Positions 1 through 47,428 of a stretch of DNA of 47,428 nucleotides are shown here, one piece after another. The stretch is taken from the NCBI GenBank assembly GCA_001781105.1, contig MFKV01000005.1, forward strand, positions 345 through 47,772. The letters are read 5' to 3'. Positions within the stretch are counted from its first letter, which is position 1. Each line of letters starts with the position of its first letter. The position numbers and the translations under genes are program-made. A model generated the notes under the pieces. It made no database searches, was not told the DNA's origin, and worked only from the letters and a program-made list of their open reading frames with translations. Source of the DNA: Candidatus Kaiserbacteria bacterium RIFCSPHIGHO2_01_FULL_54_36 (lineage in GTDB: Bacteria; Patescibacteriota; Minisyncoccia; Phycocordibacterales; UBA2100).

Positions 1-195
1 ACATCTGCGCTCGATACGATTCCTGTCGACAGCGCGTGCTGCACACTTTTTTGAGACGACACAAGCAGCTTTGGCTCCTTTTGTGTCAGGCAGCGGCACA
101 GAGACGAGCGAAAAAAAGCGCCCATGATGGCGGCGCACTCGCGCGCGAGCAATGCGAGCGAAATCGAGGCGCGAAAGGCGGTGTTTCTTTGGCAT
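1..195 (-). CDS. rnpA: Ribonuclease P protein component, C-terminus truncated by the window edge
   Basis: Minus-strand translation MPKKHRLSRLDFARIARARVRRHHGRFFSLVSVPLPDTKGAKAACVVSKKCAARAVDRNRIERRC...; matches the RnpA pattern (VSKK...AV.RN.I.RR) and lies downstream of rpmH. Not in the supplied ORF track. Confidence 0.85.
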   Translation of the reverse strand, partial: MPKKHRLSRLDFARIARARVRRHHGRFFSLVSVPLPDTKGAKAACVVSKKCAARAVDRNRIERRC

Positions 196-240
196 GTTAG
201 ATTTTGTTAACGAACCCAGGTGAGTTTACAAAATCTTACA

Positions 241-287
241 CCCTGTTAAATCCCGCCAGCGGCGGGGCCTCCGGCCATTTAACAGGG
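241..287. repeat. Inverted repeat/composite hairpin between rpmH and rnpA
   Basis: ccctgttaaat (241-251) pairs with atttaacaggg (277-287); the loop holds CCCGCC-AGC-GGCGGG and GGCCTCCGGCC hairpins. Confidence 0.8.
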
Positions 288-322
288 TTAAGTAAAATAT
301 ATTCGCTCCGCTCATTATTTTT

Positions 323-457
323 CTAAACGGAAAGTCGTGCTCGGCCCTTGCGGCGCCTGCGACGCAACACATTGCGCCCTGAAGCACTCTTGGTTCGAGC
401 CCGGAATCCGTGCGTCTTGGCGCGTTTGCGCTTTTTAGGCTGCCATGTTCGTTTCAT
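323..457 (-). CDS. rpmH: 50S ribosomal protein L34
   Basis: Minus-strand translation [44 protein letters not shown] (44 aa), a classic L34. Too short for the ORF track. Confidence 0.97.
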
Positions 458-496
458 CCGGACACTATACTCATTTTTTCAATCTACACAACCCAG

Positions 497-626
497 AAAA
501 CACTCGCGATACCTTGCCGAGAACCTCGCGCAGCACATATGCGAGCCGCCACTACATACAATAGTGGTGAATCACACAAAAAAATCTCGAACATGATGTT
601 CGGTGGCAAGGTATCGCGAGTGTTTT
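497..626. repeat. 22-bp perfect inverted repeat upstream of dnaA
   Basis: AAAACACTCGCGATACCTTGCC (497-518) and its exact reverse complement GGCAAGGTATCGCGAGTGTTTT (605-626); the spacer holds smaller hairpins CCACTA/TAGTGG and CGAACAT/ATGTTCG. Confidence 0.9.
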
Positions 627-639
627 AGCCATCCCCACA

Positions 640-649
640 CTATCCACAC
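640..649 (+). promoter_or_regulatory. Putative DnaA box (CTATCCACA)
   Basis: 8/9 match to TTATCCACA in the rpmH-dnaA intergenic region. Confidence 0.5.
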
Positions 650-742
650 CTTATGCACCCGCCTTCCAAAAACGCGGATGCTTTCCATTGGGGTTCCTCC
701 GCGTATAATGTGCAGGCTAAAGCGCATGGCATTCTATTTTCT

Positions 743-2092
743 ATGAGTAACCGAGAATTATGGCAGAACGCACTCGTGCAGATCGAGCTGGGCACATCTG
801 AGGCATCGTTTCGGACCTGGTTTCGCAATACAGATATCACAGGCCGTGATGCGGGTACCGTCCATGTGGCAGTTCCTTCAAAGATAGTGAAAGAGTGGCT
901 CATGGAGAAGCATCACAAGCTCATTATGAAAGCGCTTCGTGGCCTCGACAGCTCAATCCGTACTGTCGAGTATGCCGTCCACCGGGGGGCGAGCGCTCCA
1001 AGCGAGCGCAAGCTGCCCCGCCCGCAGCCCACGGAGAATTCGGCGCTTGACCTAGGGTCGCTCTACATTGATAAGCGCGACAATCTGAATCCGCGCTACA
1101 CCTTCGAGACGTTTGTCGTGGGGCCGTTCAACGAACTTGCTCACGCCGCCGCAAAAGCGATCCTCGAGCGCCCTGGGCTCACATACAATCCGCTCTTTGT
1201 GTATGGCTCAACGGGCCACGGGAAGACCCACCTGATCCAGGCGGTGGGAAATTATTTCAAAAAAGGGCACGCCAACAAAAAGGTCCTCTATGTGACGTCG
1301 GAGCGATTCTCTATCGATTACATCAACGCGGTGCGCGCCGGGCACGCCAACAATTTCAAAGATCAATACCGCCAGTACGATGTCCTCATTATGGACGACG
1401 TGCAGTTCATCGCGAACACAGAAAAAACGCAAGAAGAACTTTTCCATCTCTTCAACGCGATGCGCGATAACAACAAACAGATCGTGTTCTCTTCCGATAA
1501 ACATCCTGCATTGCTTCTGGGGCTCGAAGATCGCCTCAAGGGGCGTTTCGGCGCAGGCATGATCGCCGAAATTCCCGAGCCCGATATGGAATCCCGTATT
1601 GCAATAATTAGGGCCAAGCTTGAGCAGCACGGATTTTCCATTCCTGACGATATTGTCCAATATATCGCTGAGAATCTGCGTGGAAACATCCGCGAACTCG
1701 AGGGGGTCTTGAATATGATCGTGTGCAAATCCCAGCTTAAGGGAAAAACAGTGTCTCAGGCTGACGTGCGCGCACTCATCAAGCACAATGTGAAGCCAAA
1801 TCGAGGTGTTTCTGTCGATGAGGTGGTCCGCCGTATCGCGTCGTACTACGATGTGCCGGAAAAAAGCATTTACGAGAAGACGAGAAAGAAGGAAGTGGTG
1901 AAGCCGCGCCAGATCATTATGTATATGCTTCGCGAAGAATTCAGTGTTTCGTATCCGTCGATCGGGGAGAAGCTCGGTGGGCGAGACCATACCACCGTCA
2001 TCCACTCATGCGAGAAGATAAAGGAGGAGATCAAAACGAACCCAAGCCTTGATCAGGAGCTCGAGCACATCCGCACTCTCATTCATGCGTAA
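743..2092 (+). CDS. dnaA: Chromosomal replication initiator protein DnaA
   Basis: Start reassigned to MSNRELWQNAL; Walker A GSTGHGKTHL, Walker B VLIMDDVQF, C-terminal box-binding motif GGRDHTTVIHSCEKI. Confidence 0.98.
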   Translation: MSNRELWQNALVQIELGTSEASFRTWFRNTDITGRDAGTVHVAVPSKIVKEWLMEKHHKLIMKALRGLDSSIRTVEYAVHRGASAPSERKLPRPQPTENSALDLGSLYIDKRDNLNPRYTFETFVVGPFNELAHAAAKAILERPGLTYNPLFVYGSTGHGKTHLIQAVGNYFKKGHANKKVLYVTSERFSIDYINAVRAGHANNFKDQYRQYDVLIMDDVQFIANTEKTQEELFHLFNAMRDNNKQIVFSSDKHPALLLGLEDRLKGRFGAGMIAEIPEPDMESRIAIIRAKLEQHGFSIPDDIVQYIAENLRGNIRELEGVLNMIVCKSQLKGKTVSQADVRALIKHNVKPNRGVSVDEVVRRIASYYDVPEKSIYEKTRKKEVVKPRQIIMYMLREEFSVSYPSIGEKLGGRDHTTVIHSCEKIKEEIKTNPSLDQELEHIRTLIHA

Positions 2093-2120
2093 TTGGAATA
2101 CCTCATATTGGCTCAACAAC

Positions 2121-2130
2121 TGTGTGGACA
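2121..2130 (-). promoter_or_regulatory. Putative DnaA box (TGTCCACAC on the minus strand)
   Basis: tgtgtggaca in the dnaA-dnaN spacer. Confidence 0.45.
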
Positions 2131-2286
2131 GTACCTGCGCGAGATTCGGACAACTCTGCGATAAAAATCTTTTACACGGCGCTCTCCGACTTACCAACAG
2201 CTAACCAGGACTTATGCGAAACATACCCACTCCCGCTGAACGTGAAAGTAGCATGAGACCTTCTCACTATTTTAAGGTTCTCCCCG

Positions 2287-2338
2287 TCGTCCACACCACT
2301 AATAGTAGTAATAGTATTTATATATTAGATATATAAGT
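2287..2338 (+). promoter_or_regulatory. Candidate origin unwinding element: DnaA-box-like TCGTCCACA followed by trinucleotide run TAA TAG TAG TAA TAG and an AT-rich tract
   Basis: tcgtccacaccactaatagtagtaatagtatttatatattagatatataag directly upstream of dnaN. Confidence 0.55.
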
Positions 2339-3448
2339 ATGAAGATAACAACAACAAGAGATAGTATCTTGAATGCGGCACTGATGGCCGAGCGAATAAC
2401 GGGAAAAAAAGAATCCCTCCCAGTCCTCTCATGCCTTCTTCTGCAAGTGGGGGGAGTTGGGCGAGGTGAGGTGGCGCTGAAAGCAACGAATTTGGAAGCG
2501 GGGATCGAGATTGCGGTCCCTTGTGATGTGGAGGACAAAGGTGTCGTTGCGGTACCTGCATCGGTGTTTTCGCAGACGCTACGGTCTATCTCAGGGGAGA
2601 AGCTTTCATTGAAAATTGAAGAAGGGAATCTCGTGGTGGAATCTAGGGGGACAAAAACGACGATTAAGGCAATACCGCATGAAGAGTTTCCCGCGCTGGG
2701 GGACACAGCCGGGAAAAAGGGGATGCATATCCCTCGGGAAGAGTTGATGCGAGGTATTCAGTCGGTCTCGTATGCGGCGTCTCCCTCGATGATCAGGCCG
2801 GAGCTTGGGAGCGTGTATCTGTTGATCAAACCGGGAAGTATTACGACCGTTGCGACGGACTCCTTCCGTCTTGCAGAAAAATCAACACCCACAACAGGGG
2901 CAAAGCAATCAAGTGAGCTTCTCATTCCTCTCAAACACGCACTCGAACTCATGCACATATTGGAGAGAATCCAGGAAGATGTGGTGGAGCTTTCAGCCGA
3001 CGATTCGCAACTATCGGTTTCCGCGGGCGCAGTACAATACGTGTCGCGGGTCGTAGATGGAACATTTCCAAATTATAAAGACATCATACCGAAAAGCTTC
3101 ACAACGGAGGCAACGATTCTAAAAAACGACTTTGCAGAAATGTTGCGGAAGGCACGGGTCTTTTCCGGCAATGAACAAAACGTTGGATTGCACATGTATC
3201 CGAAGCGAAAAGTTTTCAGCGCAACGGCCCGCTCCGCTGAAGTGGGCGAGATGTCAGACACGATTGACGCAGCGCTCTCCGGCGAAGATCTCGACATCAA
3301 TTTCCACATCGGCTACCTCGCTGATTGCCTTCCTATCATCGAATCTGATTCGATAATCCTTGGGTTTGCTGGCGCAGGAAAACCGCTGGTCATCCGTGGC
3401 GTCTCCGACGCATCATTCACGTATCTTGTGATGCCACTCAATAGGTAG
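2339..3448 (+). CDS. dnaN: DNA polymerase III beta sliding clamp
   Basis: 369 aa; MKITTTRDSILNAALMAERITGKKESLPVLSCLLL...; C-terminal SFTYLVMPLNR; follows dnaA. Confidence 0.97.
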   Translation: MKITTTRDSILNAALMAERITGKKESLPVLSCLLLQVGGVGRGEVALKATNLEAGIEIAVPCDVEDKGVVAVPASVFSQTLRSISGEKLSLKIEEGNLVVESRGTKTTIKAIPHEEFPALGDTAGKKGMHIPREELMRGIQSVSYAASPSMIRPELGSVYLLIKPGSITTVATDSFRLAEKSTPTTGAKQSSELLIPLKHALELMHILERIQEDVVELSADDSQLSVSAGAVQYVSRVVDGTFPNYKDIIPKSFTTEATILKNDFAEMLRKARVFSGNEQNVGLHMYPKRKVFSATARSAEVGEMSDTIDAALSGEDLDINFHIGYLADCLPIIESDSIILGFAGAGKPLVIRGVSDASFTYLVMPLNR

Positions 3449-3461
3449 TCGAAAATTCGAT

Positions 3462-5894
3462 TCACTGTACGCTGAACGTAATCGTCTCTTCCTCGCTCGT
3501 GCCGTCGGTGCGCGAAGCAACAGCGCGCAAGGTGACGGGGCCGGGAGCGCCTGGAATGTACATGACGATGTACGGGGGCTGGCCGGACGTGCCGACGAGG
3601 GAGCCGTTGGCGAAATATGAAACGCTCAAGACTGTTTGCGGACCTGGCGATTCTGCGCCGAAGGTAACCTGCGAGCCAAAGGGAATGGTCGATCCAGCGC
3701 CAGGAGATGCGATGCGGAAATGCATGGCAGGCCCCGCCTGAGGCGCAGTGGTATCAGTGCTACTCGCAATCTGCTGCCCAGCCCAGGCGGCAACGGAGTA
3801 ATCCCAATAGGGGAACTGCACGTCATTCGACGACCTCGGCTTGTTCTCGTTACGCGGATCATCTTTATTGATCCAGTACAAGATGTCGTGCACTCCCTGT
3901 GAGGGATCGGTGTTCCAGTTGCCTGAAAGGACCGGTGGCAGCGACGCAACGTCGGCATCCGGCGCGGGCGCGGGGAACGTGTCCGAAGCCGAAGAGTATT
4001 TTGAGAGCGCGTAGATCATGAAGTCGTGCCACATTGGAGCGACCAAGAAGGACGCCGCGTTCTGCACCATTGACTTGTTGTCGTTGTTGCCCGTCCACGC
4101 GCCCACGGCTATCCCCGGCGTGTATCCAATGACCCACGCGTCGCGGAAGTCGTTTGTAGTTCCGGTTTTCGCTGCAACATCGTAGCCCCTGAAAAAGAGC
4201 GGAGAATTGAGGCCAAACTCCGGAGACCGTGCAACATTGTCCGAGAGGATGTCATTGAGCGTGCGCGCAACTTGTGAATCGAGGACCTGCACACTTTGTG
4301 GCTCAAAACTTTCGAGGATCGCCCCCGTATTGTCCTCGACGCGCAAGACCCCCGTTACCGGATTTTTGATGCCGTCATTTGCAAAGACGCTGTAGGCCCC
4401 CGTCATTTCAAGGAGCGTGACCTCGCCGCCGCCCAAGACGAGCGCAAGGCCATGCCGCCCTGGCGAGCCGAGCGTCGTGATCCCTAAGTTTTCTGCGGTT
4501 TCGATAGATTGAGGGATCCCCGCAAGGTAGAGGACTTTGATAGCAGGAATATTTTCGGACCGAGCAAGTGCGGCGCGCAGCGTCATCGGGCCCTCAAACC
4601 CGCCGTCGAAGTTGGTCGGGGCGTAGCACGGATAGGTAGTGTTTGAGACGTCTGCAGGCGAGCAGCGGGTAGAGAATTGTGTAGGAAGGTCGAAGACCAT
4701 CGTGTTGGGCGTGTAGCCCTTTGCAAATGCAGTTGCGTAGACGAATGGCTTAAACGCGGATCCTGGCTGGCGCTTCGCGATCGTCACGTTCACTTTTCCA
4801 TCGATCGTGTCATCGAAGTACCCCTTTGATCCGACCATTGCCAGGACCTGGCCAGTTTTAGGGTCGACCGCGACCATTCCCTGATTTGAAGCATTGAGCC
4901 GGCTCAGAAGGCCCGGTGCGAACTCTGCGACGGACTCTTCTGCTTGCTGTTGCAAGTCGTAGTCGAGTGTCGTGATGACCCGCAGTCCCTCCTGGCTCAC
5001 TGCGTCGGCCCCATATTTTCGCTCGAGGTATTCTTGGATGTAGAAGACGAAATGCGGCGCCTTGATGCCGGCGTTTTTGGGATCCTTGAACTCCACTTGC
5101 TCGCCGAGTGCCTGCTCGTATTCTTCATTGGTGATAAGGCCATTCTCTTTCATTTGCCGCAGCACGAAGTTCTTTCGCGCATCGAGTGCCTCTTTGTGAT
5201 TGCCATGTGGCGAGTAGTAGGTGGGTGCCTGGGGAAGCGCTGCAAGGTAGGCAGCTTGCGCGAGGTCCACGTCCTTTGCGCTCACACCAAAGAAATACTG
5301 GCTTGCCTCTTCTACGCCATAGATCGTGCCACCGTAGGATGTTTCGTTGAGATACGTATTGAGTATCTGGTCCTTGGTGTAGACACGTGTAAGTCGCAGC
5401 GCAAGAATGATCTCCTTGATCTTGCGCGTGATAGTTTTGTCGCGTGTGAGGAGCGCGTTTTTGACGACCTGCTGCGTTATCGTTGAGCCACCTTGCACGT
5501 ATGAGCCCGAGAAGACATTGGCAGCGACTGCACGCAAGAATGAAAGTGGGCGAAACCCCGCATTTTCGTAAAATGTCGAGTCCTCAACTGCGACAGCCGC
5601 ATTCTTGATGTAGGGAGAAATAGCCTCGATCGGCACAGAGGTGCGACGCATGGCACCATGCACATCGTAGAGCACGATATTGCCGGTGCGGTCATAGATC
5701 TTGGTAGATTGTGCGACCTGGCGGCTCTCGAAGTTGTTGATCGCCGGGATCGGCGCGAACGTCGCCCACACGACGGCGCTCCCAAGGACGATGAGAGTAA
5801 CCGCAACGATACCCAAAATGCCCATCTCGACCCAGGTAGGAAGCGCGCGCCAGGCGTGGGCGATGCGGCGGAAGAAATTCCGGGTACGGGCCAT
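3462..5894 (-). CDS. Penicillin-binding protein 1A-type transglycosylase/transpeptidase with C-terminal Ig-like domain
   Basis: Glycosyltransferase motifs EDSTFYENAGF, GGSTITQQVVKNALL; transpeptidase SENIPAIK and KTGTTNDFRDAW; N-terminal TM segment. Confidence 0.95.
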   Translation of the reverse strand: MARTRNFFRRIAHAWRALPTWVEMGILGIVAVTLIVLGSAVVWATFAPIPAINNFESRQVAQSTKIYDRTGNIVLYDVHGAMRRTSVPIEAISPYIKNAAVAVEDSTFYENAGFRPLSFLRAVAANVFSGSYVQGGSTITQQVVKNALLTRDKTITRKIKEIILALRLTRVYTKDQILNTYLNETSYGGTIYGVEEASQYFFGVSAKDVDLAQAAYLAALPQAPTYYSPHGNHKEALDARKNFVLRQMKENGLITNEEYEQALGEQVEFKDPKNAGIKAPHFVFYIQEYLERKYGADAVSQEGLRVITTLDYDLQQQAEESVAEFAPGLLSRLNASNQGMVAVDPKTGQVLAMVGSKGYFDDTIDGKVNVTIAKRQPGSAFKPFVYATAFAKGYTPNTMVFDLPTQFSTRCSPADVSNTTYPCYAPTNFDGGFEGPMTLRAALARSENIPAIKVLYLAGIPQSIETAENLGITTLGSPGRHGLALVLGGGEVTLLEMTGAYSVFANDGIKNPVTGVLRVEDNTGAILESFEPQSVQVLDSQVARTLNDILSDNVARSPEFGLNSPLFFRGYDVAAKTGTTNDFRDAWVIGYTPGIAVGAWTGNNDNKSMVQNAASFLVAPMWHDFMIYALSKYSSASDTFPAPAPDADVASLPPVLSGNWNTDPSQGVHDILYWINKDDPRNENKPRSSNDVQFPYWDYSVAAWAGQQIASSTDTTAPQAGPAMHFRIASPGAGSTIPFGSQVTFGAESPGPQTVLSVSYFANGSLVGTSGQPPYIVMYIPGAPGPVTLRAVASRTDGTSEEETITFSVQ

Positions 5895-6093
5895 ACCCAG
5901 TCAGTATAATGTGCCTTTGCGGTAGACGCCTGCCGGCTGCCGCGGCTTGATAAGTGAACTCTCGATGGGTGCACTTTGGATGCGCTCGTCATCTATTTTC
6001 ATAATTTGTTTTAGCCCAAGGCACATTTCACTGCTGGGCATATATTACGGGATTGTATCGCTTTTTAGACGCTTTTGCGACTATTTTCTTTCT

Positions 6094-6570
6094 CTACTGC
6101 CTCGCTCGAGCTAAATGCGTGATCGCAACCGCAATGGCATCGTACTCGTCATCGTGTTTAATTTTCTTGTCGATCTTCACAAGCGCATGGAGCATCCGGG
6201 CGACTGCCCGCTTGTCCGCGCCGCCAAAGCCCGCCGCTGCCGCCTTCACTTCGCCGGGAGTGTACTCAAATACTTCTATGCCGGCGTTTGATGCGGCGCC
6301 GATAAGCGCGCCGCGCACTTCGGCCACACGCATCGCCGTTTTTTGGTTGGTCTGGAAATAGAGTTTTTCCATCGCCAAACAATCAGGCTTGTACTGCCTG
6401 ATGAGTCGTACACATTCGTTCGCGACAGCGGCAAGTCGATCAGGAAATTCGGTTTTTGTTGACGTCTCGATGCATGCCGAATACAAAAGCACTTCTTTTC
6501 CTCCATTATTTTTTTCCACCACCGCGACCCCGCATCTGCCGTACCCCGGATCAATCGCAAGGACTTTCAT
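6094..6570 (-). CDS. ruvC: Crossover junction endodeoxyribonuclease RuvC
   Basis: MKVLAIDPGYGRCGVAVVE...LAMEKLYFQTNQKTAMRVAEVRG...DEYDAIAVAITH. Confidence 0.96.
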   Translation of the reverse strand: MKVLAIDPGYGRCGVAVVEKNNGGKEVLLYSACIETSTKTEFPDRLAAVANECVRLIRQYKPDCLAMEKLYFQTNQKTAMRVAEVRGALIGAASNAGIEVFEYTPGEVKAAAAGFGGADKRAVARMLHALVKIDKKIKHDDEYDAIAVAITHLARARQ

Positions 6571-6579
6571 ATCAGGAGT

Positions 6580-6615
6580 ATATCCCAAAAGAAAAAGCCA
6601 CCTCTGACGGGTGGC
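6580..6615 (-). terminator. Rho-independent terminator of the upstream minus-strand gene
   Basis: Minus strand GCCACC-N7-GGTGGC stem followed by TTTTTCTTTT. Confidence 0.7.
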
Positions 6616-6713
6616 TTGCCTACGATTTGTAATCCGCGGAGATGCCTCGCGGTGATTGTTTTGCCCCTACTGCCTCTTGCGAGTACTCGGGACTTCTGTT
6701 GCCAAGCGGGATA

Positions 6714-7166
6714 TCAGCCCGCTCCGGAGTTCCTCACGGCGGCCCACGCCCTTCCCAGGTGATCGCTGCTGATCACTAATGTGGACTCGACCCACTCCTT
6801 CCCGGTCCATTTAAGGCCACAGACGAACTGGTATCCAAGGACCAATCCGGCCAACCCCGAGGGGCCTGTTGTGAATGAATAGACTGTCCCGAAGAAGTAG
6901 ATCGGCCACTTTCCCCGCCAGCCTGCCGGGATAAGCTCCGGCGACTGCAGGAGATGATCACGGACACACACATTAAGGATCGGCTGTTTGAGTAGGTCGC
7001 GCTTCAAGCCCCATCCGTAATACTGGTCACAAGTCGCCTCATAGAGACTCATTGACGCGGTACTCAATTCGAAGCTATTGCCGTGAGACAGATGACTTTC
7101 CATCTTGGCGTTCCGCCACACTTTATTGTTCGAAGGAGCCGTCGTGGTATCGATAATGACCGTCAT
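6714..7166 (-). CDS. Hypothetical protein
   Basis: Start probably MTVIIDTTTAPSNNKVW (7166); open ORF with a terminator about 100 bp downstream; no recognised family. Confidence 0.5.
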   Translation of the reverse strand: MTVIIDTTTAPSNNKVWRNAKMESHLSHGNSFELSTASMSLYEATCDQYYGWGLKRDLLKQPILNVCVRDHLLQSPELIPAGWRGKWPIYFFGTVYSFTTGPSGLAGLVLGYQFVCGLKWTGKEWVESTLVISSDHLGRAWAAVRNSGAG

Positions 7167-7350
7167 AATGCTCTCCCATATTTGTGCCACGCTAAGCGCG
7201 GTTTCAAGGATCACTTCTGGTGGTGCCAGAATTGGTATGATTATTGACGATATATTGACAAAAGACAACCGTATAGTAGAATATAGCCTATAATTTATGC
7301 ACATCTGGGCTTAATTAGTAGCGACAAATAGTGTTGTAAACTGTGACAAT

Positions 7351-8097
7351 ATGGCAGAAATAAGCGAGAATCTGCTCAAAACACTAGGGTTGAATGCAAT
7401 GCAGGCGCAGGTATACGTAGCGGCGCTCGAGCTTGGCGAGGCGACGATGCAGGCATTGGCGCGGAAGTCTGGGGTCAACCGATCAACGATCTATACCTTT
7501 ATTGACGAGCTCAAGGCTCGTGGATTCATACTTGAGGGCCGAAAGCACAAACGCAACGTGTATAGCGCGGCACATCCGGAGGCGCTTGTCGAAATGCAGC
7601 AAAGCAAAGTCGCAGAATTGCAGCGGCTTTTGCCGGAGCTCATGGCAATCAACAACAAGTCCGACAAAAAACCACGTGTAACTTTTTACGAAGGATTTAG
7701 CGGAGTGGAGGAGGTATACAATGACCAGCTGCGTGAGAAAAAAGAGATCCTCGCATACGAAGATCTCGAAGCACTGCTCGGTGAATTACCAGAGCGCATG
7801 TCGTATTGGTTCCCAGCAGAGCGTGCGAAGCGAGATATTCTCATTCGCAGCATCTCGCGCGATGTACCATTGGCGCGAGAGTTTTCAAAACGTAATCGAG
7901 GTCTCTTGCGCGAAACAAAATTCATCACCGCGCCGAAGTTTAAGACCGATATAAATATTTATGGCGACAAAGTCGCGCTCATTGACCTTCAGGCGAGCTC
8001 GCCCTTTGCCGTCATCATCGAAAATCACAACCTTGCAGAGACCATGCGCACAGTTTGGAAACAGCTCTGGGACAAACTCGGCCCCGTAGTCGGCTGA
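7351..8097 (+). CDS. TrmB-family transcriptional regulator
   Basis: N-terminal wHTH MAEISENLLKTLGLNAMQAQVYVAALELGEATMQALARKSGVNRSTIYTFIDELKARGFI and a C-terminal TrmB-like sensor region. Confidence 0.85.
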   Translation: MAEISENLLKTLGLNAMQAQVYVAALELGEATMQALARKSGVNRSTIYTFIDELKARGFILEGRKHKRNVYSAAHPEALVEMQQSKVAELQRLLPELMAINNKSDKKPRVTFYEGFSGVEEVYNDQLREKKEILAYEDLEALLGELPERMSYWFPAERAKRDILIRSISRDVPLAREFSKRNRGLLRETKFITAPKFKTDINIYGDKVALIDLQASSPFAVIIENHNLAETMRTVWKQLWDKLGPVVG

Positions 8098-8143
8098 CAA
8101 ATCTCTTGACTTACCAACCCCAATCCCTATACTTCGGAAAAAT

Positions 8144-8545
8144 ATGAAGTATTGGAATAAGCAAAGAATTCAGAAGGAGAGAGATCGTGAGCGGAAATCT
8201 CTTGAGCGTCGTATTGAGATAGACCGGGTTCAACGGGAACGAGAGAGAATCTATTCTCCGGGAGACTCGAAGAAAAACACGAGACTCATGCTCGATGCAC
8301 TCGGATCCAAGCTTCGCAGGCGAATGATTGCGCGACTTGCACGAGGCGGTGCGATGTCACTTTCTAAACTCTCTGGCCCTCTTGGCCTAATGCTTCCCGC
8401 AGCGCTCGACCAAATACATGTTTTGGAACGCGCGGGACTGATTACGACCCATAAGCGGGGACGGATACGATTTTGTGTCTACAGGCCCGGATCGTTAAAA
8501 GAGCTTGGGAATATTCTTGCCAGGCAAGATATAGCAATCGACTAA
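8144..8545 (+). CDS. ArsR-like winged-helix regulator
   Basis: Basic N-terminus, then LMLDALGSKLRRRMIARLARGGAMSLSKLSGPLGLMLPAALDQIHVLERAGLITTHKRGRIRFCVYRPG. Confidence 0.7.
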   Translation: MKYWNKQRIQKERDRERKSLERRIEIDRVQRERERIYSPGDSKKNTRLMLDALGSKLRRRMIARLARGGAMSLSKLSGPLGLMLPAALDQIHVLERAGLITTHKRGRIRFCVYRPGSLKELGNILARQDIAID

Positions 8546-8647
8546 TTTTTCTTCTAATTCCAATACTTCGGAAAAAGATGAAGTATCGGGATAATAATTG
8601 GAAGGGGCGTGAGAGGAGATACAGCCTCCGAGACGAAAACTGACAAC

Positions 8648-9178
8648 TTACTCTGCATTCGTGTAGACGTTCTCGACGTCGTCGTGCGCGTCGATTATTT
8701 CCAAGATCTTCATCAACCTCTCGTCATCTTGGTCTGATAGCGGCACGGTGGTTTTTGGCGTGTAGCCCTCAGTGGTTTTTTCGAATGCCCACAGCGCGGA
8801 GCCGGGAGAGGCAAGTGCAAGCCCTTGTTCGCTCAAGAGGTGCTTCATTTCTTGCGCAGTTCTATTGCGGCTATCGGTCAGCGCTTCGATGACGATTGCG
8901 GCGCCTCCGGGACCATACGCCTCGTACGTGATCGCCTCGAGCGCCGCGGCGTCGGCGGAGGTGCCCTTGGCGATTGCGCGCTCTATCGTGTCTTTGGGCA
9001 TGTTGGTTTTCTTCGCAGTTTCGATGATCGCGCGAAGCGCGGCGGCATTTACATCGCCGTTCGCTTTTTTACTCTCGACAGCAATACGCTTGCCGAGCTT
9101 GCCCCAGAGGTTGCTCTTTGCCGCGTCCGCCGCTCCCTTCTGACGTTTAATCTGAGCCCATTTGTTATGTCCAGCCAT
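8648..9178 (-). CDS. yebC: YebC/PmpR-family protein, short form
   Basis: MAGHNKWAQIKRQKGAADAAKSNLWGKLGKRI...; ends DVENVYTNAE; 176 aa. Confidence 0.93.
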   Translation of the reverse strand: MAGHNKWAQIKRQKGAADAAKSNLWGKLGKRIAVESKKANGDVNAAALRAIIETAKKTNMPKDTIERAIAKGTSADAAALEAITYEAYGPGGAAIVIEALTDSRNRTAQEMKHLLSEQGLALASPGSALWAFEKTTEGYTPKTTVPLSDQDDERLMKILEIIDAHDDVENVYTNAE

Positions 9179-9252
9179 CGCGCCATTCTACTTATTTGTT
9201 GTGCACAGGTCTATCCACTCGAAATCCACGATTTTCGAGCATTTTCCTTCAT

Positions 9253-9279
9253 TTGACCTTTAAAAGCGCTCTTTATAAT
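9253..9279 (+). promoter_or_regulatory. Putative sigma70 promoter
   Basis: TTGACC-N15-TATAAT; no convincing CDS downstream. Confidence 0.5.
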
Positions 9280-9285
9280 GCACGA

Positions 9286-9527
9286 ACTGATGTGCTTAAC
9301 CGTGCGTCGGTCGCTATCAAGGAGGACGGAGCAATCCCGACAAACCTGATAGCAGTTCCCAGAATCTGTTTTGGTGTCTCTGATATCAAAGACATTGCGG
9401 GAATAGTCGGCTAGTGCAGTGAGGTGTCGTGTGAATTGTGAGGAGATCGTATCAAGTCACTCGGGCGCACAACATCGGTTCTCCAATAGCCGAAACGAAA
9501 GAGGCCTCCCTTGCGGAGGCCTCTTTT
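9286..9527 (+). ncRNA. Candidate structured non-coding RNA between yebC and ruvB
   Basis: Promoter upstream, perfect terminator GAGGCCTCC-cttgc-GGAGGCCTC-TTTT downstream, internal helix gctatcaagg/cctgatagc, possible closing helix actgatgt/acatcggt. Identity unknown. Confidence 0.4.
9501..9527 (+). terminator. Rho-independent terminator
   Basis: GAGGCCTCC cttgc GGAGGCCTC TTTT. Confidence 0.85.
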
Positions 9528-9716
9528 GGTAACCGTGCGTTCTGTGACTTATATAGTACACGCCATTCAAGAGCACTATGCTCCTTATCCCCACTTCGAC
9601 TCGCTTCGCTCGCTCAGTGTAAACAGCTCGAAAAGCAGTGCGAGTCGAAATGCCCTGAGCCCGTCGCCCTTCAAATTCTTCAGGGCGACCATGAGCAATG
9701 TCGAATGGTCGAAGGG

Positions 9717-10730
9717 CTAAAGCAGCTTTTCCTGTGCGCGTGGGGCTTCTACTCCGATGTGTTGGTAGCCCTTCTTTGTTATCGTGCGACCACGTGGAGT
9801 GCGCTCAAGCAATCCCAATTGCATAAGATACGGCTCGTTCACTTCCTCAATGGTCGCTTCTTCTTCTGAGAGCGAGGCCGCGATCGTCTTCAGACCCACC
9901 GGCCCGCCGTTGAATTTCTCGACGACGATAGAGAGAATGTCGCGGTCGGTTTGGTTGAGCCCGCCTTCGTCAATTTCCAAAAGCGCCAACGCTTTTCGCA
10001 CCGTTTTTAGATCGAGCTTTTCCCCATTCACTTCCGCGAAATCCCGCGAGCGCTTCAACAAATAATTTGCAGTGCGTGGCGTTGCACGTGACCTGCCTGC
10101 GATCTCGCGCAGTGATTCACTATCAATATCGATTTTGAGGATCTGCGCGGAGCGCTTCAATATCTCTGCTATCTCATCATCAGAATAGTAGGTGAGACGG
10201 AAGATGCCGCCGGAGAAACGTGAGCGAAGAGGCGCCGAGAGCATTGAAATTCGTGTCGTCGCAGCGATAAGGGTAAATGGCGGAAGCTCGAGCTGCACGG
10301 TGCGCGCGCTCGGACCTTTGCCGATCACGATGTCCAAGACGCCGGCTTCCATTGCCGGGTACATCACCTCCTCTATCGTGCGGTTGAGGCGGTGGATCTC
10401 GTCGATGAAAAGCACATCACCAGAGGAGAGATTGGTGAGGATGGCAGCAAGGTCTCCCACGCGCTCGATCGCTGGCCCGGAGGTGGAGCGCATGTTGGCA
10501 CCGACCTCCTTGCTCATGAGATAGGCAAGAGTCGTCTTTCCAAGACCTGGCGGCCCGTACAAAAGCACGTGCTCAGGCTGATGGTTGCGGCCTTTGGCCG
10601 CAGTGAGAAGGATGCGGAGATTTTCTTTTATCGTCGGCTGGCCAACGTACTCTTTCCATGACGCAGGCCGCAGCGCCTGATCAAGCGAGCGGGGCGACTT
10701 TTCGATCGTTTGTTTGTCTTTATCGGCCAT
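9717..10730 (-). CDS. ruvB: Holliday junction DNA helicase RuvB
   Basis: Start set to MADKDKQTIEK; LRPASWKEYVGQ, GPPGLGKTTLAYLMSKEVGAN, FIDEIHRLN, AATTRISMLSAPLRSRF. Confidence 0.97.
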   Translation of the reverse strand: MADKDKQTIEKSPRSLDQALRPASWKEYVGQPTIKENLRILLTAAKGRNHQPEHVLLYGPPGLGKTTLAYLMSKEVGANMRSTSGPAIERVGDLAAILTNLSSGDVLFIDEIHRLNRTIEEVMYPAMEAGVLDIVIGKGPSARTVQLELPPFTLIAATTRISMLSAPLRSRFSGGIFRLTYYSDDEIAEILKRSAQILKIDIDSESLREIAGRSRATPRTANYLLKRSRDFAEVNGEKLDLKTVRKALALLEIDEGGLNQTDRDILSIVVEKFNGGPVGLKTIAASLSEEEATIEEVNEPYLMQLGLLERTPRGRTITKKGYQHIGVEAPRAQEKLL

Positions 10731-10773
10731 AGAGTTGGCTCGTGTGCCCCGCCATAGCGGGGGGACGAGGCGT

Positions 10774-10801
10774 CTTGACATTATATTTTAGTATGCTATA
10801 T
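10774..10801 (+). promoter_or_regulatory. Strong sigma70-like promoter
   Basis: TTGACA-N16-TATATT. Confidence 0.65.
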
Positions 10802-10805
10802 TCCC

Positions 10806-11040
10806 TTCCTAGAAAGCGGCTTTGTCCGCTTTTCCCATTCTGGGACTTCAAAAGAGGCGCGCAGTATCGGGCGATGGTGACTCTTCCAAGGACGCGGCGG
10901 TCATGCCGCTTGCGGCAATGTGCTGCTGCCATCCTCAGGATCTAGTCGCAACTTTGCATAAAAGCATCGCCCGATAGTGTGCACCTCCTCCTATTTCCAA
11001 CATAGCACCCCGCTGCCGACGCGCAACGGGGTTTTGTGGT
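10806..11040 (+). ncRNA. Candidate structured RNA (6S-like hairpin architecture or 5' leader of the 11055 gene)
   Basis: Near-consensus promoter; long-range helix TATCGGGCGATG (10865-10876) with CATCGCCCGATA (10965-10976); internal GCGGC/GCCGC hairpins; terminator-like CCCCG...CGGGGTTTT at about 11008-11035. Confidence 0.5.
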
Positions 11041-11054
11041 GTAGAGTAAATCCC

Positions 11055-11366
11055 ATGAAAGAGCGGATACAAAGTCAAGGAAGGCAAGAAAAAATCTCAG
11101 CCATGCACCGCGAGCTTCAAGGAATGATCACGGGAGATTCATCCTACGGGGAAGTAATCAAGAGGGGCCCGCGAATAATAGATTTGTATGGCAAGTGTAA
11201 CGATAGAGAACGTCATCAATATCTTGAACAGCTTGCAGAACGAAGAAAAGCCATGTCCGCGTTGCTCAAACGAACTGATGATGTTGTCGGAGAAGATATG
11301 CATCATTGCAAGTCGATAATAGCTATCATCGATTTTATAAAGAAAACGCTTGGTATCACTCGATAG
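11055..11366 (+). CDS. Hypothetical protein
   Basis: MKERIQSQGRQEKISAMHRELQGMITGDSSYGEVIKRGPR...; downstream of the structured leader. Confidence 0.55.
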   Translation: MKERIQSQGRQEKISAMHRELQGMITGDSSYGEVIKRGPRIIDLYGKCNDRERHQYLEQLAERRKAMSALLKRTDDVVGEDMHHCKSIIAIIDFIKKTLGITR

Positions 11367-11368
11367 GG

Positions 11369-13072
11369 CTACTTAATAGTTTCCAACATGACTTCGTCAT
11401 GTAAATCGACGACGCGGCCGAGTTCATCGAGCGAGGTGACGCCTTGCAGTACTTTCACGACGCCGTCTTGCCCCATGCGCCGGATGTTTTGGTGGCGCGC
11501 GGCTGCCCATATATCACGCTCGCTGGAAGTCTTGCGCACCGTGTCTTCTATCTCATGATCCATTAAGACGACTTCAACGACCGCGATGCGGCCTTTGTAT
11601 CCCAAGCCGCCGCATTTCTCGCAGCCTTTGGCGACCCACATCGTCTCGCGATTCGCGGGCAATTCATCGGCATGCGGAATAGTGGCGAGGAGTGGTGCAA
11701 TAGTTGCGGCGTCTGCCCCGGTTATCGGCTGCGGGACACGGCACGCCGGACAGAGGCGCCGGACCAAGCGCTGAGCCATCGCGACCGTGAGCGCTGCGCC
11801 CAAGATGTCGGCGTTGACGCCCATGTCGATGAGCCGCGGGAAGGTGCCGGCGGCGTCGTTGGTGTGGAGAGTGCTAAAGACCAAGTGACCAGTGAGCGAA
11901 GCGTGCACTGCAGTGGAGGCGACCTCCGCATCGCGGATCTCGCCGACCATGATGACATCCGGATCTTGGCGCAATGTCGAGCGAAGCCCTTGAGCGAATG
12001 TGTAGTCTTTCGACACCTGCGTTTGCACAATGCCCGGCAAGTGGTATTCGATCGGATCTTCGATGGTAACGATCTTGATCCCAGGATCATGCACTTGCCG
12101 CAAGAATGCATAGAGCGTCGTCGTCTTACCGGAGCCGGTCGGCCCGGTGTTCAAGATCAGGCCGTTTGGCTTTTGGATCTCGCGCGCAAAAATTTCCATC
12201 AGGTATTTATCGAAGCCCAGCGCCTCCATGGGGAGCGCTATGGTCGTCGGGTCCAAAATACGCATCACGATCGTTTCCGCATATGCGCCCGGAAGAATCG
12301 ACGTGCGTATCTCGATCTCTTTTTCGTTGACGACGATAGAGAATCGCCCGTCCTGCGCTGCACTTTTGATATTGAGTTTCAATCCAGAAAGGAGTTTCAA
12401 ACGCGATGAGATGAGCGCATAGGTAGGAGCATCAAACATCAGTACTTCGATCAAGACGCCATCGAGCCGGTAGCGCATGCGCACGGCCTCTTCTTCCGGC
12501 TCCAAGTGGACATCGGAGGCGCCCAGAGAGAGCGCGCCGGCCATGATTATTTCCAAGACACGCGAAATACGGTGCGTGTCCTTAGAGCCCGCATGCGATT
12601 GGATCTCCGCTTTTACGTCATCCAGGCGCTTTAGCTTTTGGAGCATCTCTTGGATCGTTTCGTTGGAGAGCGTAAGGATGCCCGCCTCGGTTTCCGTCGC
12701 GTATGAAATATCGTGATAGCGATCCCACGCGTGCTGGAGCGACGCGGAAGACACGATAAAACGTCGCACCTGATAGCCGAGGTGCTCCAAATTTTGGATG
12801 ACTTGCAGTGCATCGTCGCGTTCGGGCGCGCGCATCGCCAAAAAGAGGTTTTTATTGACTTTCCTGAATGCGGCTACCTCCGCGCTGCGCGCCACCTTTT
12901 CCTCTACGAGCCGTAACGCATCGGTATCTATGGACTTGGACGTGAGATCCACATACTCAATGCCATACTTGCCGGAGAGCATTTCCGCAAGTTGTTCTTC
13001 CTCGCGCGCGCGCAGCTCCCCAAGCCGCTCCTCTTGTTTTTTCTCGTTGAACTGTGTCGCCATCCCTCTCAT
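11369..13072 (-). CDS. pilB: GspE/PulE/PilB family type II/IV secretion or pilus assembly ATPase
   Basis: Walker A GPTGSGKTTTLYAFL, Asp box TIEDPIEYHLPGIVQTQV, Walker B RQDPDVIMVGEIRDAE, tetracysteine CPAC...CEKCGGLGYKGR. Confidence 0.93.
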   Translation of the reverse strand: MRGMATQFNEKKQEERLGELRAREEEQLAEMLSGKYGIEYVDLTSKSIDTDALRLVEEKVARSAEVAAFRKVNKNLFLAMRAPERDDALQVIQNLEHLGYQVRRFIVSSASLQHAWDRYHDISYATETEAGILTLSNETIQEMLQKLKRLDDVKAEIQSHAGSKDTHRISRVLEIIMAGALSLGASDVHLEPEEEAVRMRYRLDGVLIEVLMFDAPTYALISSRLKLLSGLKLNIKSAAQDGRFSIVVNEKEIEIRTSILPGAYAETIVMRILDPTTIALPMEALGFDKYLMEIFAREIQKPNGLILNTGPTGSGKTTTLYAFLRQVHDPGIKIVTIEDPIEYHLPGIVQTQVSKDYTFAQGLRSTLRQDPDVIMVGEIRDAEVASTAVHASLTGHLVFSTLHTNDAAGTFPRLIDMGVNADILGAALTVAMAQRLVRRLCPACRVPQPITGADAATIAPLLATIPHADELPANRETMWVAKGCEKCGGLGYKGRIAVVEVVLMDHEIEDTVRKTSSERDIWAAARHQNIRRMGQDGVVKVLQGVTSLDELGRVVDLHDEVMLETIK

Positions 13073-13091
13073 TCTACCGTACTATTGCGCC

Positions 13092-13565
13092 ATGAAGCGC
13101 ACGCGCACTGCCGAGGAAATGCAGCAATATGCCATTGAGGTTGTCAGCAGCTTGAGTCCTCAGGAAAGATCAGCTACCGTCGTAGCGCTCTCCGGCGAGC
13201 TCGGTGCGGGGAAAACCACTTTTGTGCAGGGAGCGGCGAAAGCGCTTGGCATTACCGAGCAGGTAACAAGCCCGACGTTCGTGCTCGAAAAGATCTATCA
13301 GCTCGAAGGGCAACCCTTCGACAAAGCTCAGGGTAAAAAGTTCGAGCGCTTGATACACATAGATGCGTATCGCTTGAAAAGCGCTCACGAACTCGAGATC
13401 TTGGGATGGGAAACCCTGTTGCAAGATCCGGCGAACCTCATACTTATCGAATGGCCCGAACGTGTTCAAGAAGCGATTCCTAAAGACGCAATTCTGATCA
13501 CGTTCGACATCTCGGCGGACGAGCGTATCATCACCCTAACGTATGTCGAAAAAAAAGAAAACTGA
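13092..13565 (+). CDS. tsaE: tRNA threonylcarbamoyladenosine biosynthesis ATPase TsaE
   Basis: Start MKRTRTAEEMQQ; SGELGAGKTTFVQGAAKALG...VTSPTFVLEKIY...HIDAYRL...LIEWPERV; carries an in-frame QPFDKAQGK insertion. Confidence 0.93.
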   Translation: MKRTRTAEEMQQYAIEVVSSLSPQERSATVVALSGELGAGKTTFVQGAAKALGITEQVTSPTFVLEKIYQLEGQPFDKAQGKKFERLIHIDAYRLKSAHELEILGWETLLQDPANLILIEWPERVQEAIPKDAILITFDISADERIITLTYVEKKEN

Positions 13566-15993
13566 AACATCGGCCGACAAAAAAGAGAAGAAGCCCCTCG
13601 ACGAGGCTCGGGGTAAACCCTTCGACAATACTCAGGGTAAACCGCTGCGATTAGTTCTTCTCGATTCGCACGCCATTTTGCATCGCGCCTATCACGCGCT
13701 GCCGGATTTCTCGTCGAGCAAAGACGAGCCGACCGGCGCCTTATACGGCCTCATGCTCATGCTTTTCAAGATCGCCGAGAGTTTGAAACCTGACTACATC
13801 ATTGCAGCACGGGATCTGCCGGGGGCAACGCATCGACACGAGATGTTCGAGGCGTACAAAGCGAAGCGTATAAAAGCAGACGATCAGCTCGTCGCACAGC
13901 TCGAGCGCGCACCAGGGGTATTTGAGGCCTTCGGTATCCCCGTATACGAATATCCTGGATTTGAGGCAGACGATGTGTTAGGTACCATCGTGCAAAAAGT
14001 AAGCGCCAGGCGCGATCTCGAGACCATTATCGCAACAGGGGACATGGACACGCTCCAGCTGGTTGCGCCCCGCGTTCGCGTGTTTACACTGCGCAAAGGA
14101 CTCTCCGACACCGTCATTTATGACGAAGAGGCGGTAAGAGAACGATATGGTTTTGAGCCTGAGCGTATGGTTGATTACAAGGCGCTTCGAGGCGATCCAT
14201 CGGACAACATTCCAGGCATCAAAGGCATCGGAGAAAAGACCGCCACCGATCTCATCAAAGAATTTGGCACGCTCGATGATATCTATAAAGCACTTGAGAG
14301 TAATTCGGAGTCATTTACGAAGAAGGTAAAACCACGCATCGTGGAGCTCTTGAAAGCAGGCAAAGCGGACGCTGCATTTTCAAAAACACTCGCCACGATC
14401 CAGCCGAATGTCCCGATCGCATTTGAATTGCCGCGGCAACACTGGCATCTTGTCGAGCACGCGCAAACGATCATGGATCTGTGCGACACGCTCGAATTCA
14501 AATCACTCAAGGAACGGGTAGCTAAGTTGGTGGGAGCGCCGGTGGAGCAAAAGAGCGAAGAAGCACAGTCCGTTAATACACAAGAGCTTCGAGAAACGTC
14601 TATTGCACTTTGGCTCCTGCGCTCCGACATCACGAATCCGACTCTTGAAGACATTCTCCGCGAAGCAAAAACTGATGATTTTGACAAAGCGCGAGGAATT
14701 ATTTTTACGGAATTGCGTGCCACGGGGAAGCTCGCAGAAATATTTGAAAAAATAGAAAAACCACTCATCCCTATCGTCGATCGCATGAATTCCGCCGGCG
14801 TGTATATAGATGCCCCGCACCTCAAGGATCTCGCCCGCGAATATAGCAAAGAGCTTGGCGTCTTGGCAGGGCGGATATACCAGCATGCTGGCCACGAATT
14901 TAATATCAACTCGCCAAAGCAACTCGGCGATGTGCTGTACGACGAGCTAAAGATCACACCCGAGCGGCAGAAGAAAACGGCGGGCGGACAGCGCACGACC
15001 CGCGAAGAAGAGCTCACAAAGCTCTCGGCCCTTCATCCCGTAATCGCAGACATTCTCGCGTACCGAGAACTCCAAAAACTTCTTTCGACCTATATAGAGA
15101 AGATGCCGGCACTTCTCGGCAAGGACAGCCGCCTACGAGCGGAATTCCTACAGACGGGGACAGTCACGGGCCGCATTGGATGCCAGAATCCAAACCTCCA
15201 GAATATTCCGATCAAGACAGAGCTTGGACGTCGGATACGCTCGGCTTTTGCAGCTCCCCGTGGTCGCGTGCTCGTTTCTCTCGATTACTCCCAAATTGAG
15301 CTGCGTATTGCGGCAGGGCTCTCGGGCGATGAGAAGTTGGTCCGGATCTTCAAAAGCGGGGGCGATGTGCATACAGCTGTTGCCGCCGAAGTATTCGATG
15401 TTCCACCCGAATTGGTAGATCGAGAAATGCGCCGCAGGGCAAAAGTAATTAATTTCGGCATTCTCTATGGCATGGGTGTGAACGCCTTACGCGCAAATTT
15501 AGGCGCGGCAGTCTCTCGCGACGAAGCCGCAACCTTCCTCGCGGAGTATTTTAAGAATTTCTCCGGGCTCGCCCGCTATATTGAGCGTACAAAAGCCGAA
15601 GCGGCGGGGCGCGGATATACAGAGACGCTCTTTGGAAGGCGTCGCTACTTTCCGGGACTCCAATCATCACTTCCGGGACTGCGCGCCCAGGCGGAGCGCA
15701 TGGCGATCAATGCGCCCATGCAGGGGACGCAGGCCGACATCATCAAGCTTGCGATGGTAGAGGCCGATTCGCTCATAGTTCAACATGGCTGGCGCACAAA
15801 ATCTGAGCTGGTGCTTCAGGTGCACGACGAGCTCGTGTATGAGCTCGATCGCGATATTGCACAAGAGGCGGCCATCGTCATACGCGAAGCAATGGAAAAG
15901 GTTGCGCCTACACAAGAGCTCTCGGGGGTTCCGATTGTTGCTCAGGCGTCTGTTGGTTCGGATTGGGGTACCATGCAGAAGATAGAGCGCTGA
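13543..15993 (+). CDS. polA: DNA polymerase I (5'-3' exonuclease and family A polymerase domains)
   Basis: RLVLLDSHAILHRAYHAL, DPSDNIPGIKGIGEKTA; polymerase motifs LDYSQIELRIAA, RRRAKVINFGILYGM, LQVHDELVYE. Confidence 0.97.
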   Translation: MSKKKKTETSADKKEKKPLDEARGKPFDNTQGKPLRLVLLDSHAILHRAYHALPDFSSSKDEPTGALYGLMLMLFKIAESLKPDYIIAARDLPGATHRHEMFEAYKAKRIKADDQLVAQLERAPGVFEAFGIPVYEYPGFEADDVLGTIVQKVSARRDLETIIATGDMDTLQLVAPRVRVFTLRKGLSDTVIYDEEAVRERYGFEPERMVDYKALRGDPSDNIPGIKGIGEKTATDLIKEFGTLDDIYKALESNSESFTKKVKPRIVELLKAGKADAAFSKTLATIQPNVPIAFELPRQHWHLVEHAQTIMDLCDTLEFKSLKERVAKLVGAPVEQKSEEAQSVNTQELRETSIALWLLRSDITNPTLEDILREAKTDDFDKARGIIFTELRATGKLAEIFEKIEKPLIPIVDRMNSAGVYIDAPHLKDLAREYSKELGVLAGRIYQHAGHEFNINSPKQLGDVLYDELKITPERQKKTAGGQRTTREEELTKLSALHPVIADILAYRELQKLLSTYIEKMPALLGKDSRLRAEFLQTGTVTGRIGCQNPNLQNIPIKTELGRRIRSAFAAPRGRVLVSLDYSQIELRIAAGLSGDEKLVRIFKSGGDVHTAVAAEVFDVPPELVDREMRRRAKVINFGILYGMGVNALRANLGAAVSRDEAATFLAEYFKNFSGLARYIERTKAEAAGRGYTETLFGRRRYFPGLQSSLPGLRAQAERMAINAPMQGTQADIIKLAMVEADSLIVQHGWRTKSELVLQVHDELVYELDRDIAQEAAIVIREAMEKVAPTQELSGVPIVAQASVGSDWGTMQKIER

Positions 15994-15997
15994 TATG

Positions 15998-16130
15998 CCC
16001 GGCAGGACAATTTCGAATCGCCTTGTATGAACATTCACCGACCTATGAAAAGAAAAATCACTTCATTGATATTGCAAAACGTTCGCAGTTCGAGTTTCGG
16101 CAGGAATTATTCGAAATTGTACTAGCCGGG
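15998..16130. repeat. MITE-like intergenic repeat, copy A
   Basis: Terminal inverted repeats CCCGGCAGGACAATTTCGAAT (15998-16018) / ATTCGAAATTGTACTAGCCGGG (16109-16130); termini resemble the repeat at 23031-23164. Confidence 0.6.
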
Positions 16131-16131
16131 T

Positions 16132-16770
16132 ATGTTGCATTTCTATTTTGGCACTGACAGGAAAAAGGCTCGCACCGAAATGAACGCCGCCATCGAGCGC
16201 ATGGACAAAAAAGCACTGCTCGTGCGCATCAGCGATGCCAATCTTCCGGAGGACCTTGCCGCCGCGCTCTCAGGCGGCGGGTTATTTAGCGAGAAGCGAG
16301 CGGTGGTCCTCGATGGCGTACTTGCCAATGATGAAATGCGCGAGCGAATGCTCGAAGCGCTTTCCAGTATGCGCGATAGCGAAGAGAGGTTCTTTATTCT
16401 TGAAGAGAAACCAGATGCAGCAACACGTAAGCAAATAGAAAAGTACGCGGGGAAGTCCTATCGGTTCGATAGCGCAAGCGCGAAAAAAGACGGAAGCATT
16501 TTTGGTCTTGCCAACGCGCTGCGAAGGGGGGATCGCAAGGGCCTCTGGGTCGCTTACCAGCGGGAACTGGCGAGCAAATCTGCACCGGAGGCGATACATG
16601 GCGTACTTTTTTGGGCAGCAAAAGATATGTTCATCAAGCCGGCGGCCGGCATTGCTCGTGTACGCGCAAAAAAGCTTATCGAAACGCTTGCTGAGCTCCC
16701 TCATGAAGCACGTCGACGCGGAGAAGAGATGGAATATGCACTTGAACGCTTCGTGCTTTCGATGGTGTGA
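16132..16770 (+). CDS. holA: DNA polymerase III delta subunit-like protein
   Basis: MLHFYFGTDRKKARTEMNAAIER...; HolA-like N-terminus and size; C-terminus less clear. Confidence 0.6.
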   Translation: MLHFYFGTDRKKARTEMNAAIERMDKKALLVRISDANLPEDLAAALSGGGLFSEKRAVVLDGVLANDEMRERMLEALSSMRDSEERFFILEEKPDAATRKQIEKYAGKSYRFDSASAKKDGSIFGLANALRRGDRKGLWVAYQRELASKSAPEAIHGVLFWAAKDMFIKPAAGIARVRAKKLIETLAELPHEARRRGEEMEYALERFVLSMV

Positions 16771-16782
16771 TATTATTGCCCC

Positions 16783-18132
16783 ATGGATGCGGTTCGCTCG
16801 CGACTTTTTTGTTCGGCGCTTGTTATTAGTGCGATTTCCGTCGCACTCTTTGTGCTTTTTCCTGCGAACGCGTACGCAGTAACTCCTACAGGCAGCTCGG
16901 GCGTCAATTTGAAATGCCTCCCCTATGTGATACCAGTATGTTCATGCGGCATGGAATTAAAAGGTAATCCTCCGACTTGCAAAGGAAGCCCAAACAGATT
17001 CATGTGTGATTGCACAGATGTTACAAACGGTCATCCAACTCCTGGTAAGTGCATGTCAACAGGGCAATGCAAAGCCACATCGCCAAGCGGAGGTGGAGAC
17101 CTAAAGAGCCTTATGGACGCGATGAAGGGCATCATGGATATGTTGAAGCCAAAAGACAAGGGTGGAGAGCCACCACCCCCTCCAACGGACCCAACAAAGA
17201 CCGGCTGCACAGGAGTGCCGTTCCAGACATCGGATGTCTCGCAGATCTCAAACCCGTGTGCGCAGTACACACCCTCTGTGTCAGGCTCGATCAATACAGA
17301 TGGCTCGGACAGCACCTCTGGCGACCTCTTGAACTCGCTTCTGGGCGGCTCCGTATCTGATCAAATTGGCACAGATACCAACACAGATACCAGCGGCGGC
17401 ACTGACACCAATACAGATTCTGGTACGAACACGGACACAAATAGTAGCAGTGGGAACAGTACAACAAGCACAAGCACATCGACAAACGATCGCCGTGTTA
17501 TTTTTTCATCCACAAGCACAGCGGGGATAGCGATTCCCGGAGGCTCGCGCGGAGATATACAGGTGCGATGGGAAGGGGCGACCATCATCGGCGGAAGCCG
17601 CGATATGCAAAGCAATACAGAAGTTGCCGGATTTTACGGCGCAGAAACATTTGGGGATGCGTCGCAGGGTGTCGTTGCGCACTGGTGCAAGACGCGCCCC
17701 TGGGCCACGAACTTCCTCTCCAAACTCGTAACGCCGTCGCTATTCGACAATCTGTGCACCTGGCGCGGACTCCAGGTCGGGACACCGCCCCCCGTTTCTG
17801 CCCCCGTCGTCCAAGGCACTGCCAAAGCAAAGCCAGCTGTAGCGAAAGCGACCACGACACCGGCCACGACAACGCCAGCAATTCCTCCAAAGGTCGATAT
17901 TTGGGCCGTGCCCGCTACCGTCCCGCTTGGAGGGCGCACTTCTATTTTCTGGAATGCCAAGGGTGTAGAAAGTTGCGTTGAAAGTTCGCAAAGTGGCAGC
18001 TTCAACCAGTCATCGCTCTCTGGCGGCGCTGCGACAGTGCCCATCACGCAGGCGACAACCTTTACGATCGTCTGCAAAGTTTCTGACGGCACGGAAATAA
18101 AGAATGCAGTCACGGTCACTTTAAAGATCTAA
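16783..18132 (+). CDS. Secreted Cys-rich protein with T/S/D/N-rich low-complexity linker and C-terminal Ig-like domain
   Basis: Signal peptide MDAVRSRLFCSALVISAISVALFVLFPANAYA; TDTNTDTSGGTDTNTDSG... linker; C-terminal beta domain related to those of the 23224 and 26381 proteins. Confidence 0.75.
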   Translation: MDAVRSRLFCSALVISAISVALFVLFPANAYAVTPTGSSGVNLKCLPYVIPVCSCGMELKGNPPTCKGSPNRFMCDCTDVTNGHPTPGKCMSTGQCKATSPSGGGDLKSLMDAMKGIMDMLKPKDKGGEPPPPPTDPTKTGCTGVPFQTSDVSQISNPCAQYTPSVSGSINTDGSDSTSGDLLNSLLGGSVSDQIGTDTNTDTSGGTDTNTDSGTNTDTNSSSGNSTTSTSTSTNDRRVIFSSTSTAGIAIPGGSRGDIQVRWEGATIIGGSRDMQSNTEVAGFYGAETFGDASQGVVAHWCKTRPWATNFLSKLVTPSLFDNLCTWRGLQVGTPPPVSAPVVQGTAKAKPAVAKATTTPATTTPAIPPKVDIWAVPATVPLGGRTSIFWNAKGVESCVESSQSGSFNQSSLSGGAATVPITQATTFTIVCKVSDGTEIKNAVTVTLKI

Positions 18133-18166
18133 TCTGGCCTTCACCCACGCATTGTATAATCGCGGA

Positions 18167-19396
18167 ATGAATCTTTTTGATGGGGCGCTCCAGCAGCTCG
18201 CGCGAGCCACGGTCGTTTCCCCTATCTCCGACGCACTCCATCAAAGACTCCTGAAGCCGGAGCGCGAGATCACCGTTGCTATCCCGGTTGGTATGGACAA
18301 CGGTACGCAAGAGCTCTTTGAAGGCTACCGTGTGCAATACAACTCGCTGCGCGGCCCATACAAAGGGGGTATCCGGTACCACCCGCAGGCAGACATCAGT
18401 GAAGTGCGAGCCCTTGCATTTTGGATGACGATGAAATGTGCGATCGCCGGGATTCCCATGGGCGGCGGCAAGGGCGGCATTACGGTGGACCCAAAGAAGC
18501 TTTCAAAGCGCGAACTTGAAGAAATCTCGCGCGGATGGGTGCGAGCACTCTATCCCGTGCTCGGCCCCGAGCGCGACGTCTCGGCGCCCGACGTGAACAC
18601 AACACCTGAAATTATGTCGTGGATGGCAGATGAGTACCAAAAGCTCACGGGAGACACGCGCAATGCCACATTTACCGGCAAACCTCTGGATGCGGGTGGC
18701 TCAGAAGGGAGGGGTGCGGCGACAGGGGCGGGCGGATTGTATGTATTTGAAGCGCTGAAAACGAAAACGAAACTTCCCACATCTGTCACCGTTGCAATTC
18801 AAGGCATGGGCAACGTAGGCGGGAACGCGGCAAAGGTTTTCCACCAGCACGGGCACAAAGTCATCGCCATGTCAGATTCTAAAGGCGGCATTTACAGCGA
18901 AAAGGGACTTGATCCAGATGCAGTGGAGATCTACAAGAAACAAAACGGTAGCCTCAAAGGCTTCGCGAGTGCAGAGGAGACCACGAACGAGGAGCTGCTC
19001 GAGCTCCAGTGCGACATCCTCATTCCCGCGGCGTTTGAGAATCAGATCACCAAACAGAATGCCAGCAACATCCGCGCGAAAGTGGTGCTTGAGCTCGCAA
19101 ATGGTCCAACGACGACTGATGCCGACGATATTCTCTTCAAGAAAGGAATTCATGTGATACCCGATGTGCTCGCCAACGGTGGAGGAGTGGTAGTCTCGAC
19201 ATACGAATGGGAGCAAAATCTGAAGAATGAGCATTGGAATGAGGATGAGGTGCTCGGGAAATTGCGCAAGCTCCTCGAGCGCGAGTCATTGAGCGTCTGG
19301 GAGCGAAGCAAAAAACTCAAAACTGATCTGCGCCGCGGTGCCTTCGCCCTTGCCCTCGAGCGGCTTGAGGAAGCGCTCGAGCATTCAAGATCTTGA
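18167..19396 (+). CDS. gdhA: Glu/Leu/Phe/Val dehydrogenase (glutamate dehydrogenase family)
   Basis: GPYKGGIRYHP, MTMKCAIAGIPMGGGKGGI, VAIQGMGNVGGNAAK, ELANGPTTTDAD. Confidence 0.93.
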   Translation: MNLFDGALQQLARATVVSPISDALHQRLLKPEREITVAIPVGMDNGTQELFEGYRVQYNSLRGPYKGGIRYHPQADISEVRALAFWMTMKCAIAGIPMGGGKGGITVDPKKLSKRELEEISRGWVRALYPVLGPERDVSAPDVNTTPEIMSWMADEYQKLTGDTRNATFTGKPLDAGGSEGRGAATGAGGLYVFEALKTKTKLPTSVTVAIQGMGNVGGNAAKVFHQHGHKVIAMSDSKGGIYSEKGLDPDAVEIYKKQNGSLKGFASAEETTNEELLELQCDILIPAAFENQITKQNASNIRAKVVLELANGPTTTDADDILFKKGIHVIPDVLANGGGVVVSTYEWEQNLKNEHWNEDEVLGKLRKLLERESLSVWERSKKLKTDLRRGAFALALERLEEALEHSRS

Positions 19397-19436
19397 CTTC
19401 ACACTGTCGTCTGAATGCAGGCATACAATAGCAGTA

Positions 19437-20087
19437 ATGTTTAGAGATCGGCGCGATGCAGGAATGCAGCTTGCGAAAAAGTTAGCGAAATACCGCGGGG
19501 AAGATGCGATCGTGCTTGCACTTCCGCGCGGCGGGGTCGTGGTCGGCTACGAGGTCGCACACGCGCTCGACCTCCCGCTCGATATCGTCGTAGTGCGCAA
19601 GATTGGGCATCCCTCGCATGAGGAGTTTGCGATCGGCGCTATTGACGAGCGGGGCACCATTCTTTTGAGCGAACAATCAAAAAGCGTGGACCCAAAGATC
19701 TTTGCACAGATGGCGCGCAAGGAACTCGAGGAAGCAAAGCGCCGTGCGGAGCTCTACCGAGCGGAGCGGCTTGTGCTCCCGATCAAGGACAAAACGGTGA
19801 TACTCGTTGACGACGGCGTTGCAACAGGTCTCACGATGCGACTTGCAATCAAGGTCGTTAAGGATCAGGATCCTAGGAAGGTCATTGTTGCGGTACCAGT
19901 CGCTGCAGCAGACACGGCAGCAATCCTTTCGCGCGAAGCCGATGAGCTTATCACTCTGGAAGATCCGCGGGAATTTCTTGGCGCCGTCGGCGCGCACTAT
20001 GTTCACTTCGATCAGACTTCAGACCAGGAAGTCATCCGCTTACTTCATGTCCCCCCGCCAGGAATCGGACCTGGATCACGTGCTTAA
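19437..20087 (+). CDS. Phosphoribosyltransferase family protein
   Basis: MFRDRRDAGMQLAKKLAKYRGEDAIVLALPRGGVVVGYEVA...KTVILVDDGVATGLTM; 3' end overlaps tRNA-Lys antisense. Confidence 0.88.
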   Translation: MFRDRRDAGMQLAKKLAKYRGEDAIVLALPRGGVVVGYEVAHALDLPLDIVVVRKIGHPSHEEFAIGAIDERGTILLSEQSKSVDPKIFAQMARKELEEAKRRAELYRAERLVLPIKDKTVILVDDGVATGLTMRLAIKVVKDQDPRKVIVAVPVAAADTAAILSREADELITLEDPREFLGAVGAHYVHFDQTSDQEVIRLLHVPPPGIGPGSRA

Positions 20088-20120
20088 AAGGCACTTGCTC
20101 TACCACTGAGCTACGAGGGG
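20050..20120 (-). tRNA. tRNA-Lys(UUU), atypical
   Basis: CCCCTCG acceptor with CGGGGGG; anticodon loop CTTTTAA; T-arm CCAGG-TCCGATT-CCTGG (C at position 55); no encoded CCA. Confidence 0.8.
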
Positions 20121-20162
20121 TACGCAAAACTATAACCCCTAGAAGCGAGAAGCTCAAAGTCA

Positions 20163-20561
20163 CTAGAGAGGCAGGTCGAAGGCGAAGGCGCCTGGGCCCG
20201 TGACAAGAAGCGAGAGGCAGATGACGAAAAGGAGGGCGCTTGCGGTGCGGGAGATCGGGAAAAAAGCGGAGTAGTGGCGTTTCCAAATGAAAGCCTTCAT
20301 AGCGCCGAGCGCGCCGAGGATCGCGAATGCCTGCGTATAAATCCCACCGATAAGCCCAAGTCCGATCACAAATTCGATGAGCGATGCTACGACCGGGATC
20401 CATGTACCCCTACCCACCACCAAAAAGTCGATTCGCCCGAGCTCCTCGCGCTTCTCGTAGTGAGTCCATGCGAGAAGCAGGAACACTACTCCTGCGGCAA
20501 TGCGCAGAAGCGTCGAGGAAAGCGGGGAGAGAAATAGGATCTCAGGAAATAGCGCAAGCAT
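20163..20561 (-). CDS. DoxX-like integral membrane protein
   Basis: Four predicted TM segments; LLRIAAGVVFLLLAWTHYEKREELGRIDFL...SLIEFVIGLGLIGGIYTQAFAILGALGAMKAF. Confidence 0.65.
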   Translation of the reverse strand: MLALFPEILFLSPLSSTLLRIAAGVVFLLLAWTHYEKREELGRIDFLVVGRGTWIPVVASLIEFVIGLGLIGGIYTQAFAILGALGAMKAFIWKRHYSAFFPISRTASALLFVICLSLLVTGPGAFAFDLPL

Positions 20562-20624
20562 AGCTGATAGCTTCTAGCTTATAGCTTTTAGGAAATACCA
20601 CAAGACCCGTGATACGGTATTCGC

Positions 20625-21131
20625 ATGCGAGAGGTTACGATACTGCTGCACAATGTCAGGAGTGCCCACAATGTGGGCTCTATTTTCCGCACTGCGGATG
20701 CTGCGGGCGTGAAAAAGATATATCTCAGCGGCTACACGCCGATCCCAATAGATAGATTCGGCAGAGCACAGAAAAAGATAGCAAAGACCGCGCTGGGCGC
20801 GGAGAAGTTCCTCCAGTGGGAATATTGCAAGTCGCCTATGCGAGCAATTTCAAAATTGAAGAAAGAAAAATGGAAGATCGTTGGAGTGGAGCAGCACGCG
20901 CGAGCGAAAGACTATTCGTCTATTCGCACGAATAGGCCTATAGTGTTTGCTTTTGGCAATGAAGTCCGCGGACTCTCAAAGAACATTCTCAATGTATGCG
21001 ACGAGATACTCGAGATCCCGATGCATGGGGCGATGGTTCGACAGGCTCACCATCCTCGCCATTCTGGTCGAGGAAAAGAATCACTCAACGTGTCGGTCGC
21101 TGCCGGAATTATTCTTTTCTCAGTACGTTAA
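20625..21131 (+). CDS. SpoU/TrmH-family RNA 2'-O-methyltransferase with in-frame repeat insertion
   Basis: LHNVRSAHNVGSIFRTADAAGVKKIYLSGYTP, FAFGNEVRGLS, EIPMHG-[AMVRQAHHPRHSGRG]-KESLNVSVAAGIILF. Confidence 0.92.
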   Translation: MREVTILLHNVRSAHNVGSIFRTADAAGVKKIYLSGYTPIPIDRFGRAQKKIAKTALGAEKFLQWEYCKSPMRAISKLKKEKWKIVGVEQHARAKDYSSIRTNRPIVFAFGNEVRGLSKNILNVCDEILEIPMHGAMVRQAHHPRHSGRGKESLNVSVAAGIILFSVR

Positions 21132-22112
21132 GACGTCGACCGTCTTTCCTTCCGCGTCCAAGAGCTGGATCACGTCGTGCGTGTTGGACCAGCGCTCTGC
21201 AGTGAACACAAGGTACGCGCGCCATGTGGGAAGTGCGAATACTGGGTTGCTGCGATTGGTATTAGCGCAGCCGTTGTACGACATCGTGCTTGCAATGAAT
21301 GAACGGCATGCTGCCTCGAGATCCGAGGGCAGGCTGGTCGGGAAATGGCACGGCTGCAATGACCGGAAATAATCAAAACACGAGCTCCCGTAGGTGCGCA
21401 GATTGTCGGCGCTCATCGGGAGTGCATCCGAGGGAGTAGGACATGCGCGCGAAAGTTCGGGGGTAAAGCTTTGCAGTTCACTCAAATAGCCCGTGCACAT
21501 ACTCTCTCGGAACGATACGCCGAGAGGCGAAGCGGCCGTTGTGATTATGGCTGAAGCTCCGGGCTCTAGGTATATCGGCTCCACGTTGTTTACGGCGCCA
21601 AGGACAAAAAAAGGAGCTCCTTGTGGGATGCTCGCGCTTGTTCCCGTAACGGAACTTTGAAGAGTCCAAAAACTAACCGGTATTGGCGCCGCGTTGCTTC
21701 CAGAGGCGGTAATTTCGATATATTCCAATGCGGGGCTACTCTCGGTGGCGGTGTTGCTCGTAATCTGCACTCTTCCTACGTAAGGCGAAGGGTTGCTGAA
21801 TTTCTGCGTTTGCGATTGCGGCAATACGGTGCTCGGCATAGAGACCTGCTCATCGGCGCCCGCCGACGCATTTTGTGTATCGGCCTCTTCCGCGTATCCA
21901 GAAATATCCGGCCCACGCGTCGGTGACTCGGCAGGTTGCCACGGCAGCCTGATGAACGAGCCGGACGGGCTTTTCCCGATGAAGAAATCGAATGGGTTCA
22001 TAAGCGAGCGAGCGGTTCGCGCGACCGCCCCCCAGCCGCCCGTCACGAGCCAGAAGATTATAAGGAGGATAACGAAAACGATAAGAGCGGTCCAAAGCAC
22101 CCGTTTGATCAT
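21120..22112 (-). CDS. Membrane-anchored protein with lamin-tail-like extracellular region
   Basis: N-terminal TM; SPALEYIEITASGSNAAPIPVSFWTLQS...LEPGASAIIT...DVIQLLDAEGKTVDVLTY. Confidence 0.5.
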   Translation of the reverse strand: MIKRVLWTALIVFVILLIIFWLVTGGWGAVARTARSLMNPFDFFIGKSPSGSFIRLPWQPAESPTRGPDISGYAEEADTQNASAGADEQVSMPSTVLPQSQTQKFSNPSPYVGRVQITSNTATESSPALEYIEITASGSNAAPIPVSFWTLQSSVTGTSASIPQGAPFFVLGAVNNVEPIYLEPGASAIITTAASPLGVSFRESMCTGYLSELQSFTPELSRACPTPSDALPMSADNLRTYGSSCFDYFRSLQPCHFPTSLPSDLEAACRSFIASTMSYNGCANTNRSNPVFALPTWRAYLVFTAERWSNTHDVIQLLDAEGKTVDVLTY

Positions 22113-22128
22113 ACGAATAGTATACCTG

Positions 22129-22707
22129 CTACTTCTTGTGCGAGCCTAAGAGCCGCAGAGCTTCGCGCAGACGCTCGCTTGATTTTTCTATTTCAGACGG
22201 CACGTTTCGCAGCGCATCGCGCGCTTCCGCTTGCGTATATCCAAGCGCACGCATCGCCTCGAGCGCTTCCTCGTCGCCATGCAAAGACGCAGCAGTGCCC
22301 TCCTGTGATGCGCCTACCTTCTCTCTCAGCTCGAGGACGATCTTTTCCGCGGTCTTTCTGCCGATGCCCGAGACCTTGGTGAGGTACGTCGCATTGCCTG
22401 CGGAGATGGCGCTTTTGAGCGTCTCGACCGATGCGATGTCGAGGATCGCGAGCGCGGATTTTGGCCCGATCCCGGAAACGATAAGAAGGAGCTCAAACAC
22501 TTTTAATTCTTCTTCGGTAGAAAATCCATAGAGATCGAGAATTGCTTCGCGCACGGCGAGATGCGTCCAGAGCGACGCTTCTTGATCGGGCCGGAGTTTC
22601 AGGAGAAGTTCACGCGTTGCAAATACTTTGTACCCCACGCCAGAGGCAGAGATAATAGCGAATCCCGCGCGCACCGCGGCGACCTTTCCCTCGAGCATTC
22701 CTATCAT
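22129..22707 (-). CDS. ruvA: Holliday junction DNA helicase RuvA
   Basis: MIGMLEGKVAAV...GIGPKSALAILD...VSGIGRKTAEKIVLELREKV...ALGYTQAEARDAL. Confidence 0.95.
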   Translation of the reverse strand: MIGMLEGKVAAVRAGFAIISASGVGYKVFATRELLLKLRPDQEASLWTHLAVREAILDLYGFSTEEELKVFELLLIVSGIGPKSALAILDIASVETLKSAISAGNATYLTKVSGIGRKTAEKIVLELREKVGASQEGTAASLHGDEEALEAMRALGYTQAEARDALRNVPSEIEKSSERLREALRLLGSHKK

Positions 22708-22763
22708 TGCTGCATGATACCGCAGTTGCGCCACCGCTCCATGTGCGGTACCATTCCGCCGTT

Positions 22764-23030
22764 ATGGCAAATACATCTTCTGCGAAGAAGGCACAGCGCG
22801 TAGCGGAGCGCAAGCGTGTGTTTAATACGCGCCGCAAAAAGGCGGTGAAAGATGCGGTCAAGGGAATGAGCAAACTAGTTGCAAGCAAAAATGCCAAAGA
22901 GGCGGGAGCGATGCTTCCGACCCTCTACAAGGCGATCGACAAGGCTGCAAAGAACGGCACGATCAACAAAAATACGGCAGCGCGAATGAAATCCCAGGCA
23001 GCTCGCGCACTTCGAGCGATAACCGCCTAA
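22764..23030 (+). CDS. rpsT: 30S ribosomal protein S20
   Basis: MANTSSAKKAQRVAERKRVFNTRRKKAVKDAVKGM...AIDKAAKNGTINKNTAARMKSQAARAL. Confidence 0.96.
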   Translation: MANTSSAKKAQRVAERKRVFNTRRKKAVKDAVKGMSKLVASKNAKEAGAMLPTLYKAIDKAAKNGTINKNTAARMKSQAARALRAITA

Positions 23031-23164
23031 CCCGGTAGTGTAATTTCGGCTCGGCTTCTTGCCGTCGCGGCTGAAATCGAGGTCGACCACGCAGAATAAC
23101 GTTTCTAGCTTCGTTTACTCTTCTCAGTTTTCGCCTACGGCAAGCCGAAATTCTACTAACCGGG
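23031..23164. repeat. MITE-like intergenic repeat, copy B
   Basis: CCCGGTAGTGTAATTTCGGCTCGGCTTCTTGCCG (23031 onward) with CGGCAAGCCGAAATTCTACTAACCGGG (to 23164); termini similar to copy A. Confidence 0.65.
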
Positions 23165-23223
23165 CTAAACTCTCCACTTTGCGCCTTTGCAAATGCGCCC
23201 TGCTGGCCGCATTATTGGGCTAC

Positions 23224-26073
23224 ATGCCCCATAAGAAAATCTCAGCCGATTCGCGGCGTCACAATCGCGGAGCATCTTCTCTGTTTGCGCTTATTCTCGC
23301 TGCGCTCCTCAGTACTTCCGCAGCGAGCATCCTCCCCACGACCGCCTACAACCCAATGGCACAGCTTGCATCGACTGCACCGGCCGGAGAGAAGACGTCG
23401 GATTGTACGGAGGAAGTAACGCAGCCGGATGGCACAAAAAAGAAAGTCGGCGCCGATGTAACGATTGATGAAAAAGGCACTCCTGGTCCTGAAAAAGCAG
23501 ATACTACAAAAGCAGCCGGCAAGTGCGATGTGAAGTACAAGGATGAAAACAAAAGGGAAAAAGAGGTAACAATTACAGCCAAACAAATGGAAGAATATGT
23601 ACGAAACGGATCACTGCCGAATGGCGTGACGTACAATCCCACGACCCATGGATTTGCTCCGGTGGCAGCTCCGCCTGTACCAGGCGCGCCCGGAGGCCCG
23701 AGCGGGTCAGGAGAAATCAGCGGCGCGTTTGGTGCGGGAGCCGGCGCCGACGCTGGAGCTAGCGTCACGCTCCAGCCAACAGGCGCACCAGATCCGTGGG
23801 GAGGTGTGCCAACGGGAAACACGGGCGTCGGCGCGATACCGGATCCGTCTCCATCTGGCGCCTTCGGCAGTGGAATTACTTCGCAAAATGCGTTCACCAT
23901 GCAGCCAATTTCATCTGCCATACCGGAAGGAACACCGTGGCAAGCCTCACCGGCACAATCTAACTGGACCGGACAGAACACAGCGGTGCCGTACCTCTAC
24001 AGCAGTGGTGACGGTAACTACACGACGGGCTTTGCCGGAAATCTCGGCATCGGCTTTGAATACGCTCCGGTATGGATGGATACCGTGAGCGCACCGGTAT
24101 TCGACCAATACGGAATATATGATGGAGGAGAAGGAGGCAACCGTTTGGGTTATAGTGTTGTTAACGGATCAGCCCAGCCATTTTCTGCATATGGAAGCAG
24201 CGACAGTGATGTGGGTTGGTTTGTTCGTTCCAACGCTTCTGGATATTTTGGCCAAGAGCTTTCGGGTAGTCCCAGTGACCTTGCATTTGGACAAGGCGCG
24301 CAAAGTCCTGCCGTTCCGTTCACAGAGGCAGGGTTGCCGTTCATGCCAAATGACCCAACGACGCAGCCACGCTCGCTTCTCGACATTGCTCGCGACTATC
24401 TCGGGGGAAATACCGGCTCTTCACGTGTTGACGCAAATGCATTCGCATTTGCGCCGGGCGCTCAGAATCCGGTGGTGCCGTTTACGCAAGGCCCTCTAGC
24501 GAGCCAGCAATTTTTCGGTGCGACCGCCCGACCACCCGGAACGTTCCCGAATGCTTCTGCCATGCCATTTACGCAAGCAGATGGAAGTCCAAATAAATAC
24601 CCATTCCAAAATTACTTTGGCGCTCCCGTTCCTGGCTCGTCTCCTGGCGCACGTCCCGCAGACGAGTTCAAGCCGCCGCCCGCTGCACCTCCGCCCGCCG
24701 CGCCACCGCCGGCTGGACCACCTGCGGGCCCACCCGGTGGGGGCAATGACAAAGGAGAAAAAGGCGGTGGCGGCGGAATGCCAAAGATGCCTGAGATGCC
24801 AAAGGGTGGTGGTGGGGGCGCCCCGAAGCAACCTGCACAACAATGCTCATCTGACCAGAACGTATATGCCCAACAACAGCAGCAGTATCAACAGGCGCTC
24901 CAGCAATACAATTACCAGCTTCAGCAATACAATTACCAAGTCCAGCTGAACCAATACTACGGCTCGAGCGCTCCGACACCGCCGCCCCCGGCCCAACCCT
25001 CACCGTGTACTCCATCGACGGGGACTCAATGCCAGAGCCAGCCGCAACAGCCGGCAGCTTCAGGCTGTAGTGTAGGGTCCTGGCGCGCTACATATAGCGG
25101 CACGTGTGTCGCTGGGTGGCAGTGTATTCCAAGCGCCACGTCCACATCGCCGACCTCGACAGCGGCGACCCTTACGTGCGCGCCAGAAGTTGCCGACGTC
25201 GGAATGCCGATCAACATCAGTTACTCGTGTGCTGCCGGCACGGCCTCGAGCACGGGCTTTACTGTCACTACACAACCTTCGGGAACGACAACGGCTACGA
25301 TCGCAAATCCGCCGGCTGGAGCGAACACGGCAACGTACGCGCTCATGTGTTCCAACGAAGGGAAGACTGCCGGCGCGCAATGCAGCGTGCAGATCAACAA
25401 GCCCTCTATCATTCTTGTCGCGAATCCAAAGTCTGTTGTGTCGGGCCGCACATCGCTGATCGGTTGGACGACGACTGGCATGAACGCATGTGTGATCTCT
25501 TCGCCTGCCGATGATCAGGCGCTCTTTACGTATCGCAATTCCTCCAACACGAGCAAGAGCGGCGCGGCCGAGACATCTGCTATCACCAAAGCCACCACAT
25601 TTGTCCTTACATGCGAAACCATGGCCGGTGCCATAAAGAGCGCATCGATCAGCGTGGGCGTCTCTGGGCAGGGAGGTGTGATCACAGTGAGTTCCAACGC
25701 ATCAGCAACCGTGAAGCACGGAGACACTATTGCGATCACGTGGGAAGCGCTTCGCCAGGCATCAAGCTCCGCAGTCTCTCTGTGGCTTAGTGACGTGCTG
25801 ACCGGATCCACGACGCCGCTTATCAAAGCATCGCTGCCGCTCAGTGGCACCTATAGCTGGCAAATTCCGGCGGCCAACAGCGCGTGCTCATCCGTGTATC
25901 TCAATGTATGCGGCGCTGACTTGGTAGTGGGCGGACGCTATGCGATAGAGGCCGATGTCTATACGCCGGCTGATGCCTATATCGGTGATGAGACGCAAAA
26001 CTCAAATGGCCCCGATCCCGAATGGGGGAATTATTCAAAGACCAACGCATTCACGATTGGCAGTAGCCAGTAA
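23224..26073 (+). CDS. Large secreted protein with Pro/Gly-rich and Q/Y-rich linkers and C-terminal Ig-like domains
   Basis: Start MPHKKISADSRRHNRGASSLFALILAALLSTSAASILP; AQQQQQYQQALQQYNYQLQQYNYQVQLNQYYG; CTPSTGTQCQSQPQQPAASGCSVGSWRATYSGTC; paralogous to the 26381 protein. Confidence 0.8.
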   Translation: MPHKKISADSRRHNRGASSLFALILAALLSTSAASILPTTAYNPMAQLASTAPAGEKTSDCTEEVTQPDGTKKKVGADVTIDEKGTPGPEKADTTKAAGKCDVKYKDENKREKEVTITAKQMEEYVRNGSLPNGVTYNPTTHGFAPVAAPPVPGAPGGPSGSGEISGAFGAGAGADAGASVTLQPTGAPDPWGGVPTGNTGVGAIPDPSPSGAFGSGITSQNAFTMQPISSAIPEGTPWQASPAQSNWTGQNTAVPYLYSSGDGNYTTGFAGNLGIGFEYAPVWMDTVSAPVFDQYGIYDGGEGGNRLGYSVVNGSAQPFSAYGSSDSDVGWFVRSNASGYFGQELSGSPSDLAFGQGAQSPAVPFTEAGLPFMPNDPTTQPRSLLDIARDYLGGNTGSSRVDANAFAFAPGAQNPVVPFTQGPLASQQFFGATARPPGTFPNASAMPFTQADGSPNKYPFQNYFGAPVPGSSPGARPADEFKPPPAAPPPAAPPPAGPPAGPPGGGNDKGEKGGGGGMPKMPEMPKGGGGGAPKQPAQQCSSDQNVYAQQQQQYQQALQQYNYQLQQYNYQVQLNQYYGSSAPTPPPPAQPSPCTPSTGTQCQSQPQQPAASGCSVGSWRATYSGTCVAGWQCIPSATSTSPTSTAATLTCAPEVADVGMPINISYSCAAGTASSTGFTVTTQPSGTTTATIANPPAGANTATYALMCSNEGKTAGAQCSVQINKPSIILVANPKSVVSGRTSLIGWTTTGMNACVISSPADDQALFTYRNSSNTSKSGAAETSAITKATTFVLTCETMAGAIKSASISVGVSGQGGVITVSSNASATVKHGDTIAITWEALRQASSSAVSLWLSDVLTGSTTPLIKASLPLSGTYSWQIPAANSACSSVYLNVCGADLVVGGRYAIEADVYTPADAYIGDETQNSNGPDPEWGNYSKTNAFTIGSSQ

Positions 26074-26100
26074 TGACAGAGCGACTGCTCGCTCTGTCAT
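26073..26100 (+). terminator. Hairpin terminator candidate after the secreted protein gene
   Basis: TGACAGAGCGA-ctgc-TCGCTCTGTCA perfect 11-bp stem directly after the stop codon; no T-tract. Confidence 0.5.
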
Positions 26101-26249
26101 ACGCAGCTACTGAGCCGGAGCGATGTCGCAAAAGCTTTTGCGACCGCGAGGTGGGGGAGCCGCGACCGAGGCGAGTGACGACGAGCCGAGAGTTGTGGCC
26201 GTAGCTTGCTTCTCGAACGCGCGAAACGTGCTACATTAGCTTCCGTCAG

Positions 26250-26321
26250 GCTCTCGTCGTTCAATGGATAGGACACTTCCCTGCGAAGGAAGAAATGCAG
26301 GTTCGATTCCTGCCGAGGGCA
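26250..26321 (+). tRNA. tRNA-Arg(GCG)
   Basis: GCTCTCG/CGAGGGC acceptor; anticodon stem CTTCC-CTGCGAA-GGAAG; T-arm GCAGG-TTCGATT-CCTGC. Confidence 0.92.
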
Positions 26322-26380
26322 ATAACGGGTTTTCCACTTTTACTTCGGCAGTAGCGGCAGCTTAGCTGTATGATTGAGGC

Positions 26381-28621
26381 ATGTTTGACCACGGGCAACA
26401 TTCCCGCGGCCTGCGTTCGCAGGCAGGCTTTGCAGTGCTGCCCGTCCTCGGCCTCATTGCGATTGTCGGTAGCTTGGCAGTCATTTTTGATGCCGTGCAA
26501 TCAAACCCCCTTTCACAAACGGCGGGAGCGCGTCTTGCCGCCGATTTTCCGTCACGGGACCAGACCGTCCCAGTTGACAGTAGTCCAACAAAGACTAATT
26601 CATCTTTTACGGGATCGGCAGTTCCTTATACGGACAGCAAGCAATTTTATTCAGCCACAGATGCGCCGATGCCAACCAAACAAGATTCGGATGCCGACCC
26701 GGATGGAACCGAAAAATCACCATGTCAGCCGGGCGATAAATACAAAATTGTGAATGGCCAAACCCAGACGTGTAACGGAAAAGAGAATCAGAAAACGTGC
26801 AAAACACAGTCTTGTGAAGGGAGTGGTAGAACTACGGCTCAAGTAGCTGCATGCCGCGAGCAGAATCCGCAGTGTGAAGTCGAATTTTGCGATGCCAACG
26901 ACAAGAATTGCAGAAAAGTCCGGTTCACACCGGGCCAAAACGATGCCGCGTTCCAGAAAGCATTGAATTCGGGAACGATCAATGACTTTGGAAAACAGCT
27001 CAATCAACAAGAGTTGGCAAAAATTCTTGCAAACATGACACAAGAAGAGAGAAAACAAATCCTCCCTAATCTGGGGCTACCCAACAATACAGTTAATGGA
27101 GCTTTCAGTACACTTCAGCAAGACTATGCGAGAGAATTAAATAACAACGCGCGACAGATTGACAATCTCCAAGCACAGTTAGACACCTGTGCACAACAAG
27201 GCAGTGGTATTTGTTATGACGACAGGCTTGTCGACCGTGTCGCGGAGGAGCAACAGAAGTTGCAGGAAAGGAATAAAGAACTTGAGGAACAAATGCAAAA
27301 TTTGGCTACTGAACAAAAAGCACTTACCCCGGAAGATGGCAAACGACCAGATAGCACAGACGATGAACCAATAGGGAGTGTGGACTGCAACGAAGACCGG
27401 ACTCACTGCACTGGCGTCGTATACACAAAAGAAGATGTCGACCGCCTTAACCAACTTGGCTTTACCTGTGAGCAAACGGATGATGGGATTGCTTGCGAAA
27501 GAACACAAGCTCCAGGTTCGCCGTGTCGGGCAACTCAGGACTGCGGAGGCAACCAAACATGCAATCCTGGCACAAAACGATGCGAGGTCGCTCCCCAAAG
27601 ATGCCCTAATGGTGGGACACCTCCAGATTGCAGTACGTTTACCCCTGGCCCAGGTCCGCAGCAGCCTCCGAAACAGCAAAACCCGATCCAGGATCTTATG
27701 AAATCTCTCGGCAAGATGTTTGGTGGGGGCGCCAAGCCCGGTGGTGCTGGTGGGGGGAGCCCTCCGCCGCAACCTCAGCAGCCTCCCCAACAATGTTCGA
27801 CCGACTCCGCCGCATACCAGCAGCAACAGCAGCAATATCAGCAACAGCAGCAGCAATACAACTATCAACTGCAACAGTACAACTATCAGCAGCAATTGAA
27901 TCAGTACAACAGCACCTATTATGGGAACAACTCGGTGCTGCCTCCGCCACCAATGCAACCTCGACCGTGCACTCCCTCGACAGGCAATCAATGCCAATCG
28001 CAGCCGCAACAGCCGCCCGCCTCGAGCTGTACGGTAGGCACATGGCGGGCGACCTACAGTGGCGTGTGTATCACCGGCTGGCAATGCATTCCCAACACGT
28101 CCGAGCCTCAAATCCCGAAGGCCGAGCTTTCGTGCGAGCCGCAAGTCGCCGATGTCGGCATGTCTTTGAATATTAGCTACTCCTGCTCTGCCGGCACCGC
28201 ATCAAGCAATGGATTTAAAGTCACCACGCAACCATCGGGCTCGGCGACGACGATAGTCACCAATCCGCCTGCGGGCACCAACACTGCGACGCACGCCCTC
28301 ACGTGTACCCACGAAGGGAAAACGGCCGGTGCGCAATGCAGCGTACAGGTCAACAGGCCTTCAATTATTCTCGTAGCAAATCCAAAGACTGCTGCTGCGG
28401 GCGGCACCTCACTCTTGGGCTGGCTCACGACGGGCATGCAATCGTGTACGGTTAGCAGCCCTGATCAGGCCGATTTCACCGCGCGTAATTCTTCAAACAC
28501 AAGCGTCAATGGCGCTGCGACCACCTCCCCGATTACTTCGCAAGCGAGATTCCTACTACACTGCGAGACGATCAGTGGGGGTACGAAAGATGCAACGACG
28601 ACCATTAGGGTGATCCCGTAA
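26381..28621 (+). CDS. Large secreted protein with Cys-rich N-terminal half, Q/Y-rich linker and C-terminal Ig-like domain
   Basis: N-terminal TM/signal (FAVLPVLGLIAIVGSLAVIF); AYQQQQQQYQQQQQQYNYQLQQYNYQQQLNQY; shared C-terminal module with the 23224 protein. Confidence 0.8.
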   Translation: MFDHGQHSRGLRSQAGFAVLPVLGLIAIVGSLAVIFDAVQSNPLSQTAGARLAADFPSRDQTVPVDSSPTKTNSSFTGSAVPYTDSKQFYSATDAPMPTKQDSDADPDGTEKSPCQPGDKYKIVNGQTQTCNGKENQKTCKTQSCEGSGRTTAQVAACREQNPQCEVEFCDANDKNCRKVRFTPGQNDAAFQKALNSGTINDFGKQLNQQELAKILANMTQEERKQILPNLGLPNNTVNGAFSTLQQDYARELNNNARQIDNLQAQLDTCAQQGSGICYDDRLVDRVAEEQQKLQERNKELEEQMQNLATEQKALTPEDGKRPDSTDDEPIGSVDCNEDRTHCTGVVYTKEDVDRLNQLGFTCEQTDDGIACERTQAPGSPCRATQDCGGNQTCNPGTKRCEVAPQRCPNGGTPPDCSTFTPGPGPQQPPKQQNPIQDLMKSLGKMFGGGAKPGGAGGGSPPPQPQQPPQQCSTDSAAYQQQQQQYQQQQQQYNYQLQQYNYQQQLNQYNSTYYGNNSVLPPPPMQPRPCTPSTGNQCQSQPQQPPASSCTVGTWRATYSGVCITGWQCIPNTSEPQIPKAELSCEPQVADVGMSLNISYSCSAGTASSNGFKVTTQPSGSATTIVTNPPAGTNTATHALTCTHEGKTAGAQCSVQVNRPSIILVANPKTAAAGGTSLLGWLTTGMQSCTVSSPDQADFTARNSSNTSVNGAATTSPITSQARFLLHCETISGGTKDATTTIRVIP

Positions 28622-28625
28622 AAGG

Positions 28626-29096
28626 CTACAACCCGAAAAATTCGAGGATCTTGTGCGCAAAAGGTTCTCTCATGGGGACCTCTTCGACGCGTTCACGTAG
28701 GTAGCTGCGCACGACGTGCGGGTCGATATTCTCTAGGGGAATGACGAGGTTGGGCGCCATAAATTTGACCGTATCGACGAGTAGGAGCGGTCGGTCGCCA
28801 TGCTCCTCTTCTACCCAAAAAGAGATGACCTCTTCATACGCATGCATCACCTCTCCCACCCGTATGCCACGGTCCGAGATCTCGAAGCGCTCGAGGTCCG
28901 GCGGCACATTGGCGAGCATGCCGAGTATTGCCGCCGCGATGACAATGAGGATCGCAAAGAAAAAATCGTGGAACAGGATGCTCGTGAGCGCGGCCGAGAC
29001 AGCGACAATTCCGAGCGCCCAAAACCAATCATTCCCGCGAGGGACGTGCTCGTGCTCGTACGCGCTCCAGCGCAAAATGACTCTCTTGGGAGGCAT
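28626..29096 (-). CDS. Conserved hypothetical membrane protein (two TM segments)
   Basis: MPPKRVILRWSAYEHEHVPRGNDWFWALGIVAVSAALTSILFHDFFFAILIVIAAAILGML... Confidence 0.6.
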   Translation of the reverse strand: MPPKRVILRWSAYEHEHVPRGNDWFWALGIVAVSAALTSILFHDFFFAILIVIAAAILGMLANVPPDLERFEISDRGIRVGEVMHAYEEVISFWVEEEHGDRPLLLVDTVKFMAPNLVIPLENIDPHVVRSYLRERVEEVPMREPFAHKILEFFGL

Positions 29097-29187
29097 GGAA
29101 ATAAGTATACCGTATAGAGTATCCCGTATAGCGCGGAAGACGCAGTAAATTACTACGTTCTACGAACTACTTTCTGCGAACTAGCCC

Positions 29188-29622
29188 TTACGGCCTGAAG
29201 AAGTTGTTGCAGCCTTGTACGTAGTTGTTATTGGCCTGCTCCATGCAAAAACCAAGCCAGTAGTTGCTGCCCGTAGCGTCACTTCGATACGTATAGTCGT
29301 AGGTCGGTGTTTGCGGATCAGCGGGCACCTGTGTAATTGTGCCAGCTCCGATGAGCGCGGTCGACACAGCATCCGCTCCCGACAAGGTAGTCGTAGCCGC
29401 GGAGATCACGTATCGGTTGTTGTCGTTGTTGTAGAGCGTGAGGGCTTTTTTGATAGCATCAATGTCAGCAAGGCGGCGGGCATCTCGTGCTTTGATGCGC
29501 GCTGAGTTGAGCGATGCAAGCACGATAGACGCGAGAATGCCGATGATAGCGATAACGACGAGCAATTCAATAAGAGTAAAACCCTTAACAAAACGATTGG
29601 AGACTTTGTGCATATGCGGCAA
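29188..29622 (-). CDS. Type IV pilin-like prepilin
   Basis: VKGFTLIELLVVIAIIGILASIVLASLNSARIKARDARRLADIDAIKKALTLY, a class III prepilin signature. Confidence 0.95.
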   Translation of the reverse strand: MPHMHKVSNRFVKGFTLIELLVVIAIIGILASIVLASLNSARIKARDARRLADIDAIKKALTLYNNDNNRYVISAATTTLSGADAVSTALIGAGTITQVPADPQTPTYDYTYRSDATGSNYWLGFCMEQANNNYVQGCNNFFRP

Positions 29623-29700
29623 TTGTAGCCTGCCTCATGAAGCGCTCAATAGAGAGGTGTGCACATCTTTTTCGGCGCCTCGCATTAGCTCGGTATCCTG

Positions 29701-29740
29701 CAAAAACATAGTCGTCCGCTTCGCGGACTCGTTGTTTTTG
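29701..29740 (-). terminator. Hairpin downstream of tRNA-Ser
   Basis: CAAAAACA...GTCCGC-ttc-GCGGAC...TGTTTTTG. Confidence 0.6.
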
Positions 29741-29825
29741 CGGAGGGGGTGAGATTCGAACTCACGGTGCCTTTCGACACTCCTGTTTTCAAGACAGGTG
29801 CACTAAACCACTATGCGACCCCTCC
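29741..29825 (-). tRNA. tRNA-Ser(UGA)
   Basis: GGAGGGG/CCCCTCC acceptor; anticodon stem-loop CCTGT-CTTGAAA-ACAGG; long variable arm; T-arm TGAG-TTCGAATCTCA. Confidence 0.93.
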
Positions 29826-29892
29826 AATACAGTGTTGTACCACAAAAATGCTCCCTAGTTATATTCGCGGCGCAGTTTGGTAGAGTGCTGGA

Positions 29893-30900
29893 ATGGCACT
29901 GCAAAGCACCATAGGGTTTAAGCCCGTTGCCGCGGCGGTAATAGGCAATACCGTCGTTACCATCATTAAATTCTTTGCGGCCTCGGTGTCAGGCTCAAGC
30001 TCGATGTTCTCCGAGGCGATACACAGCCTCGCAGACACTGCCAACCAGATACTGCTTCTTATTGGCTTGCGCCGCTCACTCAAAAAAGCGGACGATAATT
30101 TTGAGTACGGGTACGGCAACGAACTTTCTTTTTGGGCGCTTATTTCAGCATGCGGTATATTTTTTGTGGGCGCAGGAGTCACGGCCTACCACGGCATCAC
30201 ATCTTTCCTGCATCCGCACGAAATAGAATTCTCGTGGGTCGTGCTCATCGTTTTGCTCATAGCGTTTGTAATAGAGTCGTACACGCTCTGGGTTGCCATT
30301 TCCCAGCTAAAGCGTGCTTTTCCCAGGATGCGCTGGCGGAAGCGGCTTCAGCACGCAGACCCCTCTACGCTTGCAGTGTTCCTTGAGGATGCGGTCGCTG
30401 TGTTTGGGGTACTCATCGCGGCTCTCAGCATCGCACTTTCGTATTACACAGGAGCGCCGGTATGGGATGCGATCGGATCGATCATAATCGCCACACTCCT
30501 CGGCGTGGTTGCCGTTGTGCTCATTGTGAAAAACCGCTCGTATCTCCTCGGGCGCGCGATACCAGAAGGTCTGCAGGAAAAAGTGGAGGCGCTTCTCTTG
30601 AGCGAGCCCACGATAGAGAAGGTCCTCGATTTTAAGTCGACGATCCTCGGATTCGGCGTGTACCGCATCACATGCGATGTGGAATTCAACGGCGGCGCGC
30701 TCTTGGGCGATGTCTATCAGCAATCTGCGCTCCGGGACGAATACGAGGAGGTGCGCGGCGACTACGAGGCCTTCAAGCGGTTTTGCGCTGATTATGCGGA
30801 CCGTATCCCGCGCCTCATGGGCAAAAAAATAGATGAGATAGAAGCGCGTATCCGCAAAGCGCATCCGGCGATACGCCACATCGACATTGAGATCAATTAG
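29893..30900 (+). CDS. Cation diffusion facilitator family transporter
   Basis: SGSSSMFSEAIHSLADTANQILLLIGL, ...VFLEDAVAVFGVLIAALSIAL, cytoplasmic C-terminal domain. Confidence 0.92.
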   Translation: MALQSTIGFKPVAAAVIGNTVVTIIKFFAASVSGSSSMFSEAIHSLADTANQILLLIGLRRSLKKADDNFEYGYGNELSFWALISACGIFFVGAGVTAYHGITSFLHPHEIEFSWVVLIVLLIAFVIESYTLWVAISQLKRAFPRMRWRKRLQHADPSTLAVFLEDAVAVFGVLIAALSIALSYYTGAPVWDAIGSIIIATLLGVVAVVLIVKNRSYLLGRAIPEGLQEKVEALLLSEPTIEKVLDFKSTILGFGVYRITCDVEFNGGALLGDVYQQSALRDEYEEVRGDYEAFKRFCADYADRIPRLMGKKIDEIEARIRKAHPAIRHIDIEIN

Positions 30901-30907
30901 CTTGCAT

Positions 30908-31363
30908 ATGGAACAACCGACAAAAGCAATTTCTTGGAACGAGATAGAGGAGCTGGCACAAGAGCTTGCGGATGCAATTCGCGCAAGCGGCTTCAATCCT
31001 GATTATCTATTTGGCATCGCGGTTGGAGGATTGGTACCGCTCGCGCTTTTGTCCCGTGCATTGAAGGTCAAGAATGTTGTTACGATTTCCGCGCATGCAT
31101 ATGAGTTTGACAGCACAAAGCGCGGTGAACTCGTTGTCACACATATGCCGGCGATCGATGTGCAGGGGAAAAAAGTACTGCTAATCGACGAGATCGCCGA
31201 TTCGGGTGAGACGCTCACGCACCTAGCACGGCTTCTCAGAGAGCGCTGTAATATCGGGGAGCTCAAGACGGCGACGCTTGTGGTGCATCAGGAGCATTGC
31301 AAGAGTAGGCCAGACTTTTTTGTGTTAGCAACAGACCAGTGGGTAGTTTTTCCATGGGAATAA
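30908..31363 (+). CDS. Phosphoribosyltransferase
   Basis: MEQPTKAISWNEIEELAQELADAIRASGFNPDYLFGIAVGGLVPLALLSRAL...GKKVLLIDEIADSGETL. Confidence 0.88.
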   Translation: MEQPTKAISWNEIEELAQELADAIRASGFNPDYLFGIAVGGLVPLALLSRALKVKNVVTISAHAYEFDSTKRGELVVTHMPAIDVQGKKVLLIDEIADSGETLTHLARLLRERCNIGELKTATLVVHQEHCKSRPDFFVLATDQWVVFPWE

Positions 31364-31704
31364 ACATGTTGTTTACAGGCAGAGTACAAAAGGGGACAAA
31401 ACGCGCAGTTGCGCTCGGGTTTCCCACTATCAATATTCCACTCGACGATGCAGATGTATCAGGAATTTATGCTGCGCGAGTGCAGGCAGGAGAGAAAGTA
31501 TACGAAGCGGCCGCGTATGCCGACCAAAAACGAGGCGTACTCGAAGCGCATCTTTTGGATTTTGCAAAAGATCTGTACGGATGGAAAGTGACAATAAAAT
31601 TATTAAAAAAAATACGGGAGGACAAGAAATTTTCCGACGATGCAGGGCTCCGTATCGCGATAGCGGACGACGTTGCAAAAGTGCGCGAATACTTTAAGAA
31701 TTGA
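31354..31704 (+). CDS. Stand-alone riboflavin kinase (RibF C-terminal domain-like)
   Basis: FTGRVQKGTKRAVALGFPTINIPLDDADVSGIYAARV (GFPTIN motif); HLLDFAKDLYGWKVTIKLLKKIREDKKF. Confidence 0.9.
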   Translation: MGINMLFTGRVQKGTKRAVALGFPTINIPLDDADVSGIYAARVQAGEKVYEAAAYADQKRGVLEAHLLDFAKDLYGWKVTIKLLKKIREDKKFSDDAGLRIAIADDVAKVREYFKN

Positions 31705-31708
31705 TGGC

Positions 31709-32335
31709 ATGTTCACCGGCGTTGTTGAAAAAACCTCGAAGATCGTGTCCGCGGAAATATGCGGGGGGTGCAGATGTGTTCGTATCCGCAAACCGCGTGA
31801 GTGGAAAGTATCAAATGGACAAAGCATATCGATCGACGGTATCTGCTCGACGGTCGTTTCTTTCGAAAAGCATTCTTTTGATGTGGAGTATATGCAAGAG
31901 ACGCTCTCAAAAACGACCGCAGCATCTTTCGCGAAAGATACCGTAGTAAATCTCGAACGATCGCTGAAGTACGGCGCGCGTGTAGAAGGGCATCTTATAC
32001 AGGGACATGTAGACGCGCGGATACGCCTTGCTGCCACGGTAGAGAAAGGAAGGTCGCGCGAAATTATCGTTGCCACTCCGCGTGCACTGGGGAAGCGGAT
32101 TACGGTGCACGGATCCATTGCTCTCAATGGAGTGAGCCTTACGGTAGCCCGCAAGCGCGGCGCCACGATCGCGGTCGCGCTAATTCCGCACACAACTACT
32201 CATACGAATCTTGGTCTTCTATCCGTGGGCGATATGGTCAATATAGAGCTCGATCACAGCGCTCTTCTGGTGAGGCGGGTTGCCCGTGGTAGAGTGGTGC
32301 GCAATGCAACGAAAAGAATATACAAAAAGGATTAA
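31709..32335 (+). CDS. ribE: Riboflavin synthase alpha chain
   Basis: MFTGVVEKTSKI...SIDGICSTVV...GARVEGHLIQGHVD...NGVSLTVARKRG...IPHTTTHTNLGLLSVGDMVNIELD. Confidence 0.95.
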   Translation: MFTGVVEKTSKIVSAEICGGCRCVRIRKPREWKVSNGQSISIDGICSTVVSFEKHSFDVEYMQETLSKTTAASFAKDTVVNLERSLKYGARVEGHLIQGHVDARIRLAATVEKGRSREIIVATPRALGKRITVHGSIALNGVSLTVARKRGATIAVALIPHTTTHTNLGLLSVGDMVNIELDHSALLVRRVARGRVVRNATKRIYKKD

Positions 32336-32771
32336 GCCACGGGATGCCTCGAGGCTTACGGTCGGGATCGTAGTCTCCCGTTTCAACGCAGATATCACCG
32401 AGCGTATGCTCAAAGGCGCGCTTGAAGTACTTCATCTTTCCAAAGTCAGAGAGGATAACATCTCCATAGTGCAAGTGCCGGGAAGCTTCGAGATCCCATT
32501 CGGTTGTCTCAAACTTCTCAAAAAGAAAAAGCCAGACGCAATAGTCGCGCTCGGCTGTATCATAAGGGGTGAGACGAAGCACGATGAGTATCTCGCGTCA
32601 GCCGTTTCGCACGGAATAATAGATCTCATTCTTCACCACAGGGTTCCCATCTCGTTTGGTGTCATCACGACGAATAATCTGGCGCAGGCGAAAGTGCGTT
32701 CGAGTGGGAAAACGAATAAGGGGGGCGAAGCGGCGAGAGCCGCACTTGGTATGGCATTATTGTCAGTATGA
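32304..32771 (+). CDS. ribH: 6,7-dimethyl-8-ribityllumazine synthase
   Basis: GIVVSRFNADITERMLKGALEVL...VPGSFEIPFGC...DAIVALGCIIRGETKHDEYLA...GVITTNNLAQAKVRSSGKTNKGGEAARAAL. Confidence 0.96.
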   Translation: MQRKEYTKRIKPRDASRLTVGIVVSRFNADITERMLKGALEVLHLSKVREDNISIVQVPGSFEIPFGCLKLLKKKKPDAIVALGCIIRGETKHDEYLASAVSHGIIDLILHHRVPISFGVITTNNLAQAKVRSSGKTNKGGEAARAALGMALLSV

Positions 32772-33733
32772 AATACCCCATTGCGTTTTTTGGCCCGTCA
32801 CTCATCTTTATAGCCGCCGCGCTCTGGGCGACCGACGCACCCTTCCGCTCGCATCTCACGCAGACGCTCTCCTCCAATTTCATCGTACTCGCCGAGCACG
32901 CGGTTGACCTCCTCATCGCGCTCCCGATACTCGTGTGGGGATGGCGGGAGCTCAAAAATCTCTCAAGGCGCGAGTGGCTTGCCGTCGTCTTCATCGCGGT
33001 CGGCGGCTCCGCGCTCGCTTCCGTCGCATTCACCCAATCATTTCACTATGTGAATCCTTCTGTCTCCATCCTTCTACAAAAAGTGCAACCGCTTATCGCC
33101 ATCGCGCTCGCGTGGTTTTTCCTCGGCGAGCGCTTGAGCAAGAATTTTTGGGTCTGGACGGCAACGGCGCTCTTCGGCGCGTATCTCGTGAGCTTCCCCG
33201 GTCTTGTGCCGCAGCTCTACGAAGGCGAAGCATTCAATCCCAACACAATGGGAGTGATCCTTGCGCTTACCGCGGCCGTGCTGTGGGGAGCTTCGACGGT
33301 ATTTGGTAAATTTGTGCTGCAAAAAGTCTCGTTCCAGATGATGACGAGCCTACGCTTCGTCGGTGCGTTCATATTTTTGGCGATTTTGACGTCTGCACAG
33401 CATTCATTTCCGGCAGCAGGCACGATGACGTATACCGACATGGTTTTCATCGGCATCATCGCCGTCACTTCGGGAGTCTTCTCGCTCTTTATCTACTACT
33501 ACGGATTGCAATTCACCCGCGCTTCGATCGCGACGATCGCTGAGCTCGGCTTTCCGCTTGCCGCCGTCTTCGTCAACGCGTATTTCATCGCAAGCGCTCC
33601 CGTGCCAGGCGCTTTCTTAGGGCTTGTCGCCGGCCAATGGCTCGGCACGGCACTGCTACTCTTCGCCATGCTCATGCTCTCGCGAGTGAATCAAGAATCA
33701 ACCGCCATCGAGCTTCCCGCCGCTCGGATGTAG
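32768..33733 (+). CDS. DMT/EamA-family transporter
   Basis: Ten predicted TM segments in two EamA-like halves; overlaps the ribH stop by ATGA. Confidence 0.88.
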
Positions 33734-33740
33734 AGGCGCC

Positions 33741-34148
33741 ATGACACGCATCATGGTCTTTGGGACGTTCGATATGGTCCACATCGGACACGTAGATTTT
33801 TTCCGGCAGGCACGAGGGTTGGCCAAGAAACCACATTTGATTGTCTCAGTGGCGCGGGACAACGTAGTTACGCGGATCAAAGGGGAGCGGCCGCGAAGGA
33901 ATGAAAAGCAACGCCATTCACTCGTTGCACGCAATACGCTGGTCGATGAGGCAGTGCTTGGCCAGGAAGAAGGCTACATCGAGCACATCATTGATGCCAA
34001 GCCCGATATCATTGCGCTTGGGTATGACCAGGGTGGGGAGTATGTGGATCGGCTCGAGCGCGACTTGCTCAATTTCGGTAAGAAGATAAGGATAGTAAGG
34101 CTTGAAGCATTCAAGCCGGAGAAATACAAAACCTCAAAATTGCTTTAA
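33741..34148 (+). CDS. Nucleotidyltransferase resembling archaeal FAD synthetase (RibL)
   Basis: [43 protein letters not shown]...ISxR-like region...[11 protein letters not shown]...[18 protein letters not shown]. Confidence 0.8.
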
Positions 34149-34229
34149 TCCCTTTTCTCCTCGTAAGTCTTATTCGCCCGAATAAGGCCTATAAGGATGC
34201 GAATGTCGATCCTACGTTATACTCAGGCA

Positions 34230-34616
34230 ATGCGATATTTGGGGGTAGATTATGGGGCAAAACGCATTGGCCTTGCAGTATCGACTGAAGGTATAGCATT
34301 CCCACACAGTACTATTCCGAATGACGGAAGCGTCTTTGTGGTACTTGGAGAGATCATTGCAAAAGAAAAAGTGGTGAGCATTATCGTCGGCGATACGCGC
34401 TCTTTTGGCGGGCATGAAAATCCTGTCACCAAAGACGCAGAGGATTTTATCAAGCGGCTCAAAAAAGAGACCGGTCTGCCGGTCGTAGCGGCATGGGAAG
34501 CAGGAAGCTCTATCGAAGCTTCGCGTTACGCCCCGGAGAATCAATCACACGACGACAGCGCCGCGGCAGCCATCATCTTGCAGCGCTTTCTCGATACCAA
34601 AGGTAGAATACAGTAA
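34230..34616 (+). CDS. ruvX: RuvX/YqgF family Holliday junction resolvase-like protein
   Basis: MRYLGVDYGAKRIGLAVSTEGIAFPHSTI...IIVGDTRSFGG...HDDSAAAAIILQRFL. Confidence 0.9.
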   Translation: MRYLGVDYGAKRIGLAVSTEGIAFPHSTIPNDGSVFVVLGEIIAKEKVVSIIVGDTRSFGGHENPVTKDAEDFIKRLKKETGLPVVAAWEAGSSIEASRYAPENQSHDDSAAAAIILQRFLDTKGRIQ

Positions 34617-34620
34617 CCAT

Positions 34621-34962
34621 ATGGAAGAAAATAAGTCAGAAATTCAATACGAGGATTTTGCGAGGCTTGATATCAGGATGGGGACTGTTGTGGCAGCAGA
34701 GCTCGTCCCCGAGACAGACAAGCTCATTAAGTGCACGATAGATTTTGGCGAACTCGGGAAGCGGACGATCGTTTCTGGTATCGCACAATGGAAAAAGCCC
34801 GAAGATCTGGTCGGCAAGCAACTGCCGTATATCGTAAATCTTGCGCCGCGCGTTCTGAAGGGTGTTGAGAGCCAGGGAATGCTACTTGCGGCCTCCGACG
34901 AGAATGGCGTTGCGCTCCTCGCGCTCGAGCGGAATGTTCCCAACGGTACCCGACTTCGCTAA
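34621..34962 (+). CDS. tRNA-binding domain protein (CsaA / MetG C-terminal domain-like)
   Basis: IQYEDFARLDIRMGTVVAAELVPETDKLIKCTIDFGELGKRTIVSGIAQWKKPEDLVGKQLPYIVNLAPRVLKGVESQGMLLAAS. Confidence 0.92.
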   Translation: MEENKSEIQYEDFARLDIRMGTVVAAELVPETDKLIKCTIDFGELGKRTIVSGIAQWKKPEDLVGKQLPYIVNLAPRVLKGVESQGMLLAASDENGVALLALERNVPNGTRLR

Positions 34963-35022
34963 AGCTTCGAAGGGCAGGCCAAACTGAAATAGTGGCTTTA
35001 AAACAGGGTATACTTACGAGTA

Positions 35023-36138
35023 ATGCAACTCAAAGGTGGCTTGCAGTCTTTTTCGCGCACGCTTGCGCGGTGGTTCCCTACGCCGCAGCTTGTGTATCCG
35101 CGAGCGGCCGGTATCGATATTTCCGACGCATCCATTAAGTGGCTCGTGCTCGCGCCCTATAAGAGCCGCTATCGCCTGGCAAGTTATGGAGAGCAGCCGC
35201 TCCCCGAAGGCGCAGTCAAGAGCGGCATCATCCAAGATGCGCAAGCGCTCACACGGGCACTTATAGAAACAAAAAAACATCTCGGCGGCATAGATTGTGC
35301 GCACGCTGCCCTGCCCGAAGAGGCAGCATACGTCTTTGAGATGCACGTACCTGAAGGCACAGCGCACGACCAGGCGGCAAGCATGATCGAATTCGGCTTC
35401 GAGGGTCGTGTGCCAATCGCGCCAGGTGGAGCAGTTTTTGATTTTGATATCATTCAGAAGCACGACGATGGGGTAGGAGAGGACATTGGAGTCGCGGTCT
35501 TTGCCCGCGAGCTAGCAGAAAGCTACGTCTCTGCTTTTAGCGCCGCCGGCATCAACCTTCTTTCGCTCGAGATCGAAGCGCGCTCCATCGCGCGCGCCGT
35601 TTCGAGCGGCGAGCGAGATGAGCCCATTACGCTTCTAGTAGATTTCGGGCGGGCGCGCACGGGATTTGCTGTCTTAAAAAAGGGAATCCCGATCTTTACC
35701 TCCACCGTTGAGGTCGGCGGCGACATGATCACGCGCACGATAATAGAGAAACTTTCTCTCTCGCCTGAGGACACGCAAAAATTCAAAAATGACCAAGGGC
35801 TATTGGCAGATGCGGGACCGAAATCTCCTGAGGTTGAAGCGATCATCGGCACCGCATCAGCACTTGCCGATGAAGTTGCGCGCCACTACCACTACTGGGA
35901 TACGAGAAGAAATGAGCACGGCGAGCGCATGACGCCGGTCGGGCGCGTCATACTGGTAGGCGGCAGCGCCAACCTCAAAGGCCTTCCCGACTACATCGCA
36001 GGCCGTGTGCAGGCACCGACCGCTGTTGCCGATATCTGGCAGCACATATGCAATTTCGACGAATACATCCCGCCCATTGACCGCCGCGGGGCACTCCAAT
36101 ATGCGACCGCCGCAGGGCTCGCACTTCGATCTTCATAA
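35023..36138 (+). CDS. pilM: Type IV pilus assembly protein PilM
   Basis: AAGIDISDASIKWLVL...; actin-like ATPase; IFTSTVEVGGDMITRTI; VILVGGSANLKGLPDYI. Confidence 0.88.
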   Translation: MQLKGGLQSFSRTLARWFPTPQLVYPRAAGIDISDASIKWLVLAPYKSRYRLASYGEQPLPEGAVKSGIIQDAQALTRALIETKKHLGGIDCAHAALPEEAAYVFEMHVPEGTAHDQAASMIEFGFEGRVPIAPGGAVFDFDIIQKHDDGVGEDIGVAVFARELAESYVSAFSAAGINLLSLEIEARSIARAVSSGERDEPITLLVDFGRARTGFAVLKKGIPIFTSTVEVGGDMITRTIIEKLSLSPEDTQKFKNDQGLLADAGPKSPEVEAIIGTASALADEVARHYHYWDTRRNEHGERMTPVGRVILVGGSANLKGLPDYIAGRVQAPTAVADIWQHICNFDEYIPPIDRRGALQYATAAGLALRSS

Positions 36139-36141
36139 GTC

Positions 36142-36657
36142 ATGAGCAATCTCCTTCCACATAGCGCTCAGCTTGCAGTATGGAGGACGTATCGTACACG
36201 CTACATCATTATGGGCTCGCTCGTCGCGCTCGGTGTCGCAGCGCTCTGCGCCCTCACACTGCTGCCAAGCTACTTGGCGCTCCATAGTGGAAGCGAACAA
36301 GCGACCAGCACTCCGGAGAAGATCGCATATGCGAAAGATAGGGAAGCGATCAGGCGCGTGCAATCACTTCTTGCGGTCCTCTCTCCGCTTGTAGCGGCGA
36401 CCACGACGCCGACTGCAGCTATCGAAAGGGCGCTCTCTTTGCGGCCTGCTACTGTCAAGATTGACCACATTGCATATACAGGAGGCAACGGAGGTTCGCT
36501 CATGATCGTTGGCTCGGCCACTACGCGCGAAGCGATCAACGGGTACCGCCAAGTTCTTGCAGCCGAACCACTCTTCAAAAGTGTATCTATCCCTGTGGGC
36601 GACCTTACGAGCGCACCGGGCAGTCAGTTCTCGGTGAGCCTCTCTGGAGATTTTTGA
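36142..36657 (+). CDS. PilN-like inner membrane pilus assembly protein
   Basis: Single N-terminal TM, directly downstream of pilM, PilN-like size and layout. Confidence 0.55.
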   Translation: MSNLLPHSAQLAVWRTYRTRYIIMGSLVALGVAALCALTLLPSYLALHSGSEQATSTPEKIAYAKDREAIRRVQSLLAVLSPLVAATTTPTAAIERALSLRPATVKIDHIAYTGGNGGSLMIVGSATTREAINGYRQVLAAEPLFKSVSIPVGDLTSAPGSQFSVSLSGDF

Positions 36658-36658
36658 T

Positions 36659-37195
36659 ATGCGCTACCGCACCTATCTTGCCTGGTCACTTCTCGCTCTT
36701 GCGCTTGTCGCATGGGCTGCGGTCGGATTGTTCGGGTGGATTATCTATGCGGACGAAGAGGCGCGTATAGAGCAGGCAACGAATGCACAAAATGAATCAC
36801 TGGAGCGGGCGACTACGGTACGTACACACGCGATCGCGCTCGACACAGCAGTGCAGAGTACGCAGCTTAATAGTTTTCTTGATGTCGACGTGGGCGCTGT
36901 CGCCTCGATGATAGAGGAGGTGGGCAAAGCTGCAGGCATTGCCGTAAAGTTGGGAAATGCGGTGCCAGAAAATGTTCCGATGACCTCAGAAACACTTCCG
37001 ATTGAAGCGATCGGATTCACCGTGGAGGCAGACGGCACATTTGCTGCGCTCATGCATCTTGCCCAGTTGTACGAGAAGCTGCCGCTCCCTTCCACCGTGA
37101 CACGTATCGATCTCGAACACGCGCCTGGCTCAGGAACTCAGTGGCACATGAACGCTTCGATCCGCGTCTTAACAACCTCAGATGTCTCGTCATGA
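36659..37195 (+). CDS. PilO-like pilus assembly protein
   Basis: Single N-terminal TM, coiled segment, ferredoxin-like C-terminal region; position after pilM/PilN-like. Confidence 0.5.
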   Translation: MRYRTYLAWSLLALALVAWAAVGLFGWIIYADEEARIEQATNAQNESLERATTVRTHAIALDTAVQSTQLNSFLDVDVGAVASMIEEVGKAAGIAVKLGNAVPENVPMTSETLPIEAIGFTVEADGTFAALMHLAQLYEKLPLPSTVTRIDLEHAPGSGTQWHMNASIRVLTTSDVSS

Positions 37196-37524
37196 AATTC
37201 GGCGGCGACATGTTGAAAAATATTGGAGAGACGATCAAGAATCGCCATGAGCCGGAAGAGATCCGCCGTTTCTCCGATCTGTATTGGTACTCGCTTCTCA
37301 TCTCCGCCTTCGTCGTTCTTATACTCGTATTTTTGTATAGCACATGGGCCCTTCTGCGGATCTTGAACGACCTGAGCTCCGCCCCCGACACTTCGGGCCC
37401 CCCGCCCCCCGCTCTCAATCGCGCGGAACTCAATGCGGTCATCCAAGAATTCGAGTCACGAGAGACAGAATTTGAAAACTTGAAAGCAGCCCGTGCCCCC
37501 GCACGAACCGACCCGTCGCGTTGA
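37192..37524 (+). CDS. Hypothetical single-TM protein, pil operon tail
   Basis: MKFGGDMLKNIGETIKNRHEPEEIRRFSDLYWYSLLISAFVVLILVFLYSTWALLRIL...; overlaps the previous gene by ATGA. Confidence 0.6.
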   Translation: MKFGGDMLKNIGETIKNRHEPEEIRRFSDLYWYSLLISAFVVLILVFLYSTWALLRILNDLSSAPDTSGPPPPALNRAELNAVIQEFESRETEFENLKAARAPARTDPSR

Positions 37525-37549
37525 CCGTACGCGCTTGCGCGGCTAGGAT
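37521..37549 (+). promoter_or_regulatory. Promoter for tRNA-Arg(UCU)
   Basis: TTGACC-N17-TAGGAT, 13 bp upstream of the tRNA start. Confidence 0.6.
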
Positions 37550-37562
37550 TGGAGAGTTCGCT

Positions 37563-37634
37563 GCCCTCGTAGTTTAATGGATAAAACTCCGGACTTCTAA
37601 GCCGGCTATGGGGGTTCGATTCCCTCCGGGGGCA
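37563..37634 (+). tRNA. tRNA-Arg(UCU)
   Basis: GCCCTCG/CGGGGGC acceptor; anticodon loop CTTCTAA; T-arm GGGGG-TTCGATT-CCCTC. Confidence 0.92.
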
Positions 37635-37650
37635 AAATAAAATAGGTGAG

Positions 37651-37723
37651 TGGGCGGTACAGGACTCGAACCTGTGACCTTTCGCGTGTAAAGCGATTGC
37701 TCTACCAACTGAGCTAACCGCCC
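37651..37723 (-). tRNA. tRNA-Val(UAC)
   Basis: GGGCGGT/ACCGCCC acceptor; anticodon loop TTTACAC; T-arm ACAGG-TTCGAGT-CCTGT. Confidence 0.95.
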
Positions 37724-37805
37724 ATGTGCCTGATTGTAGCCGATTTATCCACCGCACACAATTGAACCCCCATGGTATACTTTTTTAGTATACCGTTTAG
37801 CAAGT

Positions 37806-38465
37806 ATGAAATCAGAAGAAAAAAAGAAGGCGATTCTTCTGCGCGAGCAGGGGGGATCTATCAAAGAAATAGCGCGTGATCTAGGTGTCGCGGTGTCGAG
37901 CGTTAGTCTCTGGGTTCGCAGCATAGTACTAAGCTCTCGACAGCGGCAGCTACTTACCAAAAGAGGCTTTAGCGTCGATGCCATCGAGAAAAGAAGGACG
38001 GCTCGTATCGGGCGCACACAAAGACAGCGGCAGGAATTAATGGATACGGCGAGCAAGATGATAAAAAGATTATCGCAGCGCGAGCTGTGGCTCATTGGGA
38101 TCGCGCTGTATTGGGGCGAAGGTGGCAAGACCAATCACGGGGCGGCTCGTATATCGAACAGTGACCCAGCTGTGATCCAGATCATGATGCGTTTTTTCCG
38201 CGAAATTTGTAAAGTACCGGATGAGAAGTTCAATGGTCACGTACATACATTCTCCCACCTTAATGCGGAAGTGGCTGAAAGATACTGGTCTGGTATTACT
38301 GGAATTTCAAGGAATAAATTCTACAAGACTTATTCAAAACCAAGTATCGCCTCAAAAGGCAAAAAAGATTCATTGCCGTACGGCACTTTCCAAATATATG
38401 TAAACAACACTAAACTGTTTTTTACTATCATGGGTTGGATCGAACGGTTGAAAACCTTTGGTTGA
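37806..38465 (+). CDS. HTH protein with LAGLIDADG/WhiA-like homing-endonuclease-type domain
   Basis: KKKAILLREQGGSIKEIARDLGVAVSSVSLWVRSI then ELWLIGIALYWGEGGKTNHGAARISNSDPAVIQIMMRFFREI; family assignment from the general pattern. Confidence 0.55.
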   Translation: MKSEEKKKAILLREQGGSIKEIARDLGVAVSSVSLWVRSIVLSSRQRQLLTKRGFSVDAIEKRRTARIGRTQRQRQELMDTASKMIKRLSQRELWLIGIALYWGEGGKTNHGAARISNSDPAVIQIMMRFFREICKVPDEKFNGHVHTFSHLNAEVAERYWSGITGISRNKFYKTYSKPSIASKGKKDSLPYGTFQIYVNNTKLFFTIMGWIERLKTFG

Positions 38466-38565
38466 ACCCCCAGCGCGCACAAAATCTGTTTCGGGAAAAG
38501 AAAGCAAGAGCTTGACTTTATAGTCTCATTCATGGCTTAATGGCCGTCGGCTCACTTCAAACGCG

Positions 38566-38922
38566 ATGGAGATGGAAATGGACGCGAAAGACGTTGCTAA
38601 CCGAGTGGCTAAGGGCGCAAAACGCTACGACCAGCAGAAACCTGATTGGTGGTCAACGAAGAACATTGACATCGAATCGCTGCATCAAGGGCATCCGAGA
38701 GCAGATGTCGTCGGCCAGAATCGGAAGAACGAGGCGGATTGGAATGGTCAGTTCGACTATTCCGTCCTCGGCTTGGGCAGCATTCAAGAAGCGGCCGCCG
38801 AAGGTTTCTACTTTACAGTGGACGAGGACGGGTTCACCGACTCAAAATCTGACACTGTGAAAGAGAATGAACTTCTCACGGAGGCGTGGAGACAAGAGAT
38901 TCTTGCACGTCGTCGTTCATGA
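38566..38922 (+). CDS. Hypothetical protein
   Basis: MEMEMDAKDVANRVAKGAKRYDQQKPDWWSTKN...; promoter-like TTGACT upstream. Confidence 0.5.
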   Translation: MEMEMDAKDVANRVAKGAKRYDQQKPDWWSTKNIDIESLHQGHPRADVVGQNRKNEADWNGQFDYSVLGLGSIQEAAAEGFYFTVDEDGFTDSKSDTVKENELLTEAWRQEILARRRS

Positions 38923-38949
38923 ATCACCAAATAGCCAAAGGAGGCTAGA

Positions 38950-39654
38950 ATGAACTGGAAGCGTATTGGCTGGTATCTCATCGGGATATGGCTTGTTCCA
39001 CTACTCGAAGGGCTGGTTAAGCTACTCGAATCTCTTTCGCGATTCTTGGAGAGACATCGGGAAAAGGTCGAGGGATTCGCACGCAAGATGGAGGAGCGGA
39101 AGAAAGCCTCGTGGTCGACAAGGGTACTCGGTAAGCTCGACGACTGGCTCATCGACAACGTCTTCCAACCCACTTCTGACTGGTGGAGAAATAGGACGGG
39201 GAAAAGCAATTTCTGGGTTGCCAAGATGTTTGCGTGGCTGGGACTCATCATCGCCAGCTGGAACGTTATCGCAAACATCCGAATCGATTACGTTGTCGCG
39301 GCGTACGTGGTCGTTTCGGGAATTGCTTTCTGCGCCTTTATGTTCCGACTCATCACCATCATGGACAAGGACGCAGAAGACATCGAGCAGGAACTTGAAG
39401 CGACGAGAACTGCGAATCCTGTTCGGCTCTTGCTGGTCGATGAACGCACCAGGTCATTGTGGAACGCGCTTTTGTGGGTCTGCATGACGTACGTGGTACA
39501 CGAGACACGGTTCTACAGCCCGTTCTTCTGGTCGGCCGTCTTCTGGGTTCTCGCGTACATACCAGTGCTCTATTTCATGTCATGTACGCCAAAGCCGCGG
39601 AGTCCATTGAAGGCGGGCAACGAGCTAGCTGCGCAAGCGATTAACTCCTCGTAG
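38950..39654 (+). CDS. Hypothetical membrane protein
   Basis: N-terminal hydrophobic segment plus central and C-terminal TM pairs; strong terminator downstream. Confidence 0.6.
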   Translation: MNWKRIGWYLIGIWLVPLLEGLVKLLESLSRFLERHREKVEGFARKMEERKKASWSTRVLGKLDDWLIDNVFQPTSDWWRNRTGKSNFWVAKMFAWLGLIIASWNVIANIRIDYVVAAYVVVSGIAFCAFMFRLITIMDKDAEDIEQELEATRTANPVRLLLVDERTRSLWNALLWVCMTYVVHETRFYSPFFWSAVFWVLAYIPVLYFMSCTPKPRSPLKAGNELAAQAINSS

Positions 39655-39680
39655 CCTGAACGCCAAGACAAGAGACTGAC

Positions 39681-39719
39681 CACCACCCGACACGCAAGTG
39701 AAGGGTGGTGTTTCTTTTT
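39681..39719 (+). terminator. Rho-independent terminator
   Basis: CACCACCC-N14-GGGTGGTG-TTTCTTTTT. Confidence 0.9.
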
Positions 39720-39759
39720 CGGCTAGCTAGACGCGTCCCGATTTCGTACCATACGACGC

Positions 39760-40032
39760 ATGGAGGAGATACTCTGTATTGTTTCGGGGAAAGTGCAGGG
39801 GGTTTTCTATCGCGACTTCATTGCCTCGCACGCGCGAGATTTAGCCCTTACCGGATACGTCCGGAACATGTCGGATTCCAGCGTTGAGATCGTGGCGCAG
39901 GGATCTCGTGCCGATCTCGAGAAATTTCTGGAGCACGCGCGGCGGGGACCGTTCCTGGCGCGGGTGTCGAATATCGAAGTGGAATGGCAGGAGCCGACCG
40001 GACCATATAAAGCATTTGAAGTTGTTTTTTGA
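39760..40032 (+). CDS. acyP: Acylphosphatase
   Basis: MEEILCIVSGKVQGVFYRDFIASHARDLALTGYVRNMSDSSVEIVAQG (GxVQGVxxR motif). Confidence 0.94.
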   Translation: MEEILCIVSGKVQGVFYRDFIASHARDLALTGYVRNMSDSSVEIVAQGSRADLEKFLEHARRGPFLARVSNIEVEWQEPTGPYKAFEVVF

Positions 40033-40043
40033 AGCTCAAATGG

Positions 40044-40149
40044 TATACCCCGTGAGATAAGCATTCCAGAGTAAAAATAGGAATTCTTTTTCTCCAACTG
40101 CACTCTCGATCGAAAATCCATCTTGTAATTTGTTATCTCATGGGGTATA
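40044..40149. repeat. 17-bp inverted repeat upstream of rplS
   Basis: TATACCCCGTGAGATAA (40044-40060) / TTATCTCATGGGGTATA (40133-40149), one mismatch. Confidence 0.85.
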
Positions 40150-40159
40150 GTGCCGCGAC

Positions 40160-40615
40160 ATGAAAAACGCAGTCAAAGTCTCACCCGTAGACATGGATGC
40201 GCGCAAAGATCTCGACCTCCGGCCGGGAGATACCGTGCGCGTACACCAGAAGATCGAGGAAAAGGGGAAGTACCGCATTCAGATCTTCGAGGGGCTCGTC
40301 CTTGCGCGAAAGCACGGCACCGAAGCAGGCGGCACTTTCACCGTGCGCCGTGTAGCTTCCGGCGTGGGCGTCGAGAAAATATATCCGCTCTATTCTCCGA
40401 TGATCGATCGCATCGAGCTCGTGAAGCGCGCACGAGTGCGCCGCGCCAAGCTCTACTACATCCGCGACAAGGTAGCGCGCGAAGCGCGTCGACAGCTGCG
40501 CCGCTCCCGCATGATGGTCAATGTTTCGGGTGTGACGAAAATTGTCTCGAGGGAAGAGGAGCCGGTGATCGCCGACGCGGACGCCACCGCTGCCGCGGAA
40601 GCGAAAAGTGAGTAA
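40160..40615 (+). CDS. rplS: 50S ribosomal protein L19
   Basis: LRPGDTVRVHQKIEEKGKYRIQIFEGLVLARKHG...VEKIYPLYSPMIDRIELVKRARVRRAKLYYIRDK. Confidence 0.96.
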   Translation: MKNAVKVSPVDMDARKDLDLRPGDTVRVHQKIEEKGKYRIQIFEGLVLARKHGTEAGGTFTVRRVASGVGVEKIYPLYSPMIDRIELVKRARVRRAKLYYIRDKVAREARRQLRRSRMMVNVSGVTKIVSREEEPVIADADATAAAEAKSE

Positions 40616-40666
40616 ACATTTGAAGATAACGAAAATGTTGGATATAGTGGGCGAGCTGGTATAGAT

Positions 40667-40750
40667 GCGCGGGTGTTGAAACTGGTAGACAAGCTACCTT
40701 GAGGTGGTAGTGCTCGCAAGGGCGTGGAGGTTCGAGTCCTCTCCCGCGCA
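40667..40750 (+). tRNA. tRNA-Leu(GAG)
   Basis: GCGCGGG/CCCGCGC acceptor; anticodon stem-loop CTACC-TTGAGGT-GGTAG; class II variable arm; T-arm GGAGG-TTCGAGT-CCTCT. Confidence 0.95.
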
Positions 40751-40762
40751 CAGTAGTAGCTA

Positions 40763-42241
40763 CTAAATCCAAGTTTGGATTTTTCCAATGGACTTCGCCA
40801 AGCGAAGTCCATTGGTTTTGAGCCGCGCCGCGCGCTTCGCGCGCTTGAAGTGTGAGGTTGGAGCCGAAGATTTTTTGGAGGGTATATCGTCTCCTTTTGC
40901 GATTTCGTCTAGCATTTGCGCGTCTCGTATCCACTCGCGGAGAGGTTGGAGCCAAGCGGTAGCGTCCCGCTCCAACCGCCCGATCTGCTCCTCGGCCGAC
41001 CGCCTTTCGGACATAAGCGTCCGCTTCCTCTCCAAGTACTCCTCGCGCTTTATGTCCTGCTCCACATAGAGGTCGGTCAAGCGGCCCGTCTTTTCATCTA
41101 TGTCGGCGATGGCGGCGCGTAGCTCGCGGATAGCCCTCTCCGCTACCTTTCCGGCCTCCTGCTCGTCCTTGTCCGCGAGAGCAAGCATTTGCTCTGCCCA
41201 GCCCTGTGGCGGGGCGTGGCGGGTAAGCAAAGCCGACAACTGGGTTTCCAACGCCTCCCCGCGTATTGCGCCCTGCGAGCAGGGGCCGCGCTTTTTCGTA
41301 CAGCGATAGTACAGGTAGCGATGGACGTTCCCGTTCTTTTGGCGCTTGATTATCACTTCGCCGGTGATGGAACAGCCGCATTCGCCGCACCGCAAAAGCC
41401 CGCCGCAGAGGGCTTGCGGGTCTTTCTTCGCTTTTTGCGGGTGGCCGCGCTTTAGAAGTGCGGTCTGAACGCGGTCAAAAAGCTGTTTGGAAAGTATCGG
41501 CGAGTGCGTCCCTTTGTGTATCTCTCCGGCGTATTCAAAGTCGCCGTAGTAGAAGGTGTCGGTGAGGACGCGCTTGACCCTGTTCTTAGACCAGCGTCTA
41601 CCGCCGCCGCTTCCGCTCCGGCTTCCGGTGCGGATACCTTTCTCGTAGAAAAAGGTGGCGATGTCCTCAAAGCGCGACTGACCTTCGGCATATATCTCAA
41701 AGGCGCGGACAACGAGCGGCGCTTTGCGCCTATCAACATCGTGTCGCTTCGTACGCGGATTGTTTATATAACCGATACGCGCGGGGCCGGGATACTCCCC
41801 GCGCCGCGCTTTCTCCCGCAATCCGCGCCGCGTGTTGTAGGCCAAGTCGCGGCTGTATTGCGTCGCCATTCCAAACTCAACGGCCATAAGGAGGACGCTG
41901 TCTTTGGAGTAGTAGCTGCGCTCCGGCGTTTGTATGTGTTGGATTGTTCCTTCTTGGAGTAACCAACTGACTTGCCCGTTATCAACGGGATTGCGCCCCA
42001 AGCGATCAAGTTTCCAGCAAACGATACCTTGCGCCTCGCCACGCTGTATCCGTGTAAGCATTTCGTTGAAATGCGGACGGCCCGGCGTCTTGGCCGATTG
42101 CTTCTCTACAAACTCCGCCACGATCTCCAAGTTCTCGCGCTTTGCGAGCGAGCGGAGTTCGGATAGCTGGGATTCAATGGAGAGGACTTGCTTGTCCTCA
42201 ACATCGGTGCTTTTGCGGGCGTAGAGGAAATAACCTTTCAT
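40763..42241 (-). CDS. Large serine recombinase/site-specific integrase
   Basis: MKGYFLYARKSTDVEDKQVLSIESQLSELRSLA...GIVCWKLDRLGRNPVDNGQVSWLLQ; recombinase domain; zinc ribbon CGGLLRCGECGCSITG...YYRCTKKRGPCSQ; C-terminal coiled coil. Confidence 0.95.
   Translation of the reverse strand: MKGYFLYARKSTDVEDKQVLSIESQLSELRSLAKRENLEIVAEFVEKQSAKTPGRPHFNEMLTRIQRGEAQGIVCWKLDRLGRNPVDNGQVSWLLQEGTIQHIQTPERSYYSKDSVLLMAVEFGMATQYSRDLAYNTRRGLREKARRGEYPGPARIGYINNPRTKRHDVDRRKAPLVVRAFEIYAEGQSRFEDIATFFYEKGIRTGSRSGSGGGRRWSKNRVKRVLTDTFYYGDFEYAGEIHKGTHSPILSKQLFDRVQTALLKRGHPQKAKKDPQALCGGLLRCGECGCSITGEVIIKRQKNGNVHRYLYYRCTKKRGPCSQGAIRGEALETQLSALLTRHAPPQGWAEQMLALADKDEQEAGKVAERAIRELRAAIADIDEKTGRLTDLYVEQDIKREEYLERKRTLMSERRSAEEQIGRLERDATAWLQPLREWIRDAQMLDEIAKGDDIPSKKSSAPTSHFKRAKRAARLKTNGLRLAKSIGKIQTWI
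40763..42241 (-). mobile_element. Left end of an integrated element inserted beside tRNA-Leu, extending to the window end or beyond; only the recombinase interval is marked
   Basis: Large serine recombinase gene ends 12 bp from tRNA-Leu(GAG), followed by an accessory cassette; right boundary not visible. Confidence 0.6.
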
Positions 42242-42245
42242 AGTC

Positions 42246-42267
42246 CTATTGTAATATATTACAATAG
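42246..42267. promoter_or_regulatory. 22-bp perfect palindrome in the divergent recombinase/Xre intergenic region
   Basis: CTATTGTAATATATTACAATAG. Confidence 0.7.
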
Positions 42268-42303
42268 TAGTGTACAATACAACAAGGGACTATACTTTAA
42301 GCA

Positions 42304-42510
42304 ATGAAAAGTGAGTCCCAAAAGCTCGGAAAGAACCTAAAACGCATACGGACTAAGAAAGGAATGTCGCAGGGCGACATCGTCCGCGCGCTCGGCATAG
42401 GCAGGTCTTTCGTGAGTAATATTGAAAACGGGAAAGCCAACCCGACACTTGCCACCATCAGCAAGCTGGCGAATTTTCTCGGCGTATCGTCCGACGCGCT
42501 TTTGAAATAA
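42304..42510 (+). CDS. Xre-family HTH regulator
   Basis: LGKNLKRIRTKKGMSQGDIVRALGIGRSFVSNIENGKANPTLATISKLANFLGVSSDALLK. Confidence 0.93.
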   Translation: MKSESQKLGKNLKRIRTKKGMSQGDIVRALGIGRSFVSNIENGKANPTLATISKLANFLGVSSDALLK

Positions 42511-42516
42511 GATTTC

Positions 42517-43479
42517 ATGAAAAAGAACCTGAAAGCAATTGATCTATTTGCCGGAATCGGCGGTATCCGAATCGGTTTTGAATCGGCGGGTTTTGAAACT
42601 GTCTACGCGAACGACTTTGATGAACACGCAAGTGAGACGTATCGCATGAACTTCGGCGATATAGACGCTTCCGATTTTCTGAAAGTCATTGAAGAAAAAG
42701 GAATGAAAAAGATTCCCAAGCATTTTGATATTCTGCTCGGTGGCTTTCCTTGCCAGCCATTTTCGGTCGCTGGCAATAAGCGCGGCTTCGCCGACAAAGA
42801 CAGAGGCAATCTGCTGTTCGCTGTTATAGAAGTTCTCAAAGCCCGTAAGCCTAAGGCGATATTCTTGGAGAATGTAAAACACTTGAAGAATCACGACGAC
42901 GAAAAGACATTCAGGCGCATTCAAGATGAATTGAAACGCGCAGGCTATTACATGAAAGCGGAAGTGCTTAACAGCATGACGCACGGCAATGTACCGCAGA
43001 CGCGCGAACGAATATATATCGTCGCTTTCCGGTCGCCACGTACGCTTATGAAGTTCCATTTTCCTGCGCCGGTACCGCTTACGAAAAAGATGTCCCACAT
43101 TTTAGAGAAGAACGTTGACGACGGCTATTACTACGACAGCCGATACAAGGAAATATATCCGAAGCTTAAAACTGCGGTAAAACACCGCGACCGATTCTAC
43201 CAGTACCGACGCATATACGTCCGCGAAAATAAAAACGGCGTCTGTCCGACGCTTACGGCAAGCATGGGACAAGGAGGCCACAATGTACCGATAATCCGAG
43301 ACAGTAAAGGCATACGGAAGCTGACGCTACGAGAATGTGCCCGACTCCAAGGATTCCCAGAATCCTTTGTTTTTCCAGTACAGGCGAATGGTCACCTATA
43401 TAAACAGGTAGGAAACTCGGTTACCATTCCTGTTATAGCACGCATAGCTGAAAACATCAGGATTGCTTTGGAGGCGTAG
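42517..43479 (+). CDS. DNA (cytosine-5-)-methyltransferase
   Basis: Motif I DLFAGIGGIRIGFESAGF, motif IV GGFPCQPFSVAGNKRGF, motif VI FLENVKHL, motif VIII QTRERIYIVAF, motifs IX-X ECARLQGFPESF...QVGNSVTIPVIARIAENI. Confidence 0.97.
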   Translation: MKKNLKAIDLFAGIGGIRIGFESAGFETVYANDFDEHASETYRMNFGDIDASDFLKVIEEKGMKKIPKHFDILLGGFPCQPFSVAGNKRGFADKDRGNLLFAVIEVLKARKPKAIFLENVKHLKNHDDEKTFRRIQDELKRAGYYMKAEVLNSMTHGNVPQTRERIYIVAFRSPRTLMKFHFPAPVPLTKKMSHILEKNVDDGYYYDSRYKEIYPKLKTAVKHRDRFYQYRRIYVRENKNGVCPTLTASMGQGGHNVPIIRDSKGIRKLTLRECARLQGFPESFVFPVQANGHLYKQVGNSVTIPVIARIAENIRIALEA

Positions 43480-43521
43480 CCCTAAATTCTTTGCAAGCAA
43501 GGTCTTTTTATATAATATAGC

Positions 43522-43562
43522 CCTCCATTGACATAGATACCGGTTATCTGATACAGTGGAGG
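43522..43562 (+). promoter_or_regulatory. Hairpin/operator-like promoter region of the ATPase operon
   Basis: CCTCCATTG...CAGTGGAGG arms around TTGACA and a near-palindrome GATACCGGTTATC. Confidence 0.45.
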
Positions 43563-43566
43563 CGTC

Positions 43567-43782
43567 ATGGATAACAGGAGGCAGAATTTCAAACGACTGG
43601 CAGCCGCAAGAACTAATGAGGTTTTGCGACGCTTGAAGATTCTCGGAAATTGTTCCAACCGGAGCCATTACGATTATACGGAGGAGGAAGTAAATAAGAT
43701 ATTTTCTGAAATAGAAAGAAAGATCAGAGAGACGAAGGCGAAGTTCACTTTCCCGCATAGAGATAGTGGTTTCAAACTATAA
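43567..43782 (+). CDS. Small (71 aa) conserved-looking protein in the methyltransferase/ATPase cassette
   Basis: MDNRRQNFKRLAAARTNEVLRRLKILGNCSNRSHYDYTEEEVNKIFSEIERKIRETKAKF; ends 4 bp before the ATPase start. Confidence 0.7.
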   Translation: MDNRRQNFKRLAAARTNEVLRRLKILGNCSNRSHYDYTEEEVNKIFSEIERKIRETKAKFTFPHRDSGFKL

Positions 43783-43786
43783 AGAT

Positions 43787-45619
43787 ATGTCAAAGATTTT
43801 CTGGTATTTCCCTAGCACGGGACACGGCGAGAACCACGGATTCCAAGACCCGCTTCTTCAGTATTTCCAAGGAGATCATGAGAACTACATTGCGCGCGAG
43901 GCGATTCAAAACGCCGTTGACGCGCGACTTGATTACGATAAGCCGGTATCGGTCGTATTTGAAAAGACCGCGATTCTCAACTCCTCGTTCCCCGGCTACT
44001 CGGAGCTTCTGGATAAACTCCATCGCTGTCTGGTATTCGTGAAGGGACAGGACAAAGCGGAGCCGTTTTTCAAATCCGCTATAGCCCTTCTGAAAGGAAA
44101 AAATCTCCCTGTATTGAAAATCAGCGATTTTAATACCAGAGGTCTTTCCGGGTCGGACGATGACGTAGACGGAAACTGGCACCGCCTTGTGAGAGCGGCA
44201 GGAACAAGCTCTCTGAAAGGCGCGGGTGGAGGTTCTTTTGGTATCGGAAAAGGCGCTCCTATCGTCGCTTCGGCGCTAAGGACAGTCTTCTATTCAAGTA
44301 TCAACGACAAGGACGAACTGGTCTTTCAAGGAAAGGCGCGATTGGTAAGCCATCACGACGACGAACGCGACGTGAGGCAAGGAATCGGATTCTACGGCGT
44401 AGAAGGATACAAGGCGTTGAGAAATGACGCTCTCGTTCCCGATTTCTTCAAGCGGAGCGAACGGGGCACGGATATTTATGTGATGGGCTATAAGACGGGA
44501 GCAGATTGGAAAGGGAAACTGATAAAGTCAGTTCTCCACAACTTCTGGCTCGCAATCTACAACGGCGACCTTGAAGTTTCAATCCGAGACGGATCTGAAC
44601 TTACAATAACAAAAAGTAATCTTCGCAAATATCTTGATGATTATGACGCCGAGGACGCAAAATTTTATTTTGAAGCCGTAACGAACTGGACGAAAGATTT
44701 TCATGTAGAGCTTAAACACCTCGGCAAGGTTTCGCTCTATGTCCGTAAGCAAGATAATTACCCTAGCAGAGTAATGATGGCGCGGAAGCCCCGAATGCTT
44801 GTGGCGGAGAAGCAGTACCGCTCTCTTAGAGAACCTTATGCAGCTGTCTTTATCTGCGATAACGATAAAGGAAATGCGCTTCTGCGCGATCTTGAACCGC
44901 CCGCGCATGATAAGTGGAATAGAGACCTTGCGGACAACGGCAAGATAATAATGCGCGAACTGGACGAATTTATAAAAGAAAAACTCAAAAGCATGGGGGA
45001 AGATATAACAAGCGAGCCACAGGATATTCCGGGACTGGCACGATATTTGCCCGACAACGAAGAACGCGAGTACTTGTCTCTTACGGAAGCAGAGGCCGTT
45101 GACCCGACGGAACTTAATACCGACGAGGAGACAGGTCATGAGATAGGTGCGGAGAAGGAACTAGCCTCGGCTGATATAGAAACAATAGTTAGAAAAGGGA
45201 TTGTAACGACGAAAGAGAATAAGCCCGTAGGCCCCACGCCTCCGGTCGGGCCGGGCAACGGACCTAGTGGCAGAGCCACCGGCCCCGAAGAAGGGACGAA
45301 GGAAGGAGCGAGAATAAAAACTTCCGCGATCAGTTTCAGGAGCTTTGTTCAGAAAGGCAAAGCCGGTTTTGAGTATCACCTTGCGATAACCGGCCGAGAA
45401 GATTGCGAAGGAGCCATACGTTTAGTAGCAGTCGGCGATGAGGGGAGCTATCCAGTGGAATTAAAATCTGTGGCAGAAGAAAAATCTGGCACGAGCTACG
45501 ACACTAGCGAATCAATGATAAAAGGTCTGTCCATAGAAAACGGCAAGACTCTTAAACTGATAGTGCTCCTCGCTTCTCCGAAGAAATACGCGTTAGCAAT
45601 AGAAAACTATGAAGGTTAA
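43787..45619 (+). CDS. GHKL (HATPase_c)-fold ATPase, MutL/MORC-like, candidate defence component
   Basis: N-box IAREAIQNAVDAR; G1-like LKISDFNTRGL; G2-like GGSFGIGKGAPIVAS; flexible PxxGPGNGPSG linker and C-terminal beta-rich region. Confidence 0.8.
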   Translation: MSKIFWYFPSTGHGENHGFQDPLLQYFQGDHENYIAREAIQNAVDARLDYDKPVSVVFEKTAILNSSFPGYSELLDKLHRCLVFVKGQDKAEPFFKSAIALLKGKNLPVLKISDFNTRGLSGSDDDVDGNWHRLVRAAGTSSLKGAGGGSFGIGKGAPIVASALRTVFYSSINDKDELVFQGKARLVSHHDDERDVRQGIGFYGVEGYKALRNDALVPDFFKRSERGTDIYVMGYKTGADWKGKLIKSVLHNFWLAIYNGDLEVSIRDGSELTITKSNLRKYLDDYDAEDAKFYFEAVTNWTKDFHVELKHLGKVSLYVRKQDNYPSRVMMARKPRMLVAEKQYRSLREPYAAVFICDNDKGNALLRDLEPPAHDKWNRDLADNGKIIMRELDEFIKEKLKSMGEDITSEPQDIPGLARYLPDNEEREYLSLTEAEAVDPTELNTDEETGHEIGAEKELASADIETIVRKGIVTTKENKPVGPTPPVGPGNGPSGRATGPEEGTKEGARIKTSAISFRSFVQKGKAGFEYHLAITGREDCEGAIRLVAVGDEGSYPVELKSVAEEKSGTSYDTSESMIKGLSIENGKTLKLIVLLASPKKYALAIENYEG

Positions 45620-46454
45620 CGCTAAATCATACCCGCACCCTGTTTTAGGAAACGAGGACGACCTCGCGGGGTTTTTCAAAGTGGAGTTTCATTACGAACT
45701 TGGAAAAGAAGCGATAGTTCTCAATCCGACCTTCTCAATCAAAAATAACGGAATCGAAGAATTGCTGAAAAAAGAAAAAGCTTCATTCGTCGCTGAAGTG
45801 GAATGTGGCAACACTTTTTACAGAAAGAGCTTCCTGACCAGAAAACAATTGGAGCGTTTTTCAATTCCGGCGGTCGCGCTCCGCGACCGCGTTACAGTCG
45901 GCTTCTATGTATGCGCCGACCAAGACATGAAGGGTTATCGCCCCAGCGAATTACACCCTGATTACGGGGAGGCCGTCTTCGATGTAGAAGCCGGAGACGT
46001 AATAGCGGTAGGGGGCTACTGTTCTTTCATTGCAGAAAAAGCTTTTGATCCGTTGCGTCCGCCGGTCGCCTCCTTTATTTCAATCATTGAAGGCACTCGC
46101 CATGAAGACCCGATACAAGTGGATTACGATAGCGACAAAATAACGATAGTGCTATCTAAGTCCGACTGGAAGAAATATCTGGAAGTGCGCGGACAGAAAC
46201 CTGCCGAGGGTATTATCCACGGTTCAATAGTATTTCCAGTGCTTGTAGACGCAGTCCATAAAGTACAAAAAGACGACGGCGAATACGGCGAGAGAAACTG
46301 GTTCGCCCGAATAGAAGCAATCATGGTGGCGAAGGGTCTTTCCGATAAAGACCCTGTTGAAGTAGCGCAAAAGATTCTGGAAAATCCGGCAAGCAGAAGC
46401 TTGCAAGGAATTGACACGCTTCTTAACGTATCAAACGAACAAGTATATGAATAA
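45609..46454 (+). CDS. Uncharacterised protein translationally coupled to the GHKL ATPase
   Basis: 281 aa, MKVNAKSYPHPVLGNEDDLAGFFKVEFHYELG...; overlaps the ATPase stop by 11 bp. Confidence 0.75.
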   Translation: MKVNAKSYPHPVLGNEDDLAGFFKVEFHYELGKEAIVLNPTFSIKNNGIEELLKKEKASFVAEVECGNTFYRKSFLTRKQLERFSIPAVALRDRVTVGFYVCADQDMKGYRPSELHPDYGEAVFDVEAGDVIAVGGYCSFIAEKAFDPLRPPVASFISIIEGTRHEDPIQVDYDSDKITIVLSKSDWKKYLEVRGQKPAEGIIHGSIVFPVLVDAVHKVQKDDGEYGERNWFARIEAIMVAKGLSDKDPVEVAQKILENPASRSLQGIDTLLNVSNEQVYE

Positions 46455-47256
46455 GAAATTTCAAAAGATATTTTTCGGCAACGCAGTAGCAGTAATGCGG
46501 AACGAACTTAAATCCGGCGACGCTCTGGAAAGCTACTTCCGCGAATCCTATCCGGTGAAGGAAAAGACGCTCCTCAAATCCACAATTGAGATTCAAGAAA
46601 AACCTCTCACGCTTAAAGCCCCTAAGAAAGACCCTGTTTCTACCGACTTGGAAAATGCCATAGCAATTTATGAATACTATAAAAACTTGGACGAGGTTCA
46701 GGCGTCTGACCCGCGTCTCTGGACGTATCTAAGTCATGTTGAATTCAGAAGGTACTCTCTGGCCAGATGGGGATTGAAAGGGGCTTTTAAAGATATAAAA
46801 GACGCCACTACAAGAACGAAGGCGGTAAATTACATTCTTGAACATTGGTTTGTGAGCGGGAACGATCGCGATTTGCGCCGCCACGCTATAGCCCGCCTCT
46901 GGTGGGCAGCACGACTTACATATGCTCCGTGGGTATCCGACCCGGAGTATTTTGCTGACCTCAAAAATAAAGACCTTTATTATTACACTCGCGTTTTGCT
47001 TTTCACACAGGATATTTATCAGCAAGTTTTGGAGCGCGGCATGGGTCGCTCAAATAGGATTCTCATATCCATACTTGATTATCTCGTTCGGAATAAGAAG
47101 TTCGCGGAATCGCGAGAAAATATAAGAAGCTTGATGAAGGAATTAAATTTGGCTTATGGAACGAAAAAAATAATCACCTTAGACAGACTCACTTTAAAAT
47201 CTCTCATTGAGAAAACGGCGCAAGATATTGAAAAGAATTCGGAATATGGAAAATAA
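46447..47256 (+). CDS. Uncharacterised protein, possibly DUF6339-like
   Basis: 269 aa, MNKKFQKIFFGNAVAVMRNELKSGDALESYFRESY...DPRLWTYLSHVEFRRYSLARWGLKG...RHAIARLWWAARLTY; overlaps the previous gene by 8 bp. Domain name is from memory. Confidence 0.65.
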   Translation: MNKKFQKIFFGNAVAVMRNELKSGDALESYFRESYPVKEKTLLKSTIEIQEKPLTLKAPKKDPVSTDLENAIAIYEYYKNLDEVQASDPRLWTYLSHVEFRRYSLARWGLKGAFKDIKDATTRTKAVNYILEHWFVSGNDRDLRRHAIARLWWAARLTYAPWVSDPEYFADLKNKDLYYYTRVLLFTQDIYQQVLERGMGRSNRILISILDYLVRNKKFAESRENIRSLMKELNLAYGTKKIITLDRLTLKSLIEKTAQDIEKNSEYGK

Positions 47257-47428
47257 ACGAAAACACCTTGAGTTTATACAAGTCGTGATTAGCCGAATGG
47301 CCAGCAATCTATTTTTCTTGAGGGGTTGGACAATAACTTTGATTACGGGACTTTTTGCCTTATCCGCCGCGAAAGGAGAATACAGTGGTTATATCTTACT
47401 GGCGTATTTCCTGCTTCTTGTCTTTTGG
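47246..47428 (+). CDS. Membrane protein, 3' end beyond the window
   Basis: MENKRKHLEFIQVVISRMASNLFFLRGWTITLITGLFALSAAKGEYSGYILLAYFLLLVFW...; overlaps the preceding gene; two predicted TM segments so far. Confidence 0.65.
   Translation, partial: MENKRKHLEFIQVVISRMASNLFFLRGWTITLITGLFALSAAKGEYSGYILLAYFLLLVFW

Follow-up and report, generated by a model that had tools for sequence, protein, structure and literature searches.

MutL and MORC proteins dimerise on DNA when they bind ATP, and MutL activates the nucleases MutH and Vsr. GHKL ATPases are also found in restriction-modification-type loci, and one family, paraMORC2, is marked by an ExxxH motif in the C-terminal part of the S5 domain, the corresponding mark of the MORC family being GhXhhpXXRhl (passages on these families in Iyer, Abhiman and Aravind 2008, PMC2292703). 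Mza and the Z1-helicase MORC systems combine a GHKL ATPase with a methyltransferase, Vsr and RE-fold nucleases (PMC2292703). In VcSduA, a Shedu protein shown to restrict phage, an N-terminal GHKL domain (paraMORC3) is proposed to control the nuclease (PMC12137116). Lastly, the PDC entries of PADLOC-DB 2.0 are candidates from a guilt-by-embedding survey, the majority of which have not yet been tested (PMC12988326). One of these is PDC-M33, and in the open literature other than bioRxiv preprints we found no publication naming PDC-M33 or DUF6339 and no functional or anti-phage data on PDC-M33.

The window analysed here, 47,428 nucleotides long, comprises bases 345-47772 of a contig from a Candidatus Kaiserbacteria assembly (0.87 Mb, 93% complete). 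The contig stops at window position 47428, so there is no sequence past that point to read. The features that concern us are as follows, in window coordinates.

40667-40751, + strand: tRNA-Leu (gag); host synteny stops at its 3' end
40763-42277, - strand: large serine recombinase, probably the element's integrase (PF00239 1e-21, PF07508 2e-14, PF13408 2e-9)
42304-42510, + strand: Xre-type HTH regulator, 68 aa (HTH_3 PF01381 8e-17)
42517-43479, + strand: C5 cytosine DNA methyltransferase, 320 aa (PF00145 4e-85; PDB M.HhaI 2e-56)
43528-43557, + strand: promoter-like site shortly 5' of S, TTGACA-18-TACAGT, 10/12 (consensus match only)
43567-43782, + strand: S, 71 aa, found next to GHKL-like ATPases (Pfam, NCBIfam and PADLOC give no significant match)
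43787-45619, + strand: A, GHKL-type ATPase of paraMORC2 type, 610 aa from ATG (PDC-M33A 3e-137)
45609-46454, + strand: B, 281 aa, PDC-M33B (PADLOC 8e-59)
46447-47256, + strand: C, 269 aa from ATG, PDC-M33C / DUF6339 (PF19866 3e-40; PDC-M33C 5e-37)
47246-47428, + strand: PDC-M50A membrane protein, N-terminal 61 aa from an ATG at 47246 (9e-20); the contig end cuts the ORF

An ORF check recovers, each in its place, on one strand and tightly spaced, the Xre regulator, C5 methyltransferase, 71-aa protein, GHKL ATPase, 281- and 269-aa proteins and membrane ORF that a preliminary description of this DNA had reported. The methyltransferase and S are separated by 87 nt and S and A by 4, after which A-B, B-C and C-membrane ORF overlap by 11, 8 and 11 nt; an alternative GTG start of A at 43766 would give 617 aa. 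Counts of promoter-like sites such as the one before S are near the shuffled background. The methyltransferase resembles M.HhaI along its entire length. The membrane protein, which had been called truncated, is indeed incomplete as an ORF, but it ends where the assembled contig ends and is not a broken gene.

Although B and C had been treated as uncharacterised proteins, the adjacent, overlapping genes A, B and C match the three components of the PADLOC candidate PDC-M33 in order, and C is also DUF6339 by Pfam search. Judged from its sequence, the cassette is therefore another member of a kind known so far as a candidate only; it differs from the PDC-M33 entry in that PADLOC has no model matching S. 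Alignments of B and C contain few invariant residues and no catalytic pattern or conserved nuclease residues, and a PDB sequence search with the A, B and C profiles gave no significant match. C is predicted, with low confidence, to be helical (AlphaFold model from a two-sequence alignment, pLDDT 49.2). The membrane fragment matches PDC-M50A, a component of a separate candidate that is not seen after C in relatives, so we reject both its membership in the system and the earlier suggestion that it is a toxic or accessory part. A search of the same assembly for PDC-M50B, run without a positive control, found no match. One relative, L029, has a DUF4760-like membrane protein after C.

The cassette lies at a tRNA gene, with the serine recombinase gene between tRNA-Leu and the cassette. 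Homology with most matching congeneric genomes ends at the 3' end of the tRNA-Leu (query position 592-594, window about 40751), and beyond it each congener carries a different sequence. The G+C content, 0.54-0.59, falls to about 0.47 at the cassette. These observations fit an integrated serine-recombinase element at tRNA-Leu, with its right end missing from the assembly. At the start of contig C19 sits a gene that in congeners comes after tRNA-Leu, but no attR was found there: no 10-mer is common to the first 200 bases and the tRNA-Leu region. Large serine recombinases also occur near S or M33 loci elsewhere (L016, L026, L029, L084 and L085), which suggests that such loci are repeatedly carried on serine-recombinase elements in several CPR-type genomes.

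To place A among GHKL ATPases, we examined its conserved motifs. Seventeen A homologues share invariant N-box residues (R37, E38, Q41, D45 and A46), so the N-box REAIQNAVDAR picked out earlier is both real and conserved; D114, T117 and G119, then G149, G152 and G154, and finally G227 and T228 are likewise invariant. All 18 A sequences carry ExxxH (E370, H374) and none carries the MORC-specific GhXhhpXXRhl motif, and we assign A to the paraMORC2 type because it bears the ExxxH mark of that family. In profile comparisons the G1 and G2 motifs of A align with those of E. coli HtpG with a probability of 41-49%, whereas an unrelated control reaches 0.1%. The same comparison detected no match between A and E. 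coli MutL, and direct MutL homology is rejected on that ground. An AlphaFold model of A built from a two-sequence alignment has a pLDDT of 34.5, too low for a fold search. The closest named relative of A, in a Magasanikbacteria MAG, is 71% identical. We infer a GHKL fold for A from these motifs and from weak profile scores.

Several described systems resemble this arrangement. The loci share with paraMORC2, as characterised in passages of PMC2292703, the GHKL motifs, an ExxxH towards the C-terminal side of the ATPase region, a restriction-modification neighbourhood and a patchy spread that includes Gram-positives; they differ in that B, C and S do not appear in those passages and that no SF2 helicase of the Z1 kind is seen beside the present loci. 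The preliminary description had pointed to GHKL ATPases in restriction-modification-type loci, sometimes with Z1-domain helicases (Iyer 2008); the restriction-modification linkage holds, but A is of paraMORC2 type and the annotations beside its relatives contain no Z1 helicase. Neither Z1 helicase nor AIPR was found among the annotated neighbours of seven plasmid loci or the scanned L003 ORFs, and A has no Mza match in PADLOC, so membership in the Z1-helicase MORC or Mza systems is rejected. Like the GHKL domain of VcSduA, A may control a nuclease, but in VcSduA the nuclease is fused, whereas in the present loci it is separate and variable. Shedu type I-D, in which a DUF4263 nuclease and GHKL form one protein, is likewise rejected, as A has no SduA_C and the SduA_C gene in L005 is a separate one. 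The likeness to MutL-MutH and MutL-Vsr mismatch repair is that a GHKL ATPase there activates separate RE-fold nucleases under methylation control, as A may do, and MutH and Vsr lie beside several relatives of the cassette; the difference is that no sequence similarity between A and E. coli MutL is detectable.

We gathered M33 loci from CPR-type genomes, plasmids and one faecal scaffold, of which 17 were readable (contig ends interrupt L017, L027 and L032); no relatives were found in viral contigs. The order A-B-C is constant wherever it can be read, and S lies immediately 5' of A in 15 M33 loci; a profile search did not find it in L007, L008 or L061. Curated profiles recognise A, B and C individually, and phyla far apart carry the three together in unchanged order, so the cassette exceeds what chance would produce. 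A C5 methyltransferase is present in 15 of the 17 readable loci, and in all nine readable loci from CPR-type genomes. By comparison, C5 methyltransferases are carried by 27 of 118 genomes of the order, or about 0.4 per Mb, which gives a chance of about 0.4% per locus of finding one within 5 kb. The earlier proposal of a methyltransferase-linked GHKL ATPase cassette of restriction-modification type is thus borne out, since the ATPase, B and C genes do co-occur with methyltransferases. On the Paenarthrobacter plasmid the DUF6339 gene appears frameshifted (L009, 11773-12580); a Haloplanus plasmid carries an archaeal M33-like locus (L071, 6905-10488) in which A is apparently frameshifted or split and DUF6339 lies downstream; and GenBank MT837792 (L061), labelled Bacteriophage sp. 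and perhaps of non-phage origin, holds a 6.2-kb Xre-A-B-C-HNH-C5 methyltransferase cassette.

Unlike the methyltransferase, the nuclease changes from locus to locus. Most relatives adjoin one of restriction type: HpaII in L015, HNH in L016 and L061, a NucS-like enzyme in L028 and more weakly in L026, a NOV_C protein in L004, MutH in L006, EcoRII-C in L005 and L009, Shedu in L005, an AlwI-like enzyme in L010, and Vsr in 8 loci; in L003 a DUF6119 protein lies beside the cassette. These lists were compiled from gene lists by eye and from Pfam searches of selected ORFs, and may thus have overlooked a nuclease of a new kind. The window shows no nuclease before the contig end at 47428. None was recognised in the flanks of L029 or in the 25-kb contig of L030, where methyltransferase-S-A-B-C alone sits between unrelated genes. 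For the window, the nuclease either lies past the contig end or is not required.

Based on these data, we propose, with a probability of roughly 0.5, that the cassette is a mobile C5-methyltransferase restriction-modification system in which a MutL-like ATPase module controls the nuclease. The methyltransferase would mark the host's own sites, and S, A, B and C would form an ATP-dependent complex. Upon binding ATP, the GHKL ATPase A would dimerise on DNA in the manner of MutL and MORC proteins, with B and C as dedicated non-catalytic partners and S as a small subunit that either links A to its target or regulates it. When the DNA is unmarked, the complex may then recruit or license the nuclease of the variable partner, in a way comparable to the activation of MutH and Vsr by MutL, and in nuclease-free loci S-A-B-C may act alone. 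ATPase activity, DNA clamping, nuclease licensing and phage defence are all putative functions here. In favour of this reading are the match of A-B-C to PDC-M33, the C5 linkage, the GHKL motifs and ExxxH of A and its profile match to HtpG, and the lack of conserved nuclease residues in B and C while unrelated adjacent nucleases, including MutH and Vsr, recur. Counting against it are L029 and L030, with no recognisable nuclease, L007 and L008, in which no C5 methyltransferase was found, and the GHKL identity of A, which comes from motifs and weak profile scores with no Pfam or PDB match.

L029 and L030 lend some weight to a different and rather doubtful explanation, in which S-A-B-C is itself the effector: a MORC-like ATPase would entrap or compact unmethylated DNA, or kill the cell, without cutting, the methyltransferase would protect the host, and the nucleases at other loci would be independent restriction enzymes. 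That L030 consists of methyltransferase-S-A-B-C alone, that L029 has no recognisable nuclease nearby, and that the nuclease family differs from locus to locus are all as expected if the nuclease is not intrinsic. However, a restriction-type nuclease adjoins most loci, and because B and C have no conserved catalytic residues, A would have to bring about the effect by itself. It is unlikely that PDC-M33 is a defence module in its own right that only happens to share islands with restriction-modification systems, as guilt by embedding would have it, and does not read methylation. In its favour, L007 and L008 adjoin AlwI-type or N6-adenine systems in place of a C5 methyltransferase, and the methyltransferase varies in order and lies on the opposite strand in L006, L009 and L025; yet linkage to one methyltransferase class in 15 of 17 loci, directly 5' of S in the window, L029 and L030, is greater than island co-residence would lead us to expect. 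Finally, a decaying or orphaned cassette that has lost its nuclease and persists as a methylation or regulatory relic is very improbable: no nuclease is in view in the window, L029 or L030, but all frames are intact, the motifs are conserved and the A proteins of the window, L003 and L030 are 68-71% identical across distant lineages.

The 71-aa S, on which the preliminary description made no comment, is the most informative part of the cassette. Its matches in PHROG are marginal, and the family is apparently uncatalogued and occurs beside GHKL-like ATPases outside PDC-M33 (L067, L068, L069, L082-L089). A GHKL-like ATPase adjoins S in 26 of 27 S loci. The exception is on a Vescimonas plasmid (L070, 6016-6204), where an S-like ORF comes after an N-6 DNA methylase and has no GHKL neighbour; a PDC-S27-like ATPase lies further along. 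The S-linked ATPases fall into at least five groups that BLAST does not join at 1e-5, in type II, type III and other methyltransferase contexts. A search with S alone in 277 genomes of the order found ten carriers (A was found in 2 of 397), and the eight additional ones have S next to other GHKL-like proteins. One group has HATPase_c_3 (6e-9 in L083) and is followed by type III Mod and Res (L083 and L087; L085 is cut); another sits beside an N4/N6 methyltransferase (L084, L086 and L088). In L082 one gene intervenes between S and the GHKL-like gene, and in L089 the GHKL protein was recognised by motif. Plasmids of Ensifer, Dinoroseobacter and Rhizobium add further GHKL-like proteins that are preceded by S. 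The GHKL call is supported by Pfam above the cut-off in L083 and only below it in L068, L069 and L086; in L067, L082, L084, L088 and L089 it is made by motifs or by similarity to the others. In profile comparisons A is weakly linked to the type III group (29%), which is itself joined to the N4/N6 group at 66% and to HtpG at 94%. Two near-identical Agrobacterium plasmids, possibly virulence plasmids, also carry S, and their neighbourhoods were left out. Between the GHKL gene and type III Mod/Res, L083 (10003-10872) and L087 (2195-3073) encode a 289-292-aa protein with no Pfam match.

The sequence of S appears to track the host and not the ATPase. Mean S identity is 53% between different partners in the same host group versus 37% for the same partner in different hosts, a contrast that is exaggerated, since the window S served as the query that retrieved the extra CPR-type examples. 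The window S is 54-63% identical to type III-linked S of its own order versus 41% (L016) and 37% (L032) for M33-linked S. A tree of the 71-residue S is weakly resolved. That S follows the host rather than the ATPase suggests that it may dock the ATPase to a conserved host component or DNA structure. We tentatively suggest that S, a family of about 75 aa, could be a small subunit common to restriction-linked GHKL ATPases and exchangeable among them; it would serve at least five GHKL groups, which accompany type II, type III and N4/N6-methyltransferase systems. The link between S and GHKL proteins may be a new point, and is one that specialists may not expect.

PDC-M33, until now a database name, thus gains a family (paraMORC2 type), a methyltransferase that is consistently its partner, a nuclease that changes, and a fourth component that had been missing. 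The proposed mechanism becomes testable, as methyltransferase-S-A-B-C comprises five genes and is small enough to clone. Bacterial MORC-like ATPases are relatives of the eukaryotic MORC silencing proteins, and if S is their common subunit, it would offer a handle on how they are coupled to DNA methylation. Such a shared subunit, together with the nuclease-free methyltransferase-S-A-B-C loci, would set methylation-guarded GHKL modules apart as a separate class of defence.
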